A stretch of 64,000 nucleotides of DNA, taken from contig NZ_FNUC01000004.1 of NCBI RefSeq assembly GCF_900106035.1, positions 2,046,001 through 2,110,000 of the forward strand, written 5' to 3'. How positions within the stretch are numbered: the stretch's first letter is position 1; the number at the start of each line of letters is the position of its first letter. Origin of the DNA: Jiangella alba. GTDB taxonomy: Bacteria; Actinomycetota; Actinomycetes; Jiangellales; Jiangellaceae. Position numbers and translations under genes: made by a program. The notes under the pieces are model-generated. The model was not told the origin of the DNA and did not search any database. It saw only the letters and a program-made list of their open reading frames with translations. Positions 1 through 64,000 of the stretch are shown piece after piece.

Positions 1-163
<163 letters not shown>

Positions 164-171
164 TCACCTGT

Positions 172-233
172 TCGGCCGCCGTCGCGGCGGCCGATGAACA
201 TGCTGAGGTGGGCCGCCTACGAAGGCAGCCACC
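172..233 (-). promoter_or_regulatory. trp attenuator upstream of trpS (competing hairpins)
   Basis: Read on the minus strand, four pairing segments follow in order: segment 1 (224-233, GGTGGCTGCC, overlapping the Trp codons of the leader peptide), segment 2 (207-217, GGCGGCCCACC), segment 3 (185-194, TCGGCCGCCG) and segment 4 (172-181, CGGCGGCCGA). 3:4 is a perfect 10-bp stem with a 3-nt loop (terminator-like). 2:3 can pair through GGCGGCC/GGCCGCC (antiterminator). 1:2 can pair imperfectly (pause hairpin). This is the classical ribosome-mediated attenuator design. No clear U-run follows the 3:4 hairpin, as is common in high-GC actinobacteria. Ribosome-mediated attenuation of an auxiliary trpRS gene is known in Streptomyces coelicolor. 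Confidence 0.75.
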
Positions 234-255
234 ACACCAGCACGAGGGACTTCAC
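217..255 (-). CDS. trp leader peptide (12 aa, two adjacent Trp codons)
   Basis: A short reading frame GTG...TAG encodes MKSLVLVWWLPS. The two tandem Trp codons (232-234 and 229-231) are placed so that a stalled ribosome would cover pairing segment 1 of the attenuator and favour read-through into trpS. An in-frame TAA just upstream fixes the frame, so the GTG at 253-255 is the earliest possible start. A TAAGGT hexamer (262-267) stands 6 nt before the GTG, which suggests a leaderless mRNA starting at or next to the GTG; the GGAGGG between them is too close to the start to be a normal ribosome-binding site. The function follows from the layout and is not proven. Confidence 0.75.
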   Translation of the reverse strand: MKSLVLVWWLPS

Positions 256-261
256 CCCTCC

Positions 262-267
262 ACCTTA
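262..267 (-). promoter_or_regulatory. -10 element TAAGGT of the trp leader transcript
   Basis: TAAGGT fits the actinobacterial TANNNT -10 consensus and lies 6 nt upstream of the leader-peptide GTG, predicting a leaderless transcript. No good -35 hexamer is visible. The site lies between the leader GTG and the stop codon of the upstream gene (279). Confidence 0.5.
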
Positions 268-278
268 CCGTGGCGGCG

Positions 279-818
279 TCAGCCGATCGGCGCGCAGTTC
301 GCCCCGAGTTGCGTCATGCCGGCGACGAAGCCGGCGGTCAGCTCGGCGGCCTGGGTGACCTGGTCCTGGGTCACCTCGGCGGACGTGTCCGTCAGCGCGG
401 TCCACGCCTGCGCGGCCTGGTCACCGGTGGTGACGGTGGCGCCCGCCTGCGCCTGCTCGGCCTCCTCGGCCGGCAGCGGCACATCGTGGACGGCGGCGAC
501 GAGCGCGCTCGTTCCGGCCGAGACCACGGCGAGGTTGGCGACGTCCAGCCGCACCTCGGGCCCCTGCGCCATGATCGGCTGCTCCGCCGCCACCGTGGTG
601 CAGGCGTCGGTGACGCCGGCCGCCCAGTCCGCGAGTGTCCCGGACGGACGCGGGTCGCGGTCCGCGGCGGTGTCGTCCGATCCGCCGGACGCGACCAGCA
701 GCACGCCGACGACGGCTGCGACCAGCAAGAACACCGCGGCCACGCCGAGAGTGAGACGAGTGCGGCGTGGCGGTGGGCGGTGGGCGACGGCCGAGGGGAC
801 GTCCTCGAGCAGTTTCAC
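279..818 (-). CDS. Hypothetical membrane-anchored extracytoplasmic protein
   Basis: A 179-aa protein with a short basic N-terminus (RPPPRRTR, about residues 14-21), one hydrophobic segment (about 22-44) and a soluble, Ala/Thr/Asp-rich outer part with two cysteines (in TDACTTV and GANCAPIG) that could form a disulfide. It is probably a single-pass membrane protein with the C-terminus outside the cell. The GTG start has AGGTGTGA upstream. It ends 24 nt before the trp leader, so read-through into trpS is possible, but the attenuator seems to have its own promoter. No family was recognised. A lipobox is absent, which argues against a lipoprotein. Confidence 0.65.
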   Translation of the reverse strand: MKLLEDVPSAVAHRPPPRRTRLTLGVAAVFLLVAAVVGVLLVASGGSDDTAADRDPRPSGTLADWAAGVTDACTTVAAEQPIMAQGPEVRLDVANLAVVSAGTSALVAAVHDVPLPAEEAEQAQAGATVTTGDQAAQAWTALTDTSAEVTQDQVTQAAELTAGFVAGMTQLGANCAPIG

Positions 819-1045
819 GACTCACACCTTTCGAGCCTGGCTTGGTTCCGGATCTCGCGTGTGCCGGAACCCTCGCCCCCCGTGGACCGGCGCCACTTTA
901 GGCCATGACGAGGATCGGCATGGCACATACCCGCTCGCGCGCCGTCCACCGGGGCGGGACAAACCGGACAGCCTGCGGTTAAACCTGTGCACGTGTTCGG
1001 CTTGCCTCCCCACATGAGCGGGCTTCGCGAACTAGCCTCCGGGGT

Positions 1046-1081
1046 GTGAGGCATCCGGTTCCCCAGCTGTCGCTCCCGTGA
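1046..1081 (+). CDS. Possible 11-codon upstream reading frame coupled to the helicase gene
   Basis: GTG...TGA encodes MRHPVPQLSLP. A TAGCCT hexamer (1033-1038) lies 7 nt before the GTG, the leaderless layout seen throughout the window. The TGA (1079-1081) overlaps the helicase GTG (1078-1080) in a GTGA junction, as in the coupled operons here. It could instead be a plain 5' leader of about 32 nt. No conserved sequence was recognised. Confidence 0.3.
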   Translation: MRHPVPQLSLP

Positions 1082-4000
1082 GCGCCATGCGCAGCGACGC
1101 CGTCGCCGGCCCCGTTCCGACCCGGGCGGAGCTGGTCGCTCACGCCGTCGAACGGTGGAGCGGCGACCTCGCGGCGCTCGGCGGACGCGACCCGCTGCTG
1201 TCCTACCGCGACCTCAAGGTGGGCACGCTCGACCTCGCGGCCGCCGAGCCCGAGGCGCGCAAGCTGCTGCTCGAGGGCGCGCCGGTCCTGGTCTCCAAGC
1301 TGTTCCCGTACGAGCCGCTGCGGACGTCCGCGCTGCGGTCGGTGCGGGCCATCCGCGACAAGTCCCGCGAGCTGTCCCAGGAGCGCGGCATCGCCGTCAG
1401 CTACCTCGCCGTCGGCATCGCGACCTGGGCGAACCCGTTCGCGGCCCGCCGGCCGACGGCGCCGGTCATGCTCCGCTCGGCGGTCGTCGAGGCGCGCGAC
1501 CCGGCCGAGACCGACTTCAGCATCACCATCGCCGACGACCCGTTCGTCAACCCGGTGCTGCTGTGGGCGCTGGACTCCCAGCTCGGGCTCCGCTTCGCCA
1601 CCGACGACCTGCGCGACCCCTCCGGCCGGCTGCGGTACGCGACGGTGGTCGAGCGGCTGCGCGAGTTCGCACCGCCGCACGTCGTCGACGGCTTCGCCAT
1701 CGCGCACCGGGCGGTGCTGGCGACGTTCACCACCGTTCCGCTGGCGCTCAGCCGCGACCTCGCCGCGCTCGGCGTCGACCTGCAGCGCAACGACGTCGTG
1801 GCCGCGCTGGCCGGCGACTCCGCCGCGCTGTCCGCCGTCGCCCGCACCGGCAGCCCTGCCGAGCTGCGCTACCGCGTCCTCGACACCGACACCGAGCAGG
1901 ACGAGGTGGTCGCGGCCGCCGCCGGCGACGCTCACCTGCGGGTCGCCGCCGCACCCGGCACCGGCCGCACCCAGACCGTCGCTGCGCTGGTGTCCGAGCT
2001 GGTCGGACGGGGTCAGCGGGTGCTCGTGGTGGGCGAGAAGCGGGCCGTCCTCGACGACCTCGTCGCCCGCCTCGACTCCGTCGGCCTGCGCGATGTCGTC
2101 CTCGACGCGGGGCGCACGCCGCCGGCCGCCGCCGTCCAGCAGATCGCCGAGACCGCCCGCCGGCTGCGGCAGGCCCGGCCCGGCGAGTTCGAGCACATCA
2201 CGCCCGGCACCGCCGCCGCGCTGGCCACGGAGCTCGACGGCTACCGCGACGCGATCCACGCCATCCGCCAGCCGTGGGGCTCGACGGCGCACGAGGCGAT
2301 GGTGCTGGTCGCGACGGCGCAGGAGTTCGCCCGCACGCCGGCACGGGTCGACCCCGACGTCCTCGGGCGGGCCGGCAGCACGGCGCACGTCCGCCTGCAA
2401 CTGCGCGACTTCGCCAACATCGAGGGCCTGACGCTGACGGAGTCCGGCTCGCCGTGGTTCGGCTCCGACGTCCCCGACATCCGGGCCGCCGACGCACTCT
2501 TCGGCACGGTCACCGAGCTGCGCGAACGGGCGCTGCCGCGGCTGAAGAACGCCGCCACGCGGGCCGCCGTCGAGGTCGGGCTGGCCGGGCCGGGCAGCGT
2601 CGCCGAGTGCCTCGAGACCGTCGACCTGCTGGCGTCGGTCGGGCGCACCATCGAGACGCTGGGCGCGCAGATCTGGGACGAGCCGCTCGACGAGCTGGCC
2701 GCCGCCACCGGCGACCGCGCCTACCGCGCGTCGCAGGGGGTCGAGTCCGGCTTCCTCGCCCGGCGCAAGCTGCGCAAACGGCTCGCCGACCTCACCGGCA
2801 AGGCGGGCCGGCAGCACCGTCCGCGCCAGCACGAGGGCCTCATCGCCGCGCGGCAGCAGCTGGTCACGTGGCGCGAGCGGTCCCGCGACGGCAAGGCGCC
2901 GCGCACCGGGCCGCACCTCGCCAACGCCGTCGACGCCGCGAAGGGCGTCCGGCACGCGCTGGCCTCGCTCGCCGACGGCAACCCGCGCACCGCCGACCTC
3001 GAGCACCTCTCGTTCGCCGACGTCGCGAAGCGGCTGGACGAGCTGATCGCCGACGCCGGTCACCTGCGCTCGCTGCCGCGGCTGTACGAACTGCAGGCCG
3101 AGTTGTCCGCGGCCGGGCTCGACGACCTCATCGCCGAGCTGCGCCGGCGCGGGATCGGCGCCGACCAGGTCGAGGCGGTCTTCGACTACGCCTGGTACTC
3201 GTCGCTGCTGGACCTGTGGCGTTCCACCGATTCCGCGCTCGGCCGGTTCGACCGGTACGCGCACGACCGGCGGCTGGAGGAGTTCCGGGCCGCCGACATG
3301 GTCGAGGTACGTGCCGCCGCCGGCCGCGTCCTGGAGGCGCGGCGGGCCCGGTTCGCCGACGTCGCCGCCGAGCACGAGGGCCAGACTGCCGTCCTGACCG
3401 AGTCGCCCGACAGCGCGCTGCCGGCCGCGCCGCGCGCCCTCGTCGAGGAGGCGCCGGACCTCGCGCTGGTGACCGTCCCGTGCTGGGTCGCGTCGCCGCT
3501 GGCCGTGGCTGAGCTGCTGCCGCCGCGGCCGCTGTTCGACGTCGTCGTGGTCGAGGACGCCGGCCGGCTCGCCGTCGCCGAGGCGGTCTCGGCGCTGGCC
3601 CGTGGCGCCCGCGTCGTCCTCGTCGGCGACGACGACGTCGCGCGCCCGCCGTTCACCACCGCCGTCGAGCCCGCGCCGGACCCCGACGAGCAGGAGGGGC
3701 CCTGGGCGCAGGACCCGCCCGCGTCCGTCGTCGACCTGCTGCGTGAGGCGCTGCCCGAGCGGCTGCTCACCGGGCAGTACCGCGTCCGCGACGACCGCCT
3801 CGTCGGCTTCGCCGCCCGCACCACGCACGCCGCCCGCCTGACGACCGTCCCCGGTGTCGGCGGCACCGACCGCGTGACCATGGAGATCGTCGACTCCGAC
3901 CCCATCGCCGACGACCCCGTCGACAGTTCGTCCGACGAGGTCGGCCGCGTTGTCGACCTGGTGCTGGACCACGTCCGCAAGCGTCCGCACGAGAGCCTGG

Positions 4001-5718
4001 GCGTCGTCACGCTCGGCCCGCGGCACGCCGAGCGGCTCGACGCGGCGCTGCGGCACGCGCTGATCCGGGCCCCCGAGGTGGCGCCGCACCTGCGCGGCGA
4101 CCGCGCCGAGCCCTTCTTCATCAAGGACGTCGAGCGGGTCTCCGGCGACGTCCGCGACGCGATCATCCTCACGCTCGGATACGGCCGGTCGGTCGACGGG
4201 CGCATTCTCTACCGCTTCGGCGCCCTGGGCCGGCCCGGCGGCGAGCGGCGGCTCAGCGCGGCGACCCTGTGCTCGCGCGAGCGGCTGACCGTCGTCGCGA
4301 CCTTCGGCGCCGAGGACCTCAGCCCGCGGCGGCTGACGACGCCCGGTGCGCAGGCGCTCGGGCAGTTCCTGGCGTACGTGCAGCGGGGTCCGCAGCCCGA
4401 CTGGGTCGAGGGCGCCACGGCGGCGCCGGGCCGGTCCGGCCTGCTCGCCGAGACCGTCGCCGAGCGGCTCCAGGCGGCCGGCGTCGAGGCTGAGATCGTG
4501 CTCGGCCACGGCGGGCCCGGCGGTGTCGCGGTCGCGGTCCGGCACCCGACGCGGCGATCGCGGTTCGTGCTGGCCGTCGAGACCGACGGTGAGACGTACG
4601 CGGCCCGGCGCAGCGCGCGCGAGCGGGAGCGGCTGCGGCAGGAGCAGTTGACGCGGCTGGGCTGGACGGTGCACCGCATCTGGTCGGCGGCGTGGGCGGC
4701 CGACCCGGACGCCGAGACCGAGCGGCTGCTGGCGACGTACGAGCAGGCGGTCCGCGACGCCGACGCCTACGACTGGGCCGTCGCGGCGGCCGAGGCCGAC
4801 ATCGTGGCGGGTATGCCGGAGGACGAGCCGTTCCCGGCGCAGGGGACCGTCGCCGCTCAGCGACCGCCCGTCGGTCAGCGGTCGGTGCCCGCCGCCAAGG
4901 GAGCCCCGCGGCCGGCGTCCGGCCAGACCGCCGCTGCGCCCGGCGACGCCGGGCAGGCGCCCGCCGAGCGCCCGTCGCCGCCCGGCGAGGCGTCCGCGTC
5001 CGGCAAGGCGGCAGCCGACCCAGCGGCCGGCGTGGCCCCGACGACAGACGGCGGGGCCGCACCCTCGGGCGCGACGACCGCTGACGGCGAAACGACGGCG
5101 GCCGGGAGCGCCCAGACCGCGGATCGCTCCGCCTCGAGCACCACGTCCACCGCCGACGGCACCTCGGCCGCCGACCCCGCGACCGCTGACCCCGCGTCGG
5201 CCGCTGGTAACGCGTCGTCCGCGGGCGGCAGTGCTGCGACGACCGGTTCGGCAACGGCGGACGGCAAGGCATCCGCCGCCGGCAACGCCACGGCCGCCGG
5301 TCCGGACGCCCCGCACGGCACGTCGTCCACGTCCGGCACCACCGCGGCCGCTGATCCGAAGGGCGCGAAGGGGAAGGCGTCGGCCGGATCATCCACGTCC
5401 GGCGACTCCGCGGCGGCCGGGGCCTCGCCGACCACCGCCGGCCCGGAGCCCGTCGGTTCCGATCCCGACGCGGAGCTCGAGCCGGTGCGTCAGGGCAACC
5501 GTCCGCTGATCGTGAGCGGCCGGTCGGTCAGTGACTACACCGGCCGCGAGCTGGCGGCGCTGGCCCGCTGGACCGAGTCCGACGGCGTCGGCCGCCGCGT
5601 CGATGACGTGGTCGGGCTGCTCGCCACGGACCTCGCCCTCGACCTCGCGGACCCCCGCACCACCGACGTCCTCCGCCACGCCGTCCGCGTCGCCCGCGCC
5701 GGCTCGCCCGCTGCCTGA
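1078..5718 (+). CDS. Large DUF4011-type superfamily 1 helicase / nuclease-fold protein with altered ATPase motifs
   Basis: A 1546-aa protein with an N-terminal DUF4011-like region (about 10-260), a split SF1 helicase core, a C-terminal endonuclease-like segment (ETDGETY at 1168-1174 followed by an R-rich GW..RIWS motif near 1185-1205, as in the REase-like tail of this family), a long Ala/Gly/Ser/Thr-rich low-complexity stretch (about 1265-1465) and a small terminal domain. Several helicase signatures deviate: Walker A reads GTGRTQT with Arg297 instead of Lys; Walker B reads VVVVEDAG (Glu826-Asp827) instead of DEA; motif VI reads AATLCSRERL instead of the usual AVTRARERL. The usual role of the family (DNA helicase, sometimes in defence) may therefore be reduced or changed. 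The GTG at 1078 overlaps the stop of a tiny upstream frame; an ATG at 1087 is an alternative start. Confidence 0.75.
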   Translation: MSAMRSDAVAGPVPTRAELVAHAVERWSGDLAALGGRDPLLSYRDLKVGTLDLAAAEPEARKLLLEGAPVLVSKLFPYEPLRTSALRSVRAIRDKSRELSQERGIAVSYLAVGIATWANPFAARRPTAPVMLRSAVVEARDPAETDFSITIADDPFVNPVLLWALDSQLGLRFATDDLRDPSGRLRYATVVERLREFAPPHVVDGFAIAHRAVLATFTTVPLALSRDLAALGVDLQRNDVVAALAGDSAALSAVARTGSPAELRYRVLDTDTEQDEVVAAAAGDAHLRVAAAPGTGRTQTVAALVSELVGRGQRVLVVGEKRAVLDDLVARLDSVGLRDVVLDAGRTPPAAAVQQIAETARRLRQARPGEFEHITPGTAAALATELDGYRDAIHAIRQPWGSTAHEAMVLVATAQEFARTPARVDPDVLGRAGSTAHVRLQLRDFANIEGLTLTESGSPWFGSDVPDIRAADALFGTVTELRERALPRLKNAATRAAVEVGLAGPGSVAECLETVDLLASVGRTIETLGAQIWDEPLDELAAATGDRAYRASQGVESGFLARRKLRKRLADLTGKAGRQHRPRQHEGLIAARQQLVTWRERSRDGKAPRTGPHLANAVDAAKGVRHALASLADGNPRTADLEHLSFADVAKRLDELIADAGHLRSLPRLYELQAELSAAGLDDLIAELRRRGIGADQVEAVFDYAWYSSLLDLWRSTDSALGRFDRYAHDRRLEEFRAADMVEVRAAAGRVLEARRARFADVAAEHEGQTAVLTESPDSALPAAPRALVEEAPDLALVTVPCWVASPLAVAELLPPRPLFDVVVVEDAGRLAVAEAVSALARGARVVLVGDDDVARPPFTTAVEPAPDPDEQEGPWAQDPPASVVDLLREALPERLLTGQYRVRDDRLVGFAARTTHAARLTTVPGVGGTDRVTMEIVDSDPIADDPVDSSSDEVGRVVDLVLDHVRKRPHESLGVVTLGPRHAERLDAALRHALIRAPEVAPHLRGDRAEPFFIKDVERVSGDVRDAIILTLGYGRSVDGRILYRFGALGRPGGERRLSAATLCSRERLTVVATFGAEDLSPRRLTTPGAQALGQFLAYVQRGPQPDWVEGATAAPGRSGLLAETVAERLQAAGVEAEIVLGHGGPGGVAVAVRHPTRRSRFVLAVETDGETYAARRSARERERLRQEQLTRLGWTVHRIWSAAWAADPDAETERLLATYEQAVRDADAYDWAVAAAEADIVAGMPEDEPFPAQGTVAAQRPPVGQRSVPAAKGAPRPASGQTAAAPGDAGQAPAERPSPPGEASASGKAAADPAAGVAPTTDGGAAPSGATTADGETTAAGSAQTADRSASSTTSTADGTSAADPATADPASAAGNASSAGGSAATTGSATADGKASAAGNATAAGPDAPHGTSSTSGTTAAADPKGAKGKASAGSSTSGDSAAAGASPTTAGPEPVGSDPDAELEPVRQGNRPLIVSGRSVSDYTGRELAALARWTESDGVGRRVDDVVGLLATDLALDLADPRTTDVLRHAVRVARAGSPAA

Positions 5719-5870
5719 AACCGACGGCCTCGCGCCGCCGGTTCACCCCTGACCGGAGCCCGTCCACCGGCTGACCTGGCGGATCCGGAAATCGGCCGCC
5801 GGTCTCACAGGATGGTGTTCTACGCTGGTGATCTTCCAGCCAGTGAGCCGTTCAGGGGGAGCAGACAACC

Positions 5871-6329
5871 GTGCGCGTCGACGAGATCATGACCAACCCC
5901 ACCATCACCGACTCCACCACGGGGACGCTGCGCAGCGCCGCCGAGCAGATGTGGAGGCAGCAGACCGGGTCGGTGGTCATCGTCGAGGGCGACGAGATCG
6001 TGGGCATCATCACCGAGCGCGACGTCATGCGAGCGGTCGGCCGGGGCGCCGATCCCGACGAGGCGCCGATCACCGAGGTCATGACGCGCGAGGTCATCAC
6101 GGCCGAGCCCGGCACCCACGTGCGTGAGGCGGCCCGGTTGATGGCGCAGCACTGGATCAGGCACCTGCCGATCGTCGACGACGGCAAGCTGGCCGGCATC
6201 CTGAGCCAGCGTGACGTCATCGGCGTGTTCGCGGCACTCTGGTACGAGACCGGTGCGCCGGAGATCGACGTCGACAACCTGGTCCGGCAGCGCCGGCTCG
6301 CCCGCGTCGAGGCGGGCGACCTGGACTGA
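5871..6329 (+). CDS. Tandem CBS-domain protein
   Basis: A 152-aa protein made almost entirely of two CBS repeats (about residues 5-62 and 70-128) with the typical V(D/R)EIM, GIITERD and GILSQRD motifs, followed by a short charged tail. Such stand-alone CBS pairs bind adenine nucleotides and act as energy or stress sensors; no partner domain is present here. The GTG start has GGGGAG about 9 nt upstream, and a TACGCT -10-like hexamer lies near 5821. The gene sits alone between the giant helicase and a small acidic protein. The partner protein cannot be deduced from the sequence. Confidence 0.85.
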   Translation: MRVDEIMTNPTITDSTTGTLRSAAEQMWRQQTGSVVIVEGDEIVGIITERDVMRAVGRGADPDEAPITEVMTREVITAEPGTHVREAARLMAQHWIRHLPIVDDGKLAGILSQRDVIGVFAALWYETGAPEIDVDNLVRQRRLARVEAGDLD

Positions 6330-6393
6330 ACCAGCGGATCGAACGGCCGGCGGCGCCGGCCCTACGGTTCGACCAACGAGAGGAACGACGGGC

Positions 6394-6531
6394 ATGAGCA
6401 GCGCATCCGGGTGGGAGGACGACATCGAGGTCCTGCCCGACACCACCACCGACGAACGCCCGACCGGCTGGGGCGACGACGACGCCTCCAACGACGCGCG
6501 GCTGCTCGAGGAGCGCCCGCCGCACTGGTGA
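6394..6531 (+). CDS. Small acidic protein (45 aa)
   Basis: An ATG with a GAGAGGA ribosome-binding site 9 nt upstream opens a 45-codon frame. The product is very acidic and ends in ERPPHW, with GWEDD and GWGDDD motifs. Small actinobacterial proteins of this kind with a C-terminal His-Trp are often annotated as conserved hypothetical. It follows the CBS gene by 64 nt on the same strand and may be co-transcribed. The function is unknown; the good start context and the conserved-looking ends are the reasons for calling it. Confidence 0.55.
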   Translation: MSSASGWEDDIEVLPDTTTDERPTGWGDDDASNDARLLEERPPHW

Positions 6532-6641
6532 GCTGGCGGTCGTCTGACCTGGTGACGGTCTGGCCCGGTGACGGCTCGACCGGGCGGCGTCCGACGCCAC
6601 ACGGTGCCGCGCGAAGGGGACGGGGACGACTGTTCCGGCTC

Positions 6642-6678
6642 GGTGACCTGAGCGCCAACTGTTGGCGCTCAGGTCACC
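6642..6678. repeat. Near-perfect palindrome, copy 1
   Basis: Two 18-nt arms (GGTGACCTGAGCGCCAAC and its exact reverse complement) are separated by a single T. The 31-nt core recurs at 49075-49107 with another centre base and other outer bases. It lies in the convergent gap between the small acidic gene and mscL, so it may act as a two-way terminator. No U-run is present. The rest of the 6532-6859 gap shows nothing else convincing. Confidence 0.85.
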
Positions 6679-6859
6679 ACGCCGGGAGAGATGCCGGACC
6701 CAACCAGCCGGACCCCGACACGGCCGCGTCCGACAGAGCCGCGTCCGACAGGGCGGCCGCCCGGCCTTCGCGGCCGTCGGGCCCGGCTACCCGCCTGACC
6801 TGGCCGTCGAACGGGCGCCGGCGACGTACACGGCGGGCGCCCGTTCGGCAGCCGGAGGC

Positions 6860-7249
6860 TCAGACGCGGTCGCGCAGGGCGTCGCGGATCTCGCGCAGCA
6901 GCAGGATCTGCTCCTCCGGCTCGATCTCCTCCTCGCCCTCCGGCTCCTTGGCCCGCATCTCGCGCATCTTGTTGATCGGCACGACGATGAAGAAGTAGAT
7001 GGCCGCCGCGACGCAGAGGAAGTTGAAGATCGCGGCAAGGATCAGCCCGATGGAGAAGTGGGCGTCGTTGATGGTGAAGTTGCCGACGGCCGTGAGGTCC
7101 GGCTTACCGAAGATCGCCGCGATCAGTGGGTTGATGAACCCCTCGACCAGCGCGTTGACGATGGCCGTGAACGCGGCGCCGATGACCACCGCGACCGCCA
7201 GTTCGACGACGCTCCCCCGGCTGATGAAGTCCCTGAAACCCTTGAGCAT
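6860..7249 (-). CDS. mscL: Large-conductance mechanosensitive channel
   Basis: A 129-aa inner-membrane protein that opens under membrane tension to release solutes during hypo-osmotic shock, as a homopentamer. The N-terminal MLKGFRDFISRGSVVELAVA is the MscL signature, followed by TM1 (about 14-45), a short periplasmic loop (about 46-65), TM2 (about 66-92) and a charged cytoplasmic helix ending in LLLREIRDALRD. The length matches the family (about 130 aa). The start is the ATG at 7249 (MLKGF) with a GGGAAG site upstream; an earlier in-frame start would add 14 residues not normal for the family. It is convergent with the upstream plus-strand genes. Confidence 0.96.
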   Translation of the reverse strand: MLKGFRDFISRGSVVELAVAVVIGAAFTAIVNALVEGFINPLIAAIFGKPDLTAVGNFTINDAHFSIGLILAAIFNFLCVAAAIYFFIVVPINKMREMRAKEPEGEEEIEPEEQILLLREIRDALRDRV

Positions 7250-7325
7250 GCGCTCTTCCCTTCTCCCGTGCAAGGACGCTTGGCCGGGCACACCTTAGCC
7301 GTTGAAACGTCGTGATCAGGGGAAA

Positions 7326-7952
7326 TCACGACACACCGACGATGAACGACAGCCGCGACGTCACGGCGGCAGTGGCCAGACCGGCGGCCTGATCGGGCGT
7401 GGCGGCGACGAGCACCAGCGCGCCCTCGACCAGGCCGCCGTCGCCCGCCGCGGGCACCATCAGCACAGGCACGTCCGCCGCGACGACGTCCGTGCGAGCC
7501 GCGCCGTCGAGCGTCGTGGCCAGCAGGTCGATGCGGTCGCCGGGCCGCAACTGGCCCACCGCGCCCGCGTCGGCCACGCGCACCGGCGTCGCGACGACGT
7601 CGTCACCCCAGCCCTCGAGCAGGCCGGGGCCGAGTAATCGCCGGTCGGTGATGGGCTCGCCGGCCCGGACGGGCGCCGCGAGCAGCGCACCGGCCGCCTC
7701 GGCGCGTCCGACGGAGCCGCCGGGGACCACGTCGGGCGGTAAGGCCGCGACGGTCAGGTCGTCGTCGGCGAGGACGGCACCGCCGGGCAGGTCGCGCGCG
7801 GCCACGACCACGTCGACCGTCGGCGGTGCGCCGGGCGACGCGGCCTGGATGGCGAACGCGACCGCAGCGGCGGCCAGCCCGGCGGCGAGCAGCCGACGAT
7901 GCCAGCCGGCCGCGCGGAGCAGGCGCTGGAGGGCGGAGCGGAGGTCGTCCAT
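7326..7952 (-). CDS. SAF-domain protein, CpaB/RcpC-like
   Basis: A 208-aa protein with a short cytoplasmic N-terminus, one membrane segment (about 20-38) and a SAF domain (about 46-110, with ARDLPGGAVLADDDL and the APVRAGEPIT motif) followed by an RcpC/CpaB-like part (residues about 120-205). CpaB-type proteins take part in Flp/tad pilus assembly outside the membrane, but no tad or flp genes are near, so a pilus role is not supported by context. The ATG is 7 nt downstream of TAGCGT (7960-7965), indicating a leaderless transcript. It is upstream of mscL on the same strand with a 76-nt gap. Confidence 0.8.
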   Translation of the reverse strand: MDDLRSALQRLLRAAGWHRRLLAAGLAAAAVAFAIQAASPGAPPTVDVVVAARDLPGGAVLADDDLTVAALPPDVVPGGSVGRAEAAGALLAAPVRAGEPITDRRLLGPGLLEGWGDDVVATPVRVADAGAVGQLRPGDRIDLLATTLDGAARTDVVAADVPVLMVPAAGDGGLVEGALVLVAATPDQAAGLATAAVTSRLSFIVGVS

Positions 7953-8033
7953 GTCGACGACGCTAAGCGCTTCGGAACCCGCCGAACGGGTTGTCCACAG
8001 GGCCGATTCGGGCCGGCCCCGCCTGTGGATGGA

Positions 8034-8363
8034 TCAGGCGGCGGGGGAGGAGGCCTTCGAACCGGAGGAGGAGTCCTTCGTGGTGGTCGAGCTCTTCGTC
8101 GACGAGTCGCCGCTGCTCTTGCTCGAGTCGCTCGACGACGACGAGGAGTCCTTGCTGCTGCTCGCCGGCGTGCTGGACGTGGTGGTGGAGCGGCTGTCGT
8201 TGCGGTAGAAGCCCGAGCCCTTGAACACGACGCCGACGGCGGAGAACACCTTGCGCAGGCGGCCGCCGCAGGCGGGGCACTCGGTCAGGGCGTCGTCGCT
8301 GAACTTCTGCACGGCCTCCAAGGGCTCGCCGCAGTCAGTGCAGACGTACTGGTAGGTGGGCAC
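8034..8363 (-). CDS. FmdB-family zinc-ribbon protein with Ser/Thr-rich tail
   Basis: A 109-aa protein. The N-terminal zinc ribbon (PTYQYVCTDCGEP) carries two CxxC pairs (Cys8/Cys11 and Cys29/Cys32), the family signature of putative regulatory proteins first described beside formamidase genes. From about residue 55 on it is a low-complexity Ser/Thr/Lys tail (SSSKDSSSSSSDSSKSSGD and similar), longer than in most FmdB proteins and probably disordered. The GTG start is fixed by a strong AGGAGG 8 nt upstream; the longer open frame before it has no such site. The function of this family is not settled. Confidence 0.85.
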   Translation of the reverse strand: MPTYQYVCTDCGEPLEAVQKFSDDALTECPACGGRLRKVFSAVGVVFKGSGFYRNDSRSTTTSSTPASSSKDSSSSSSDSSKSSGDSSTKSSTTTKDSSSGSKASSPAA

Positions 8364-8595
8364 GCGTGGATCCTCCTGGGTCGCCGCCGAAGGCCGACGG
8401 CTCTTAGCACTCTCAACCCTCGACTGCCAAGAATAATGCCCGGTCCGACCCGGCATTGTCCACGCGGGCATCTCCGGCCCGCGCGCACGGCCTGTCCGCC
8501 GCGGCCGGCTGCCTGCCCCCGCCGCACGACCCCACCCGATGCCCAGCCGCCTGAACGCCGTCGGAGGCTGTTCGTGCGCGCGGCCGCCTGGGTAT

Positions 8596-8643
8596 GGCCC
8601 GCCCCGGTCCGGGAGGGACCCCACCCTACGGGTGGGCACCGAC
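8596..8643 (-). repeat. Dispersed GC-rich repeat, copy D (minus orientation)
   Basis: Read on the minus strand it starts GTCGGTGCCC and continues ACCCGTAGGGTGGGG, then TCCCTCCCGGACC. It shares the first 24 positions (with one A/G change) with the copies at 12668-12727, 29869-29929 and 34846-34900 but diverges after that. It contains the imperfect palindrome GCCC(A/G)CCC-GTA-GGGTGGG. It lies in the gap between the FmdB gene and the next minus-strand gene. Confidence 0.75.
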
Positions 8644-8651
8644 AGTCGCGT

Positions 8652-9350
8652 TCACGTTTGCACGGCGACGACGACGCCCACAGCGGCGACGGCCCAGAGC
8701 ACGCTGGCCAGCGTCCCGATGATGAACCGTTCCGCCGCCGCGGGCCGGCGCAGCTCCGGATAGCGGCCGAGTCCCTTGACGCCCAGGACGAGCGCGAGCC
8801 CTTCCGGCCAGCCGGCGAGCAGGGTGACGGCGACGGCGACGCGCTCGAGGGCGCCGATGGACGTGCCGCCGCGCAGGGTCTCCGGGTCGGACACGGCCGC
8901 CGTGGCGTCGCCGCCCACGCCGTCGCCGCCCGCTCCGCCATCGTCCGCGGACCCGATGCCGACGGACTCGGCGTCAGCGGCACCGACGTGAACGGACCCG
9001 GCGCCGACGGCTCCGACGTTGACGGACCCGGCGACGGAGGGCGCGGTGATGGAGGACCCGAGGTCGGCGGTGCGGCGGTCGGCGACCCGGAGCAGCGCCG
9101 TCGCGATGACGCTGCCGCCCGTGACCGCGGCGACGACGGCGGCCGCACGGGCGAAGTTGAGCAGTCCGTCGCCGGCCGGATCGCCGCCGAGTCCGAACAG
9201 CGCCGCCGCTCCGGCCAGCACGATCGGCACCGCGGCCGCGGCCAGCCACGTCGCCGTTCCGGCCGAGGGCCGGCGGTGCTCGACGGCGTACCAGACGACG
9301 GCTCCGGCCACGGCTGCGGCGGCGAGCAGGACCACCGCTGCGACGGTCAT
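8652..9350 (-). CDS. Hypothetical multi-pass membrane protein
   Basis: A 232-aa protein with hydrophobic segments near residues 3-20, 33-55, 63-85, about 163-180 and 208-230. Between the third and fourth lies a Gly/Ala/Ser/Val-rich stretch (about 100-150) with an imperfect repeat of the type GSVNVGA, GSVHVGA, ESVGIGS, probably a flexible loop. The ATG (9348-9350) overlaps the TGA of the upstream regulator-like gene in an ATGA junction, so the two are almost surely co-translated. No family was recognised. The partner gene suggests a signalling pair, but this is inference only. Confidence 0.7.
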   Translation of the reverse strand: MTVAAVVLLAAAAVAGAVVWYAVEHRRPSAGTATWLAAAAVPIVLAGAAALFGLGGDPAGDGLLNFARAAAVVAAVTGGSVIATALLRVADRRTADLGSSITAPSVAGSVNVGAVGAGSVHVGAADAESVGIGSADDGGAGGDGVGGDATAAVSDPETLRGGTSIGALERVAVAVTLLAGWPEGLALVLGVKGLGRYPELRRPAAAERFIIGTLASVLWAVAAVGVVVAVQT

Positions 9351-9934
9351 GCGGCCTCCTGGAGCAGCCGCGTCACGACCGGCCGGGCGTCGCGTTCCTG
9401 CTGCCAGAGCGCGACCGCGAGCCGCTGCCCGACGGCTTGGCGGGTGACGCCGAGGATGTCGGCGGCTTCGGCGAAGGTGTGGCCGGCCTCGACGAGGTCG
9501 ACGGCGGCCCAGCCGGCGGCGCTGCGCCGTGCGATGACGGCCGCGACGAGCGTCAGGACGGCGTCGGCCTCTTGCGCGCGCTCGGGGTCGGTCCCGGCGA
9601 CGGCGACGTGTTGCGGCCGCAGCTTGGCGGCGTCGAGCGCTTCGCGGGCGTGGATGAACGCGGGCCCGCGCGCGGACCGGGTGCTGCCGGGCAGCGGCTC
9701 CTCGACCGGCCCCGCGCCGATGCCGACGCTCCACGCGTCGACCCGCAGCAGCAGCAGCGCGGCGTCGACGGCGGCGTCGGGCTCGGCGAGCACGCCCTGG
9801 AACTCGTCGCCGGCGGTGCGCTCGAACGTGAGCAGCGGCTCGTGCACCAGCTGCTTCAGCGTGGACAGGGCGTCCTCGACCAGGTCGCGGCCGCGGCGGC
9901 TGCCGCGTTGGTCGACGGTCAGGACGAACGGCAC
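9347..9934 (-). CDS. SatD-like protein with C-terminal helix-turn-helix
   Basis: A 195-aa cytoplasmic protein. The N-terminal part begins PFVLTVDQRGSRRG and then has TFERTAGDEFQGVL, which resembles the SatD/GGDEF-like fold of small actinobacterial regulators (RTAGDEF as the core motif). The C-terminal part has a helix-turn-helix (FAEAADILGVTRQAVGQRL, about 155-173) like region 4 of sigma factors. It probably links ligand sensing with DNA binding, but the ligand and targets are unknown. The GTG start lies 6 nt after TAGCCT (9941-9946), suggesting leaderless expression. It is coupled to the following membrane-protein gene. Confidence 0.6.
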   Translation of the reverse strand: MPFVLTVDQRGSRRGRDLVEDALSTLKQLVHEPLLTFERTAGDEFQGVLAEPDAAVDAALLLLRVDAWSVGIGAGPVEEPLPGSTRSARGPAFIHAREALDAAKLRPQHVAVAGTDPERAQEADAVLTLVAAVIARRSAAGWAAVDLVEAGHTFAEAADILGVTRQAVGQRLAVALWQQERDARPVVTRLLQEAA

Positions 9935-10060
9935 AGTGCAAGGCTACGGCCTGGCGTCCACAGGTGCAAGGCTGAGGGCTTTCTTCACCGGGAGGAAACC
10001 CCAAGGCCTTGCCGTCGAGGCACACCGGTGACGGCAGTCAGGCCGCCGTGATCGGTCGCC

Positions 10061-10066
10061 TAGTCT
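10061..10066 (+). promoter_or_regulatory. -10 element TAGTCT of the penicillin-acylase gene
   Basis: TAGTCT is followed by 6 nt and then the GTG of the acylase gene, a textbook leaderless arrangement. No Shine-Dalgarno sequence is present before the GTG. No clear -35 hexamer is seen. Confidence 0.55.
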
Positions 10067-10072
10067 GTCCCG

Positions 10073-12637
10073 GTGACTCGTCGCCGCATCGCCGCCGGGC
10101 TCGCCGTCCTGGCGGGCCTGGTCGTGCTGGCGCTCGTCGCCACGGCCTCGGTCGGCGTCTGGTCGGTGCGCCGCGCCTACCCCGACTACGACGGCTCCGC
10201 CGAGCTCCCGCGCCTGACGGCCGACGTCGAGGTGATCCGCGACGAGAACGGCATCCCGCACATCTACGCCGACACCGCCGAGGACCTGTTCCGGGCGCAG
10301 GCGTACGTGCACGCGCAGGACCGCTTCTGGCAGATGGACTTCCGGCGTCACGTCACGTCGGGCCGGCTGTCGGAGCTGTTCGGCGAGGACCAGGTCGAGA
10401 CCGACGCGTTCGTCCGGACGCTCGGCTGGACCGACGTCGCGCGCGCGGAGTTGCCGCTGATCAGCCCGGAGAGCCGGCGCTACTTCGACGCGTACGCCGA
10501 CGGCGTCAACGCCTGGCTCGACCACACCGACGGCGGCGAGCGCGGCCTCGCCTACACGCTGCTCGGCCTGACCGGCGGCGACGACGCGCCCAGCCGCTGG
10601 ACCCCGGTCGACTCGCTGAGCTGGCTGAAGGCGATGGCGTGGGACCTGCGCGGCAACATGCAGGACGAGCTGAGCCGGTCGCTGATCGCGGGCAGCGGCC
10701 TTCCCGCCGACCGCGTCGAGCAGCTCTGGCCCGAATCGCCGAGCGAGCTCACGCCGCCGATCGTCCCGGACGAGTACGTCTCACCGCGGCTGCCCGACAC
10801 GCTGAACGGGCCTGACGGCACACCGGTGCCGCTGGCGCCCGCCGCGGCCGACGCCATCCAGCGCGCCGCCGACGGCCTCGACGCCGCGCCGGTCACGTTC
10901 GGCGACGGTGACGGCGTCGGCTCGAACTCGTGGGTGGTCGCCGGCGACCACACCGAGTCCGGCGCGCCGCTGCTGGCCAACGACCCGCACCTGGCGCCGT
11001 CGATGCCGTCGATCTGGTACCAGGTCGGCCTGCACTGCCGCGACGTCGGCCCGGCCTGCCCGTTCGACGTCGTCGGCTACTCGTTCGCCGGGCTGCCGGG
11101 CGTGATCATCGGCCACAACCAGGACGTCGCCTGGGGGTTCACCAACCTCAGCCCGGACGTCACCGATCTCTACCTCGAGCAGGTCCGCGGCAACTCCTAC
11201 CTCGTCGGCGACGACTGGGTGCCGCTGGAGGTGCGCGAAGAGACCATCCGGGTGGCCGGCGGCGACGACGTCACCATCACCGTCCGCCGCACCCGGCACG
11301 GCCCGCTCATCTCCGAGCGCGACGACGACATCGAGGACGTCGGCGGCGAGGCGCGGGTCGAGGCCGAGCCACCGCCGGACGACGGGTACGAGGTCGCGCT
11401 GCGCTGGACGGCGCTCGATCCGGGCCGCACGGCCGACGCGATCTTCGCGCTGAACCGGGCCGGCGACTGGGAGTCGTTCCGCTCCGCGGCCTCGATGTTC
11501 GACGTCCCGTCGCAGAACCTCGTCTACGCCGACACCGACGGCAACATCGGCTACCAGGCGCCCGGGCGCATCCCCGTCCGCACCAGCTACGACGGCCGCT
11601 ACCCGGTGCCCGGCTGGACCGGCACGTACGAGTGGGCCGGCTACATCCCGTTCGCCAGCCTGCCCAGCGTGCTCAACCCGGCGCAGGGGTACGTCGTCAC
11701 GGCGAACCAGCCGGTCACCAGCGACCGCTACCCGTTCCTGCTCACCGGCGACTTCGATCCCGGGCATCGGGCCGGGCGCATCAACGACCTGCTGGCCGAG
11801 CGCGTCGACAGCGGCGAGCCGGTCGGCGTCGAGGACATGGCGGCGATCCAGCTGGACTCCTACAGCGACGCCGCCGACATCCTGGTGCCGTACCTGCTGG
11901 AGCTCGACGCGCCCGAGGGCTACTACGGCGACGGCCTGCGGCTGCTGCGCGACTGGGACAAGTCGATGACGGCCGACTCCGCGGCGGCCGCCTACTTCAA
12001 CGCCGTCTGGCGCAACCTGCTCGAGCTGACCTTCCACGACGAGCTGCCCGAGGACGAGTGGCCCGACGGCGGCGGCCGCTGGTTCGAGGTCGTGCGCAAC
12101 CTGCTGCAGGTGCCCACCGACTCGTTCTGGGACGACGTCAGCAGCGAGAACGTCACCGAGACGCGCGACATCATCCTGGTCGAGGCGGCCCGCGACGCGC
12201 GCGACGAGATGACCCGCGAGCAGGGCAAGGACGCGTCCAAGTGGGAGTGGGGCCGGCTGCACGGGCTGGAGCTGACCGAGCCGACGTTCGGCACGTCCGA
12301 CATCGGGCTGGTCGAGTGGCTGTTCAACCGCGGGCCGGTCGAGGTGGGTGGCGGCGGCTCGATCGTGCTGGCCAACGCGTGGGACGCGGCCGAGGGCTAC
12401 GAGACGGTGTGGTCGCCGTCCATGCGCATGATCGTCGACCTCGACGACCTCGACGCGTCGCGCTGGATCGACCTCACCGGCATCAGCGGTCACCCGTTCC
12501 ACGACAACTACTGGGACCAGACCGAGCTGTGGCGCGACGGTGAGACGCTGCCGATGCGCTGGGACGAGGACGGCGTCCGCGACGCCGGCGAGCACACGTT
12601 CACCTTCCGGCCCACCGAGCCGTCGGCGTCGCCCTAG
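10073..12637 (+). CDS. Penicillin-acylase-family (Ntn-hydrolase) amidase
   Basis: An 854-aa exported N-terminal-nucleophile hydrolase precursor that cleaves amide bonds, possibly of acyl-homoserine lactones, beta-lactams or lipopeptides; the substrate is unknown. An N-terminal membrane segment (about 6-28) should act as signal or anchor. The alpha region starts near 45 (VIRDENGIPHIYA, then AYVHAQDRFWQMD). The beta-chain nucleophile is Ser284 in GVGSNSWVV, preceded by the spacer peptide that is removed by self-cleavage. LLANDPHL and PGVIIGHNQDVAWGFTN are further family motifs. The length is normal. It is a lone gene, convergent with the 5-FTHF cyclo-ligase gene, with a dispersed repeat between them. 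Confidence 0.92.
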   Translation: MTRRRIAAGLAVLAGLVVLALVATASVGVWSVRRAYPDYDGSAELPRLTADVEVIRDENGIPHIYADTAEDLFRAQAYVHAQDRFWQMDFRRHVTSGRLSELFGEDQVETDAFVRTLGWTDVARAELPLISPESRRYFDAYADGVNAWLDHTDGGERGLAYTLLGLTGGDDAPSRWTPVDSLSWLKAMAWDLRGNMQDELSRSLIAGSGLPADRVEQLWPESPSELTPPIVPDEYVSPRLPDTLNGPDGTPVPLAPAAADAIQRAADGLDAAPVTFGDGDGVGSNSWVVAGDHTESGAPLLANDPHLAPSMPSIWYQVGLHCRDVGPACPFDVVGYSFAGLPGVIIGHNQDVAWGFTNLSPDVTDLYLEQVRGNSYLVGDDWVPLEVREETIRVAGGDDVTITVRRTRHGPLISERDDDIEDVGGEARVEAEPPPDDGYEVALRWTALDPGRTADAIFALNRAGDWESFRSAASMFDVPSQNLVYADTDGNIGYQAPGRIPVRTSYDGRYPVPGWTGTYEWAGYIPFASLPSVLNPAQGYVVTANQPVTSDRYPFLLTGDFDPGHRAGRINDLLAERVDSGEPVGVEDMAAIQLDSYSDAADILVPYLLELDAPEGYYGDGLRLLRDWDKSMTADSAAAAYFNAVWRNLLELTFHDELPEDEWPDGGGRWFEVVRNLLQVPTDSFWDDVSSENVTETRDIILVEAARDARDEMTREQGKDASKWEWGRLHGLELTEPTFGTSDIGLVEWLFNRGPVEVGGGGSIVLANAWDAAEGYETVWSPSMRMIVDLDDLDASRWIDLTGISGHPFHDNYWDQTELWRDGETLPMRWDEDGVRDAGEHTFTFRPTEPSASP

Positions 12638-12667
12638 CCGGGACGTTCCGTGGACCGCGTGAATTCA

Positions 12668-12727
12668 CGTGGTACGTAGACCCCTCCCCGGGCCCGGGTT
12701 GGGCCCACCCTACGGGCGGGCACCGAC
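12668..12727 (-). repeat. Dispersed GC-rich repeat, copy C (minus orientation)
   Basis: On the minus strand it reads GTCGGTGCCCGCCC-GTAGGG and ends near GGGGTCTACGTACCACG; nearly all of its 60 nt match copy A at 29869-29929. It lies in the convergent gap between the acylase gene and the 5-FTHF cyclo-ligase gene, as copies A and B do between other convergent genes. A 12-bp palindrome CGTGAATTCACG (12658-12669) touches its end. Confidence 0.85.
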
Positions 12728-12790
12728 AACGTCGGCCGAACGCGAATCGGGCCGCGGATGAAAGCGCTCACGGGACACGAGACCTGGCGC

Positions 12791-13387
12791 TCAGCGCAGC
12801 CGGTGCGCCCCACCCGGCGTGGCCGCGGCATCGACCGGGACGTCGTGCGGCTCGCGGGGGACCGGCATGTCCAGCACTTCGCCGTCGTGCAGCAGCACGC
12901 AGGTGAACGCCGGCGGCGACGACGCGAGCTGCCGGGCCAGCACGCGGTCGTAGGACCCGCCGCCCCGCCCCAGCCGGTGCCCCCGCCGGTCGACGGCCAG
13001 GCCGGGCACCAGCAGCACGGCCGCCGCCGTCACCGCGTCCGGTCCGAGCCGCTCGCCGTCGGGCTCGAGCAGCCCCCGCGCCGCCGGCACCAGACCGCGC
13101 GGCCCGGTGTACCGGGCCCAGTCGAGGTCGCCGCCGGGCAGCAGCACCGGCAGCAGCACGTCGACGCCGTCGTCGCTGAGCGCCTCGACGAGCGGCCCGG
13201 TGCCGGGCTCGCGTCCGACAGACACGTACAGAGCGACCGTCGACGCCGCGGCCACCTCGGGCAGACCGAGTACGACGTCGCGCAACCGGCCCGCGGCCGC
13301 CGCCAGCGCCGTGGCGTCGAGTTCGCGGCGGCGGGTCAGGATGCGCTCGCGCAACGCCCGCTTGGCCTCGCGCACCGTCGTCGTCAC
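12791..13387 (-). CDS. 5-formyltetrahydrofolate cyclo-ligase
   Basis: A 198-aa cytoplasmic enzyme that uses ATP to convert 5-formyl-THF to 5,10-methenyl-THF, returning stored folate to one-carbon metabolism. Family motifs are VREAKRALRERIL at the start, ALYVSVGREPGT in the middle and GHRLGRGGGSYDRVL as the ATP/folate-binding signature. The chosen start is the GTG at 13385-13387, because TACGGT (13394-13399) lies 6 nt upstream (leaderless); the longer frame to 13417 would begin before that promoter. It is divergent from galU with 68 nt between the starts, and this neighbourhood with galU and glp is, from memory, conserved in actinomycetes. Confidence 0.93.
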   Translation of the reverse strand: MTTTVREAKRALRERILTRRRELDATALAAAAGRLRDVVLGLPEVAAASTVALYVSVGREPGTGPLVEALSDDGVDVLLPVLLPGGDLDWARYTGPRGLVPAARGLLEPDGERLGPDAVTAAAVLLVPGLAVDRRGHRLGRGGGSYDRVLARQLASSPPAFTCVLLHDGEVLDMPVPREPHDVPVDAAATPGGAHRLR

Positions 13388-13442
13388 CCCTTCACCGTAC
13401 GGCCGATCGCACGTCACCCTTCTGACTGTCCGCCGGTCTTTG

Positions 13443-13448
13443 TAGGGT
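13443..13448 (+). promoter_or_regulatory. galU operon promoter (-10 TAGGGT)
   Basis: TAGGGT lies 7 nt before the galU ATG, with CTGACT about 16-17 nt upstream as a possible -35. It would drive the operon galU-glp-moaC-mogA-rimJ as a leaderless mRNA. Confidence 0.5.
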
Positions 13449-13455
13449 GACGCCC

Positions 13456-14391
13456 ATGACTGCAGCGCACACGGGACAGCACGGCGCGGTGACGAAGGTG
13501 GTCATCCCGGTCGCGGGCCTCGGCACGAGGTTCCTGCCGGCCACCAAGGCGACGCCGAAGGAGATGCTGCCGGTCGTCGACAAGCCGGCCATCCAGTACG
13601 TCGTCGAGGAGGCGGTCGCGGCGGGACTGTCCGACGTGCTGCTGGTCACCGGGCGCAACAAGGACGCCATCGAGAACCACTTCGACCGCGCCTGGGAGCT
13701 CGAGAAGGCGCTCGAGGCCAAGGGCGACCAAGAGCGGCTGCGACGGGTCATGAAGTCGCAGGTCCTGGGCGACATCCACTACGTCCGCCAGGGCGACCCC
13801 CGTGGCCTCGGCCACGCCGTCCTCTGCGGCGCGCTGCACGTCGGCAACGAGCCGTTCGCCGTCATGCTCGGCGACGACCTCATCGATCCCCGCGACCCCC
13901 TGTTGCCGCACATGCTCGACGTCCAGAAGCGCCACGGCGGCAGCGTCATCGCGCTCATCGAGGTCCCGGCCGAGCTGGCTCACATGTACGGCTGCGCATC
14001 CGTCGAGCCGGCCGAGGACGACGTCATGCGGGTCACCGACCTCGTCGAGAAGCCCGAGCCCGGCACCGCGCCGAGCAATCTCGCCGTCATCGGCCGGTAC
14101 GTGCTGAATCCGGCCGTCTTCGACGTGCTGCGCCAGACCGAGCCCGGCCGCGGCGGCGAGATCCAGCTGACCGACGCGCTCAAGACGCTCGCCGACATGC
14201 CCGCTGACCAGGGCGGCGGCGTCCACGCGGTGGTGTTCCGCGGCCGCCGCTACGACACTGGCGACCGCCTCGACTACCTGCGCACCATCGTCAGCCTGGC
14301 CAGCGAGCGCAGCGACCTCGGCGTCGACTTCCGTGCGTTCCTGCGCGAGTTCGTTGCGCAGCTTCCCCCGAGGTTGAGGATGACTGAGTGA
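13456..14391 (+). CDS. galU: UTP-glucose-1-phosphate uridylyltransferase
   Basis: A 311-aa cytoplasmic enzyme making UDP-glucose from UTP and glucose-1-phosphate for cell-envelope glycans and trehalose. The nucleotide-binding motif GLGTRFLPATKATPKEMLP begins at residue 21, and VEEAVAAGLSDVLLVTGRNK, FAVMLGDDLI and GRGGEIQLTDAL are further GalU signatures. The ATG at 13456 follows TAGGGT by 7 nt; a GTG at 13447 lies inside the promoter and is less likely. Its TGA overlaps the GTG of glp by 3 nt in a GTGA junction, so it is the first gene of a five-gene operon. Confidence 0.97.
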   Translation: MTAAHTGQHGAVTKVVIPVAGLGTRFLPATKATPKEMLPVVDKPAIQYVVEEAVAAGLSDVLLVTGRNKDAIENHFDRAWELEKALEAKGDQERLRRVMKSQVLGDIHYVRQGDPRGLGHAVLCGALHVGNEPFAVMLGDDLIDPRDPLLPHMLDVQKRHGGSVIALIEVPAELAHMYGCASVEPAEDDVMRVTDLVEKPEPGTAPSNLAVIGRYVLNPAVFDVLRQTEPGRGGEIQLTDALKTLADMPADQGGGVHAVVFRGRRYDTGDRLDYLRTIVSLASERSDLGVDFRAFLREFVAQLPPRLRMTE

Positions 14392-15614
14392 AGCGCGTCG
14401 CCGACCATCTCTCGGACATCCTCGCGGCGGTCCGGCCGCTGAGCGAGCTCGACTTCCAGCTGCTCGACGCCCACGGCTGCGTCCTCACCGAGGACGTCAT
14501 CGCGCCGTGGTCCCTGCCGCAGTTCGACAACACCGCCATGGACGGCTATGCCGTGGTGGCCGACGACGTCGCCGGTGCGTCCGCCGACGAGCCGGTCGAG
14601 CTGCCCGTCGTCGCCGACATCCCGGCCGGCGACGCCCGGGTCAACGCCATCGGGCCGGGGCTGGCCGCGCGCATCATGACCGGCGCGCCGATGCCGTCCG
14701 GCGCCGACGCCATCGTGCCGGTCGAAGACACCGACGCCGGCACGGTCCGGGTCCGCATCAACGCTCCGGCCAAGCCGGGCGCGCACATCCGGCGGGCCGG
14801 CGGCGACGTCCAGGAGGGCGACGTCGTGCTGGGCGCCGGGACGTACCTCGGCGCCGCGCAGATCGGCCTGCTCGCCGCCGTCGGCCGCGACCGCGTCGTG
14901 GTGCGCCCGCGCCCCCGCGTCGTCGTCGTCTCCACGGGCAGCGAGCTGGTCGAGCCCGGCTACCCGCTGAGCGCCGGGCAGATCTCCGAGTCCAACTCGT
15001 TCACGCTGACGGCCGCCGCGCGCGAGGCCGGCGCCGTCGCCTACCGCGTCCCGCCGGTCCCCGACGACAAGGACCGCCTGCTCGGCCTCATCGAGGACCA
15101 GTTGATCCGCGCCGACATGGTCATCACCACCGGCGGGGTCAGCGCCGGCGCCTACGACATCGTCAAAGAGGTGCTCTCCGGCCTCGGCACCGTGAAGTTC
15201 GACGCCGTCGCCATGCAGCCGGGCAAGCCGCAGGGCTTCGGCACCATCGGCGACGACCGCACGCCGATCTTCGCGCTCCCCGGCAACCCGGTCAGCGCGT
15301 TCGTCTCGTTCGAGGTGTTCGTGCGCCCGGCCATCCGCAAGATGCTCGGCTCGCCGCGGCTGCACCGTCCCAGTGCGAAGGCCGTCCTGCAAGAGCGGCT
15401 GCGCTCGCCCGAGGGCCGGCGGCAGTTCGCCCGGGCACGCGTGCAGACCGCGCAGGACGGGTCGTACCAGGTGCGGCCCATCGGCGCGCAGCAGTCGCAC
15501 CTCATGGGCGACCTCGCCTACGCCAACGCGCTGATCGTCGTGCCCGAGCACGTCACCGAGGTCGCGGCCGGCCAGGTCGTCGACACCGTCCTGCTGGAAC
15601 GGCGGCGGGAATGA
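14388..15614 (+). CDS. moeA: Molybdopterin molybdotransferase (MoeA/Glp type)
   Basis: A 408-aa cytoplasmic enzyme that inserts molybdate into adenylylated molybdopterin, the last step of molybdenum-cofactor synthesis. It has the MoeA N-terminal signature DNTAMDGYAV (about 48-57), IMTGAPMPSGADAIVPVED, the MogA-like domain with STGSELVEPG and TTGGVSAG, and PGKPQGFG and LPGNPVSAFVSFEVFV near the active site. It starts by a 4-nt overlap with galU and ends by a 4-nt overlap with moaC (ATGA). In actinomycetes this copy next to galU is often called glp. Confidence 0.95.
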   Translation: MKRVADHLSDILAAVRPLSELDFQLLDAHGCVLTEDVIAPWSLPQFDNTAMDGYAVVADDVAGASADEPVELPVVADIPAGDARVNAIGPGLAARIMTGAPMPSGADAIVPVEDTDAGTVRVRINAPAKPGAHIRRAGGDVQEGDVVLGAGTYLGAAQIGLLAAVGRDRVVVRPRPRVVVVSTGSELVEPGYPLSAGQISESNSFTLTAAAREAGAVAYRVPPVPDDKDRLLGLIEDQLIRADMVITTGGVSAGAYDIVKEVLSGLGTVKFDAVAMQPGKPQGFGTIGDDRTPIFALPGNPVSAFVSFEVFVRPAIRKMLGSPRLHRPSAKAVLQERLRSPEGRRQFARARVQTAQDGSYQVRPIGAQQSHLMGDLAYANALIVVPEHVTEVAAGQVVDTVLLERRRE

Positions 15615-16084
15615 GCTCTGGCTTCACCCACCTGGACGATCAGGGTGCGGCGCGCATGGTCGACGTCTCCGGCAAGGACGTGACGGTCCGGACGGCGACG
15701 GCGTCGGGTCGCGTGCTGGTCGCGCCGGCCGTGGTCGCGGCGTTACGGGCCGGTGACGTGCCCAAGGGCGACGCGCTCGCCGTCGCGCGGCTGGCCGGCA
15801 TCATGGGCGCGAAGAAGACGCCCGACCTCGTTCCGCTGTGTCACCCGCTGGCGCTGCACGGCGTCGACGTGTCGCTGGACGTTCTGGACGACGCCGTGCG
15901 CATCGTCGCCGTCGTGCGCACCGCCGACCGCACCGGCGTCGAGATGGAGGCGCTGACCGCCGTCGCGACTGCCGCGCTGACCGTCGTCGACATGGTGAAG
16001 TCCATCGACAAGGGCGCCGTCATCACGGACGTCCGCATCGAGGAGAAGACCGGCGGCAAGTCCGGGACCTGGCGGCGAGCATGA
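15611..16084 (+). CDS. moaC: Cyclic pyranopterin monophosphate synthase
   Basis: A 157-aa enzyme that, with MoaA, converts GTP-derived 3',8-cyclo-7,8-dihydro-GTP to cPMP, the first molybdenum-cofactor intermediate. FTHLDDQGAARMVDVSGK at the start, KKTPDLVPLCHPL, and VEMEALTAVATAALTVVDMV plus KSIDKGA are the family motifs, including the conserved Lys/Asp residues of the active site. Its ATG overlaps the glp stop and its TGA overlaps the mogA ATG. moaA is not in the window. Confidence 0.97.
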   Translation: MSSGFTHLDDQGAARMVDVSGKDVTVRTATASGRVLVAPAVVAALRAGDVPKGDALAVARLAGIMGAKKTPDLVPLCHPLALHGVDVSLDVLDDAVRIVAVVRTADRTGVEMEALTAVATAALTVVDMVKSIDKGAVITDVRIEEKTGGKSGTWRRA

Positions 16085-16572
16085 GAGCCCTGGTCGTGAC
16101 GGTGTCCACGCGCGCGGCCACGGGGGTGTACGAGGACCGCGGGGGACCGCTGATCGTCGCGGGACTGAGCGACGCGGGGTTCGAGGTGTCCGAGCCGGTC
16201 GTCGTGCCCGACGGCGACGACGTCGGGGCCGCGCTGCGTTCTGCCGTCGCCGAGGGCTACGACGTCGTCGTCACCACGGGCGGCACCGGGCTCAGCCCGA
16301 CCGACCACACGCCCGAGCAGACCCGTCACGTTCTCGACGCCGAGGTCCCGGGGCTGGCCGAGGCGATCCGCGCCTACGGCGTCGCCGCCGGCGTGCCCAC
16401 CGCCGCGCTCTCCCGCGGCGTCGCCGGACGGGCCGGCCGCACGCTGATCGTCAACCTCCCGGGCTCGCCCGGCGGCGTGCGCGACGGTCTCGCCGTCCTC
16501 ACGCCGGTCCTCCCGCACGCCGTCGACCAGCTCCGCGGCGGCGACCACGACCGTCCGGGCGGTGGGTCGTGA
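16081..16572 (+). CDS. mog: Molybdopterin adenylyltransferase (MogA/MoaB family)
   Basis: A 163-aa cytoplasmic enzyme that adenylates molybdopterin before metal insertion. VVTVSTRAATGVYEDRGG at the start, VVTTGGTGLSPTDHTPEQT as the substrate-binding signature, and LIVNLPGSPGGVRDGL near the end are typical of the MogA/MoaB fold. The ATG overlaps the moaC stop and the final codons overlap the GTG of the next gene. It works with the upstream MoeA in the same pathway. Confidence 0.95.
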   Translation: MRALVVTVSTRAATGVYEDRGGPLIVAGLSDAGFEVSEPVVVPDGDDVGAALRSAVAEGYDVVVTTGGTGLSPTDHTPEQTRHVLDAEVPGLAEAIRAYGVAAGVPTAALSRGVAGRAGRTLIVNLPGSPGGVRDGLAVLTPVLPHAVDQLRGGDHDRPGGGS

Positions 16573-17186
16573 GAGCCCGGTCGACCCGGTTGGGCTGGCC
16601 GGTCGAGCTGAACGAAGGCCCCGTCGGGCTGCGGCCGCTGCACGCCCGCGACCTGCGCGTGTGGTCGGAGGTGCGGCAGCGCAGCGAGTCCTGGCTGCGG
16701 CCGTGGGAGGCGACGCCCCCGCCGCCGGCCGACCCGTACACCATGAGCTTCCGGCAGATGGTGCGCCTGCACGCCGCGCAGGGCCGCGCCGACGAGTCGC
16801 TGCCGTGGGCCGTCACGTACAACGGGCGGCTGGCCGGGCAGCTCAACGTCTCGAACATCATCTGGGGCTCGGCCCGCATGGGCACCGTCGGCTACTGGCT
16901 CGACGTCGACCTCGCCGGCCACGGCATCATGCCCACCGCCGTCGCCATGGCCGTCGACTACTGCTTCTTCGTGTGCGGCCTGCACCGGCTCGAGGTGAAC
17001 ATCCGGCCGGAGAACCGCGCGTCGCTGCGGGTGGTCGAGAAGCTCGGCTTCCGCGAAGAGGGGTTGCGGCCGAAGCTGCTGCACATCGACGGCGAGTGGC
17101 GCGACCACCGCTCGTTCGCGCTGACCTCCGAGGACGTCCCCGAAGGGCTGCTGCGACGGTGGCGTTCGTCGCGTATGGCGCCCTGA
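16569..17186 (+). CDS. rimJ: GNAT acetyltransferase, RimJ-like
   Basis: A 205-aa protein of the RimJ/RimL branch of GNAT enzymes, which acetylate protein N-termini such as that of ribosomal protein S5. It has VGLRPLHARDLRVWSEVR at the start, YWLDVDLAGHGIMPTAVA (acetyl-CoA binding region) and LEVNIRPENRASLRVVEKLGF, the RimJ signature. The true substrate cannot be told from sequence. The GTG start overlaps the mogA stop (GTGA). It closes the operon; the following gap to YceI is 149 nt. Confidence 0.88.
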   Translation: MRARSTRLGWPVELNEGPVGLRPLHARDLRVWSEVRQRSESWLRPWEATPPPPADPYTMSFRQMVRLHAAQGRADESLPWAVTYNGRLAGQLNVSNIIWGSARMGTVGYWLDVDLAGHGIMPTAVAMAVDYCFFVCGLHRLEVNIRPENRASLRVVEKLGFREEGLRPKLLHIDGEWRDHRSFALTSEDVPEGLLRRWRSSRMAP

Positions 17187-17335
17187 GCCGTTCCCCTCTT
17201 TCCCGGCTGAGCTGCGGCGATGACGCTGGGCGACCGTTTCGGCCCGGTTCGTCACCATCCGTAGCTGTTTGATTGTGCGATTATTGCCGCGTAACGCAAT
17301 GAGGCGATGTCGAATCGATGCTCTCGGGGGATTGC

Positions 17336-17968
17336 ATGAACGACTCTGCTGGCGTGCGGCTGTGGAACGGGGCGATGCTCCCGACGCCGGGCGTCTTCCA
17401 GATCGATCCTGCGCACACCACCGCCGGCTTCGTCGCCCGGCACCTGATGGTGACGCAGGTGCGCGGCCGGTTCGAGAACGTCGAGGGCACGGTGCACATC
17501 GCCGAGGATCCGCTCGACTCGTCCGCGAACGCCGTCATCGACACCACGTCCATCACGACCGGCGCCGCCGAGCGTGACGCGCACCTGCGCAGCGCCGACT
17601 TCCTGGACGTCGAGACGTTCCCGAAGATGAGCTTCATCTCGCGGCAGGTGCACGGTGGCGCGTCCGGGCCCAAGTGGACGGTCGTCAACGGTCAGATGCA
17701 GCGCCGTCGCCGGGGCGGCGCCGGCAAGTTCGTCGTCGTCGGCGAGTTGACGATCAAGGGTGTGACGCGCCCGATCGAGCTGGATGTCTCTCTCGACGGC
17801 GTCAAGGGCGATCCCTGGGGCGGCGAGCGGCTCGCGCTGTCCGCCACCGGCGAGATCGACCGCGAGGCATACGGCATGACCTGGAACGTCGCGCTCGAGG
17901 CCGGCGGCTGGCTGGTGTCGCAGAAGGTGCAGATCGAGATCCGGGCACAAGCGATCAGGATGACCTGA
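17336..17968 (+). CDS. YceI-family lipocalin-like protein
   Basis: A 210-aa protein of the YceI fold, a lipocalin-like barrel that binds long polyisoprenoid or similar lipids. It has FQIDPAHTTAGFVARHLMVTQV, GRFENVEGTV and the FPKMSFIS motif, followed by the typical VVVGELTIKGVTRPI. There is no signal peptide, so it is probably cytoplasmic, as are many actinobacterial members. A short very basic insert (MQRRRRGGAGK, near residues 122-132) interrupts the barrel. The ATG at 17336 follows GGGGGA; an in-frame ATG at 17318 is possible but has no good site. Confidence 0.88.
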   Translation: MNDSAGVRLWNGAMLPTPGVFQIDPAHTTAGFVARHLMVTQVRGRFENVEGTVHIAEDPLDSSANAVIDTTSITTGAAERDAHLRSADFLDVETFPKMSFISRQVHGGASGPKWTVVNGQMQRRRRGGAGKFVVVGELTIKGVTRPIELDVSLDGVKGDPWGGERLALSATGEIDREAYGMTWNVALEAGGWLVSQKVQIEIRAQAIRMT

Positions 17969-18061
17969 CGCCCCTCTCGTCACACCCGTCACGTGCGTTG
18001 CGCGCGACACACCGGGGCAGGTCCAACGAGTGCGTTGCCTTGCACCGTAGCGTTTTGGGGC

Positions 18062-18967
18062 ATGGGGTACAGCGGTCTCATCTACGCGGCGATCGTCGCA
18101 GCGTGGGCCGCCTTTCTCGTGCCCCGCTGGGTTCGCCGCAACGAAGAGGTCGAGCGCGCCCGCGAGGTCGACGTCGAGCGCGGGGTGCGCGTGCTCTCGC
18201 GCAAGGCCGGTCCGCCGCAGGCGCCGCACGGTTCGGTGACGCTGCCTCCGCGGCCCGCCTCGGCCGTCCCTGGCGCTGCGTCGGGTGTCGCCTCCGGTGC
18301 CGATGGGTCGGCGGCGGATGGTGCGGTGTCTGGCGCGCCCGCGCCCGTTGCTTCTGACGATGCCTTCGCGCTCGCCGCCCGCCGACGTCGCCGCATGCTC
18401 GGCATGCTGCTGGCGCTGGTCGTGATCTCCGTCGGCCTGGTCGTGCTCGGCCGGGCGCCCGCCTGGGCGCCGCTCGGGCCCGGAGCGCTCCTCACTGTCT
18501 TCCTGTTCCTCGCCCGCCGTGCCGCCGTCGTCCAGGCCCGCCGGCGCCGTGTGGCGACCCGGCGCGCGGCTGTGGAGCGTCGCCGCGCGGCCGTCGCCGC
18601 GGACGCCGCCGTCGTCTGGGCCACGCCCGCCGAGGCCGCGGAGGACGGCGCCCAGCGCCGCCTCGTCCTCCCCGACGAAGCCGCCGCTGCCCCGCCATCC
18701 GTCGCCGAGGGCGACGAGTGGTCGCCCGTCCCCGTCCCGCTGCCCACCTACCTCACCAAGCCCAAGGCGACCCGCGCTGAGGCCCGCAAGATCGACCTCA
18801 GCCAGCCCGGCGCCTGGACCTCCGGCCGCCTCGACCCGGCGTCGTCCATCCAGTTGCCACACCGCGCCCCGGACGAGCGGCCGGCCGCTGCCGCGCCCTC
18901 GTCGTCACCCGAGCCCAACGCTCCGGAGGAGACCATCGAGGAGCACCGCCGCGCCGTCGGCGACTGA
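18062..18967 (+). CDS. sepX: SepX-like divisome membrane protein
   Basis: A 301-aa protein with an N-terminal membrane segment (GYSGLIYAAIVAAWAAFLVP, about residues 2-21) followed by RWVRRNEEVERAREVD, a variable Ala/Pro linker, a second hydrophobic region (about 118-160, two segments) with RRR clusters, and a basic, Pro-rich cytoplasmic tail. The N-terminus closely resembles SepX, the conserved actinobacterial septal protein of Streptomyces, and the position downstream of galU-glp-moaC-mogA-rimJ and upstream of a tRNA-Ala gene fits what I recall for that locus. Exact orthology is inferred. TAGCGT (18048-18053) lies 8 nt upstream of the ATG. Confidence 0.7.
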   Translation: MGYSGLIYAAIVAAWAAFLVPRWVRRNEEVERAREVDVERGVRVLSRKAGPPQAPHGSVTLPPRPASAVPGAASGVASGADGSAADGAVSGAPAPVASDDAFALAARRRRRMLGMLLALVVISVGLVVLGRAPAWAPLGPGALLTVFLFLARRAAVVQARRRRVATRRAAVERRRAAVAADAAVVWATPAEAAEDGAQRRLVLPDEAAAAPPSVAEGDEWSPVPVPLPTYLTKPKATRAEARKIDLSQPGAWTSGRLDPASSIQLPHRAPDERPAAAAPSSSPEPNAPEETIEEHRRAVGD

Positions 18968-19020
18968 CGCGGCCGATTGGGTTTCCGGCCGGTCCGGATG
19001 GTAAAGTCGCGGGGGTTCCA

Positions 19021-19096
19021 GGGGCTGTGGCGCAGCTGGTAGCGCACCTCGTTCGCAACGAGGGGGTCAGGGGTTCGAGTCCCCTCAGCTCCACCA
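19021..19096 (+). tRNA. tRNA-Ala (anticodon CGC)
   Basis: A complete cloverleaf can be drawn: acceptor GGGGCTG with CAGCTCC, including the G3-U70 wobble that identifies alanine tRNAs; D arm GCGC...GCGC; anticodon stem CCTCG/CGAGG with loop TTCGCAA (anticodon CGC, reads GCG); T arm AGGGG-TTCGAGT-CCCCT; discriminator A and an encoded CCA at 19094-19096. A GC-rich hairpin follows. tRNA genes are common integration sites, and the next 8 kb look like accessory DNA. Confidence 0.97.
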
Positions 19097-19151
19097 ATGT
19101 GTGAGTCGGGACCTCGTTGAGGGACGTTTCGGAACATTGCTGGTCGTGCGC

Positions 19152-19178
19152 GGGAGCTCGGCCAGCGGCCGGGCTCCC
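19152..19178 (+). terminator. Hairpin downstream of tRNA-Ala
   Basis: GGGAGCTCGGCC, loop AGC, GGCCGGGCTCCC: 11 Watson-Crick pairs and one G-U pair, followed by GTTGTT. It is placed 55 nt after the tRNA 3' end and is a good candidate transcription terminator. Confidence 0.6.
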
Positions 19179-19609
19179 GTTGTTCACGCTCATGGCAGCC
19201 TTGGCGGCGTAGGGGACGTTAACGCCGAGGTGGAGCATACGAGCGGTGCGGCGTAGTGACCTTTGCGACCTGTGGGCGCGGCGCCGTCGAGGTGCAACTC
19301 CCCCGTCCGCCGCGTCGTCCATGACGCGGGTTGATCTGCGCGACGGCGTTCAGCACGGGCATGCCGCGACAGCGAGCGAGAACAGCCGCCGGTTCACGCC
19401 GATGTCGGAGCCGTGACGATCACTCTCGTTGATCAACGCGTCGTGCTCACCGCCCGATCGATGATTGAGCCATCAAGCGCCGCGAGGCGTCCGCTTGCGC
19501 GGGACTCCTTCGGTGCCATCCCCACGTGATTGGCTCGCTACGCCATGTGTCCGAGGGTGGGACTACGGTGCTGCGCATTTCCGAAGACGGGTGTGGAGGG
19601 GCGCACGGC
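19179..19609. other. Gene-free gap between tRNA-Ala and the accessory genes
   Basis: No supported gene, repeat or RNA was found here. One minus-strand frame (about 19190-19320) encodes RTARMLHLGVNVPYAAKAAM, which could be a remnant of a coding region, but no family was recognised. No copy of the tRNA 3' end was found in the rest of the window. The composition is less GC-skewed in codon position than the flanks. Confidence 0.4.
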
Positions 19610-20884
19610 ATGGCAAAGCGTGGATTCTTCGCCGAGTTGAACTATCAGGCGCAGCAGGCAGAGAAGCGGCGCCGACAGCAGCAGGCTGCAGCAGTTCGGG
19701 CGCATAACGCTGCTGTCCGTGAAGCCGAGCGTGCCCGGCGAGCAGCTGAGCGGGCGCGGGCGGCGGCCGGGCGTGCGGCGGAGGCGCAGCGGAAGGCTGC
19801 GGAGAAGGAGGCTGCGCGGCTGCACGTCGAGGCGCGCACCGCTGAGGCCGATGCGATGAACAAGGACCTGGCGGCGACGTACGACGACATCGACACGTTG
19901 CTGGTGTGGACCCTTGACTTCGACGACTTCGTGGATCTGGAAGCCCTGAAGGTCACAGTGGAGCATCCGCCGTTCGATCCGGGCCAGCTCGGCGAGCCTG
20001 TGCCACCGGTCCCAGAGTTGGTGTATCCGCCTCAACCGACCTACAGCGAGCCCGCTGCGCCGAAAGGCTTGTCGGCGGCGTTCGGTGGAAAGAAACGGCA
20101 CGCCGAGGCAACCGAGCAGGCAAGGACGGCACATGAGCGGGCGCAGCGCGAGTGGCACGAGGCGGCGACCCGCCAGCACGCAGCTCATGTCGCGGAACTG
20201 GCCGCTCGAGAGAATGCCGAGACAGACCGACTGGCGAGGCTTGCGAAAGCGGAGAGCACCTACAGGGCCGAGTGCGCGAAGCGTGAGGCTGGGGCCGCCA
20301 CGAAGAACGAGGAGCTGACGAAGTTCATCAACGACCTTGCGTTCGACATCGAGTACGCCATCGAGGACTACGTCGGCATCGTGCTGTCCAACTCGGTCTA
20401 CCCCGATGCGTTCCCCGTCGAGCACGAGCACAGCTTCGATCTGGGCACCCGGGAGCTCACGCTGCAGGTGAACATCCCGGAGCCGAGCGCACTGCCGACG
20501 ACCAAGGAGTATCGATACGTAAAGGCGAAGGACGAGATCACCGTCATCCAATTGCCGGCCAAGAGCCAGAAGGATCGCTACAACACCGCAGTGCATCAGG
20601 TCGCACTACGCAGTCTGCATGAGGTCTTCGAGGCCGACCGAGCTGGCAAGATTCACTCGATCGCGCTTACCGTCGGAGTGAACAGGGTGTCGCCGGCGAC
20701 GGGTCAGCCGGAGTACGTACCGCTGGTAGTCGTCGCTGCTGACCGGGAGACGTTCGGCTCCTTCGACCTGGCCAACGTGGTGCCGGCCGCGACTTTGGAC
20801 CTCTTGGGCGCTGCCATGTCGAGATCGCCATTCGACCTGACGCCGGCCGATACCAGCCGCGGCGTCCGACAGCGGGCCCACTGA
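19610..20884 (+). CDS. Coiled-coil protein of an accessory two-gene unit
   Basis: A 424-aa protein. It opens with MAKRGFFAELNYQAQQAEKR and then a long Ala/Arg/Glu/Gln-rich coiled coil (about 10-95), DDIDTLLVWTLDFDDFVDLE (about 107-126), a Pro-rich linker, a second coiled coil (about 165-235) and a folded C-terminal domain (about 240-410). From memory, the N-terminal region resembles actinobacterial proteins annotated as restriction system proteins that carry an Mrr-type nuclease domain at the C-terminus; no such catalytic motif is seen here. The ATG at 19610 has GGAGG upstream. Its TGA overlaps the next ATG (TGATG), so the two products are probably made together and may interact. The function is unknown. 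Confidence 0.65.
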   Translation: MAKRGFFAELNYQAQQAEKRRRQQQAAAVRAHNAAVREAERARRAAERARAAAGRAAEAQRKAAEKEAARLHVEARTAEADAMNKDLAATYDDIDTLLVWTLDFDDFVDLEALKVTVEHPPFDPGQLGEPVPPVPELVYPPQPTYSEPAAPKGLSAAFGGKKRHAEATEQARTAHERAQREWHEAATRQHAAHVAELAARENAETDRLARLAKAESTYRAECAKREAGAATKNEELTKFINDLAFDIEYAIEDYVGIVLSNSVYPDAFPVEHEHSFDLGTRELTLQVNIPEPSALPTTKEYRYVKAKDEITVIQLPAKSQKDRYNTAVHQVALRSLHEVFEADRAGKIHSIALTVGVNRVSPATGQPEYVPLVVVAADRETFGSFDLANVVPAATLDLLGAAMSRSPFDLTPADTSRGVRQRAH

Positions 20885-22326
20885 TGCGGTTCAATCCGCC
20901 TCCGGGATGGCCGCAGCCGCCAGCCGAGTGGGTACCACCGGTGGGCTGGAAGCCCGACCCGTCATGGCCGCCTGTCCCGGATGGCTGGGAGCTGTGGCTT
21001 CCCGACGTCGAGGCTCCAGCAACGCCAACGGCCGAGACGGCGTTCGCGGATGCCCTGCTGACCGCTTCCGATGACGCGGAGCTCGAGCCCACTCGATCTC
21101 TCCCGTCAATCGCGCCAGTCACGTCGGCTGCGTCCGCCGCGATGGCGGCAGCGGGGCCTGCGGTTGTCGCGTCTTCGACTCCGGCGCCCGCCGCCACAGG
21201 AACTGACCCCTCCACGCTGCTGCGGCGCATTGCGCACCTCGAAGCCGCACTGTCCGCCGCTCAGACCATGGGCGGCGGCGACGTCGTAGAACTGGAGGAC
21301 CAACGGGTTCTCCAAGACGCCGGAATCTATCGATACCACCATCCGCTGGAGGACGCGGCCGCCTATAAAGAGCGGCTCGCTGACATCAACTCTGCCGTCG
21401 ACGAACTCGTGAAGACTGGCCAAGCCGTCCTCGCAGCGGACCTTTTCACCTTTGATGGTTCGCTCGCCAAAGGACGCAAGATGGTCGGCGACCTCTCCAA
21501 GCTCATGCTCCGTGCCTACAACGCCGAAGCGGACAACTGCGTCCGGTCGCTGCGGTCGGGGAACATCTCAACCGCAAAAAGGCGGCTGGAGAAGGCGATG
21601 ACGGCCATCGAGAGGCTCGGCGCTGTCATGGAGATGCGCATTAATCCTGACTATCACCAACTTCGGGTCCAGGAGCTCGAACTCACCGCGGACTACCAGG
21701 TGAAGGTCCAGGAAGAGAAGGAGCGAGCGCGCGAGGAACGCGAGCTGCTACGCGAGCAGCGCAAGGTCGAGCAGGAACTCGCCGCAGAACGTGAACGGCT
21801 GGAGAAGGAGAAGGCGCACTACGAGAGTGTCCTAGGGGCGCTTCGGGCGAAGGGCGACGACGCGGCTGCGGACGAGCTCGTGGGACGGCTTGCCGAGATC
21901 GAGCAGGCCATCGAAACCAACGACTACAGGACAGCGAACATTCGGGCCGGTTACATCTACGTCATCTCCAACATCGGCGCCCTCGGCCCCGACATTGTCA
22001 AGATCGGTATGACTCGGCGCCTCGAACCACGCGATCGAGTCCGAGAGCTCGGCGACGCGTCGGTCCCGTTCCTTTACGACACCCATGCGCTCTTCTTCTC
22101 TGACGACGCTGTCGCACTGGAGAACGAGCTTCACAGGGCGTTCGCGCATCGTCGGGTGAACCTCGTCAACGAGCGACGCGAGTTCTTCTTCGCCACGCCT
22201 GCGGAGGTCCGGCAGGTGCTGATGCAGAAGGTCGGCGGCCTACTCGAATTCACCGAAACACCCGAGGCAGGTGAGTATCACCAGAGTCGTGGCCGGTGGC
22301 CGGTGGCCGGACTCCGCCCCGCCTGA
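20884..22326 (+). CDS. DUF4041-like protein with C-terminal GIY-YIG (T5orf172/Mug113) nuclease domain
   Basis: A 480-aa protein. Residues 1-42 are a tryptophan/proline module (PPPGWPQPPAEW, GWKPDPSWPPVPDGW). After a variable linker come a short coiled coil (about 115-135), a DUF4041-like region (about 140-275), a long coiled coil (about 260-345) and a GIY-YIG domain of the T5orf172/Mug113 type: GYIYVIS at 356-362, KIGMTRR at 373-379 (catalytic Arg), ENELHRAF at 413-420 (Glu415) and NLVNERREFFF near 426-436. All core catalytic positions are present, so DNA cleavage is likely. It is translationally coupled to the preceding coiled-coil gene. Such proteins occur on phages and islands; a defence role is inference. 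Confidence 0.8.
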   Translation: MRFNPPPGWPQPPAEWVPPVGWKPDPSWPPVPDGWELWLPDVEAPATPTAETAFADALLTASDDAELEPTRSLPSIAPVTSAASAAMAAAGPAVVASSTPAPAATGTDPSTLLRRIAHLEAALSAAQTMGGGDVVELEDQRVLQDAGIYRYHHPLEDAAAYKERLADINSAVDELVKTGQAVLAADLFTFDGSLAKGRKMVGDLSKLMLRAYNAEADNCVRSLRSGNISTAKRRLEKAMTAIERLGAVMEMRINPDYHQLRVQELELTADYQVKVQEEKERAREERELLREQRKVEQELAAERERLEKEKAHYESVLGALRAKGDDAAADELVGRLAEIEQAIETNDYRTANIRAGYIYVISNIGALGPDIVKIGMTRRLEPRDRVRELGDASVPFLYDTHALFFSDDAVALENELHRAFAHRRVNLVNERREFFFATPAEVRQVLMQKVGGLLEFTETPEAGEYHQSRGRWPVAGLRPA

Positions 22327-22495
22327 GCGCCGAATGCTGAATGCAGGCGCCTAGTGGCCTCGCCAACAGGCAGCTAGCACAAGGGCTCATACCTCCTGAG
22401 GGGTTGCCCGACGCTCGAGCCGTGACGATCGACGTGCCCAACGTGGTCTTGTGGGCCAACGGACCCGTCGCCGGACGATTGTCGGTGGCGGCGGC

Positions 22496-22501
22496 TAGCG
22501 T
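22496..22501 (+). promoter_or_regulatory. -10 element TAGCGT of the SNF2 gene
   Basis: TAGCGT lies 7 nt before the ATG at 22509 and decides the start: the open frame extends upstream to 22341, but those codons would lie before the promoter. The gap 22327-22495 shows nothing else. Confidence 0.45.
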
Positions 22502-22508
22502 GGTCGGC

Positions 22509-25814
<3,306 letters not shown>

Positions 25815-25893
25815 ACGGCGCGAAGATGACGAACCTGGCGATCGGCCGAAGGCCGCCCGGTATCGTCGGCCATACCTGTGCAGGAGGTATGGC

Positions 25894-27021
25894 GTGGCGT
25901 TGGCTGGGTCGGGTGACCGCGGCGAGCTACGCGCCGCGATCGAGGGCCTGCTGCGCACCTGCGTCGAGCTGGAGCGGCACGCCGACGAGATGGCGCGGAC
26001 CTCGCGCGATCAAGCCAACCGGGTCGCGCGCGGACTCGTTGGTCTGCGGGCGCCAGGCGTATCGGGACTGGCCGGCGAGATCGCGGACGTCGCAACGGCC
26101 ATGCGCGTCGACGTGTCCAAGGCGTTGCTCGAGGCTCGCGCACCCTACGTGACGGAGGTTCATCAGTTGCTGGGGCTCCTGGCGCCGCTTCACGGAGTGG
26201 CGACCGTACCGGCGTTGAGCCCGCCGGGGACGGTGGACGGCTTGGCGGCGGCGTTTCCGGCCGGATTCGCCCGGGACTACGTGGCGGACGTCGTGTCGGC
26301 GGTGGAACACAGCGCCGCCCTTCAGATCGAAGCGAGCGAGCGCGTTCAGGTGGTGTCCAAGGCCGACGCCGACGGAGCCAAGTCGGCCACCGGCGCGGCG
26401 TTCTCCGACGGCCACCGTGACACAGGAGTCGATCTGCTCGATGGTCCCGCCTGCCACGCCGTGGAGCGTCATGGTCCGCAGATCCCCGACGAGGCGCAGT
26501 TGGCGCGCCTGATCTGGCTCAAGGACCCCTCCGGCGCGGATGGCTGGCAGATCACCGCCGACGGCTCCGTCCTGACCGGTCATCGCTGCGGCATCTCGGC
26601 GGGCGGCTTCACCTCACCTGAGGCGTTGGCCAAGCCGATCGAGGCATTCCTACGGGCAGCGCACGCCCAGGCGGGCGGACTCGACGAGTTCCTGACGAAG
26701 AACACCAAGAAGAAGGCCAAAGTCGTGGGTATTCACGTCAGCGCCGAGATCGCCGGCTTGAATCCTGGCGACGCATGTGGCTATCGCGGCGCAGGCACGC
26801 AGACCAAGGAAACACGTCGCGATTGGCTCTCGGCGCGGGAGTTCGGAATCGCCGAAGGCCGAGTTGCGGTATTCGGCGTGCCTTTCGACCCGATCACCGA
26901 AGGCTCTGATCCCGGCGCCACGCTGGTGTTCCGAAGATCTGGCGCCACCTGGTGGCTGGTGACGTGCTACCCGGTTGAGAAGCAAAGCCCCACGAACCTG
27001 CGACTGGAGGACCTCTCGTGA
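25894..27021 (+). CDS. Candidate polymorphic toxin with RNase A-like C-terminal domain
   Basis: A 375-aa protein with a helical N-terminal region (about 1-110), a linker, and a C-terminal domain from about 180. The latter begins ACHAVERHG (His188, His193), continues with AGGFTSPEALAKPIEAFLRA (about 236-255) and ends GATWWLVTCYPV (350-361; Thr357, Tyr359). This order (H..RH near the start, an F(T/S)..A helix in the middle, a final L-T-x-Y-P strand) matches what I recall of bacterial RNase A-like CdiA-type toxins, although a segment in the middle is longer. The GTG at 25894 has a perfect AGGAGG 6 nt upstream. It overlaps the next gene by 4 nt, as toxin and immunity genes often do. The toxin assignment is inference. 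Confidence 0.5.
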   Translation: MALAGSGDRGELRAAIEGLLRTCVELERHADEMARTSRDQANRVARGLVGLRAPGVSGLAGEIADVATAMRVDVSKALLEARAPYVTEVHQLLGLLAPLHGVATVPALSPPGTVDGLAAAFPAGFARDYVADVVSAVEHSAALQIEASERVQVVSKADADGAKSATGAAFSDGHRDTGVDLLDGPACHAVERHGPQIPDEAQLARLIWLKDPSGADGWQITADGSVLTGHRCGISAGGFTSPEALAKPIEAFLRAAHAQAGGLDEFLTKNTKKKAKVVGIHVSAEIAGLNPGDACGYRGAGTQTKETRRDWLSAREFGIAEGRVAVFGVPFDPITEGSDPGATLVFRRSGATWWLVTCYPVEKQSPTNLRLEDLS

Positions 27022-27560
27022 TCGGCATGAGCCACAACTTCAAGGTGTTCTTCAGCGGCGGGTTCGGCATGGCCGATCACGAACCAGATCTCTACGTCGA
27101 AGCATGTGAGGACGTACCGGAGATGCTCGCCGACGACGACGGCGACTATCAGGCGTTCCGGGAGGAGTTCGCGGCCCATATCCGCGACTCGTCGTTCCCG
27201 CCGTCGTCGTCACTGGACTCGCAATGGATGACGGACGAGTGGTTGCGCAACGTCTGGTACGACGCGTTCGGGCCGCAGCCGCCGCCGGGCGACCCGTACC
27301 CCGTCCCGCCGGAGCACTGGGGGCACCTGCGGCAGACCGACTACATGATCTATGCGGTCAAGGACACACCGGAGCAGAGCAGTCCCGGCGCGGCGACCTG
27401 GTTGGAGCGCCGGGGGCTGACGTCCAGCAACGTGAGGGCCGGTGTGCTGCGGCCCGCGTCGGAATCGGTCAACTTCAGGGACGCGCCGGAAGGGTGGCTC
27501 GAGCGGCTGCACGACCTCGTCGAGCGCGGACTGCGGGAGGAACAGCCAGGCGAACGCTGA
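27018..27560 (+). CDS. Candidate immunity protein for the upstream toxin
   Basis: A 180-aa acidic, soluble protein that starts with a GTG overlapping the stop of the toxin-like gene (GTGA). It has an acidic N-terminal half (EPDLYVEACEDVPEMLADDD), a Pro-rich middle (GPQPPPGDPYPVPPEHWGHL) and a C-terminal helix. There is no signal peptide or membrane segment. No family was recognised. The immunity role is inferred only from its size, acidity and tight coupling; it could equally be an independent hypothetical protein of the island. It is the last gene before a convergent quinone-oxidoreductase gene. Confidence 0.5.
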   Translation: MIGMSHNFKVFFSGGFGMADHEPDLYVEACEDVPEMLADDDGDYQAFREEFAAHIRDSSFPPSSSLDSQWMTDEWLRNVWYDAFGPQPPPGDPYPVPPEHWGHLRQTDYMIYAVKDTPEQSSPGAATWLERRGLTSSNVRAGVLRPASESVNFRDAPEGWLERLHDLVERGLREEQPGER

Positions 27561-27583
27561 CGTGTTCGCGTCACCGCGGCCAG

Positions 27584-28612
27584 TCAGGCGTCGGCGACGG
27601 TGATGAGGACCTTGCCGGTGGCGCCGTCCTCGACGGCGCGGTGGGCGGCGGAGGTCTGGTCGAGGGCGAAGTGGTGCACGAGCAGGCCGGCGTCCTCGCC
27701 GATGCGCAGCGCGCCGGCGGCGACAGCTGCGTTGATGTCGTCGCCGGCAGCGCGGAGCTTGTCCCAGCCGACGGTGTAGAGCAGCACGAACTGCAGCCGC
27801 GCGTTCAGGCCCATGTACGCGCGCACGTCGAGGTCGAACGGCTGGTCGCCGTTGTTGGCGTAGATCGCGACCGTGCCGCGCGGCTTCAGCACGCCGGCGT
27901 TCGTCGCGGCGTTGGCGCCGGCCGCCACCTCGACGACGAGGTCGACGCCGTCGGGGACGATGGCGCGGACGGCCGCGGCGACGTCGGCGCCGCCGCCGTA
28001 TCGCACGACGTGGTGGGCGCCGGCGGACGTGGCAAGGGCGGCCTTCGCGTCGGAGCTCACCGTCGCGATGACGGTGGCGCCGGCCCAGCGGGCCAACTGG
28101 ATCGCGGCATTCCCGACGGCCCCCGCACCGCCAGCAACGAGCACGACGCGTCCGTCCAGCGCGCCCGGACCCAGCCGCGTCGGCCCGTCCTCGGCGACCG
28201 TCAGCGCCCGATGCGCCGTCCCCGCCGGGATGCCGACCGCCGCGCCGAGGTCGAAGCCGGCGCCGTCGGGCAGCACGAACACCCGCTCGACCGGCACGAC
28301 GGTGTACTCCTGCGCCGTCCCGCTGCCGGGCCGCTGGTACGCCGCCTGCGTCACCCACACCCGATCGCCGACGGCCAGCCCGCCGACGCCGTCGCCGACC
28401 GCGTCGATGACGCCGGACCCGTCCTGGTTGGGCACCGCCTCGGTGCCGGGCACCGCACCGAAGCCGCCGCTGCGCGTCTTCCAGTCGGTCGGGTTCACCC
28501 CGGAGACGACGACCCGAAGGCGCACCTCGCCGGGGCCAGGCTCCGGGACAGGCCGCTCGGTCAGCCGGAGAACGTCGGCCGCGCCGGACTGGTCGTGCAC
28601 GATCGCCTTCAT
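27584..28612 (-). CDS. Zinc-independent NADPH:quinone oxidoreductase (MDR family)
   Basis: A 342-aa medium-chain reductase that probably reduces quinones or enones with NADPH. The GroES-like N-terminal domain has GEVRLRVVVSGVNPTDWKTR; the Rossmann part has LVAGGAGAVGNAAIQLARWAGATVI (nucleotide binding). The zinc-binding cysteines of alcohol dehydrogenases are missing. The ATG has AAGGGA upstream. A degenerate copy of the rifamycin-associated element lies at 28686-28705, 73 nt before the start, and the exact element precedes the Rox-like gene at 33190, so this gene may be rifamycin-responsive. It is convergent with the toxin/immunity pair. Confidence 0.9.
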   Translation of the reverse strand: MKAIVHDQSGAADVLRLTERPVPEPGPGEVRLRVVVSGVNPTDWKTRSGGFGAVPGTEAVPNQDGSGVIDAVGDGVGGLAVGDRVWVTQAAYQRPGSGTAQEYTVVPVERVFVLPDGAGFDLGAAVGIPAGTAHRALTVAEDGPTRLGPGALDGRVVLVAGGAGAVGNAAIQLARWAGATVIATVSSDAKAALATSAGAHHVVRYGGGADVAAAVRAIVPDGVDLVVEVAAGANAATNAGVLKPRGTVAIYANNGDQPFDLDVRAYMGLNARLQFVLLYTVGWDKLRAAGDDINAAVAAGALRIGEDAGLLVHHFALDQTSAAHRAVEDGATGKVLITVADA

Positions 28613-28923
28613 CGGGGTCGAATCCCTTCCGCGGACGGGTGTGTTCTACCGGCAACCGGCCCGGCCGCGCCCGCATTCCGGCGCGAGGGCCTGGGCGCAA
28701 GCCCCGGCGCGCAGTGAACCGCAAAGAACGGAGGACGCGCCGGGGCCTCAGCCGGGATCAACGGTGTTAGAGCACCTCCTCCGGCCGCGTACGAGGCTAG
28801 CCGTTGGCCCTGTGGCCGGTGGGCATGGCGAGTCTGACGGCCGGGGCCGATTCCTCCGGAGGCACTGTCCGGTCTGTCCGAACAACAGCCGCAGACCCAG
28901 CGGCGCGGACGGAAGGAATCGGC
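28613..28923. other. Intergenic region between the quinone oxidoreductase and LLM genes
   Basis: A divergent gap. The only clear signal is the RAE-like inverted repeat at 28686-28705. The plus-strand LLM gene has GGAAGGA before its ATG but no good -10/-35 pair was found. Confidence 0.5.
28686..28705 (-). promoter_or_regulatory. RAE-like element (degenerate)
   Basis: On the minus strand GGGGCTTGCGCCCAGGCCCT, matching the exact RAE copy of this window (GGGGCTTGCGGCAAGGCCCC at 33245-33264) at 17 of 20 positions. Like that copy it is followed, about 36 nt on, by a GGTAGAAC sequence that could contain the -10. In Streptomyces and relatives the RAE is needed for induction of rifamycin-inactivating genes. 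Confidence 0.5.
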
Positions 28924-29832
28924 ATGTCTCTGGAATTCGGCATCTTCCTGCCGGTCGGCTTCGGCGGCGAGCTGGCCGCGTTCGCCGATCCGGTCGAGGC
29001 GGCGGAGCGGGTCGTCGAGTTGGCGCGGACGGCGGAGGAGTGCGGCTTCGCGGCGGCCTGGCTGCCCGACCACCTGCAGACGGTCCCGCCGTCGACGGCG
29101 CCGGTGTTGGAGTCGTGGTCGATGCTGGCGGCGCTGGCCCGTGACACCGACCGGATCCGGATCGGCCCGCTGGTCAGCTCGAACGGCTACCGGAACCCGG
29201 CGCTGCAGGCGAAGATCGCGTCGACGGTCGACGTGCTGTCGGGTGGGCGGCTGACGCTGGGGATGGGGGCCGGGTGGTACGAGCCCGACTACGAGGCGTT
29301 CGGGTACGAGTTCGGCGACGCGCCCGCGCGGCTGCGGCAACTGCGCGACGGCGTGCGGACCATCAGGGCGATGTGGACCGAGCACCCGACGACGTTTCCG
29401 CGCGGCGTGCAGCGGCCGACGATCCCGCTGCTGATCGCGGGCGGCGGGGAGCGGGTGACGCTGAAGCTGGTGGCGGAGTACGCCGATGCCTGCAACGTCA
29501 TGGTGTCGCCGGCGGACGCGGCGCGGAAGTTCGGCGTGCTGCGCGAGCACTGCGCGACGGCCGGCCGCGACTACGACGCCGTCCTGCGCACCGCGACCAC
29601 CGCCTGCCTCGTCGCCGCGTCGGACGAGGAGGCAACGGCCGCGCTGTCGCCGGCGATGAGCACGTTCTATCCGGGCGACCCCGCGTCGTACCTGCTCCAC
29701 GGGACGGCCGACACCGTGCGGCGGCGCATCGCGGCCTACGAGGAGGCCGGCGTCCAGCAGCTGATCGTCGGCTTCCACGAGGCGACGGACCCGGAGGCGA
29801 TCCGGCGGTTCGCCAAGGAGTTCATCGGCTGA
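28924..29832 (+). CDS. LLM-class (F420-dependent) oxidoreductase
   Basis: A 302-aa enzyme of the luciferase-like monooxygenase fold, which in actinobacteria usually uses coenzyme F420. It has EFGIFLPVGFGGE at the start, FAAAWLPDHLQT, VLSGGRLTLGMGAGWYEPDYEAFG and a C-terminal half with SYLLHGTADTVRRRIAAYEEAG. The substrate is unknown. The start is the ATG at 28924 with GGAAGGA upstream; the earlier in-frame starts lack a site. It is divergent from the quinone oxidoreductase and lies upstream of a dispersed repeat. Confidence 0.9.
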   Translation: MSLEFGIFLPVGFGGELAAFADPVEAAERVVELARTAEECGFAAAWLPDHLQTVPPSTAPVLESWSMLAALARDTDRIRIGPLVSSNGYRNPALQAKIASTVDVLSGGRLTLGMGAGWYEPDYEAFGYEFGDAPARLRQLRDGVRTIRAMWTEHPTTFPRGVQRPTIPLLIAGGGERVTLKLVAEYADACNVMVSPADAARKFGVLREHCATAGRDYDAVLRTATTACLVAASDEEATAALSPAMSTFYPGDPASYLLHGTADTVRRRIAAYEEAGVQQLIVGFHEATDPEAIRRFAKEFIG

Positions 29833-29868
29833 CGACGTGGGCCGCCGGGAGGCCGCGTCGGCGAGTGT

Positions 29869-29929
29869 GTCGGTGCCCGCCCGTAGGGTGGGCCCCACCC
29901 GGGCCCGGGGAGGGGTCTACGTACCACGC
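29869..29929 (+). repeat. Dispersed GC-rich repeat, copy A
   Basis: Starts GTCGGTGCCCGCCC-GTAGGG, runs through CCCACCCGGGCCCGGGGAGG and ends GTCTACGTACCACG. It is nearly identical over its whole length to copy C (12668-12727). It lies between two convergent genes (LLM enzyme and ECF sigma factor). Confidence 0.85.
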
Positions 29930-30011
29930 GAGCTGGTCCACGCGATCCGACCAAGCGATGGGGCGGACGGGGTGACGCGGCGGCGACGGAGCGGCGGGCA
30001 GGCGACGGGGC

Positions 30012-30170
30012 GATGCGGCGGCGGACGGAGCGGCGGGCGGACGGGCGCCGCGGCGATGCGGCGGTGGACGACGCGGCGGGCGGACGGACGGGCGCCGCGG
30101 CGATGCGGCGGTGGACGACGCGGCGGGCGGACGGACGGGCGCCGCGGCGATGCGGCGGTGGACGACGCGG
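30012..30170. repeat. 47-bp tandem repeat, about 3-4 units
   Basis: A unit starting GATGCGGCGG recurs at 30012, 30055, 30102 and 30149 (spacings 43, 47, 47). The two central units are nearly identical. The period is not a multiple of three and the region lies between convergent genes, so it is not coding. The rest of the gap 29930-30259 is similar low-complexity GC-rich sequence with no gene. Confidence 0.85.
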
Positions 30171-30259
30171 CGATGTTGCGGGTGACGACGCGGCGACGCG
30201 ACCGCGGGCGGACGTGCGTCGTCGGGGGCGGCCGGATGGCGGACGGCTGGAGCTCACGG

Positions 30260-31201
30260 TCAGGGGAGCGCCGCCGGGAGGCCGAACCGGGGGAGCAACT
30301 CCGGCATGGCGAAGACGGTGACCCGCGCGATGCCCGCCGCGGTCACCGTCAGCACCGCCATGCCGAACGCCGACCCGTCGCGGAGGTACGCGCCGAAGGC
30401 GGGCTGGCCGTTGGCGACCGTCGGCAGCTTGCGCCAGTCGCCCGCCCCGCCAACGACCTCGGTCATGAGGTACTCCACGCAGGCGACCTTCCCGGAGAAC
30501 CAGATCGCGGCCTCCGGCGCCTCGAGGACGGCGTCGGCGCGCAGGGCCTCCTCGAACGCGCGCGCGTCGGCCGTCGCGAACGCCGTCATGTACCGGTCCA
30601 GCAGCTCACGGGCGCGTGGATGGTCCGGCTCGAGCACGTCGTCCATCGACGGCGTCACCTCACGCAACCGCGCGCGGGCCCGCTGCAGCAGGGACTTCAC
30701 GGCGCCCACCTCGAGCGACAGCGCCGTCGCCACCTCGGCGGCCGGCCAGGCGAGCACGTCGCGCAGGATGAGGACGGCGCGCTGGCGCGGCGTCAGGTAC
30801 TGCAGTCCGACGATCAGCGCGAGTCGCACGCCGTCGCGCACCTCGGCGACCGCGGCGGGATCGGCCGACGGCGGCGTGACCAGCGCGTCGGGCAGCGGCT
30901 GCAGCCAGCCGACGCCGGCGGCCGGGCTCTCCGGCCCGCCGTCCGGCCCGGTCCCGAGCCCGCGGGGGACGGCGCGACGGTCGCTGCGCTGCAGGGCGTT
31001 GAGGCAGGCGTTGGTCGCGATGCGGTACAGCCACGTCCGCAGCGACGACCGTCCCTCGAACCCGTCGTAGGACCGCCACGCCCGCAGATACGTCTCCTGC
31101 ACCAGGTCCTCGGCGTCGTCGAGCGAGCCCGTCATCCGGTAACAGTGCGCCAGCAGCTCGCGCCGGTACCCCTCCGCCTGCCGCATGAACTCGTCGCGCA
31201 C
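30260..31201 (-). CDS. ECF sigma factor with SnoaL-like C-terminal domain (SigG/SigX5 type)
   Basis: A 313-aa RNA polymerase sigma factor. Region 2 has LLAHCYRMTGSLDDAEDLVQ and ETYLRAWRSYDGFEGRSSL, region 4 has LTPRQRAVLILRDVLAWPAA and EVGAVKSLLQRARARLRE, and a C-terminal SnoaL/NTF2-like domain (about 195-310) replaces a separate anti-sigma factor. This order is the SigG-like group of mycobacteria. The GTG start at 31201 has GGGAGGT upstream; the open frame reaches further but without a site. It lies 55 nt after the SOS-boxed unknown gene on the same strand, so the two may form an operon. Confidence 0.88.
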   Translation of the reverse strand: MRDEFMRQAEGYRRELLAHCYRMTGSLDDAEDLVQETYLRAWRSYDGFEGRSSLRTWLYRIATNACLNALQRSDRRAVPRGLGTGPDGGPESPAAGVGWLQPLPDALVTPPSADPAAVAEVRDGVRLALIVGLQYLTPRQRAVLILRDVLAWPAAEVATALSLEVGAVKSLLQRARARLREVTPSMDDVLEPDHPRARELLDRYMTAFATADARAFEEALRADAVLEAPEAAIWFSGKVACVEYLMTEVVGGAGDWRKLPTVANGQPAFGAYLRDGSAFGMAVLTVTAAGIARVTVFAMPELLPRFGLPAALP

Positions 31202-31256
31202 GTGGACCTCCCTCGCCCATCCTCGTACCGACCGGCGCCCGCCCGGAAAGGAATCG

Positions 31257-31682
31257 TCAGGGGTACGACGGCGGCGGCTCCGGCTCCAGCCCCGGCGGCA
31301 TGGCCCGGCGGATGGCGGCGGAGAGGTCGCCGGCCGCGGTGGCGCCGCCGTGCACCACCTCGGTCCGGTGCGCCGGCCGGACCCGGCGCGGGTCGAACAC
31401 GCACCAGCCGGAGCGCCAGCCCCAGGCCAGCCGCCCCCGCGCGTCGGCCTGCCGGTCCGGCCAGACGACGAGCAGGTAGCGCCACCGGTGCTCGCCCCGT
31501 CGCCGTCCCCACGCGACCAGCCGCCCCTGCACCCGCCGGCTCGACCGGTCGCCCATGACGATGGGCACGGCGGTGTAGAGACCAGACGGCTCGGTATGGG
31601 CACGGAGCTTGATCTCCAGCCGTCCCGGATCGAGGTCCAGGAGGTCGAGCGGAGGATCGTCCAGCCAGCGAGCACCAGTCAT
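31257..31682 (-). CDS. Unknown protein under a LexA/SOS-like box
   Basis: A 141-aa basic, tryptophan- and arginine-rich soluble protein (GRLEIKLRAHTEPSGLY near the start, WRYLLVVWPDRQADARGRL and WRSGWCVFDPRRVRP in the middle, a Pro-rich tail). No family was recognised. The ATG at 31682 is 6 nt after GATACT (31689-31694), and a 16-bp site matching the actinobacterial LexA consensus lies at 31693-31708, overlapping the promoter. The gene is therefore probably induced by DNA damage. The downstream ECF sigma gene may be read from the same promoter. Confidence 0.6.
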   Translation of the reverse strand: MTGARWLDDPPLDLLDLDPGRLEIKLRAHTEPSGLYTAVPIVMGDRSSRRVQGRLVAWGRRRGEHRWRYLLVVWPDRQADARGRLAWGWRSGWCVFDPRRVRPAHRTEVVHGGATAAGDLSAAIRRAMPPGLEPEPPPSYP

Positions 31683-31692
31683 GTCGCCAGTA

Positions 31693-31708
31693 TCGAACAC
31701 GTGTTCGC
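31693..31708. promoter_or_regulatory. LexA-like SOS box
   Basis: TCGAACACGTGTTCGC fits the actinobacterial SOS box TCGAAC-N4-GTTCGA at 15 of 16 positions including the spacer rule; its inner 14 bp are a perfect palindrome. It begins 11 nt upstream of the ATG of the minus-strand gene and touches the putative -10, an ideal place for repression. The other side (31709-31765) only holds the end of the Rox-like gene. Confidence 0.7.
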
Positions 31709-31765
31709 ATGATCGGTAGTTCGTCGCGCTCCGTAGGCGCCTGGTCACGGAGGGTGCCGGCGCGC

Positions 31766-34205
<2,440 letters not shown>

Positions 34206-34333
34206 GGTCGACGACCTCCTCTCACCGTTCCGACGAGACAGCCTGCCGAGATGTGCGGCCTGACGTTTCGCCGGCTCGTCTCGTCGTACCGCTGTCCAGG
34301 CATCGCCACCAGAGTGACAGCAGGAGGAATCCG

Positions 34334-34744
34334 ATGACGACGCAGCAGACCACGACGGCCGTGCGGGGACGGCGGCGGGCCGCGTGGGCGGTCGCGGCGG
34401 CGACGGCGGCCGCGATCGTGCCGTGGGCCGTCGCCGCGATCGCCGGCGCCGACCTGGAAGTGACCAGCGCCGGCGTGACGATGGACGTCGGGCCGGCGTT
34501 GGTGCTGGCTGGTGCGCTGACGATGTCGCTGGCCGGCTGGGGATTGCTGACGTGGCTGCTGCGGCGGCGCGGTGGGGACGGGCGGCGGGTGTGGACCGGG
34601 GTCGCGCTGACGGTGCTGGTGCTGTCGCTGGGCGGTCCGCTGGGCGCCGAGGCGGACGCCGACGTCAAGACCTACCTGGTGCTGATGCACCTCGCGGTCG
34701 GCGCGGTGCTGATCCCGGGCCTGCGGGCGGCCGTCCGCGAGTGA
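34334..34744 (+). CDS. DUF6069-like small membrane protein
   Basis: A 136-aa protein with four hydrophobic segments (about 16-36, 50-72, 84-102 and 112-130) and short charged ends, of the type annotated as DUF6069 in actinobacteria. The ATG has a perfect AGGAGG 6-7 nt upstream. It is divergent from the ECF41-type sigma gene with 128 nt between the starts, so it may be the target of that sigma factor; I could not find a convincing ECF41 promoter in the gap. The function is unknown. Confidence 0.75.
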   Translation: MTTQQTTTAVRGRRRAAWAVAAATAAAIVPWAVAAIAGADLEVTSAGVTMDVGPALVLAGALTMSLAGWGLLTWLLRRRGGDGRRVWTGVALTVLVLSLGGPLGAEADADVKTYLVLMHLAVGAVLIPGLRAAVRE

Positions 34745-34845
34745 CCCGTCCTGGTGCGTCCGGCGAGGAGTGAAGGCGGGCGGCGGCTGAACGGGCGGCT
34801 GGACGGGCGGCCGGGCGGCCGGGCGGGCGTTGTCGAACGGACGTT

Positions 34846-34900
34846 GTCGGTGCCCGCCCGTAGGGTGGGCCCCACCCGGGCCGGGAGGGGTCTGCGTACG
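34846..34900 (+). repeat. Dispersed GC-rich repeat, copy B
   Basis: Starts GTCGGTGCCCGCCC-GTAGGG, then CCCACCCGGGCCGGGAGGGG and ends TCTGCGTACG. Compared with copy A it has lost three bases in the G/C run and has small changes at the end. It lies in a convergent gap (34745-35427). Confidence 0.85.
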
Positions 34901-35427
34901 ACGAACCGAATGCGGCCGGTACCGGCCCGGCCAGCGGGATTGAGTGCGCAGCCGGCGCCGCCGTCGACGCGGCGCTCGGCCAGGGGGTGAGTCCGGATGG
35001 CCCTGAGGCTGGTCATGGTTCTCGTCGAACGGCGCCTTGTGTTTCAGGCGTCGGCAGGGTGAGGGACGTCTGCCACGACTCGCGCACCTGCCACCGAGAA
35101 TCGGCCCCTCGCGGCCTGGATGAGTGAGTCCGACCCGGCGAGCGGGCATGCGAGGTGCGTTGGCGAGTGACCTCTCCCATCCGGCGCCGGTGCCCTTGGC
35201 GCATCACTCGGTCTCCCGGAGGAGCATTCGATCGCGTCGCGGGAGACGCCCTCGGGGCGAGTGTCGAGCGCGGAGAAATGGGGGTTCTCGGGCGCTGGGA
35301 ACCAGATCTTCTCCATGATCGACTCGGGGACGGGAGTCGCAGTCGAGCGGAGCCACAGCCGCGAACCCCCGGGATGCAAAGGGGGACGGCCGGGAGGGGC
35401 CGGCGTACGGCGAGACGAACGCGGCTG
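34901..35427. other. Gene-free stretch
   Basis: No gene with a credible start, codon bias or recognisable product was found. A minus-strand frame (35044-35316, starting MEKIWFPAPENPHFSALDTR) is open but has no ribosome-binding site and resembles nothing I know. The part before copy B (34780-34840) is a low-complexity GGGCGGC/GGACGG run. Confidence 0.4.
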
Positions 35428-35955
35428 TCAGGGCCCGATCAGCGGATCGCTGCGCAGCCAGCCGTCCCAGCCGGCTCCGCCGCCCCGGCGGTCGCGCACG
35501 GCGCCGCTCCAGTCGGGCACGTGCGTCGACATCCAGCCGACGAAGTCGTCGCACCAGGCCGACGGGGTGGGTGGCGTGGTCTCGGCGCTCCAGGCCTGGC
35601 AGGTGACGAGCAGCCGCTCCGGCGAGCCCCACACCATCCAGGTACTCCGGCCGGTGCGGGCGATCGAATCGGCCAGCCAGGCCGCCAGCGCCGCGCACCG
35701 GTCCTCGTCGTCCCCGAGGCGCGCCCGGCCCGACTCGTCCCGGCGGTCGGAGCCGGCCGGAGGCGACGCGGCTGTCCACTGCTCGCAGGCCTGCTGGACG
35801 ACGGCGACCTGTTCCGCCGGATCGCTCACCGCTCGCCGTGACCCGTCGTCGCTGATGGCCCAGACAGCGGACGCCACCGCGGCCGAGGCAACCGCGGTGA
35901 CCAGCACCAGCGCGACCCCCGGCCACGCCGGTCCGGCCCGCGTGCCCCGCGCCAC
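35428..35955 (-). CDS. Hypothetical membrane-anchored protein
   Basis: A 175-aa protein with one N-terminal hydrophobic segment (about 12-34) and a soluble domain, probably outside the membrane, with four cysteines (in QQACEQW, EDRCAAL, LVTCQAW and SAWCDDF) that could form two disulfides, and many tryptophans. The GTG start has GAGAGT 6 nt upstream as a weak leaderless promoter. It is divergent from the hemerythrin gene (93 nt apart). No family was recognised. Confidence 0.6.
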   Translation of the reverse strand: MARGTRAGPAWPGVALVLVTAVASAAVASAVWAISDDGSRRAVSDPAEQVAVVQQACEQWTAASPPAGSDRRDESGRARLGDDEDRCAALAAWLADSIARTGRSTWMVWGSPERLLVTCQAWSAETTPPTPSAWCDDFVGWMSTHVPDWSGAVRDRRGGGAGWDGWLRSDPLIGP

Positions 35956-36048
35956 ACTCCCACTCTCGACCCGCCGGCGCCGCGCCAGCAGGGCCGAAAG
36001 ACCCCTGTCGTCTTGCGGTCAGGGGTACGTACCTGATCGGCTGGGACG

Positions 36049-36516
36049 ATGGACGAGACGAGGTCGCGCGCGATCGCCTGGAGCCGCCAGCTCGCCGAGG
36101 TGCACGCGAGGCTCCTCGACCGCGTGGATGCGTTGCGCGACGGCTCGGACGGCTCCGCGGACCTGCTCACGCACTGCCTGAGCTTCTGCTCGGCGCTGAC
36201 CACCCACCACGAGGGCGAGGACGGCGGGCTGTTCGCCGAGCTCGTCCGCGCCCGCCCCGATCTCGCCGCCACCGTCGCCGCCCTGCGCGAGGACCACCAG
36301 CTGATCGAGAACATCGTCGACGCCGTCAGGACGCTCGCGGCCGAGTCGGCGCAGGCCGCGGCGGAGCGGCGGGCGGCGATCCGGGCCGAGCTCGACGGCC
36401 TGGCCGCGATCATGGAGTCGCACTTCCGCTACGAGGAGCGCGCGATCGGCGCCGCCCTCGACGGCGGCATCGAGGACACCGGCTGGACCCGGCCGGTGTT
36501 CGCGCCACCCGGGTGA
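36049..36516 (+). CDS. Hemerythrin-domain (HHE) protein
   Basis: A 155-aa four-helix protein with the metal-ligand pattern of bacterial hemerythrin-like domains: THHEGEDGGLF (His53/His54, Glu57), REDHQLIENI and ESHFRYEERAI. Such proteins bind a di-iron centre and sense or carry oxygen or NO. No partner domain is present. The ATG at 36049 is chosen for the match to the family start. The divergent neighbour is a membrane protein and the convergent one an ECF sigma gene. Confidence 0.85.
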   Translation: MDETRSRAIAWSRQLAEVHARLLDRVDALRDGSDGSADLLTHCLSFCSALTTHHEGEDGGLFAELVRARPDLAATVAALREDHQLIENIVDAVRTLAAESAQAAAERRAAIRAELDGLAAIMESHFRYEERAIGAALDGGIEDTGWTRPVFAPPG

Positions 36517-36530
36517 CGGGCGCCGCGAGC

Positions 36531-37415
36531 TCAGACGCCGAAGGCGGCCGGATCGATGCCGCTCAGCCGGTCCGGGTCGTTGAGCACGTCGATCGTCGTG
36601 ATCCGGCCATCGGTGACGGTGAAGGCCATCACCGCGAACACCTGCCCGCCGATGACGGCCACCGCGCCGGCCGTGCCGTTGACCAGCACCGGCCGCACGT
36701 GCTCGGCCAGCCGCCGGGCCAGCGTCGCCTGGCCGGCGACGTTGCGGGCGCCACGCAGCAGCACCGTCGGCCGGGCCGGGTGCGCGCCGCCGTCGGCCCG
36801 CAGCACGACGTCGGGGTCGAGCACCGTCACCAGCGCGTCGAAGTCGCCGTCGCGGGCGGCCGCGTAGAACGCGTCGACCGCGGCCCGCTGCTTCGCGAGG
36901 TCGGCGTCGGGCGCGGGCACGGCGTCCTGGACCCGGCGACGGCCGCGGCTGGCCAGCTGGCGGGCGGCGGCCGGGGTGCGCTCGACCAGCGGCGCGATGT
37001 CGTCGAACGGGACGGCGAACAGGTCGTGCAGGACGAACGCCAGCCGCTCGGCCGGCGTCAGGGTGTCGAGGACCACCTGCATCGCCAGCCCGACGGAGTC
37101 GGCGAGCAGCGCCTCCTGCTCCGGATCGGGGCCGGTCAGCGGGCTGACGACGGGGTCGGGCAGGCGCACGTCGGGCTCGCCGTCGTCCAGCGGCACCTCG
37201 CCGCGGGTCGCCCGTGAGCGCAGCAGGTTCAGGCAGACCCGCCCGGTGACGGTCGTCAGCCAGGCGGCGAGGTTGTCGACGCCGGAGGTGTCGGCGCGCT
37301 GGTAGCGCAGCCAGGTCTCCTGCACGGCGTCGTCGGCCTCGCTGAGCGACCCGAGCATGCGATAGGCGACGGCGCGCAGCTGCGGCCGGTGCCGCTCGAA
37401 TTCGACGTCGCTCAT
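36531..37415 (-). CDS. ECF sigma factor with C-terminal NTF2-like domain (SigJ/ECF41-like)
   Basis: A 294-aa sigma factor with FERHRPQLRAVAYRMLGSLS at the start, region 2 DDAVQETWLRYQRAD, region 4 LTPAERLAFVLHDLFAVPFD and ERTPAAARQLASRGRRRVQ, and a C-terminal SnoaL/NTF2-like domain (about 170-290) with VVLRADGGAHPARP. It ends in LNDPDRLSGID, similar to the ECF41 NPDKL motif. It is divergent from an NAD(P)-binding protein gene with only 37 nt between the starts, the usual ECF41 layout in which the neighbour is the target gene. Confidence 0.88.
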   Translation of the reverse strand: MSDVEFERHRPQLRAVAYRMLGSLSEADDAVQETWLRYQRADTSGVDNLAAWLTTVTGRVCLNLLRSRATRGEVPLDDGEPDVRLPDPVVSPLTGPDPEQEALLADSVGLAMQVVLDTLTPAERLAFVLHDLFAVPFDDIAPLVERTPAAARQLASRGRRRVQDAVPAPDADLAKQRAAVDAFYAAARDGDFDALVTVLDPDVVLRADGGAHPARPTVLLRGARNVAGQATLARRLAEHVRPVLVNGTAGAVAVIGGQVFAVMAFTVTDGRITTIDVLNDPDRLSGIDPAAFGV

Positions 37416-37425
37416 CCGGTCACAT

Positions 37426-37450
37426 TCCTCTGTCGTGGCGGGTCAGAGGA
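37426..37450. promoter_or_regulatory. Inverted repeat in the sigma / NAD(P)-binding protein gap
   Basis: TCCTCTG (37426-37432) and CAGAGGA (37444-37450) are perfect 7-bp inverted repeats 11 nt apart. They lie between the two start codons, and the right arm overlaps the GAGGAG just before the ATG at 37453. They could be an operator or, in the mRNA, a hairpin hiding the ribosome-binding site. Confidence 0.4.
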
Positions 37451-37452
37451 GC

Positions 37453-38223
37453 ATGACGACACCTCTTCTGGTGACCGGTGGCACCGGCACCCTCGGACGT
37501 CTCATCGTGCCACGGCTGGTCGAAGCCGGACGGACCGTCCGGGTGCTCAGCCGCACGCCGCACGAGCCGGGTCCCGGCGTCGAGTACGTGACGGCCGACC
37601 TGCGCTCGGACGACGCCGCCGACGCGATCGCGGCCGCCGTCGACGGCGTCGACACCGTCCTGCACCTGGCCGGCGGCGCCAAGGGCGACGGTGAGGCGGC
37701 GCGGCGACTGACCCGCGCCGCCGCGCCGGCCGGCGTGAAGCACCTGGTGCACATCTCGGTGATCGGCGCCGACCGCGTGCCGATCGCGTGGTTCCGGGGC
37801 AAGCTGGCCGCCGAACAGGCCGTGACCGGGTCCGGCGTGCCGTGGACCATCCTGCGCGCCGCCCAGTTCCACGACCTCGTCCTGAAGACGGCGGCGGCGA
37901 TGGCGAAGCTGCCGGTGATCCCGGTCCCCGGCGGCCTGCGCTTCCAGCCCGTCGACGCGCGCGACGTGGCCGCGCGGCTGACCGAGCTGACCCTCGGCGA
38001 GCCGGCGGGGCTGGTCACCGACCTCGCCGGCCCGCGGGTCGCGCCGCTCGGTGACCTGCTGCGCTCGTACCTGACGGCGGCCGGCAAGCGGCGGCCGCTG
38101 CTGCCCGTCCGGATGCCCGGCAAGGCCGGCCGCGCCTACCGCGACGGCGACAACCTCGCCCTGGACGGCGCCGACCTCGGCACCCGGACCTGGGAGGACT
38201 TCCTCGCCGAGCGCCTCGGCTGA
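37453..38223 (+). CDS. NAD(P)-binding NmrA/SDR-like protein
   Basis: A 256-aa protein of the atypical SDR/NmrA type. LLVTGGTGTLGRLIVPRLVE at the start is the glycine-rich nucleotide-binding loop; VEYVTADLRS, DTVLHLAGGAKG and VKHLVHISVIGADR follow. The YxxxK catalytic motif is not obvious, so it may be a sensor rather than an oxidoreductase. It is a typical ECF41 partner (NAD-dependent epimerase group). The ATG at 37453 is very close to GAGGAG; a GTG at 37435 is an alternative start adding 6 residues. Confidence 0.85.
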   Translation: MTTPLLVTGGTGTLGRLIVPRLVEAGRTVRVLSRTPHEPGPGVEYVTADLRSDDAADAIAAAVDGVDTVLHLAGGAKGDGEAARRLTRAAAPAGVKHLVHISVIGADRVPIAWFRGKLAAEQAVTGSGVPWTILRAAQFHDLVLKTAAAMAKLPVIPVPGGLRFQPVDARDVAARLTELTLGEPAGLVTDLAGPRVAPLGDLLRSYLTAAGKRRPLLPVRMPGKAGRAYRDGDNLALDGADLGTRTWEDFLAERLG

Positions 38224-38262
38224 CGCGGCCCAAGTGTCCGGGCCGGCTGCGACACTGCGACC

Positions 38263-38682
38263 GTGACCTTCACTCCGGGACCGCTCCCGCGCGAGAAGCG
38301 CATGTGGCCGAGGTGGGCGTTCCCGTTCTCGATCGCCCTCGGCACGGCCCTCATCGGCGTCGCCGTCGGGCTGATCGTGGCCGCGGCCTGGCGCGGCACC
38401 GGGATGTTCCTGCTCACGCTCGCCGGGACGCTGCTGGCCGGCACGATCGGCTGGGTGTACATGACGGTGGGACAGCGCTACCGGCTCCGCCGAGGAGGGT
38501 TCGACGGGAAGATGCTCATCGCCGAGCTGCTCTCCGCAGGGGCGCTCTTCGTGATCTTCAGGACCGACGAACAGCTCGCCGCCACCATCGGCTGCGCGTT
38601 CATCGGCGTGGGCATGCTGGCCAACGCGCGGATGATCCGGATCGCCCGCGCCGACCGGCCGGCGGGCTCCGGACCAGGCTGA
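38263..38682 (+). CDS. Small four-helix membrane protein
   Basis: A 139-aa protein with four hydrophobic segments (about 20-42, 46-67, 84-102, 106-122), a basic stretch RYRLRRGGFDG between the second and third, and no recognised domain. It starts with a GTG 40 nt after the NAD(P)-binding gene on the same strand and may be part of that transcription unit. The C-terminal end is charged and probably cytoplasmic. The function is unknown. Confidence 0.65.
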   Translation: MTFTPGPLPREKRMWPRWAFPFSIALGTALIGVAVGLIVAAAWRGTGMFLLTLAGTLLAGTIGWVYMTVGQRYRLRRGGFDGKMLIAELLSAGALFVIFRTDEQLAATIGCAFIGVGMLANARMIRIARADRPAGSGPG

Positions 38683-38692
38683 GCCGCGAGCG

Positions 38693-39097
38693 TCAGGCGA
38701 CGAAGATGCAGAACGGGTGGCCGGACGGGTCGGCGTAGACGCGCAGGGGCTCGTCGGGGTCGTCGATGCGGTCGAAGATCATCCGTCCGCCGAGACCGAG
38801 CACGCGGTCGTGCTGGACCAGCAGCTCCTCCATCGACGGCACCGTCATGTCGAGGTGCAGCTGCTGCGGGACGGCGGGCTCGGGCCACGTCGACGGCGTC
38901 AGCTGGTCGGTCTGCTGGAACGCCAGCCGCCGGCCGCTGTCGGGGTCGAGCAGGACCAGCCAGTCGTCGCCGGCGGGGTCGACGCTCTCGTGGCCGGGCC
39001 GGTACACGTAGCCGAGCAACTGCCGGTAGAACTCCGCCAGTCCGCGCGCGTCGGTGGTGTCCAGCACGGTCTGCAGCACGCTGGGATAGGTCGTCAT
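38693..39097 (-). CDS. VOC-family (glyoxalase-like) protein
   Basis: A 134-aa protein of the vicinal-oxygen-chelate fold. It has VLDTTDARGLAEFYRQLLGY in the first beta-alpha-beta-beta-beta unit and VPQQLHLDMTV plus VYADPSGHPFCIFVA in the second; the last motif (DPSGHPFCI) is the common end of this group. Metal-binding positions are only partly present. The ATG is 6 nt after TACCGT (39104-39109), a leaderless layout. It is divergent from the GDPD gene, which has the same hexamer at the same distance. Confidence 0.88.
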   Translation of the reverse strand: MTTYPSVLQTVLDTTDARGLAEFYRQLLGYVYRPGHESVDPAGDDWLVLLDPDSGRRLAFQQTDQLTPSTWPEPAVPQQLHLDMTVPSMEELLVQHDRVLGLGGRMIFDRIDDPDEPLRVYADPSGHPFCIFVA

Positions 39098-39174
39098 GCC
39101 GGGACGGTACCCGCCGGGTCCGACGTTCATCTCGGGTCCGCGCAAGTGTCAGTGGCGGGCACTACCGTTCGCCC

Positions 39175-40143
39175 ATGAGCAGGCTCACCGGTCTCCTCGC
39201 CGCCGGCCTCGTCGCAGCGGCGCTCATCCCGACCACGACGGCCACGGCCGCCACGGACAACCCGTGGCTCGAGCGGCGCGTCCTCAACATCGCGCACCAG
39301 GGCGGCGAGATCGAGGCGCCGTCCGACACCCTCTACGCGTTCCGGACGGCGCTCGACAAGGGCGCCGACGTGCTCGAACTGGACGTCCACGCGACGACCG
39401 ACGGCGAGCTGGTGGTCCTGCACGACACCACCGTCGACAGGACGACGAACGGCGCCGGGCGGGTCGACGCGCTGACGCTCGAGCAGATCAGGGCGCTCGA
39501 CGCCGCGCACTGGTTCGTCCCCGGCTGCGGGACGTGCCACGGCCAGGACGACGCCGCCTACGCGTTCCGCGGCGTCGCCACGGGCGAGCGGCCGGCGCCC
39601 GACGGGTTCACGGCCGCCGACTTCCGCATCCCGACGCTGCGCGAGGTGCTCGAGACGTTCCCGGACGTCCTGCTCAACGTCGAGATCAAGCGCACCCGCC
39701 CCGAGACCTCGCCGTACGAGCGCACCATGGCCGACCTCCTCGCCGAGTTCGGCCGCGGCACCGACACCGTCGTCGCCTCGTTCTCCGACAGCGCCGTCAC
39801 GCGGTTCAAGCTCTACAACCGCGACGTCAGTACGTCGCCGGGCACCAACCAGGTCACGGCGTTCTGGCTGAACACGCTCGGCCCGCTGACCGGCATCACG
39901 CTGCACGGGCACCACGCGCTGCAGGTGCCGCCGTCGCAGTCGGGCATCCCGGTCGTCACGGCCGACTTCGTCGCCGACGCGCACCGCCGCGGCCTCGCCG
40001 TCCACGTCTGGACCATCAACGACCGCGCCGAGATGGAGCGGCTCATCGACCTCGGCGTCGACGGCATCATGACCGACCGGCCCACGCTGCTCGAACAGGT
40101 GCTGGACGACCGCGCCGCGGCGGACCCGACCGGCCGGGCATAG
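39175..40143 (+). CDS. Secreted glycerophosphodiester phosphodiesterase
   Basis: A 322-aa exported enzyme that splits glycerophosphodiesters into glycerol-3-phosphate and an alcohol. A signal peptide (about 1-26, ending TATAA) has no lipobox. The catalytic domain has IAHQGGEIEAPSDTLYAF (His41), ELDVHATTDGELVVLHD and later LNVEIKR and VTADFVADAHRRGLAVHVWT. An insert with PGCGTCHGQDD could bind a metal. The ATG is 6 nt after TACCGT (39163-39168), a leaderless layout mirrored by the divergent VOC gene. Confidence 0.93.
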   Translation: MSRLTGLLAAGLVAAALIPTTTATAATDNPWLERRVLNIAHQGGEIEAPSDTLYAFRTALDKGADVLELDVHATTDGELVVLHDTTVDRTTNGAGRVDALTLEQIRALDAAHWFVPGCGTCHGQDDAAYAFRGVATGERPAPDGFTAADFRIPTLREVLETFPDVLLNVEIKRTRPETSPYERTMADLLAEFGRGTDTVVASFSDSAVTRFKLYNRDVSTSPGTNQVTAFWLNTLGPLTGITLHGHHALQVPPSQSGIPVVTADFVADAHRRGLAVHVWTINDRAEMERLIDLGVDGIMTDRPTLLEQVLDDRAAADPTGRA

Positions 40144-40211
40144 TTCGCGGCCCCGGGCGCTTGTAGCAAGGCAGTCGCGACGACGCGACTGGACGAGAGG
40201 ACGCCGCGCCG

Positions 40212-41510
40212 ATGACCACGCAGGCCCGCCGCATCCAGAGCGTGTACATCACGTTGATTCTCGGCAACACGCTGGCAGCCTCGTTCATCTGGGGCATCAA
40301 CACGCTGTTCCTGCTCGATGCCGGGCTGAGCAACCTGGAGGCGTTCGCCGCCAACGCGTTCTACACGGTCGGCGTCGTGCTCTTCGAGGTTCCTACGGGG
40401 GTCATCGCGGATACCTGGGGGCGGCGGGTGTCGTACCTGCTCGGCACCGTGACGCTCGCCGTGACAACCGCGCTGTACTACCTGATGTGGCAGATCAGCG
40501 CGCCGTTCTGGGCGTGGGCCGTGGTGTCGGCGCTACTCGGCCTGGGGTTCACGTTCTTCTCCGGCGCGGTCGAGGCGTGGCTGGTCGACGCCCTGCACCA
40601 CGCGGGGTACGAGGGCAGCCTCGAGGCGGTCTTCGGCCGCGGCCAGATGGTCTCCGGCGTGGCGATGCTCGGCGGGTCGGTCGCAGGCGGCGTGATCGCC
40701 CAGGTGACCGACCTGGGGGTGCCGTTCCTGCTGCGGGTGGGCGTGCTGCTGGCGATGTTCGTCGTGGCGGGCCTGCTGATGCGCGATCTCGGCTTCACCC
40801 CGGACCGGTCGGCGGGCGCGAGGCAGGCGGTGCGCGGCATCTGGTCGGCCTCCATCGAGCACGGCCTGAAGAACCCGCCGGTGCGCTGGGTCATGCTGGC
40901 CGCGCCCTTCGTGTCCGGCGTCAGCTTCTACGGCTTCTACGCGATGCAGCCCTACCTGCTGGAGCTGTACGGCGACCCCGACGCCTACTCGATCGCGGGC
41001 CTGGCTGCGGCCGCCGTCGCCGGAGCCCAGGTGGTCGGCGGATACCTCGCGCCGCACGCCCGGCGGCTGTTCCGCAAGCGGACGACGGCGCTGATCGGCG
41101 GCACGGTGGCCAGCGCGGCGATCCTGGGGCTGCTCGGCGTCACCGAGGGATTCTGGGTGGCGATCGTCCTGCTGGTGCTGTGGGCCCTGGTGTTCGCCGC
41201 GGAGATGCCGATCCGGCAGGCCTACCTCAACGACATGATCCCGTCGAAGCAGCGGGCGACGGTGCTGTCGTTCGACTCGCTGATGGGCAACGCCGGCGGC
41301 GTCGTCACCCAGCCCGCGCTCGGCCGGGCCGCCGACGTGTACGGCTACGGCACGTCACTGGCGATCGGCGGCGCGATCCAGCTGCTGGCGGCGCCGTTCC
41401 TGGTCATGAGCCGCCGGCAGGGCTCGACGGCGGACGTCGCCGTCACCGTGTCCGGTGCGCCGGCCGTGACGGATCCGCCCGCCCCGCCGGACGAGAAGCT
41501 ACAGCGTTGA
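40212..41510 (+). CDS. MFS transporter
   Basis: A 432-aa inner-membrane protein with about 12 hydrophobic segments. The loop between helices 2 and 3 has GVIADTWGRRVSYLLG, the MFS motif A (G-x-x-x-D-x-x-G-R-R), and EVPTGVIADTWG just before it. It probably exports small molecules, but the substrate cannot be told. The ATG has GAGAGGA upstream. Its TGA (41508-41510) overlaps the -35 hexamer of the ArsR gene that follows. Confidence 0.92.
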   Translation: MTTQARRIQSVYITLILGNTLAASFIWGINTLFLLDAGLSNLEAFAANAFYTVGVVLFEVPTGVIADTWGRRVSYLLGTVTLAVTTALYYLMWQISAPFWAWAVVSALLGLGFTFFSGAVEAWLVDALHHAGYEGSLEAVFGRGQMVSGVAMLGGSVAGGVIAQVTDLGVPFLLRVGVLLAMFVVAGLLMRDLGFTPDRSAGARQAVRGIWSASIEHGLKNPPVRWVMLAAPFVSGVSFYGFYAMQPYLLELYGDPDAYSIAGLAAAAVAGAQVVGGYLAPHARRLFRKRTTALIGGTVASAAILGLLGVTEGFWVAIVLLVLWALVFAAEMPIRQAYLNDMIPSKQRATVLSFDSLMGNAGGVVTQPALGRAADVYGYGTSLAIGGAIQLLAAPFLVMSRRQGSTADVAVTVSGAPAVTDPPAPPDEKLQR

Positions 41511-41536
41511 CTTATATAAGTACGTGCCGATAAACT
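41507..41536 (+). promoter_or_regulatory. Promoter of the ArsR-SRPBCC operon with palindromic operator
   Basis: TTGACT (41507-41512), an 18-nt spacer and TAAACT (41531-41536), then 6 nt to the ATG: the strongest promoter match of the window. The 12-bp perfect palindrome ACTTATATAAGT (41510-41521) overlaps the -35 and is unusually AT-rich for this genome; it is a good candidate for autoregulation by the ArsR protein. Confidence 0.75.
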
Positions 41537-41542
41537 AGTCCC

Positions 41543-41914
41543 ATGCATGCCTTCGACGTGCTCGGCGACCCGGTGCGCCGCCGGATCCTGGAGCTGCTCG
41601 CCGACGGCGAGCTGACCTCGGGCGCCGTCACGTCGGTCATCCAGCAGGAGTTCGGCATCTCGCAGCCGGCGGTGTCGCAGCATCTCAAGGTGCTGCGCGA
41701 GTCCGGGTTCGCCACCGTGCGGCCCGACGGCGCCCGCCGGCTGTACGCCGTCAGCACCGAACCGCTCCGCGACGTCGACGTATGGCTCGACCGCTTCCGC
41801 CGGTTCTGGACCCCTCCGCTGGACGCGCTGGCCACCGAACTGGCCAGGGGCAAGCGGCAACGCCGGCTGCAGCAGCAGGCCGGCCACGAACCGGACCAGG
41901 AGAACTCCCCATGA
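41543..41914 (+). CDS. ArsR-family transcriptional repressor
   Basis: A 123-aa winged-helix protein. HAFDVLGDPVRRRILELLAD at the start and FGISQPAVSQHLKVLRESGF (recognition helix) are typical of the ArsR/SmtB group without metal cysteines, as in the regulators paired with SRPBCC proteins. The ATG is 6 nt after TAAACT, so the mRNA is probably leaderless. Its stop overlaps the ATG of the SRPBCC gene (ATGA). It likely represses its own operon through the palindrome at 41510-41521. Confidence 0.93.
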   Translation: MHAFDVLGDPVRRRILELLADGELTSGAVTSVIQQEFGISQPAVSQHLKVLRESGFATVRPDGARRLYAVSTEPLRDVDVWLDRFRRFWTPPLDALATELARGKRQRRLQQQAGHEPDQENSP

Positions 41915-42570
41915 TCGATGTCGTCGAACAGGTCAACGCCGTGCGCCGCCAGGTCGGCTCGCGGACCATCGAGGCCGGCGAGGCTCGCACCGTCACCATC
42001 AGCCAGACCTACCCGGCCGCCGTCGAGGACGTCTGGGACGCCTGCACCAACGCCGAGCGCATCCCGCGCTGGTTCTCACCGGTCACCGGCGAGCTGAAGC
42101 TCGGCGGGCGGTACCAGGTCGAGGGCAACGCCGGCGGCACCGTCGAACACTGCGACCCGCCCCAGAGCTTCGCCGTCACCTGGGAGTTCAACGGCGAGGT
42201 CAGTTGGGTCGAGGTCCGCCTCACCGCCGACGGCGACGAGCGGACCCGGTTCGAGCTCGAGCACATCGCGCTGGTCAACAGCACGTCGCTGGAATTCTGG
42301 GACCTCTACGGCCCGGGCGCGGTCGGGCTCGGCTGGGACCTCGCGTTCGTCGGCCTGAGCCTGCACTTCGCCTCCGGCGGCGAGCAGGTCGACCCGAAGG
42401 CGGTCGAGGCCTGGACCATGGGCGACGCCGGCAAGCAGTTCGTCGGCCTGGCCAGCGAGCGCTGGCGCGACGCCAACGTCGAGAGCGGGTTCGCGACGCC
42501 CGAGGCCGCGCAGGGCGCCGCCGACCGGACGACCGCCTTCTACACCGGCGTCGAGGCGCCGCAGGGCTGA
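41911..42570 (+). CDS. SRPBCC (AHSA1/START-like) protein
   Basis: A 219-aa protein with the AHSA1-type SRPBCC fold: VTISQTYPAAVEDVWDACTN, AERIPRWFSPVTGELKLGG, GTVEHCDPPQSFAVTWEF and TRFELEHIAL. These proteins bind hydrophobic ligands in a deep pocket. It overlaps the ArsR gene by 4 nt, a common pairing. The C-terminal part (about 130-219) is longer than the basic domain and helical. Confidence 0.9.
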   Translation: MIDVVEQVNAVRRQVGSRTIEAGEARTVTISQTYPAAVEDVWDACTNAERIPRWFSPVTGELKLGGRYQVEGNAGGTVEHCDPPQSFAVTWEFNGEVSWVEVRLTADGDERTRFELEHIALVNSTSLEFWDLYGPGAVGLGWDLAFVGLSLHFASGGEQVDPKAVEAWTMGDAGKQFVGLASERWRDANVESGFATPEAAQGAADRTTAFYTGVEAPQG

Positions 42571-42595
42571 CCGGCCGGCGGGCTGCCGGCCCGGG

Positions 42596-43996
42596 TCAGA
42601 TGCCGTGTTCGGCCGCCACCCTGCCCGAGGTGACCGCGGCGTCCAACGCGGCGAAGTCGGCCTCGCACTGGTCCGCGTAACTGCGTGACCATCGGGCGAC
42701 CGCGCGGTCGAACGCGTCGGACCGGCCCAGGTAGCCGCGGATCACCGCGCCGCCCGGCGACTGGCTGTGCGCACGCGCCAGCAGCCCGCCGCAGAGCACG
42801 CCGTACTCGGTGAACTGCGACGGCGTGAGGGCGGCGAGGTCGACGGACCCCTTCATGTCGCGGAACTGACGCCAGTAGTAGTCGACCCGCGGCCGGTCCG
42901 CCGCCTCGCCGGCCCACCCGGTGATCCAGCCGAGGAACGGGTCGGACTGCGCCTGCAGGATCCGCTGCGCCGCCACCACCCGGTGACCCTGCGTGTGCGG
43001 CTCACCGTTCGCCGGGACACCGTCGGGCAGGGCGTCCGGCAGTCCGCCGTACGTCGCCAGGACCGACGGCTGCGCCTCCTTGGCCTGCAGGAACAGCGGT
43101 TCGTCGTGCGGGCCGGTGAACATCAGCACGTAGCAGCGGGTGCCGACGCTGCCGACGCCGACCACCCGCAGCACGTAGTCGTCCAGCCTGAACTGCGACA
43201 GCAGCAGGGCGACGTCCTGGCGCAGTGTGGCGCGATACCGCTCGAACAGCAGCTGCAACTGCTCGACGGTCGCGTGGTCGACGTGCCGGGTGATCGGCGG
43301 CTGATCCACGATGCGCCGTCGCCCGTCCGCCTCGGTCGTGACGATCTTGGCGAGCACCTGCTCGGACGTGCGCGACCGTGCCTTCTTCACCGTCTTCCGG
43401 ACGACGGCGCGGTTGCCGGCGGCGGTGAGCCCGGCGAGCTGGTCGGCGTCGACCTGGTAGTAGTAGCGCTCCAGCGCAGACAGCTCGTACAGCCGGAGCA
43501 GCGCCTCGCGATAGCCGCGGACGGCGGCCTCGGTGGCGTCCGCGCAGGCCGGCTCACTCATGCCGAGGTCGCGGCCGCCGACGTAGACGCTGGTCGCCAG
43601 CCGCTTGACGTCCCATTCCCACGGGGCGTTGCCGGCCTCGTCGAAGTCATTGAGGTCGAACAGCAGACGCCGCTCCGGCGACGCGAACAGCCCGAAGTTC
43701 GACACATGCGCATCGCCGCAGGACACGACCTCGACGCCGGTGTGCGGGCCGCCGGCCAGGTCGTGCGCCATGACCGCCGCCGTGCCCCGGTAGTACGCGA
43801 ACGGCGACTGCAGCATGCGCCCGATGCGCACCGGGGTCAGGTCGGCGAGTCGGCTCGCGTGCTGGGCGACGAGGATCGCGACGGGGTCGCGCTCGGCTGG
43901 TGCGGCCACCGTGGCCGCGGCGTGGGCGGAGCGGGCCAGGGTCGCCCGCAGGTCCTTCCCGGCGGCGCGGCTCTCCTGGACGGTACTGATGCTCAT
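42596..43996 (-). CDS. DUF2252-family protein
   Basis: A 466-aa protein of the DUF2252 family, which has a protein-kinase-like fold. It has RIGRMLQSPFAYYRGTAAVM, VSCGDAHVSNFGLFASPERR, LLFDLNDFDEAGNAPWEWDV and DVKRLATSVYVGGRDLG. The D-A-H-x-x-N-F and D-x-N-D-F-D-E motifs correspond to kinase catalytic and metal-binding loops. The substrate is unknown. The ATG is at 43996. It is convergent with the ArsR-SRPBCC operon and divergent from the MFS gene at 44089. Confidence 0.93.
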   Translation of the reverse strand: MSISTVQESRAAGKDLRATLARSAHAAATVAAPAERDPVAILVAQHASRLADLTPVRIGRMLQSPFAYYRGTAAVMAHDLAGGPHTGVEVVSCGDAHVSNFGLFASPERRLLFDLNDFDEAGNAPWEWDVKRLATSVYVGGRDLGMSEPACADATEAAVRGYREALLRLYELSALERYYYQVDADQLAGLTAAGNRAVVRKTVKKARSRTSEQVLAKIVTTEADGRRRIVDQPPITRHVDHATVEQLQLLFERYRATLRQDVALLLSQFRLDDYVLRVVGVGSVGTRCYVLMFTGPHDEPLFLQAKEAQPSVLATYGGLPDALPDGVPANGEPHTQGHRVVAAQRILQAQSDPFLGWITGWAGEAADRPRVDYYWRQFRDMKGSVDLAALTPSQFTEYGVLCGGLLARAHSQSPGGAVIRGYLGRSDAFDRAVARWSRSYADQCEADFAALDAAVTSGRVAAEHGI

Positions 43997-44088
43997 GGAT
44001 CTCCGTTCGTCGGCCGTCCCGACAGTGTGCCGTGCTCGTCGCGCCGGCGGGCGGACCTTGTCGGACCCTCGGACTAGCGTTCGACCCC

Positions 44089-45339
44089 ATGACGATCATG
44101 ACGGACGCCGGTGTGACGGTGCGCTGGCGCGGCGGGTACGGGCGGCTGTGGTCGGCCGCCGTCCTGTCGCGCTTCGGCGACGCCGTGCGCAATGTGGCGT
44201 TTCCGTTGGTCGCGGCCGGTCTCACGACGTCGCCGTTCCTGCTGTCGGTGGTGTCGGCGGCCGGCTACCTGCCGTGGCTGCTGTTCGGGCTGCTCGGCGG
44301 CGCCCTGGCCGACCGCGTCGACCGGCGCCGGGCCATGTGGACGGTCGACGTCGTGCGCGGGGTGCTGGTGGCGGCGTTCGCGCTGGCACTGGCGCTCGGG
44401 CAGGCGCACCTCGCCGTGCTGGCGGTGCTCGCGTTCGCGCTGACCACGCTGCAGACGCTGTTCGACAACGCGGCCACGGCCATCCTGCCCACGCTGGTGC
44501 CGCGGGCGGCGCTGCCGTCGGCCAACGCGCGGCTGATGACCGGTCAGGCGCTGGCCGGCACGTTCCTCGGCGCGCCGGCGGCCGGGTTGCTGGTCACGGC
44601 GGGCGTGGCGCTGCCGTTCGCGGTCGACGCGGCGACGTACCTGGTGGCGGCGGCGCTCATCGCGTCGTTGCCACGGCCGGCCGTGGGGGTGTCGGTCCGG
44701 CCGGCCGGGTCCACGTTGCGGTCCGAGATCGCGGCGGGCGTGCGGCGGCTCTGGCGCGACCGCCTGCTGCGCGGTGGCTGCCTGGCGAACCTGCTGGGCA
44801 ACCTGGTGATCGGCGGGCTGCAGGCGCTGCTGGTGCTCATCATCACGCGCTGGGCCGGCGCCTCCGACGTCGTGTTCGGGCTGGTGCTGGCGGCGTACGG
44901 CGCCGGTGGGGTGGTGGGCGGGCTGGTGGCGACGCGGGTCGGGCGGTGGGTGGGCGGCGGTGCGGCGGCCATGGTGCTCGCGCTGGCCGCGCAGGCCGGC
45001 TGCCTGCTCGTCATCGGCGGCGTGCCGCACCCCGCGGCGACGGCGGCCGCCCTGGCCGTGTTCGGGGTGGCCGGCATGGTGGTGAACGTGCACTTCGTGT
45101 CGCTGACGCAGCAGCGCACCCCCGACGACCTCCTCGGCCGCGTGTCGTCCGCCGAACGCACGCTGGGCGCCGCCGGCGCGCCGGTGGGCGCGTTGCTGTT
45201 CGGCGCGCTGGCCGAGGTCACGGAGGTCAACGTGCCGGCGCTGGCCGGGGCCGCCTTCCTGGCCGTGTCCGCCCTCGTCGTCCGCCGCGCGGCCCGCACG
45301 GAACGGCTCGATGACGAGACGGTGAACCGCGGGGTGTGA
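44089..45339 (+). CDS. MFS exporter
   Basis: A 416-aa inner-membrane protein with about 12 hydrophobic segments of the type often annotated as MFS drug or enterobactin exporter. ADRVDRRRAMWTVDVVRG in the 2-3 loop is the motif A region, and FDNAATAILPTLVPRAALPS is typical of this branch. TAGCGT lies 8 nt before the ATG at 44089. The substrate is unknown. It precedes a manganese riboswitch but is not part of that unit. Confidence 0.9.
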   Translation: MTIMTDAGVTVRWRGGYGRLWSAAVLSRFGDAVRNVAFPLVAAGLTTSPFLLSVVSAAGYLPWLLFGLLGGALADRVDRRRAMWTVDVVRGVLVAAFALALALGQAHLAVLAVLAFALTTLQTLFDNAATAILPTLVPRAALPSANARLMTGQALAGTFLGAPAAGLLVTAGVALPFAVDAATYLVAAALIASLPRPAVGVSVRPAGSTLRSEIAAGVRRLWRDRLLRGGCLANLLGNLVIGGLQALLVLIITRWAGASDVVFGLVLAAYGAGGVVGGLVATRVGRWVGGGAAAMVLALAAQAGCLLVIGGVPHPAATAAALAVFGVAGMVVNVHFVSLTQQRTPDDLLGRVSSAERTLGAAGAPVGALLFGALAEVTEVNVPALAGAAFLAVSALVVRRAARTERLDDETVNRGV

Positions 45340-45389
45340 GGCTGCCCACGTCGGCTGGATTCCGCCTCACCGATCCCGGTAAGCTGAGC

Positions 45390-45550
45390 CCCAGCGAAGG
45401 GGAGTAGCCCCCAATGTCGCGGTCGACATACTGACGCTCCGGCGTCCGGCCGCGCGGCCTCGTCAGAGGCGGGCGAGACCTTCGACCCATGGCAATACGT
45501 TGCCGGGTCGGAGTCTCGCATCTTCCGGTCCGGCGTGACTGGAAGGGATC
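45390..45550 (+). ncRNA. yybP-ykoY family (manganese) riboswitch
   Basis: AGCGAAGGGGAGTAGCC (45393-45409) and GGCGAGACCTTCG (45472-45484) are the two conserved strands of the yybP-ykoY aptamer, with CGAAGG pairing with CCTTCG as P1. The switch part can be drawn: GCGAGAC (45473-45479) can pair instead with GTCTCGC (45513-45519), forming a long hairpin that breaks the aptamer, and CTTCC (45521-45525) can pair with the GGAAG (45541-45545) of the ribosome-binding site. The family senses Mn2+ and usually controls exporters, which fits the TMEM165/Gdt1 gene downstream. The pairings were found by eye. Confidence 0.9.
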
Positions 45551-45552
45551 CG

Positions 45553-46140
45553 ATGGCCGACCTGTGGGCCGCGTTCCTCGTGAGCTTCGGCGTCATCTTC
45601 GTGGCCGAGCTCGGTGACAAGTCCCAGCTGATGGCGTTGACGTTCGCCACGCGGTTCAAGGCGTGGCACGTCATCCTCGGCATCACGATCGCGACGACCG
45701 TCGTGCACCTGGCGTCGGTCGCGATCGGGTTCGGGCTGGGCGAGGCGCTCCCGACCGGCTGGATCAACGTCGTCGCGGCGGTCGCGTTCTTCGGCTTCGC
45801 CGCCTGGACGTGGCGCGGCGACTCGTTGACCGACGACGAGAAGAGCAAGGCCGAACGGACCACCAAGGCCGCCGTCATCGCCGTCGGCACGGCGTTCTTC
45901 CTGGCCGAGCTGGGCGACAAGACCATGCTCGCCACCATCACGCTGGCCGCCGACAACGACTGGGTCGGTGTGTGGATCGGCTCTACCGTCGGCATGGTCG
46001 CCGCGGACGCGCTGGCGATCGTCGTCGGCCGCTACCTGGGGCAGCGGCTGCCCGAGCGGCTGATCCAGGTCGGCGCCTCTGCCCTGTTCGTCCTGTTCGG
46101 CGTCTGGTTGCTGATCGAGGGCATGGCCGAACTCACCTAG
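45553..46140 (+). CDS. TMEM165/Gdt1-family (UPF0016) cation transporter
   Basis: A 195-aa inner-membrane protein with two repeats of three hydrophobic segments, each carrying the family motif: FVAELGDKSQLMAL (first) and FLAELGDKTMLATI (second). Members export Mn2+ or exchange Ca2+/H+. The linker between the repeats has WRGDSLTDDEKSKAERTTKA. The ATG at 45553 has GGAAGGGA upstream, which the riboswitch can hide. Gene and riboswitch together indicate manganese efflux. The stop overlaps the end of the convergent mannosyltransferase gene by 4 nt. Confidence 0.94.
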   Translation: MADLWAAFLVSFGVIFVAELGDKSQLMALTFATRFKAWHVILGITIATTVVHLASVAIGFGLGEALPTGWINVVAAVAFFGFAAWTWRGDSLTDDEKSKAERTTKAAVIAVGTAFFLAELGDKTMLATITLAADNDWVGVWIGSTVGMVAADALAIVVGRYLGQRLPERLIQVGASALFVLFGVWLLIEGMAELT

Positions 46141-47726
46141 ATCCAGCTGCTGAACCACATCCGTGCCCGCCAGGCGTCGTACGAGATCAGCTGGTCGACG
46201 TGGATGGGGTAGAACCAGGCGGCGACGGCCACGACGATGAGGACGTAGCCGCCGGCGATCGCCACCCCGACGGCGCGCCGTCGCGGCGAGGCGTCGGGCG
46301 GCCCGATGATCAGCCCCAGCACGAACGTCACGGCCAGCACCAGGAACGGCACGATCGCGACCGCGTAGAAGTAGAAGATCGTCCGGTCGGTGAAGAACAG
46401 CCAGGGCACCCAGGTCGCGATGATCCCGGCGAGGATCGCACCGGCCCGCCAGTCGCGGCGGAAGAACCACCACCACAGACACACCAGCAGCGCCGCGCAC
46501 GCGCCCCACCACAGCGGCGGCGTGCCCAGCGCGAGCACCGCCTGACTGCACCGCTCGGCCTTGCAACCGGCCTCGCCGAGGTCGTACCCCTCGTAGTCGA
46601 ACGACACCGGCCGGCCGAGGTAGAGCCACTCCCACGGTTTGGACATGTAGTCGTGCGGGGTGTCGAGGTCGCGGTGGAACCGCCACATCTCCGCGTGGTA
46701 GTGCCACAGGCTGCGCGCCCAGCTCGGGAACAGCGAGCCCAGCGCCGACGGCGCGTTCTCGGTGGCCCATTGCCGGTGGTAGCCGTTGGACGACGTGATC
46801 CAGCCCCACCACGACACGACGTACACGAAGGCGGCGGTGACGACCATCGAGAGGAACGCGACCGGCCCGTCGCGCAGCACCGAGTTGAGGACGGGGCTGC
46901 GCAGCCCGGCCGCGCGCCGGGCGCCGACCTCCCACAACACCGTCATCAGGCCGAACACCGCCAGGGCGTACAGCCCGCTCCACTTCGTCCCGCAGGCCAG
47001 GCCCAGCATGACGCCGGCCGCCAGCCGCCACGGCCGCCACCAGAACAGCGGCCCGTCGCCCGGTTCGGTCAACCCGCGGGCCAGCCTGGACTCGCCCCAG
47101 TCGGCGTACTTGGCCCGCATCTGGTCGCGGTCGATCAGCAGGCAGCCGAACGCCGCGACGATGAACATCGCGAGGATGCCGTCGAGCACCGCCGTGCGGC
47201 TCATCACGATCGACAGGCCGTCGACGGCGAGCAGCAGGCCGGCGACGCAGCCGAGCAGCGTCGACCGGAACAGCCGCCGCCCGATGCGGGCGAGCATGAC
47301 CACCGTCGCCACCCCGCACAGCGCGACGGCGATGCGCCAGCCGAACGGGTCCATGCCGAACACGTCGATGCCCTGGCCGATGATGAACTTGCCGACCGGC
47401 GGGTGCACGACGAACGACGGCTCGTTCAGGAAGACGTCGAGGTCGCCGTTCAGGATGCGCTCGTTGGCGTCCTCGGTGAACTTGCGCGAGTACCCGAACA
47501 GCAGCTGCGAGTAGGCGTCCTTGGCGTAGTACGTCTCATCGAAGATGATCTTGTTGGGGCGGCCGAGATCGACCAGCCGCAGCACCGCCGCGACCACGCC
47601 GACCAGCAGCGGGCCGATCCAGCCCCAGACGCGGTCGGACGGCATCGGCCGGACGAGGCGGGCTCGGAAGCCGGCCGCGGACCGCTCCGTCTCGGAAGCC
47701 TCTGGGGCGTCAACCGTCTGGGTCAC
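46137..47726 (-). CDS. pmt: Dolichyl-phosphate-mannose-protein mannosyltransferase
   Basis: A 529-aa integral membrane enzyme that transfers mannose from polyprenyl-phosphate-mannose to Ser/Thr of exported proteins. The first periplasmic loop has IIFDETYYAKDAYS with the catalytic Asp-Glu of the GT39 family. VVHPPVGKFIIGQGI, SRTAVLDGILAMF and GLACGTKWSGLYAL are further conserved blocks, and about 11 membrane segments follow. The GTG is 6 nt after TAGGAT (47733-47738), a consensus leaderless promoter. It is divergent from rsmI, an arrangement I recall as conserved in actinobacteria. Confidence 0.96.
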   Translation of the reverse strand: MTQTVDAPEASETERSAAGFRARLVRPMPSDRVWGWIGPLLVGVVAAVLRLVDLGRPNKIIFDETYYAKDAYSQLLFGYSRKFTEDANERILNGDLDVFLNEPSFVVHPPVGKFIIGQGIDVFGMDPFGWRIAVALCGVATVVMLARIGRRLFRSTLLGCVAGLLLAVDGLSIVMSRTAVLDGILAMFIVAAFGCLLIDRDQMRAKYADWGESRLARGLTEPGDGPLFWWRPWRLAAGVMLGLACGTKWSGLYALAVFGLMTVLWEVGARRAAGLRSPVLNSVLRDGPVAFLSMVVTAAFVYVVSWWGWITSSNGYHRQWATENAPSALGSLFPSWARSLWHYHAEMWRFHRDLDTPHDYMSKPWEWLYLGRPVSFDYEGYDLGEAGCKAERCSQAVLALGTPPLWWGACAALLVCLWWWFFRRDWRAGAILAGIIATWVPWLFFTDRTIFYFYAVAIVPFLVLAVTFVLGLIIGPPDASPRRRAVGVAIAGGYVLIVVAVAAWFYPIHVDQLISYDAWRARMWFSSWI

Positions 47727-47786
47727 CGGGTCATCCTACGAGTGCTCGCTGTGAACCAGCGGCCTCCGTTGCGCGAGGATGGGCGG

Positions 47787-48650
47787 GTGGCGAACTCGAC
47801 GACCGACGGTGTCCTGGTGCTGGCCGGCACCCCGATCGGCGACACCGGCGACGCTCCGCCGCGGCTCGCGGCCGAGCTGGCGGCGGCCGACGTGGTGGCG
47901 GCGGAGGACACCCGGCGGCTGCTCCGGCTGGCGTCCTCGCTGGGTGTGACGATCGCCGGGCGGCTGGTGTCGTACTTCGAGGGCAACGAGTCCGCGCGCA
48001 CGCCGGAGCTGCTGACGGCGCTGACCGACGGCGCCCGCGTGGTGCTGGTGACCGACGCCGGCATGCCGTCGGTGTCCGACCCCGGCTACCGGCTGGTGGC
48101 GGCGGCGGTGACGGCCGGCGTCCGGGTGACGTCCGTGCCCGGGCCGTCGGCGGTGCTGACGGCGCTCGCCGTCAGCGGGCTGCCGGTCGACCGGTTCTGC
48201 TTCGAGGGCTTCCCGCCGCGCCGGCCGGGGGAGCGGTCGCGGACGTTCACCGCGCTGGCCGACGAGCAGCGCACGATGGTGTTCTTCGAGTCGCGGCACC
48301 GGCTGGCCGACACGCTGACGGCGATGGCGGCGGCGTTCGGCGCGGACCGTCCGGCGGCGGTGTGCCGCGAGCTGACCAAGACGCACGAGGAGGTCCGGCG
48401 CGGGCCGCTGGGCGAGCTCGCCACGTGGGCGGCTGCGGACGGGCCGCTCGGCGAGATCACGGTGGTGGTGCAGGGCGCGCCGCCCCGCTCGGCGACCGCC
48501 ACTCCGGCCGACGCGGTGGCGCAGGTGGTCGAGCGCGAGGCGGCCGGGGTGCGCCGCAAGGAGGCGATCGCCGACGTCGCCCGCGAACTGGGGCTGCCCA
48601 AGCGCGAGGTCTACGCGGCGGTCGTGGCCGCGAAGGACGCCGGCGACTGA
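47787..48650 (+). CDS. rsmI: 16S rRNA (cytidine-1402-2'-O)-methyltransferase
   Basis: A 287-aa cytoplasmic SAM-dependent methyltransferase of the tetrapyrrole-methylase fold that modifies the ribosomal P site. It has LVLAGTPIGDTGDAPPRLA, VVAAEDTRRLLRL, SYFEGNESAR, LVTDAGMPSVSDPGYRLV and PGPSAVLTALAVSGLPVDRF, all RsmI signatures, and a C-terminal helical part. The GTG at 47787 is chosen; GAGGAT lies 6 nt before it. The open frame extends far upstream as antisense of the mannosyltransferase gene, which is not coding. metG, its usual neighbour, is about 14 kb downstream here. Confidence 0.95.
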   Translation: MANSTTDGVLVLAGTPIGDTGDAPPRLAAELAAADVVAAEDTRRLLRLASSLGVTIAGRLVSYFEGNESARTPELLTALTDGARVVLVTDAGMPSVSDPGYRLVAAAVTAGVRVTSVPGPSAVLTALAVSGLPVDRFCFEGFPPRRPGERSRTFTALADEQRTMVFFESRHRLADTLTAMAAAFGADRPAAVCRELTKTHEEVRRGPLGELATWAAADGPLGEITVVVQGAPPRSATATPADAVAQVVEREAAGVRRKEAIADVARELGLPKREVYAAVVAAKDAGD

Positions 48651-48662
48651 GCGGTTCCGGCG

Positions 48663-48983
48663 TCAGGCCTGGCCGGTCGCGAGCAGGCTGACCTTGCCGT
48701 CGACGACGGTGAAGGACCAGGACGTGCGCATCTGGCCCCACGTGTCGTTGCGGTAGGCCGCGACCAGCGACCGTCCGTCCGCCGACTGGGACTCGACGTC
48801 CAGGTGGCCGTTGACGGTGAAGATCTCGCGGTCGATCCAGTCCTCGAGGTCGCGCTGCGAGCCGTCGTCGGTGAGGACGGCGTCGGGGGTGAGCAGGCCC
48901 AGGAAGGCGGCGCGGTCGCCGTCGTTGATGGCGGCGACCAGGGAACGGACGGTGGGATCGGTGAGCTCCGCGGCGGGGATCAT
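48663..48983 (-). CDS. SnoaL/NTF2-like protein
   Basis: A 106-aa protein of the NTF2-like fold with SLVAAINDGDRAAFLGLLTP, AVLTDDGSQRDLEDWIDREI and a final SWSFTVVDGKVSLLATGQ. Small proteins of this kind are enzymes or binding proteins of unknown substrate. The ATG at 48983 has AAGGAG 6 nt upstream. It is convergent with rsmI and stands alone. Confidence 0.8.
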   Translation of the reverse strand: MIPAAELTDPTVRSLVAAINDGDRAAFLGLLTPDAVLTDDGSQRDLEDWIDREIFTVNGHLDVESQSADGRSLVAAYRNDTWGQMRTSWSFTVVDGKVSLLATGQA

Positions 48984-49071
48984 GCCGGCTCCTTCGGGTC
49001 GGTCGTGTGGGCCGTCACGAGCCAACCTATGCGCGGCGGGGAGCGCTCGGAGCGGTTAGTCCGATTCCACG

Positions 49072-49110
49072 TGTTGACCTGAGCGCCAACAGTTGGCGCT
49101 CAGGTCAACA
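49072..49110. repeat. Near-perfect palindrome, copy 2
   Basis: Two 19-nt arms (TGTTGACCTGAGCGCCAAC and its exact reverse complement) around a single A. The 31-nt core is the same as in copy 1 (6642-6678) except for the centre base. It lies after the stop of the M56 gene and upstream of the SnoaL-like gene, where it could end transcription of the former. Confidence 0.88.
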
Positions 49111-49144
49111 GCCCGGATCGCGACCGGTCGGCCTGAGCCGGTCG

Positions 49145-50044
49145 TCAGGGCAGCAGCGCGCGCGACAACGCCGTCAGCCAGGGCACCGCGACCGCGACGG
49201 TCGGCACCGCCACCAGCGCGGCGGCGACGGTGTAGGCCAGCCCGGCCACCAGCCAGGGCTGCGGGCCGGGTGGGCCGGCGAGGCGGCGGATGCGGACCGC
49301 GGGCGTCACGGCGCCGGACCCGAGAGCGCCGGCGGGAACCGGGGCGTCGGCCATGCGGGCCAGCGCCCGTGCCAGCGGCACCGCGCCGCTGCGTCGCCGG
49401 GCGGCGTCGTCGGCGAGCATCTCGATGAGGCCGGCGGCGGAGTCGAGGGCGACCGAGCCGCGCACGAATCGCGGGAACGCGTCGTGCAGGACGCCGAAGC
49501 CCTCGAGGACGAGGTCGTGGCGGGCCCGGACGTGTGCCCGCTCGTGCGCCAGGACGGCCGCGGTCTCGTCGGAGCCCAGGGCGTCGAGCGCCGGCGCCGA
49601 CACCACCACGCGCGAGCGCACCCCAGGAATGCAGTACGCCACCGGCCGCGCGACGTCGACGACGAGGGCGCCCGGCGCGCGCTGGTCAGAGCGCCCGACG
49701 AGGTCGACGACGTGGCGTTGCCGGCGACGGCGGGCCCGCAGCGTCATGCCCAGCGTGTGCGCCGACCACAGCAGCCGAGCGACGACCACCGTCGTCAGCA
49801 GCAGCGCCGCGCCGTGCAGCACCACCAGCCACCACGACGGCGACCGATGCGTCATGACGAGCGTCCCGGCCGAGGCGCCCGCGCCGAGCGCCGACAGCAC
49901 CGCCGCCAGCGCGACCGCCTGCCACAGCACCAGCGCGGCCCGCGGCACCCGCAGCGGCCACGTCGCCCGGGCCAGCAGCGCCGGCACCGGGCCGGTCAGC
50001 AACAAGGCCAGGACCAGCAGGACGACGGGCGTGGTCTCGGTCAC
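49145..50044 (-). CDS. M56-family (BlaR1-like) membrane metallopeptidase
   Basis: A 299-aa membrane protein with hydrophobic segments near 7-25, 38-58, 72-92 and 255-285 and a cytoplasmic zinc-protease domain with LAHERAHVRARHD (HEXXH). In BlaR1/MecR1 systems such a protease removes the BlaI/MecI repressor after a signal; the penicillin-binding sensor domain of BlaR1 is absent here, so the trigger is different. The GTG overlaps the stop of the BlaI-like gene (GTGA), giving a two-gene operon. Confidence 0.9.
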   Translation of the reverse strand: MTETTPVVLLVLALLLTGPVPALLARATWPLRVPRAALVLWQAVALAAVLSALGAGASAGTLVMTHRSPSWWLVVLHGAALLLTTVVVARLLWSAHTLGMTLRARRRRQRHVVDLVGRSDQRAPGALVVDVARPVAYCIPGVRSRVVVSAPALDALGSDETAAVLAHERAHVRARHDLVLEGFGVLHDAFPRFVRGSVALDSAAGLIEMLADDAARRRSGAVPLARALARMADAPVPAGALGSGAVTPAVRIRRLAGPPGPQPWLVAGLAYTVAAALVAVPTVAVAVPWLTALSRALLP

Positions 50045-50430
50045 GCGGAATCACGAGCCGACCGCTCCACCGCCTCGAGCGCCTCACGCAGCGCCCGCGC
50101 GTCGTCCTCGGAGGCGGACCCGACGAAGCGCAGCAGCGCCGCCGTGCGGTCCGTGCCGTCGACGGTGTCGAGCGCCTCGTGCATGAGCTCGGCCGTCAGC
50201 TCGTCGCGGCTGAACGCGGGCCGGTAGCGGTAGGCGCGGCCGTCGCGGATCTGCTCGGCCGACCCCTTGCGGGCCAGCCGATCGAGCACCGTCATGACCG
50301 TCGTGTACGCGACGTCGCGCGACCCGGCCAGGGCCTCGTGGACCTGACGGACGGTGGCCGGCGCGCCGAGCGCCCACAACTGCTCCATGACGGCGCGTTC
50401 GAGTTCACCGAGTCGGGCACGTCCTGGCAC
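50041..50430 (-). CDS. BlaI/MecI-family repressor
   Basis: A 129-aa winged-helix repressor. RLGELERAVMEQLWALGAPA, TVRQVHEALAGSRDVAYTT, VMTVLDRLARKG and the dimerisation half with FSRDELTAELMHEALD are typical. The protease-cleavage site would lie near RRDELTAEL-type sequence. TAGACT (50438-50443) is 7 nt before the GTG at 50428-50430, so this start is chosen over the ATG at 50436. It is divergent from cydA, with BlaI-like operator sites between, and coupled to the M56 protease gene. Confidence 0.92.
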   Translation of the reverse strand: MPGRARLGELERAVMEQLWALGAPATVRQVHEALAGSRDVAYTTVMTVLDRLARKGSAEQIRDGRAYRYRPAFSRDELTAELMHEALDTVDGTDRTAALLRFVGSASEDDARALREALEAVERSARDSA

Positions 50431-50453
50431 GTTCATCAGTCTACCGACCGTTC

Positions 50454-50498
50454 GTAGTACTACAGTATGTCGTAGCATCTACGACGTTCCGTAGTACG
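50454..50498. promoter_or_regulatory. BlaI-like operator cluster between blaI and cydA
   Basis: TACTACAGTATGTCGTA (50458-50474) fits the TACTACA-N3-TGTAGTA pattern of actinobacterial BlaI sites with one mismatch. GTAGTACTAC (50454-50463), CGTAG-CAT-CTACG (50471-50483) and a GTAGTACG element (50491-50498) add more half-sites. Together they cover most of the 86-nt gap between the two start codons and could control both directions. Confidence 0.6.
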
Positions 50499-50516
50499 CA
50501 CCGAAGGGCAACGCGC

Positions 50517-51956
50517 ATGGACGTGCTGGACCTCGCCCGCTGGCAGTTCGGCATCACGACGGTGGTGCACTTCTTCTTCGTCCCGTTCACCATCTCGATG
50601 GCGTTCCTCGTCGCGATCATGCAGTCGGTGTGGATGCGCACGAAGAGCGAGCGCTGGCTGCGGCTCACGAAGTTCTTCGGGAAGCTGCTGCTGATCAACC
50701 TCGCCGTCGGTGTCGTGACCGGCCTGGTGCAGGAGTTCCAGTTCGGCATGAACTGGAGCGACTTCAGCCGCTTCGTCGGCGACGTGTTCGGCGCGCCGCT
50801 GGCGATGGAGGCGCTGCTCGCGTTCTACCTCGAGTCGGTCTTCGTCGGCGTCTGGATCTTCGGCTGGGGCCGCATCCCGCCGAAGATCCACCTGGCCACG
50901 ATCTGGGTGACGGCGTTCGGGACGCTGCTGTCGGCGTACTTCATCCTGGCCGCGAACTCGTTCATGCAGCACCCGGTCGGCTACGAGATCAACGAGGAGG
51001 CCGGCCGCGCCGAGCTGACCGACATCTGGGCGGTGCTGACGAACAAGGTGCTGCTGGTCACGTTCCCGCACACGATCTTCGCGGCGTTCATGGTCGGCGG
51101 CGGCGTGGTGGCGGCGGTCGCCATGTGGCACCTGATCCGCGGCGCCCGCAACCCGGAGGACGCCGAGCCCGGCGCGCCGTCGGACCGGGGCGCGTTCCGC
51201 ACCGCGCTGCGCATCGGCGCCGTCACCGTCCTCGTCGGCGGCATCGGGGTCGCGGTCTCCGGCGACTTCCAGGGCAAGGTCATGACCGAGGTGCAGCCGA
51301 TGAAGATGGCCGCCGCCGAGGCGCTGTACGAGACGCAGCAGCCGGCGCCGTTCTCGCTGTTCACCATCGGCACCCTCGACGGCAGCGAGGCGATCTACTC
51401 GATCGAGGTGCCGCAGCTGCTGTCGTTCCTCGGGACCGGCTCGTTCGACGGCAAGGTCGAGGGCATCAACGACCTGCAGGCGCAGTACGAGGAGGAGTTC
51501 GGCCCGGGTGACTACAGCCCGAACATCCCGGTCACCTACTGGACGTTCCGGATGATGATCACGATGGGCGGGCTGGCCGGGCTGATCGCGCTCTGGCAGT
51601 TGTGGGCGACCAGACGCGGACGGGTGCCGACGTCGCCCTGGGCGCTGCGCGTCACGGCGGTGCTCCCGCTCCTTCCGCTGGCCGGCAACGCCCTCGGCTG
51701 GATCTTCACCGAGATGGGCCGGCAGCCGTGGCTGGTGTTCGGCCTGATGCCGACGGCGTCGGGCATCAGCCCCAGCACCACGGCCCGGACGGTGTTCATC
51801 TCGCTGGCCGCCTTCACCGTCCTGTACGCGGGCCTGACCTGGCTGTGGGTGCACCTGCTGGTCAAGCACGCCCGGCCGGGCCTGCCCGACGTCGCGCCAC
51901 CGCCGCCACCCGCCGAGGGAGACGACGCCGACAAGCCGCTGAGCTTCGCGTACTGA
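50517..51956 (+). CDS. cydA: Cytochrome bd ubiquinol/menaquinol oxidase subunit I
   Basis: A 479-aa integral membrane subunit of the high-affinity terminal oxidase that reduces oxygen to water with quinol. DLARWQFGITTVVHFFFVP at the start contains the haem ligand His18; further features are GIAVSGDFQGKVMTEVQPMK, a short Q-loop, and ITMGGLAGLIALWQLW and GRQPWLVFGLMPT near the C-terminus. About nine membrane segments. The ATG has GAAGGG upstream. It is followed after 14 nt by cydB and preceded by a divergent BlaI-like repressor gene, suggesting that control. Confidence 0.97.
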   Translation: MDVLDLARWQFGITTVVHFFFVPFTISMAFLVAIMQSVWMRTKSERWLRLTKFFGKLLLINLAVGVVTGLVQEFQFGMNWSDFSRFVGDVFGAPLAMEALLAFYLESVFVGVWIFGWGRIPPKIHLATIWVTAFGTLLSAYFILAANSFMQHPVGYEINEEAGRAELTDIWAVLTNKVLLVTFPHTIFAAFMVGGGVVAAVAMWHLIRGARNPEDAEPGAPSDRGAFRTALRIGAVTVLVGGIGVAVSGDFQGKVMTEVQPMKMAAAEALYETQQPAPFSLFTIGTLDGSEAIYSIEVPQLLSFLGTGSFDGKVEGINDLQAQYEEEFGPGDYSPNIPVTYWTFRMMITMGGLAGLIALWQLWATRRGRVPTSPWALRVTAVLPLLPLAGNALGWIFTEMGRQPWLVFGLMPTASGISPSTTARTVFISLAAFTVLYAGLTWLWVHLLVKHARPGLPDVAPPPPPAEGDDADKPLSFAY

Positions 51957-51970
51957 GGGGAGTGCAGATC

Positions 51971-52969
51971 ATGGAGTTGAGCACGCTGTGGTTCCTGCTC
52001 ATCGCGGTCCTCTGGATCGGCTACCTCGCGCTCGAGGGCTTCGACTTCGGCGTCGGCATGCTGACCCGCCGGTTCGCCCGCGACGACACCGAGCGCCGCG
52101 TCCTCATCAACACCATCGGCCCGGTCTGGGACGGCAACGAGGTCTGGGTCATCACCGCGGTCGGCGCAACGTTCGCGGCGTTCCCGGAGTGGTACGCGAC
52201 GGCGTGGTCGGCGTACTACCTGCCGCTGGTGCTGATCCTGCTGACGCTGATCGGCCGCGGCCTGGCCTTCGAGTACCGCGCCAAGGGCGACACCGCGACC
52301 TGGCGCAACCGCTGGGACCTGGTGATCTTCGCCGGTTCGGCGGTGCCGGCGTTCGTGTGGGGCGTGCTGCTGGCGGCGTTCGTGCAGGGGCTGCCGCTGG
52401 ACGCCGGGCACGACTTCGTCGGCGACCTCGGCGACGTCGTCACGCCGTACACGCTGCTCGGCGGCGTCGTGACGCTGGCGCTGTCGCTGCTGCACGGCGC
52501 CCACTACATCGGCCTGAAGACGGTCGGGGAGATCCGCGAGCGGGCGCGGCGGCTGGCCGGACGGCTCGCGGTCCCGGTCGCCGTCGTGCTGGCCGGGTTC
52601 CTCGGGTGGACGGTGCTGCGCGACGACTCGCCGTCGTGGGCGGCCGGTGTCGCGGCGATCGTCGCGGTGGTGGCGGTCGCGGCCGGTGCGACGGCGAACG
52701 CGCGCGGCCGCGAGGGCTGGGCGTTCACCGCGACGTTCGCGACGGTGGCGGCGGTCGGCGCGACGCTGTTCGCCGCGCTCTACCCGGACGTGCTGCCGTC
52801 GACGCTGGACGCCGCGAACGGCCTGAACACGACGAACGCGTCGTCGTCGGACTACACGCTGACCGTGATGACGTGGGTGGCGGTGCCGTTCGTGCCGGCC
52901 GTGCTGGCGTACCAGAGCTGGGTCTACTGGATGTTCCGCAAGCGGATCGGGGTCCAGCACATCCCGTAG
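51971..52969 (+). CDS. cydB: Cytochrome bd oxidase subunit II
   Basis: A 332-aa integral membrane subunit of the cytochrome bd oxidase. FLLIAVLWIGYLALEGFDFG (residues about 8-27) with GVGMLTRRFARDD, and IGPVWDGNEVWVITAVGA, are the CydB signatures. About eight membrane segments. The ATG has GGGGAG upstream. It forms an operon with cydA; the cydCD genes for haem/thiol export are not in the window. Confidence 0.96.
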   Translation: MELSTLWFLLIAVLWIGYLALEGFDFGVGMLTRRFARDDTERRVLINTIGPVWDGNEVWVITAVGATFAAFPEWYATAWSAYYLPLVLILLTLIGRGLAFEYRAKGDTATWRNRWDLVIFAGSAVPAFVWGVLLAAFVQGLPLDAGHDFVGDLGDVVTPYTLLGGVVTLALSLLHGAHYIGLKTVGEIRERARRLAGRLAVPVAVVLAGFLGWTVLRDDSPSWAAGVAAIVAVVAVAAGATANARGREGWAFTATFATVAAVGATLFAALYPDVLPSTLDAANGLNTTNASSSDYTLTVMTWVAVPFVPAVLAYQSWVYWMFRKRIGVQHIP

Positions 52970-52988
52970 TTGGCTAACCTGCCAGACG

Positions 52989-54620
52989 ATGCAGTTGCTG
53001 CTCGTGGTGGTGGGCGCGATCGCGGTGACCGCGGTCGCCAACCGGCGCGGGCTGCAGGCGTCGATCGTGGTCGTGGTGCTGGCGTCGGCGGTGTCGTTCG
53101 TGCCCGGGCTGCCGCGGTTCGAGCTGGAACCCGACCTCATCCTCAGCGTCGTGCTGCCGCCGCTGCTGTACTCCGCGGCGCTGGACTTCTCCGTCTACAG
53201 CCTGGCCCGTAACCTGCGCCCGATCCTGTCCCTCGGCGTCGGCATGGTGGTCGTGTCGACGCTGGTCACGGGCGTGGTGGCGAACTGGGTGGTGCCGGGG
53301 CTCGGGCTGGTGTCGGCGCTGGTGCTGGGCGCGGTCGTCGCGCCGCCGGACGCCGTCAGCGCGGTCGCGATCGGTCGGAAGCTGGGGCTGCCGAAGCGGC
53401 TGATGACGATCCTGACCGGGGAGAGCCTGGTCAACGACGCGACCGCGCTGACCATCTTCACGCTGGCGGTGGCCGCGGCGGCCGGCAGCCACCCGTTCAT
53501 CAGCAACGCGCTGCTGCTGTTCGTGTACTCGGCGGTGGTCGGCGTCGGTGTCGGCGTGGCGCTGGCCGCGGGCGTGCACTGGACCCGTCAGCGGCTGGGC
53601 GAGAGCGGCCTGGAGACGGCGCTCGGGCTGGTGGTGCCGTTCGCCGCGTTCCTGTTCGCCGAGGAGCTGCACGCGTCCGGCGTCCTCGCCGTCGTCGCCG
53701 CGGGGTTCTGGCTCGGCCACCACGACGCCGACGCCGGGTTCGAGACGCGGCTGCAGGGCCGGCAGGTCTGGCGCAGCCTGGACACTCTGCTCGAGGCGTT
53801 CGTCTTCGCCTACATGGGGCTGCAGTGCAAGTTCGTCTTCGCCGACCTGGGGCTGGCGGACGGCGAGTGGGCGCGGTTCGTGCTGTCGGCCGTCGTCGTG
53901 CTGCTGACGGTGCTGCTGATCCGGCCGTTCTGGGTGTTCCTCACCTACGGCCAGCGGGTGCTGCGACGGCGCTACCTGCGGCTCCCGTGGCGACGGCGCC
54001 GGCGGCGGCCGCGTCCCCACCAGCCGCTGCCCCGGGCGCAGCTCACGGTGCTCTCGTGGTCGGGCATGCGCGGGGTGGTGACGCTGGCCGCGGCGGCCGG
54101 TGTGCCCGCCCTGACGGCGTCCGGCGAGCCGTTCCCGGGCCGCAGCACCATCCAGGCGCTCGCGTTCGTCGTCGCCGTCGGGAGCCTGGTCATCCAGGCG
54201 CCGACGCTGCCGATGCTCGTCCGGCGCATGAACATCGACGACGAGGCGGAGCGCGAGGAGGAGTCCGAGGAGGTCCGGCGGGCCCGCCAGATCGCCCGGG
54301 CGGCGGCCGAGCAGACCCTGCGCGACCTGCTCGACCACCCGCCGCCGGGCGCCGATCCCGTCGTCCTCAGCACCATGCGGGACCGGTTCGCCGCCGCGAT
54401 GCGGGCCCGGCACTCCGCCGACGCGCTCGACGCCGAGGTCGAGGAGGCCGAGCACGCCCCCGCGGTGCGCGAGACCATGGTCGCCGTCCGCCGCGAGATC
54501 CTCGCCGCCCAGCGGCTGGCCCTCACCGCCGCCCGCGACGCCGGCGAGCTGGACGACGAGATCATGCGGCGCGAGCTGGAGCGGCTGGACTACGAGGAGG
54601 CGGCCGCCGCGGCCGACTGA
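52989..54620 (+). CDS. Na+/H+ antiporter, CPA1 family
   Basis: A 543-aa inner-membrane protein with about 12 hydrophobic segments (to about residue 410) and a long charged, helical cytoplasmic tail (about 415-543). GAVVAPPDAVSAVAIGRKLG and LTGESLVNDATALTIF carry the CPA1 ion-binding Asp residues (ND motif), and SWSGMRGVVTLAAAAG is the C-terminal signature. It exchanges Na+ for H+. TAACCT lies 8 nt before the ATG. It starts 20 nt after cydB but has its own promoter. It is convergent with the PRC-barrel gene. Confidence 0.94.
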   Translation: MQLLLVVVGAIAVTAVANRRGLQASIVVVVLASAVSFVPGLPRFELEPDLILSVVLPPLLYSAALDFSVYSLARNLRPILSLGVGMVVVSTLVTGVVANWVVPGLGLVSALVLGAVVAPPDAVSAVAIGRKLGLPKRLMTILTGESLVNDATALTIFTLAVAAAAGSHPFISNALLLFVYSAVVGVGVGVALAAGVHWTRQRLGESGLETALGLVVPFAAFLFAEELHASGVLAVVAAGFWLGHHDADAGFETRLQGRQVWRSLDTLLEAFVFAYMGLQCKFVFADLGLADGEWARFVLSAVVVLLTVLLIRPFWVFLTYGQRVLRRRYLRLPWRRRRRRPRPHQPLPRAQLTVLSWSGMRGVVTLAAAAGVPALTASGEPFPGRSTIQALAFVVAVGSLVIQAPTLPMLVRRMNIDDEAEREEESEEVRRARQIARAAAEQTLRDLLDHPPPGADPVVLSTMRDRFAAAMRARHSADALDAEVEEAEHAPAVRETMVAVRREILAAQRLALTAARDAGELDDEIMRRELERLDYEEAAAAAD

Positions 54621-54624
54621 CCGG

Positions 54625-55038
54625 TTACAGGTAGAACGGGTACGGCGGGTACGCGTAGCCGGCCGCCCAGAACGGCGGGTAGCCGTAGTAGCCGTACAAC
54701 TCCTCGTAGTACTCGCCGGCCGGCACCAGGTCCGGGTCGTAGGCCGGCGCACCGGCCACGTGGCCGCGGTCCTGGGCGATGTGCACCTTCTCGTCGATCC
54801 GCACGATCGCGTCGACGGGGATCAGCTGCTTCCGCTCGCCGAGGCCGAGGAAGCCGCCGGAGCCGACCTGCAGGAAGCGCACCTTCTTCTCCTCCGGGTC
54901 GACGACGAGGTCGTCGACGGTGCCGACCTCGTCGCCGTTGCGGTCGACGACCTCGCGGCCGCGCACGTCGTCGTCGGCGGTCACGGCCAGGCCGGAGTCG
55001 GTGAGGTGGACCAGCGTGTGCGGGGTGTCGGTGGTCAT
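54625..55038 (-). CDS. PRC-barrel domain stress protein
   Basis: A 137-aa protein with an N-terminal PRC-barrel (DDDVRGREVVDRNGDEVGTV, VDDLVVDPEEKKVRFLQVGS, GERKQLIPVDAIVRID) and a tail rich in Tyr, Pro and Gly (YEELYGYYGYPPFWAAGY). PRC-barrel proteins of this type are small adaptor proteins of the general stress response. The ATG at 55038 has AAAGGAG 7 nt upstream. It is divergent from the group 2 sigma factor gene, which itself has a sigma-F/B-like promoter. Confidence 0.88.
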   Translation of the reverse strand: MTTDTPHTLVHLTDSGLAVTADDDVRGREVVDRNGDEVGTVDDLVVDPEEKKVRFLQVGSGGFLGLGERKQLIPVDAIVRIDEKVHIAQDRGHVAGAPAYDPDLVPAGEYYEELYGYYGYPPFWAAGYAYPPYPFYL

Positions 55039-55094
55039 CGGGAACTCCTTTCGTTCAGCTGGTCCGTACCCCGCCGCCGTCCGGCCGATCCGCC

Positions 55095-55119
55095 GTTTAC
55101 GCCCTCGCGAGCTGGGTAG
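55095..55119 (+). promoter_or_regulatory. SigB/SigF-type promoter of the group 2 sigma gene
   Basis: GTTT (55095-55098), a 15-nt spacer and GGGTAG (55114-55119) match the general-stress consensus GTTT-N14-16-GGGTA. The ATG follows 9 nt later, so the transcript would be nearly leaderless. It is the only promoter of this class recognised in the window. Confidence 0.5.
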
Positions 55120-55128
55120 CCGCCGGAT

Positions 55129-56091
55129 ATGGCACATCACGGGCATCGGCGCGCGGCGGTGCGGAGCGAACCGCGGGAGCCGGACGAGGACTACGACCTC
55201 GTCGGTCAGTACCTCAAGCAGATCGGCGCCACGCCGCTGCTGTCGGCGGCCGAGGAGGTCGAGCTGGCGCGTCGCATCGAGGCCGGCGTGTACGCGGCGT
55301 CGCTGCTGGAGTCGGGTACCGGAGCGGCCGCGCCGGCCGAGCTGGAGGCGCTGGTGCGCGACGGTGAACGGGCCAAGGACCACATGATCCGCGCGAACCT
55401 GCGGCTGGTCGTGTCGGCGGCGCGCAAGTACTACCGCAACACCGGGTTGTCCTTCCTGGACGTCGTGCAGGAGGGCAACCTCGGGCTGATCCGGGCCGTG
55501 GAGAAGTTCGACTACGCGAAGGGGTTCAAGTTCTCGACCTACGCGATGTGGTGGATCCGGCAGGCCATCGAGCGCGGCAAGGCCGAGCGGGCCCGGACGA
55601 TCCGGCTGCCGGTGCACGTCCTGGAGAGCATCGCGAAGCTCGGCCGGGTGGAGCGCGGCCTGCAGGCGGCCCTCGACCGCCAGCCGACGATCGCGGAGGC
55701 GGCCGCCGAGTCCGGCCTGACGGAGGCCCGCGTCGCCGAACTGCGCCGCATCGCCCGCGACACCATCAGCCTCGACACCCCGGTCGGCGACGAGGGCAGC
55801 GCCAGCATCGGCGACCTCATCGAGGACACCGAGATCCTGCAGGCCCCCGACGTCGTCGAGTACCACGCGCTGGCCCAGGAGCTGCGGGCGCTGGTCGACA
55901 CGCTGCCGCCGCGCGAGGCCCTGATCATCACGCTCCGGTACGGCCTGCACGACGGCCGGGAGCACACGTTGCAGGAGGTCGGCGAGCGCGTCGGCCTCAC
56001 GAAGGAGCGGGTGCGACAGCTGGAGAAGCAGTCGATCGCCGAGCTGCGCGACCCGCAGCGCCGCTCGCCGCTGCTGGAGTGGGCCGGCTGA
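55129..56091 (+). CDS. Group 2 (SigA/SigB-like) sigma factor
   Basis: A 320-aa RpoD-related sigma factor without the long N-terminal region 1.1. Region 1.2 has [20 protein letters not shown]; region 2 has [20 protein letters not shown] and [20 protein letters not shown]; region 3 has [20 protein letters not shown]; region 4 has [20 protein letters not shown], then [20 protein letters not shown]. It recognises housekeeping-like promoters under stress. The possible SigF/SigB-type promoter upstream would place it in a stress cascade. It is divergent from the PRC-barrel gene. Confidence 0.95.
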
Positions 56092-56153
56092 CGCCGCCGG
56101 GCTGTCGGTGCCGCGTGGCATCGTGGGGGTAGCGGCGGCCGTCGGAGGTGTCC

Positions 56154-56423
56154 ATGCGGGGCGACAGAGTCGAGATCGTCATCGATGCCGGCGACACCAC
56201 GCGCAGCTACGAGATCGTGGCCACGAAGGCCGGCCGCCGGGTCGACGTCAGCATCGGCCGCGGCGTCGTCGTGGTCGCCGAGGTCACCCGGTCCGGCACG
56301 CCGGTGCGCACCGCCCGGTTCATGTCCAGCCGGGTCCTCGCGCTGGTCGAGCACCCGGTCGCCGAGGCGGCACTGGCCCAGGAGGCCGCGCAGCCGCAGC
56401 CGTCGTCGTCACCCCCGGCGTGA
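56154..56423 (+). CDS. Small hypothetical protein (89 aa)
   Basis: An 89-aa soluble protein with a beta-rich core (DRVEIVIDAGDTTRSYEIVA, GRRVDVSIGRGVVVVAEV) and a Pro/Ser tail. The ATG at 56154 has GGAGG 5 nt upstream; a GTG at 56148 is too close to it. It lies 62 nt after the sigma factor gene and 35 nt before the polymerase gene on the same strand. No family was recognised. Confidence 0.6.
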   Translation: MRGDRVEIVIDAGDTTRSYEIVATKAGRRVDVSIGRGVVVVAEVTRSGTPVRTARFMSSRVLALVEHPVAEAALAQEAAQPQPSSSPPA

Positions 56424-56458
56424 CCGCCGGCCGGCACCGGCCGCTCTATGGTGGTGTC

Positions 56459-57721
56459 ATGTCGTCCTCGCAGGTGCTGGAGGTCGCCGGGCGTGAGGTG
56501 ACGATCACCCATCCAGACAAGGTGGTCTTCCCCGACGGCGGCCACACCAAGCTGGACCTCGTCACCTACTACCTGACGGTCGCCGACGGCGCGCTGCGCG
56601 GCGTCGAGGGCCGGCCGATGATCCTCAAGCGGTTCGTCAAGGGCATCGACCAGGAGGCGTTCTTCCAGAAGCGCGCCCCGCAGAAGCGGCCCGACTGGGT
56701 CGAGGTGGCGACGCTGCGCTACCGCTCCGGCACCTTCGCCGACGAGGTGGTGGTGCGCGACGCCGCGGCGCTGGCGTGGGTGGTGAACCTCGGCTGCATC
56801 GACCTCAACCCGCACCCCGTCCGCGCCGAGGACCTCGACCGTCCGGACGAGCTGCGCATCGACCTCGACCCCAACCCGGGCATCGAGTGGGCGCAGATCC
56901 TCGACGTCGCGCAGGTGGCGCGTGAAGTGCTGCAGGACCACGGGCTGAGCGCCTGGCCGAAGACGTCCGGCTCGCGCGGCTTCCACATCTACACCCGCAT
57001 CGACCCGCTGTGGTCGTACCGGCAGGTGCGGCTGGCCGCCGAGAGCGTGGCCCGCGAGGTCGAGAACCGCGCGCCCGGCATCGCCACGGCGAAGTGGTGG
57101 AAGGAAGAGCGCGAGGGCGTCTTCGTCGACTTCAACCAGAACGCCAAGGACCGCACCGTCGCCTCCGCCTACTCCGTCCGCGCCAAGGCCGACGCCCGGG
57201 TGTCGATGCCGCTGACGTGGGACGAGGTCCCCGGCTGCCGGGCCGAGGACTACACGCTGGCCACCGCACCGCGCCGGTACGCCGAGATCGGCGACCCGTG
57301 GGCCGGCATCGAGACGTCCGCCGGATCGCTGGAGCCGCTGCTCGAGCTGGCCGAACGGCTCGGGCCGGCCGAGAAGCCGCCGAAGGGCACCGGGCGGCGC
57401 ACGCAGACGATGCCGCTCATCGAGATCGCCCGGGCCAAGACCAAGGACGAGGCGCTGGCCGGGCTGGAGCGCTGGAAGCAGCGCCACACCGACGTCGTGC
57501 CGCACCTCGAACCGGCCGACATCCTGGTCGACGGCATGCGCGGGCGCAGCTCGCTCTGGTACCGCATCCGCGTCAACCTGCAGCACGTGCCCGACGAGCG
57601 CCGCCCCGAGCAGGAGCCGCTCGAGGTCGACTACGACCCGTGGGCCGGCACGCCGTGGGCCAACGCCGGCGAGGCGGTGCGCGAGGCGCGCGAGGCGGCC
57701 CGCGACTCCACGCCCGGCTGA
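56459..57721 (+). CDS. Stand-alone LigD-type DNA polymerase/primase
   Basis: A 420-aa protein of the archaeo-eukaryotic primase family as found in the LigD polymerase domain of non-homologous end joining. The acidic pair RIDLDPNPG (Asp135, Asp137), SGSRGFHIYTRI (His176), and VFVDFNQNAKDRTVASAYSV and ARVSMPLTWDEV are family blocks. It fills gaps with ribo- or deoxyribonucleotides. No ligase or Ku gene is in the window. The C-terminal region (about 270-420) is longer than the minimal domain. TATGGT (56447-56452) is 6 nt before the ATG, a leaderless start. Confidence 0.9.
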   Translation: MSSSQVLEVAGREVTITHPDKVVFPDGGHTKLDLVTYYLTVADGALRGVEGRPMILKRFVKGIDQEAFFQKRAPQKRPDWVEVATLRYRSGTFADEVVVRDAAALAWVVNLGCIDLNPHPVRAEDLDRPDELRIDLDPNPGIEWAQILDVAQVAREVLQDHGLSAWPKTSGSRGFHIYTRIDPLWSYRQVRLAAESVAREVENRAPGIATAKWWKEEREGVFVDFNQNAKDRTVASAYSVRAKADARVSMPLTWDEVPGCRAEDYTLATAPRRYAEIGDPWAGIETSAGSLEPLLELAERLGPAEKPPKGTGRRTQTMPLIEIARAKTKDEALAGLERWKQRHTDVVPHLEPADILVDGMRGRSSLWYRIRVNLQHVPDERRPEQEPLEVDYDPWAGTPWANAGEAVREAREAARDSTPG

Positions 57722-57731
57722 CGGCGACGGC

Positions 57732-58442
57732 TCAGCCGGTGGTCACGTACGCGTGCAGCCGTCCGGAGCCGTCGAGCATGGCCAGCGCCCGCGCCGTCAG
57801 CTGATCCGCGCGCTGGGCGAGGACCGCGCGCAGCGCCGCGGTGCTGCCGGTGCGGCGCAGCTCGTCCAGCACCTGGCGCACCTGCGGCAGCCCGTAGTGG
57901 CTCTGCCGCAGCAGGTTGACCAGCTGGGCGTCGCGGACGTCGTCGGCGGTGTAGCTGCGGTACGACGTGCCCGGCTCGCGTGCGGGGGCGAGCAGGCCGT
58001 ACGCCTCCCACGTCCGCAGCGCCGACGTCCGCACGCCGAGCCGCCGCGCGACCTCGCCGACCCGCAGCCCCGGGCCGCCCCGTGGCGCGCCGGCCGGCCC
58101 GCCCCGCGGCGCGCCGGCGGCCAGCGTCTCGACGGCGCCTGCGGTCTCGCGCAGCTGCCGCCGCTGGTCGTGCAGGTCGGCGTGGGCGGCGTCGACCAGC
58201 GCGAGCGCGCCGGGCACGTCGTCGTCGTGGACCGACCGCATGATCGCCCGCGCCGCGATGACGCCGTAGCCGGCCAGCAGCGCGCGGTAGGTGAGCAGCG
58301 CCTCGCGGTGCCGTTCGGTGAACTGCCGGTACCCCGACGCCGACCGCGGTGCCGGCGGCAGCAGGCCGTCCTCCTCGTAGTTGCGGACCTGCTGGGCCGA
58401 GATGCCCACGGTCCGGCCGAGGTCCACCGGGCGCAGCGCCAT
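57732..58442 (-). CDS. TioE-like regulator with two MerR domains
   Basis: A 236-aa protein with two MerR-type helix-turn-helix regions: VDLGRTVGISAQQVRNYEED at the start (about 6-25, with GYRQFTERH) and LRVGEVARRLGVRTSALRTW (about 125-145, with SYRSYTADDVRDAQL), joined by a helical linker and a short Gly/Pro repeat (GAPRGGPAGAPRGGP). This layout is that of TioE of the thiocoraline cluster. The ATG has GGGAGGG upstream. It is divergent from the UvrA-like gene, its likely target, with shared TTGAAG repeats in the 101-nt gap. Confidence 0.85.
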   Translation of the reverse strand: MALRPVDLGRTVGISAQQVRNYEEDGLLPPAPRSASGYRQFTERHREALLTYRALLAGYGVIAARAIMRSVHDDDVPGALALVDAAHADLHDQRRQLRETAGAVETLAAGAPRGGPAGAPRGGPGLRVGEVARRLGVRTSALRTWEAYGLLAPAREPGTSYRSYTADDVRDAQLVNLLRQSHYGLPQVRQVLDELRRTGSTAALRAVLAQRADQLTARALAMLDGSGRLHAYVTTG

Positions 58443-58467
58443 CCGGTCCCTCCCGTTGTACGGCGGA

Positions 58468-58543
58468 GTTGAAGCTTATCCGCTCGTACAGCGCTCTGGC
58501 CGCGGGCAACCTTCAACAAGCGACTCAATGGGAGAATTGAAGG
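58468..58543. promoter_or_regulatory. TTGAAG repeats between the TioE-like and UvrA-like genes
   Basis: GTTGAAG (58468-58474), CTTCAAC (58511-58517) and TTGAAGG (58537-58543) occur in the divergent gap; the first two are perfect inverted repeats, and the last touches the UvrA-like ATG. They are candidate binding sites of the double-MerR regulator. Confidence 0.4.
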
Positions 58544-61060
58544 ATGGATTTCGGCGCGATCAGGGTCGCGAACGCCCGCCTGCACAACCTGAAGAACGTC
58601 ACCGTCGCCATCCCGCGCCAGCGTCTGGTCGTGCTGACCGGCCGGTCCGGCTCAGGCAAGTCCACCCTCGCCTTCGACCTGCTGCACCGCGAGGGACAGC
58701 GCCAGTACCTGGAGTCGCTCGGGCTGGTCACCGCCTGGGTGAGCAAGGCGCCGGTCGACTCCATCACGGGGCTGTCGCCCTCCATCAGCATCGACCAGTA
58801 CCTGACGAACCGCAGCCCGCGGTCCACCGTCGGCACCGCCACCGAGGTCTTCACCTACCTGCGGCTGCTGTGGGCGCGCATCGGCCACCGGCCCTGCCCG
58901 TCCTGCGCGGCGCCGCTGCCGCCCAGCCACCAGGACGACGACTGGGACGAGGACCAGGACCCCGAGACGGTGCGCTGTCAGCACTGCGGCGCCGAGGTGC
59001 CCGACCTCGTCATGGGCGACTTCTCCTTCAACAAGCCGTCCGGCGCCTGCCCGGCGTGCACCGGCCTCGGCGTGGTCGTCCGGCCCGACACGTCCAGGCT
59101 GGTCGACGACGACCTCAGCGTCGCCGAGGGCGCGGTGCTGGGCTGGCACCCCGTGACGACCGACCGCAACATCGCGGTGCTGGCGGCCGCCGGCCGGCAC
59201 TACGGGTTCGAGTTCGACGCGTACGTGCCGGTCCGCGAGCTCGGCGACGTCCAGCGCGACCTGCTGTTGTACGGCGTCGAGAGCCCGGAGTTCGGCCGCC
59301 ACGTCACCGCGGCGCCGCCGCGCACCGTCACCGCCGGCCGGTTCGAGGGCGTCGCCACCGCGGTGCTGCGCCGCTACGCCGACCGCATCGAGGACACCGG
59401 TTACCGCGAGAAGACCGAGCGGCTGCTGCGCCAGGAGACGTGCCCCGAGTGCGAGGGCAGCCGGCTGCGGCCGGAGAGCCGCCGCGTCACCGTCGCCGGG
59501 CTGACCGTCGTCGACGCCGCGCGGCTGCCGCTCGGCGAGCTGGCCGCGTGGATCGACGCGCTGCGCGGGCGCGTCGACGACGGCGAGTGGCGCTTCGCCG
59601 AGCCGGTCGTCGCCGACCTGCACGAACGCGTGCGCCGGCTGGTCGACGTCGGGGTGGAGTACCTGACGCTGGAGCGGTCGACGCCGAGCCTGTCCGCCGG
59701 CGAGGCGCAGCGGCTGCGGCTGGCGGCGCTGCTCGGGTCCGGGCTCACCGGCGTGCTGTACGTGCTGGACGAGCCGACCATCGGGCTGCACCCGGCCGAC
59801 GTCGCCCGGCTGGTCGGCGTGCTGCGCCGGCTGCGCGACCTCGGCAACACGGTGCTGGTCATCGAGCACGACCTCGAGGTGCTGCGGGCCGCCGACCACG
59901 TCATCGACATCGGGCCCGGCGCGGGCCGCGACGGCGGCCGGGTGGTCGCGGCCGGCACGCCCGACGAGGTCGCGGCCACCGAGGGATCGGTGACCGGCGC
60001 CTACCTGTCCGGCCGTCTGAGCGTGCCTCGGGCGCCGTTGTCGCCGGTCGACGGCGCCGCGCTCGTCGTGCGCGGGGCCCGCGCGCACAACCTGACGGAC
60101 GTCACCGTCGCGCTGCCGCTGGGCCGGCTGGTCGCCGTCACCGGGCCGTCCGGGTCGGGGAAGTCGTCACTGCTGCTCGACATCGTCGACCGCGCCGGGC
60201 GGCGGCGCTTCACCGGCGCCGGCGACCCGCCCGGCGACCATGACGGCATCGACGGCTGGGAGCACCTCGACAAGGTCGTGACGATCGACCAGCAGGCGGC
60301 CGGGCGGATGCCGCGGTCCAACGCGGCCACCTACTCCGACGCGTTCACCCCGATCCGCGAGGCGTTCGCCGCGACCGACGGCGCCCGGTCGCTCGGCCTG
60401 AGCGCCGGGCACTTCTCGTTCAACGTGCCCGGCGGACGGTGCGAGCGGTGCACCGGCGCCGGGGTGCTGAACGTGTCCATGCACTTCCTGCCCGATGTCC
60501 AGGTCCGCTGCCCGGTCTGCCGCGGCCGCCGGTTCACCCGCGACGTCCTGCGGGCGAAGTACCGCGGCCACGACATCGCCGAGGCGCTGTCGATGACGGT
60601 CGCCGAGGCGGTCGAGTTGTTCGCCGACGTGCCCGGCGCGGTGGCGCGGTTGCGGCTGCTCGACGACGTCGGCCTCGGCTACCTGCAGCTCGGCCAGCCG
60701 ACGACGACGCTGTCCGGCGGCGAGGCGCAGCGGATCAAGCTGGCGAAGGAGCTGGCCCGCCGGTCCACCGGCCGCACGCTCTACCTGCTGGACGAGCCGA
60801 CCACCGGGCTGCACGTCGACGACGTCGCGCGGCTGCTCGGCGTGCTGCGGCGGCTGGTCGCGGCCGGGAACACCGTCGTCGCGATCGAGCACGACCTCGA
60901 CGTCGTCCGCACCGCGGACTGGGTGATCGACCTCGGGCCCGCCGGTGGAGCGGCGGGCGGCCGGGTCGTGGCGACCGGCCCGCCGGAGGAGATCGCCGCG
61001 GCGCCGGAGTCGCGGACGGGGGCGTTCCTGCGCCAGTCCCTTGACCCCAACACCGCTTGA
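58544..61060 (+). CDS. UvrA-like ATPase (TioU/DrrC type)
   Basis: An 838-aa protein with two ABC-ATPase halves: GRSGSGKST (33-41, Lys39) and GPSGSGKSS (around Lys540), signature motifs [13 protein letters not shown] and [16 protein letters not shown], Walker [13 protein letters not shown] and [12 protein letters not shown]. Zinc-type CxxC pairs are present (CPSC and CQHC, CPAC, CPEC, then CERC and CPVC). It is shorter than housekeeping UvrA (about 940-1000 aa), as are the DrrC/TioU proteins that protect producers of DNA-binding drugs. Together with the divergent TioE-like regulator it forms a likely DNA-intercalator resistance unit. Confidence 0.92.
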
Positions 61061-61077
61061 GGTTGTTGAGTGGGGTC

Positions 61078-61950
61078 ATGGCTGACCCCCTCTCCTACGG
61101 CGCGGCGCTCCCGGCGTCGGCGCACCGGCTGCCCGAACTGCTCGAGGCGACGACGATCGCCGAGGAGCTCGGCGCCGATCTCGTCACCGTCGCCGACCAC
61201 CCGTACCTGCCGTCCGAGCTCGATGCGTGGACGCTGGTCCCGCTGCTGCTGGCGCGGACGACGCGGGTGCGGGTGGCGACGAACGTGACGGCGCTGCCGT
61301 TTCGCAGCCCGGCGGTCATGGCGAAGGGCGCGGCCACGCTGCAGCACACCAGCGGCGGACGGTTCGTGCTCGGCCTCGGCGCCGGCGGTCCGTACGACGG
61401 GCTGCCGGGCTGGGGCGCGCAGTGGGGGTCGCTGGGGGAGGCGATCGGCGCGCTGGACGAGGCGGTCCCGCTGCTGCGCCGGCTGTGGTCGGGGCAGCCG
61501 GTCACGCACGACGGCGCGTACTACCGTCTGCACGACGCCGTCGCGGTCGCCGGGGCCGCCCCTGACCCCGTCCCGCCGGTGTGGGTCGGCTCGTTCAAGC
61601 CGCGCATGCTGGCGATCACCGGCCGGCACGCTGACGGCTGGCTGCCCACCAACGCCTACCTGTCGCTCGACGAGGTCCCGGCCATGCAGCGGGCCATCGA
61701 CGACGCCGCTGTCGCCGCCGGGCGCGCCCCGTCCGCCGTCCGCCGCGTCTTCAACGTCATGGGCGTCATCGATGACGACCGGCCGGCGCGCAACGACCAG
61801 CTGCTGGTCGGCTCGGCCGGGCACTGGGCCGAGGCGCTGACCGACTACCGCGACCGCCTCGGCTTCGAGACGTTCGTCTTCTGGCCCGTCCACGGCGACA
61901 CCCGCCGCCAGGTCGAGCTGTTCTTCCAGACCGTCGTGCCCAAGCTCTGA
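61078..61950 (+). CDS. LLM-class F420-dependent oxidoreductase
   Basis: A 290-aa luciferase-like enzyme with LEATTIAEELGADLVTVADH, RTTRVRVATNVTALPFRSPA, GGRFVLGLGAGGPYDGL and VWVGSFKPRMLAITGRHADG. The substrate is unknown. The ATG at 61078 is chosen; a TTG at 61057 overlapping the UvrA-like stop is less likely. It starts 17 nt after that gene and probably belongs to the same operon, so it may serve in drug modification. A long palindrome follows it. Confidence 0.9.
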   Translation: MADPLSYGAALPASAHRLPELLEATTIAEELGADLVTVADHPYLPSELDAWTLVPLLLARTTRVRVATNVTALPFRSPAVMAKGAATLQHTSGGRFVLGLGAGGPYDGLPGWGAQWGSLGEAIGALDEAVPLLRRLWSGQPVTHDGAYYRLHDAVAVAGAAPDPVPPVWVGSFKPRMLAITGRHADGWLPTNAYLSLDEVPAMQRAIDDAAVAAGRAPSAVRRVFNVMGVIDDDRPARNDQLLVGSAGHWAEALTDYRDRLGFETFVFWPVHGDTRRQVELFFQTVVPKL

Positions 61951-61954
61951 CGTT

Positions 61955-62010
61955 CCATGATCATCAACCGTCTGCGACACCAGGATGTCGCCAACGGTTG
62001 ATGATCATGG
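61955..62010. repeat. Long palindrome flanking the AbiEi-like gene, copy 1
   Basis: Arms CCATGATCATCAACCGT (61955-61971) and its reverse complement (61994-62010) are perfect; inside, GCGACA and TGTCGC pair again. The same design, with a slightly different centre, recurs at 63031-63084 on the other side of the gene. As copy 1 follows an LLM gene on the same strand it could also end transcription. Confidence 0.85.
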
Positions 62011-62070
62011 GGATGTGGGCGAGGTTGTCCACAGATCACGTTTCGTCCCTGGCGTACGGCGCGGCCCTGG

Positions 62071-63075
62071 ATGAGGCTCGGCGACGTGGAACTGCCCTCC
62101 GAAGTGACCGCCGTCGCGGCGCAGCAGCACGGCGTGCTGGGCCTCGATCAGGCGGTCGCGGCCGGGCTGACACAGCGGCGCATCGGATGGCTGGTGCGCT
62201 CGGGGCGTTGGCAGCGGGTCCATGCCCGGGTCTACGCCACGACCACTGGCCCGCTCTCGTTCCATGCCCTCGTCTGGGCGGCGATCCTGCGTGCGGGCCG
62301 GGGCGCGGTGGCCAGCCACCAGACGGCCGCGTACCTGGACGGCCTCTGCGACGACCCTGGGCCTCTGGTGCACCTCACGGTGCCGGCCGACCGGCACCTA
62401 CGCAGCCGCATCGACGGTGTCCGCGTCCACTACGCACACCGACTGGCCCGAACCCGCCACCCGTCGCGCGTGCCACCGCGCACCCGCACCGAGGAGACGG
62501 TCCTCGACCTGATCGACGCCACCCGTCGCCCGCAAGACGTCGACACCTGGGTGACGTCGGCCTGCCAACGCCGCCGGACCACACCGGAGCGGCTCGCCGA
62601 CGCTCTTGCGTTGCGCAAGAAGATCCGCTGGCGGCCGATGCTCGAGAGCATGCTGAGCGACGTCGCGGAGGGAGCGCAATCGCCGCTGGAACTCAGGCAT
62701 CTCCGCGCCGTCGAACGTGCCCATGCCCTGCCTCGCGGCCATCGGCAACGGCGTGTGGCCGGTCGTCGCGTCGTCTGGGTAGACGTCGACTACGACCAGT
62801 ACCTGCTTCGGGTCGAGCTCGACGGCCGGGTCGGGCATGTCGGCGAAGGACGGTTCCGAGACCGCCGTCGCGACAATCGCGCCACCGCCCACGGCCGGGC
62901 CACGCTGCGGTACGGCCACGCCGACGTCTTCGGCGATCCGTGTGGCGTTGCCGCCGAACAGGGCCGGGTGCTCCAGGACCGCGGCTGGACCGGAGTGCCG
63001 CGTCCCTGCGGGATCGACTGCCCCACGCTCGTGATCATCAACCGTTGGCGACGTCGTGGTGTCGCCAGCGGTTGA
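62071..63075 (+). CDS. AbiEi/DUF559-like protein
   Basis: A 334-aa protein. The N-terminal part resembles the AbiEi-type antitoxin winged helix (ELPSEVTAVAAQQHGVLGLD, RIGWLVRSGRWQRVHARVYA), and the C-terminal part has an endonuclease-like fold of the DUF559 type (RRVVWVDVDYDQYLLRVELD, VGHVGEGRFRDRRRDNRATA). Such fusions are common in actinobacteria and have no proven function. The last codons (LVIINRWRR) run into palindrome copy 2. The ATG at 62071 is used; no clear ribosome-binding site is seen. No partner toxin gene lies next to it. Confidence 0.75.
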   Translation: MRLGDVELPSEVTAVAAQQHGVLGLDQAVAAGLTQRRIGWLVRSGRWQRVHARVYATTTGPLSFHALVWAAILRAGRGAVASHQTAAYLDGLCDDPGPLVHLTVPADRHLRSRIDGVRVHYAHRLARTRHPSRVPPRTRTEETVLDLIDATRRPQDVDTWVTSACQRRRTTPERLADALALRKKIRWRPMLESMLSDVAEGAQSPLELRHLRAVERAHALPRGHRQRRVAGRRVVWVDVDYDQYLLRVELDGRVGHVGEGRFRDRRRDNRATAHGRATLRYGHADVFGDPCGVAAEQGRVLQDRGWTGVPRPCGIDCPTLVIINRWRRRGVASG

Positions 63076-63084
63076 TGATCATGG
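63031..63084. repeat. Long palindrome flanking the AbiEi-like gene, copy 2
   Basis: TGATCATCAACCG (63032-63044) followed by TTGGCGAC pairs with GTCGCCAGCGG then TTGATGATCA on the other side; one mismatch in the arms. The outer TGATCATCAACCG sequence is shared with copy 1. It overlaps the 3' end of the AbiEi-like gene and lies 25 nt upstream of the metG ATG, inside the probable promoter region. Confidence 0.85.
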
Positions 63085-63096
63085 ACGCGCGGGGAC

Positions 63097-63102
63097 TACC
63101 AT
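63097..63102 (+). promoter_or_regulatory. -10 element TACCAT of metG
   Basis: TACCAT lies 7 nt before the metG ATG, a leaderless layout. The upstream part of this promoter is occupied by palindrome copy 2. Confidence 0.5.
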
Positions 63103-63109
63103 CGGGCGC

Positions 63110-64000
63110 ATGCCCAAGGCGTTCTACGTCACCACGCCGATCTACTACGTCAACGACGCACCGCACATCGGCCACGCTTACACCACCGTCGCCACCGACT
63201 TCATCGCCCGCTGGCACCGTCAGCGCCAGGAGGACGTCTGGTTCCTCACCGGCACCGACGAGCACGGCGAGAAGGTGATGCGGACGGCCGAGGCCAACGG
63301 CACCGACCCGCAGACGTGGGCCGACCGGCTGGTCGAGGAGGCCTGGAAACCGGTCCTGAAGACCATCGACGCGTCGAACGACGACTTCATCCGCACCACC
63401 GAGCCGCGGCACGTGGCCCGCGTGCAGGAGTTCATCCAGAAGCTGCACGACAACGGCGAGATCTTCGAGGGCACCTACGAGGGCTACTACTGCGTCGCCT
63501 GCGAGGAGTACAAGCAGCCCGGCGACCTCGTCGAGGGCACCGGCGAGTACGCCGGGCAGCTGGTCTGCTCGATCCACGGCCGCCCGGTCGAGAAGCTGTC
63601 CGAGACGAACTACTTCTTCCGCATGTCCGCCTACACCGAGCGGCTGCTGGAGTTCTACGAGCAGAACCCCGGTTTCGTGCAGCCCGAGAGCGCCCGCAAC
63701 GAGGTGCTCGGCTTCGTCCGGCAGGGCCTGCAGGACCTCTCCATCTCGCGGTCGACGTTCGACTGGGGCGTCACGGTGCCGTGGGACCCGGAGCACGTCA
63801 TCTACGTGTGGTTCGACGCGCTGCTCAACTACGCCACGGCCGTGGGCTACGGCGCCGACCCGGAGAAGTACGAGCGCACCTGGCCGGCCGACATCCACTT
63901 CGTCGGCAAGGACATCCTGCGCTTCCACGCCGTCATCTGGCCGGCCATGCTGATGGCGGCCGGCGAGCCGCTGCCGAAGAAGGTGTTCGCGCACGGCTGG
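63110..64000 (+). CDS. metG: Methionyl-tRNA synthetase, N-terminal part
   Basis: The first 297 codons of methionyl-tRNA synthetase; the gene runs off the right edge. It charges tRNA-Met. FYVTTPIYYVNDAPHIGHAY contains the HIGH motif (19-22), FLTGTDEHGEK is the class I Met-binding block, and EGYYCVACEEY with a later CSIHGRPVE is the zinc-binding insert. YVWFDALLNYATAV and DIHFVGKDILRFHAV are further MetRS blocks; KMSKS would lie beyond the window. The ATG is 7 nt after TACCAT. A rsmI-metG neighbourhood is common; here about 14 kb separates the two. Confidence 0.97.
   Translation, partial: MPKAFYVTTPIYYVNDAPHIGHAYTTVATDFIARWHRQRQEDVWFLTGTDEHGEKVMRTAEANGTDPQTWADRLVEEAWKPVLKTIDASNDDFIRTTEPRHVARVQEFIQKLHDNGEIFEGTYEGYYCVACEEYKQPGDLVEGTGEYAGQLVCSIHGRPVEKLSETNYFFRMSAYTERLLEFYEQNPGFVQPESARNEVLGFVRQGLQDLSISRSTFDWGVTVPWDPEHVIYVWFDALLNYATAVGYGADPEKYERTWPADIHFVGKDILRFHAVIWPAMLMAAGEPLPKKVFAHGW

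Follow-up and report, generated by a model that had tools for sequence, protein, structure and literature searches.

A SNIPE-type nuclease gene joined to a gene for an Mrr-type front module in Jiangella alba: a probable two-gene defence unit

Closest described systems and the Jiangella alba locus

SNIPE (PD-Lambda-1) is a named and characterised anti-phage nuclease that stops phage by cleaving DNA during injection. In the main-text parts of PMC13190303 it is described as a single membrane protein that relies on location to distinguish phage DNA from self. According to the same parts of that paper, 59% of SNIPE homologues have one N-terminal TM anchor, 7% have two and 34% have none predicted. 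E. coli SNIPE deprived of its TM becomes toxic through its nuclease (PMC13190303), so a TM-less SNIPE may need some other restraint. Lambda-infected SNIPE cells reached confluence without lysis, and SNIPE itself is therefore not abortive under lambda (PMC13190303). A partner gene for SNIPE does not appear in the main-text parts consulted of PMC13190303 and PMC9519451.

Two overlapping genes, both intact and on the + strand, were analysed in a 64,000-nucleotide stretch (the window) of the soil actinobacterium Jiangella alba. ORF1 (19610..20884) encodes a 424 aa protein with a coiled-coil hairpin and an alpha/beta module, corresponding to the front part of an Mrr-type protein without its nuclease. 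ORF2 (20884..22326) encodes a 480 aa TM-less protein that, judged by its sequence, is a homologue of SNIPE. The TGA of ORF1 (20882-20884) overlaps the ATG of ORF2 (20884-20886), and this TGATG junction (20882..20886, + strand), read directly from the sequence, confirms the joined pair of genes proposed in a first-pass annotation. ORF1 and ORF2 probably form a coupled two-gene unit with a role in defence. The same annotation had regarded the system as a candidate undescribed one. The combination was indeed not found in the literature searched, but its component parts are already known, ORF2 matching PD-Lambda-1 and the front module of ORF1 matching mREase_IV.

SNIPE and ORF2 have the same domain order, a middle DUF4041 followed by a C-terminal GIY-YIG domain, and share the conserved Arg and the catalytic Glu. 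Unlike E. coli SNIPE, ORF2 has no TM anchor and carries a W/P-rich N-terminal module in its place. ORF2 also differs from SNIPE in the shorter helix before DUF4041, and from single-gene SNIPE in having an obligate-looking upstream partner gene. mREase_IV shares with ORF1 the front coiled-coil/alpha-beta module (profile 23-380), whereas ORF1 lacks Mrr_cat, and the nuclease of the pair has a different fold and is encoded by a separate gene. Coiled-coil nuclease tandems (CoCoNuTs), as described in part of PMC11090510, resemble the pair in joining coiled-coil proteins with nucleases. They centre on a McrB-type GTPase, for which ORF1, ORF2, the downstream SNF2 gene and the two ORFs after it gave no match, and neither GIY-YIG nor DUF4041 is present in the CoCoNuT main text (PMC11090510).

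Protein products of the two genes

ORF2 matches the PADLOC PD-Lambda-1 model with an E value of 7.6e-107. As first proposed, it combines DUF4041 with GIY-YIG. The DUF4041 domain (PF13250; residues 206-261, 21499..21666, + strand) was found with E 7.3e-22 and 77.4 bits against a cut-off of 27, and the GIY-YIG nuclease domain (residues 356-446, 21949..22221, + strand) by the Pfam models T5orf172 and MUG113. Conserved residues in the GIY-YIG domain are K373, G375, R378, R385 and E413. Arg378 and Glu413 are both invariant (76/76 paired and 19/19 solo SNIPEs), and E413 aligns with E414 of an E. coli plasmid homologue. ORF2 also has a QSRxxWP tail. Of the residues previously put forward as catalytic, Arg378 is thus retained, but Glu415 is variable (65/76 paired, 5/19 solo) and gives way to Glu413. 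Foldseek with the ORF2 model returned nothing below E 0.001, and a PDB sequence search at E 0.1 gave no match. In a second structural comparison, residues 355-461 matched Slx1 and HIGLE with Z 6.8-7.1, ranked under long-helix matches.

The W/P-rich module occupies ORF2 residues 1-43 (20884..21012, + strand; model pLDDT about 89-94). It is found at 79/81 paired loci, in two of which (L062 and L126) the module and the core of ORF2 are in different frames. It is absent from three basal-branch paired ORF2s (L040/L232, L093 and L100). The module also occurs on solo SNIPEs without ORF1 and often on membrane proteins: a rough classification of 24 loci yielded 12 distinct non-SNIPE proteins that carry it and have hydrophobic segments. 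Since solo SNIPEs carry it too, the module alone is not a docking tag for ORF1; this idea was dropped in view of the solo SNIPEs, the unrelated membrane proteins and the three module-less paired ORF2s. By hydropathy only, none of the 81 paired ORF2s has a hydrophobic N-terminal segment above 1.6. This does not in itself exclude ORF2 from SNIPE, as TM-less homologues are counted as SNIPE in the main-text parts of PMC13190303. Of 20 solo DUF4041 proteins (fragment L253 left out, L249 incomplete), 18 have no TM-like segment within the 200 residues that precede DUF4041, and neither do 43 of 59 viral-contig solo SNIPEs. A missing TM alone therefore fails to explain ORF1, because many solo SNIPEs without TM have no ORF1. 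The proline-free stretch before DUF4041 has a median of 39 in paired ORF2s (range 10-74, n=77) and 91 in solo actinobacterial proteins (range 68-131, n=19), while in viral-contig solo SNIPEs (median 77, range 31-180, n=49) it overlaps the paired range. A rank test on helix length (p 2e-11) was not taken as evidence, because the paired clade may be one event.

ORF1 gave no match in Pfam and NCBIfam scans at E 0.1. Its sole PADLOC match is mREase_IV (PDLC03663; E 2.4e-29), and the alignment covers profile positions 23-380 of 544 and stops there, indicating that the C-terminal part is missing. The earlier description of a restriction-type front part without a nuclease, here roughly 400 N-terminal residues of an Mrr-type protein, was therefore correct. 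Mrr_cat is absent from ORF1 in the Pfam scan, and no other recognised catalytic domain was found in it. In all seven longer ORF1 relatives scanned, Mrr_cat lies at the C-terminal end, fused to the ORF1-like module; ORF2 was near such long forms at 0/11 loci within the stretch fetched. Alignment of 80 short and 25 long forms revealed 25 common conserved columns, 19 of which fall in the C-terminal alpha/beta domain.

The AF2 model of ORF1 (mean pLDDT 91.6) predicts a long antiparallel helical hairpin (6-95/154-244) followed by an alpha/beta domain. The first long helix (residues 6-95, 19625..19894, + strand) starts inside an RGFFAEL motif seen in an alignment of 8. The second comprises residues 154-244 (20069..20341, + strand), and the C-terminal alpha/beta domain, defined by the model and the column comparison, residues 248-424 (20351..20881, + strand). 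The predicted structure is not clearly similar to any solved fold. Foldseek returned nothing below E 0.001, and the best VIA-align match (a sex pheromone precursor; Z 7.2 over 109 residues, rmsd 4.1) is at a level described as common in the tool's own note. A likeness to BAR-PH was set aside at Z 3.6-4.7 only. A PDB sequence search yielded five weak coiled-coil matches only (best E 0.034), and no match was found among 50,697 phage records. The short-group ORF1 is patchy, occurring in 8/296 class genomes.

Pairing and genomic setting

The first-pass annotation had suggested checking co-occurrence in other genomes. ORF2 adjoins ORF1 at 80/80 genome loci found with ORF1, and on one viral contig, an adjacency far beyond chance. 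Start/stop overlap is present at 63/81 pairs, taking the ORF2 start nearest the ORF1 stop. In a DUF4041-seeded search of 393 actinobacterial genomes, for which ORF1 was not used as query, ORF1 lies beside 7/28 matches. All seven fall in one supported paired clade (100/96), which is paired throughout in this sample; the 20 placed solo rows all branch elsewhere. Mirror-tree analysis of 74 pairs gave r 0.835 against a permuted maximum of 0.129 in 500 permutations, showing that ORF1 and ORF2 are co-inherited. Both frames are whole at 75/81 loci (77/81 by the profile criterion, less L062 and L126). At three paired loci, on a 3.8 kb contig (L078), a complete chromosome (L118) and a viral sequence (L132), the ORF1 frame is broken and ORF2 is whole or nearly so, which mildly disfavours strict dependence of ORF2 on ORF1.

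A tRNA-Ala(CGC) gene (19021..19096, + strand; ARAGORN) marks the left edge of a variable slot. The left flank is conserved to about 19094-19184 in 9/9 Jiangella regions fetched, and the regions diverge beyond. In two relatives this slot is occupied by other defence genes, type I RM in one and Dnd in the other, and the pair lies at different sites in two Jiangella genomes. The 25-base tRNA end is not repeated in the window as an attachment site at ≤3 mismatches, nor was an attachment-type repeat seen among 20 of 34 direct-repeat families listed. The SNF2 helicase gene (22341-25814) starts 14 bases after ORF2. Its product matches the PADLOC DpdE, ZorD and DrmD helicase profiles, its NCBIfam matches are all far below cut-off, and no other Dpd, Zorya or DISARM component was clearly matched by PADLOC in the five genes scanned. 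The gene thus adjoins the pair as first noted, but it was dropped as a member of the unit, because no homologue was found at 81 other pairs within the fetched stretches and it is collinear in 4/9 Jiangella regions that lack the pair and hold other DNA in the slot. Two ORFs at 25894-27560 were also dropped, having no homologue at the 81 pairs.

In a neighbour survey, 257 proteins were extracted, of which 192 were Pfam-scanned and 95 of those PADLOC-scanned. Among the 25 largest families listed per scan, neighbours are mostly metabolic. Defence genes or profiles among the listed neighbours include QatA/C/D, PD-T4-6 kinase profiles, AbiEi, mads_6, type II MTase and SRA-HNH, and three integrases and three Schlafen-type helicases were also listed. 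As the survey had no control set, no defence enrichment is claimed.

Proposed function and alternatives

We lean towards reading the pair as a two-gene variant of SNIPE, in which ORF1 would act as a partner keeping the nuclease ORF2 in position or in check. This reading draws on the conserved active-site residues, constant adjacency, single paired clade and mirror-tree correlation, on the shortened proline-free stretch, the lack of a hydrophobic N-terminus and the fusion of the ORF1 module to Mrr_cat in relatives, and on the W-module of membrane-type proteins and the other defence genes in the relatives' slot. We infer complex formation, membrane contact, restraint, recognition and anti-phage activity for the pair as follows. 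In ORF2, DUF4041 would bind DNA and the GIY-YIG domain would cut it, while the W/P-rich module probably directs the protein either to a membrane protein or to the membrane itself. ORF1, on this view an obligate partner translated from the shared mRNA, would bind ORF2 through its coiled-coil hairpin and alpha/beta domain, replacing the long N-terminal helix that actinobacterial solo SNIPEs have just before DUF4041. It would anchor ORF2 and keep it from acting on host DNA until the entry of phage DNA, a job that its relatives may do for the Mrr nuclease through direct fusion. More tentatively, ORF1 could be a portable sensor of foreign DNA or injection that licenses different nucleases, covalently in the Mrr fusions and in trans for SNIPE, its alpha/beta domain reading a phage signal and its hairpin transmitting it. 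If so, one recognition module would account for two nuclease folds, and would explain how the TM-less SNIPEs of the paired branch spare host DNA.

An abortive unit resembling a toxin-antitoxin pair, in which ORF1 keeps a soluble DNA-cutting toxin ORF2 inactive until infection frees it to cut host and phage DNA and kill the cell, seems unlikely. The inhibitor-like gene does come first and overlaps the second, no placed solo DUF4041 row lies inside the paired clade, and the toxicity of TM-less SNIPE in E. coli, reported in the main-text parts of PMC13190303, would fit. However, the Mrr-fused relatives of ORF1 are easier to reconcile with a module for recognition or scaffolding than with a labile antitoxin, ORF1 is a large protein with a well-folded predicted structure, three loci keep ORF2 despite a broken ORF1 frame, and SNIPE is not abortive with lambda in the same account. 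Two separate defence proteins sharing an operon by chance, acting alone with additive effect, are quite improbable: long-group ORF1 relatives and SNIPE relatives each exist without the other, but the short ORF1 stands beside ORF2 at all 80 genome loci, paired ORF2s form one clade, and ORF1, lacking an Mrr domain, has no recognised catalytic domain.

A nuclease with a coiled-coil protein, among mostly metabolic listed neighbours, might also be a DNA-repair or DNA-processing pair. The patchy distribution, the different sites in two Jiangella genomes, the RM or Dnd genes in the relatives' slot and the homology of ORF2 to a proven anti-phage protein make such a non-defence role very improbable. 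A three-part system with the SNF2 helicase is suggested by the 14-base spacing and the likeness to DpdE and ZorD, and is extremely improbable given its absence from the other pairs, its persistence in regions without the pair and its weak NCBIfam matches.

That ORF1 adjoins the paired branch of the nuclease throughout the related genomes surveyed suggests a bipartite form of a defence known until now as one protein. Every examined member of this TM-less SNIPE branch is accompanied by a second gene, and the ORF1 module ties SNIPE to Mrr-type restriction proteins. One-gene models such as PD-Lambda-1 omit this partner in the paired branch, which comprises Actinomycetota and records labelled as several other phyla.

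The gene pair and its named relatives

Two co-directional genes with intact frames, ORF1 (19610-20884, forward strand, 424 aa) and ORF2 (20884-22326, forward strand, 480 aa), meet at a TGATG junction in this 7.68 Mb genome. The window sequence bears out the stop/start coupling reported in the first-pass annotation. A purine-rich GGAGGGG, read from the sequence, lies closely 5' of the ORF1 ATG at 19610, and relatives show a start similar to that of ORF1.

ORF2 carries a DUF4041 and a GIY-YIG domain (Pfam scan) and matches PADLOC PD-Lambda-1 with an E-value of 7.6e-107. PD-Lambda-1 was discovered by functional selection (PMC9519451). Its later characterisation, under the name SNIPE, showed a nuclease bound to the membrane that cleaves phage DNA as it is injected (PMC13190303). 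No Pfam match was found for ORF1, and matches among 80 members of its family are scattered, each confined to no more than two members. ORF1 aligns with the front part of mREase_IV, a PADLOC model for type IV restriction, and the longer actinobacterial ORF1 relatives end in Mrr_cat (7/7 scanned). Since these profile matches give both proteins named relatives, what calls for explanation is their combination. The pair had been proposed as a candidate undescribed unit; this appears to hold for its composition, as no account of it was found in the available text of literature on DUF4041, on PD-Lambda-1, also in Actinobacteria, and on T5orf172 in defence, but not for the separate proteins. A Clavibacter survey lists PD-Lambda-1 in 95 of 114 genomes (PMC11856565). 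The Clavibacter locus in the present set (L125) is paired, so some of the surveyed genomes may also be paired.

Some relatives carry further domains. TerD domains are joined to the families of both partners, N-terminally on a solo DUF4041/GIY-YIG protein lacking ORF1 (L231:838-2871, reverse strand, genome G082) and C-terminally on an ORF1-Mrr fusion (L047:8962-11016, forward strand, genome G076). A DUF2510 N-terminus was identified by Pfam on the solo SNIPE homologue L199:5665-7062 (forward strand), and by motif only on those at L135, L239 and L237. Genes for McrC and an AAA ATPase adjoin the Rhodococcus plasmid copy of such a homologue.

Constancy and phylogeny of the pairing

ORF1 matches were retrieved from 42 of 296 class genomes and fall into two groups. 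The short group comprises 8 genomes including the window's, with full-length matches (44-78% identity or self) and frames of about 420-570 aa. The long group contains the remaining matches, with 27-41% identity and mostly longer frames. ORF2 lies directly 3' in all eight short-group genomes, intact in seven and decayed after about 100 residues in one (G105); at 11 long-group loci, no ORF2 above 45 bits was found within the stretch fetched. In a wider short-ORF1 scan, ORF2 lies 3' of ORF1 on the same strand at 80/80 loci, the best 80 of 132 relatives, and on the single viral contig. Start and stop overlap at 63/81 loci, an upper estimate because the ORF2 start nearest the ORF1 stop was taken. 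Both frames are whole by profile coverage at 77/81 loci (exceptions L078, L118 and L132 in ORF1, L099 in ORF2), or 75/81 when L062 and L126 are removed, in which the N-terminal module and the core of ORF2 are in different frames. Actinomycetota account for 61 of the 80 loci by record labels. The other 19 include the isolates Aliidiomarina maris, Paracoccus tibetensis, Sagittula marina and Planctomycetes bacterium Pla163. Also among the 19 are MAGs recorded as Nitrospira, Verrucomicrobiales, Gemmatimonadota and further taxa, and some of these contigs may be misbinned. A Kocuria rosea plasmid carries the pair with overlapping genes; of the 18 plasmid records that match ORF1, all but this one are long-group by identity.

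Co-occurrence of the pair, suggested as a check in the first-pass annotation, was also examined from the ORF2 side. A DUF4041 search independent of ORF1 found the domain in 28 of 393 actinobacterial genomes, with ORF1 adjoining in seven. Twenty-seven of these 28 loci (fragment L253 being omitted) and 18 chosen rows went into a careful 45-row tree, in which the paired rows all group in a single clade (support 100/96) with one state change, and no solo row falls within it. A quick tree of 101 rows, with about every second paired row, is consistent (support 97). Among 66 viral-contig loci found with ORF2, ORF1 is present at one (L133, on the same contig as L132). Across 74 pairs, ORF1 and ORF2 distances correlate with r = 0.835, against a maximum of 0.129 in 500 permutations. 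The simplest reading of these sequence comparisons is that ORF1 was gained once and then kept.

Features of the paired nuclease and possible roles of ORF1

A hydrophobic N-terminal stretch was found in 0/81 paired ORF2s by a Kyte-Doolittle test, cruder than the DeepTMHMM of the SNIPE paper; it occurs in 16/59 non-redundant viral-contig homologues and 2/20 solo actinobacterial ones. The proline-free stretch before DUF4041 has a median of 39 residues in paired proteins (10-74, n=77), 91 in solo actinobacterial proteins (68-131, n=19) and 77 in viral-contig proteins (31-180, n=49). C-terminal W472 and P473 are common to paired ORF2s (74/76 and 72/76) and mostly absent from solo actinobacterial proteins. 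K373, G375, R378, R385 and E413 are conserved in all 76 paired proteins and in at least 18 of the 19 solo ones. Of the residues previously named, Arg378 is conserved but Glu415 is not, E413 being the conserved glutamate. In the alignment with an E. coli plasmid homologue of 500 residues, which has an N-terminal hydrophobic stretch, E413 falls opposite E414; the mutant in the SNIPE paper is E414A (PMC13190303), and the numbering of this homologue is likely identical to that of SNIPE.

The first 43 residues of ORF2 form a W/P-rich module, present at 79/81 paired loci and predicted with pLDDT of about 89-94. Solo SNIPEs carry it too; among 12 Jiangella genomes it occurs only in the two paired ORF2s. 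The module was found at 28 places in 197 class genomes. Together with one locus from the Jiangella search, 29 were examined, and a rough classification was possible for 24. Eight are SNIPE, 13 have hydrophobic segments and 3 do not, one of these 3 being the decayed G105 ORF2 and another read in a doubtful frame. The 13 represent 12 distinct proteins, as one ORF was picked twice, and include a DUF4328 protein that carries the module C-terminally. At L262 (genome G153) the module begins what we take, judging from sequence, to be a GHKL-type ATPase. We infer that the module is a membrane-linked adaptor.

E. coli SNIPE without its transmembrane anchor is reported to be toxic through host DNA cutting (PMC13190303). 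The paired branch has no anchor by hydropathy, a short helix before DUF4041 and a gained ORF1. ORF1 itself has a predicted long hairpin and alpha/beta domain, and is fused to another nuclease in relatives. The simplest reading is that ORF1 would bind ORF2 and supply its positioning or restraint. Other anchorless SNIPEs do without ORF1, which counts against this reading, so that ORF1 may supply recognition instead. The main rival is that ORF1 is an antitoxin.

The tRNA-Ala site

tRNA-Ala(CGC) at 19021-19096 forms the left edge of the site. The left flank is kept to about the tRNA in 9/9 Jiangella regions fetched and the DNA beyond differs, which agrees with the tRNA-linked island initially proposed. 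The SNF2 helicase gene (22341-25814) lies 3.4 kb from the tRNA in the window. It is collinear in four of the nine regions, with 7-16 kb of other DNA in between, and was not met in the other five within the stretch fetched. Slot genes were scanned as nine chosen proteins from four Jiangella regions. Type I RM genes occupy the slot in G008, and DndA, DndB and DndC lie 3' of the tRNA in G005. In G012, a close relative of the window's genome, the pair is on a different contig from the tRNA-Ala site. A further copy of the tRNA end was not found anywhere in the window. Because the slot contents vary and the G012 pair sits elsewhere, the site looks like a defence hotspot with a movable two-gene cassette.

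In the Jiangella genome G009, a 936-aa protein encoded between tRNA-Ala and SNF2 (L219:8977-11784, reverse strand) matches Mokosh profiles (MkoA E 2e-53). Two overlapping ORFs at 25894-27021 and 27018-27560 in the window (375 and 180 aa) have no Pfam match and no NCBIfam match above cut-off; the segment that holds them is conserved in G009 along with SNF2, but they are absent from the matching G014 stretches. A G+C-rich tandem repeat at 29983-30184 contains four copies with 43-47 base spacing.
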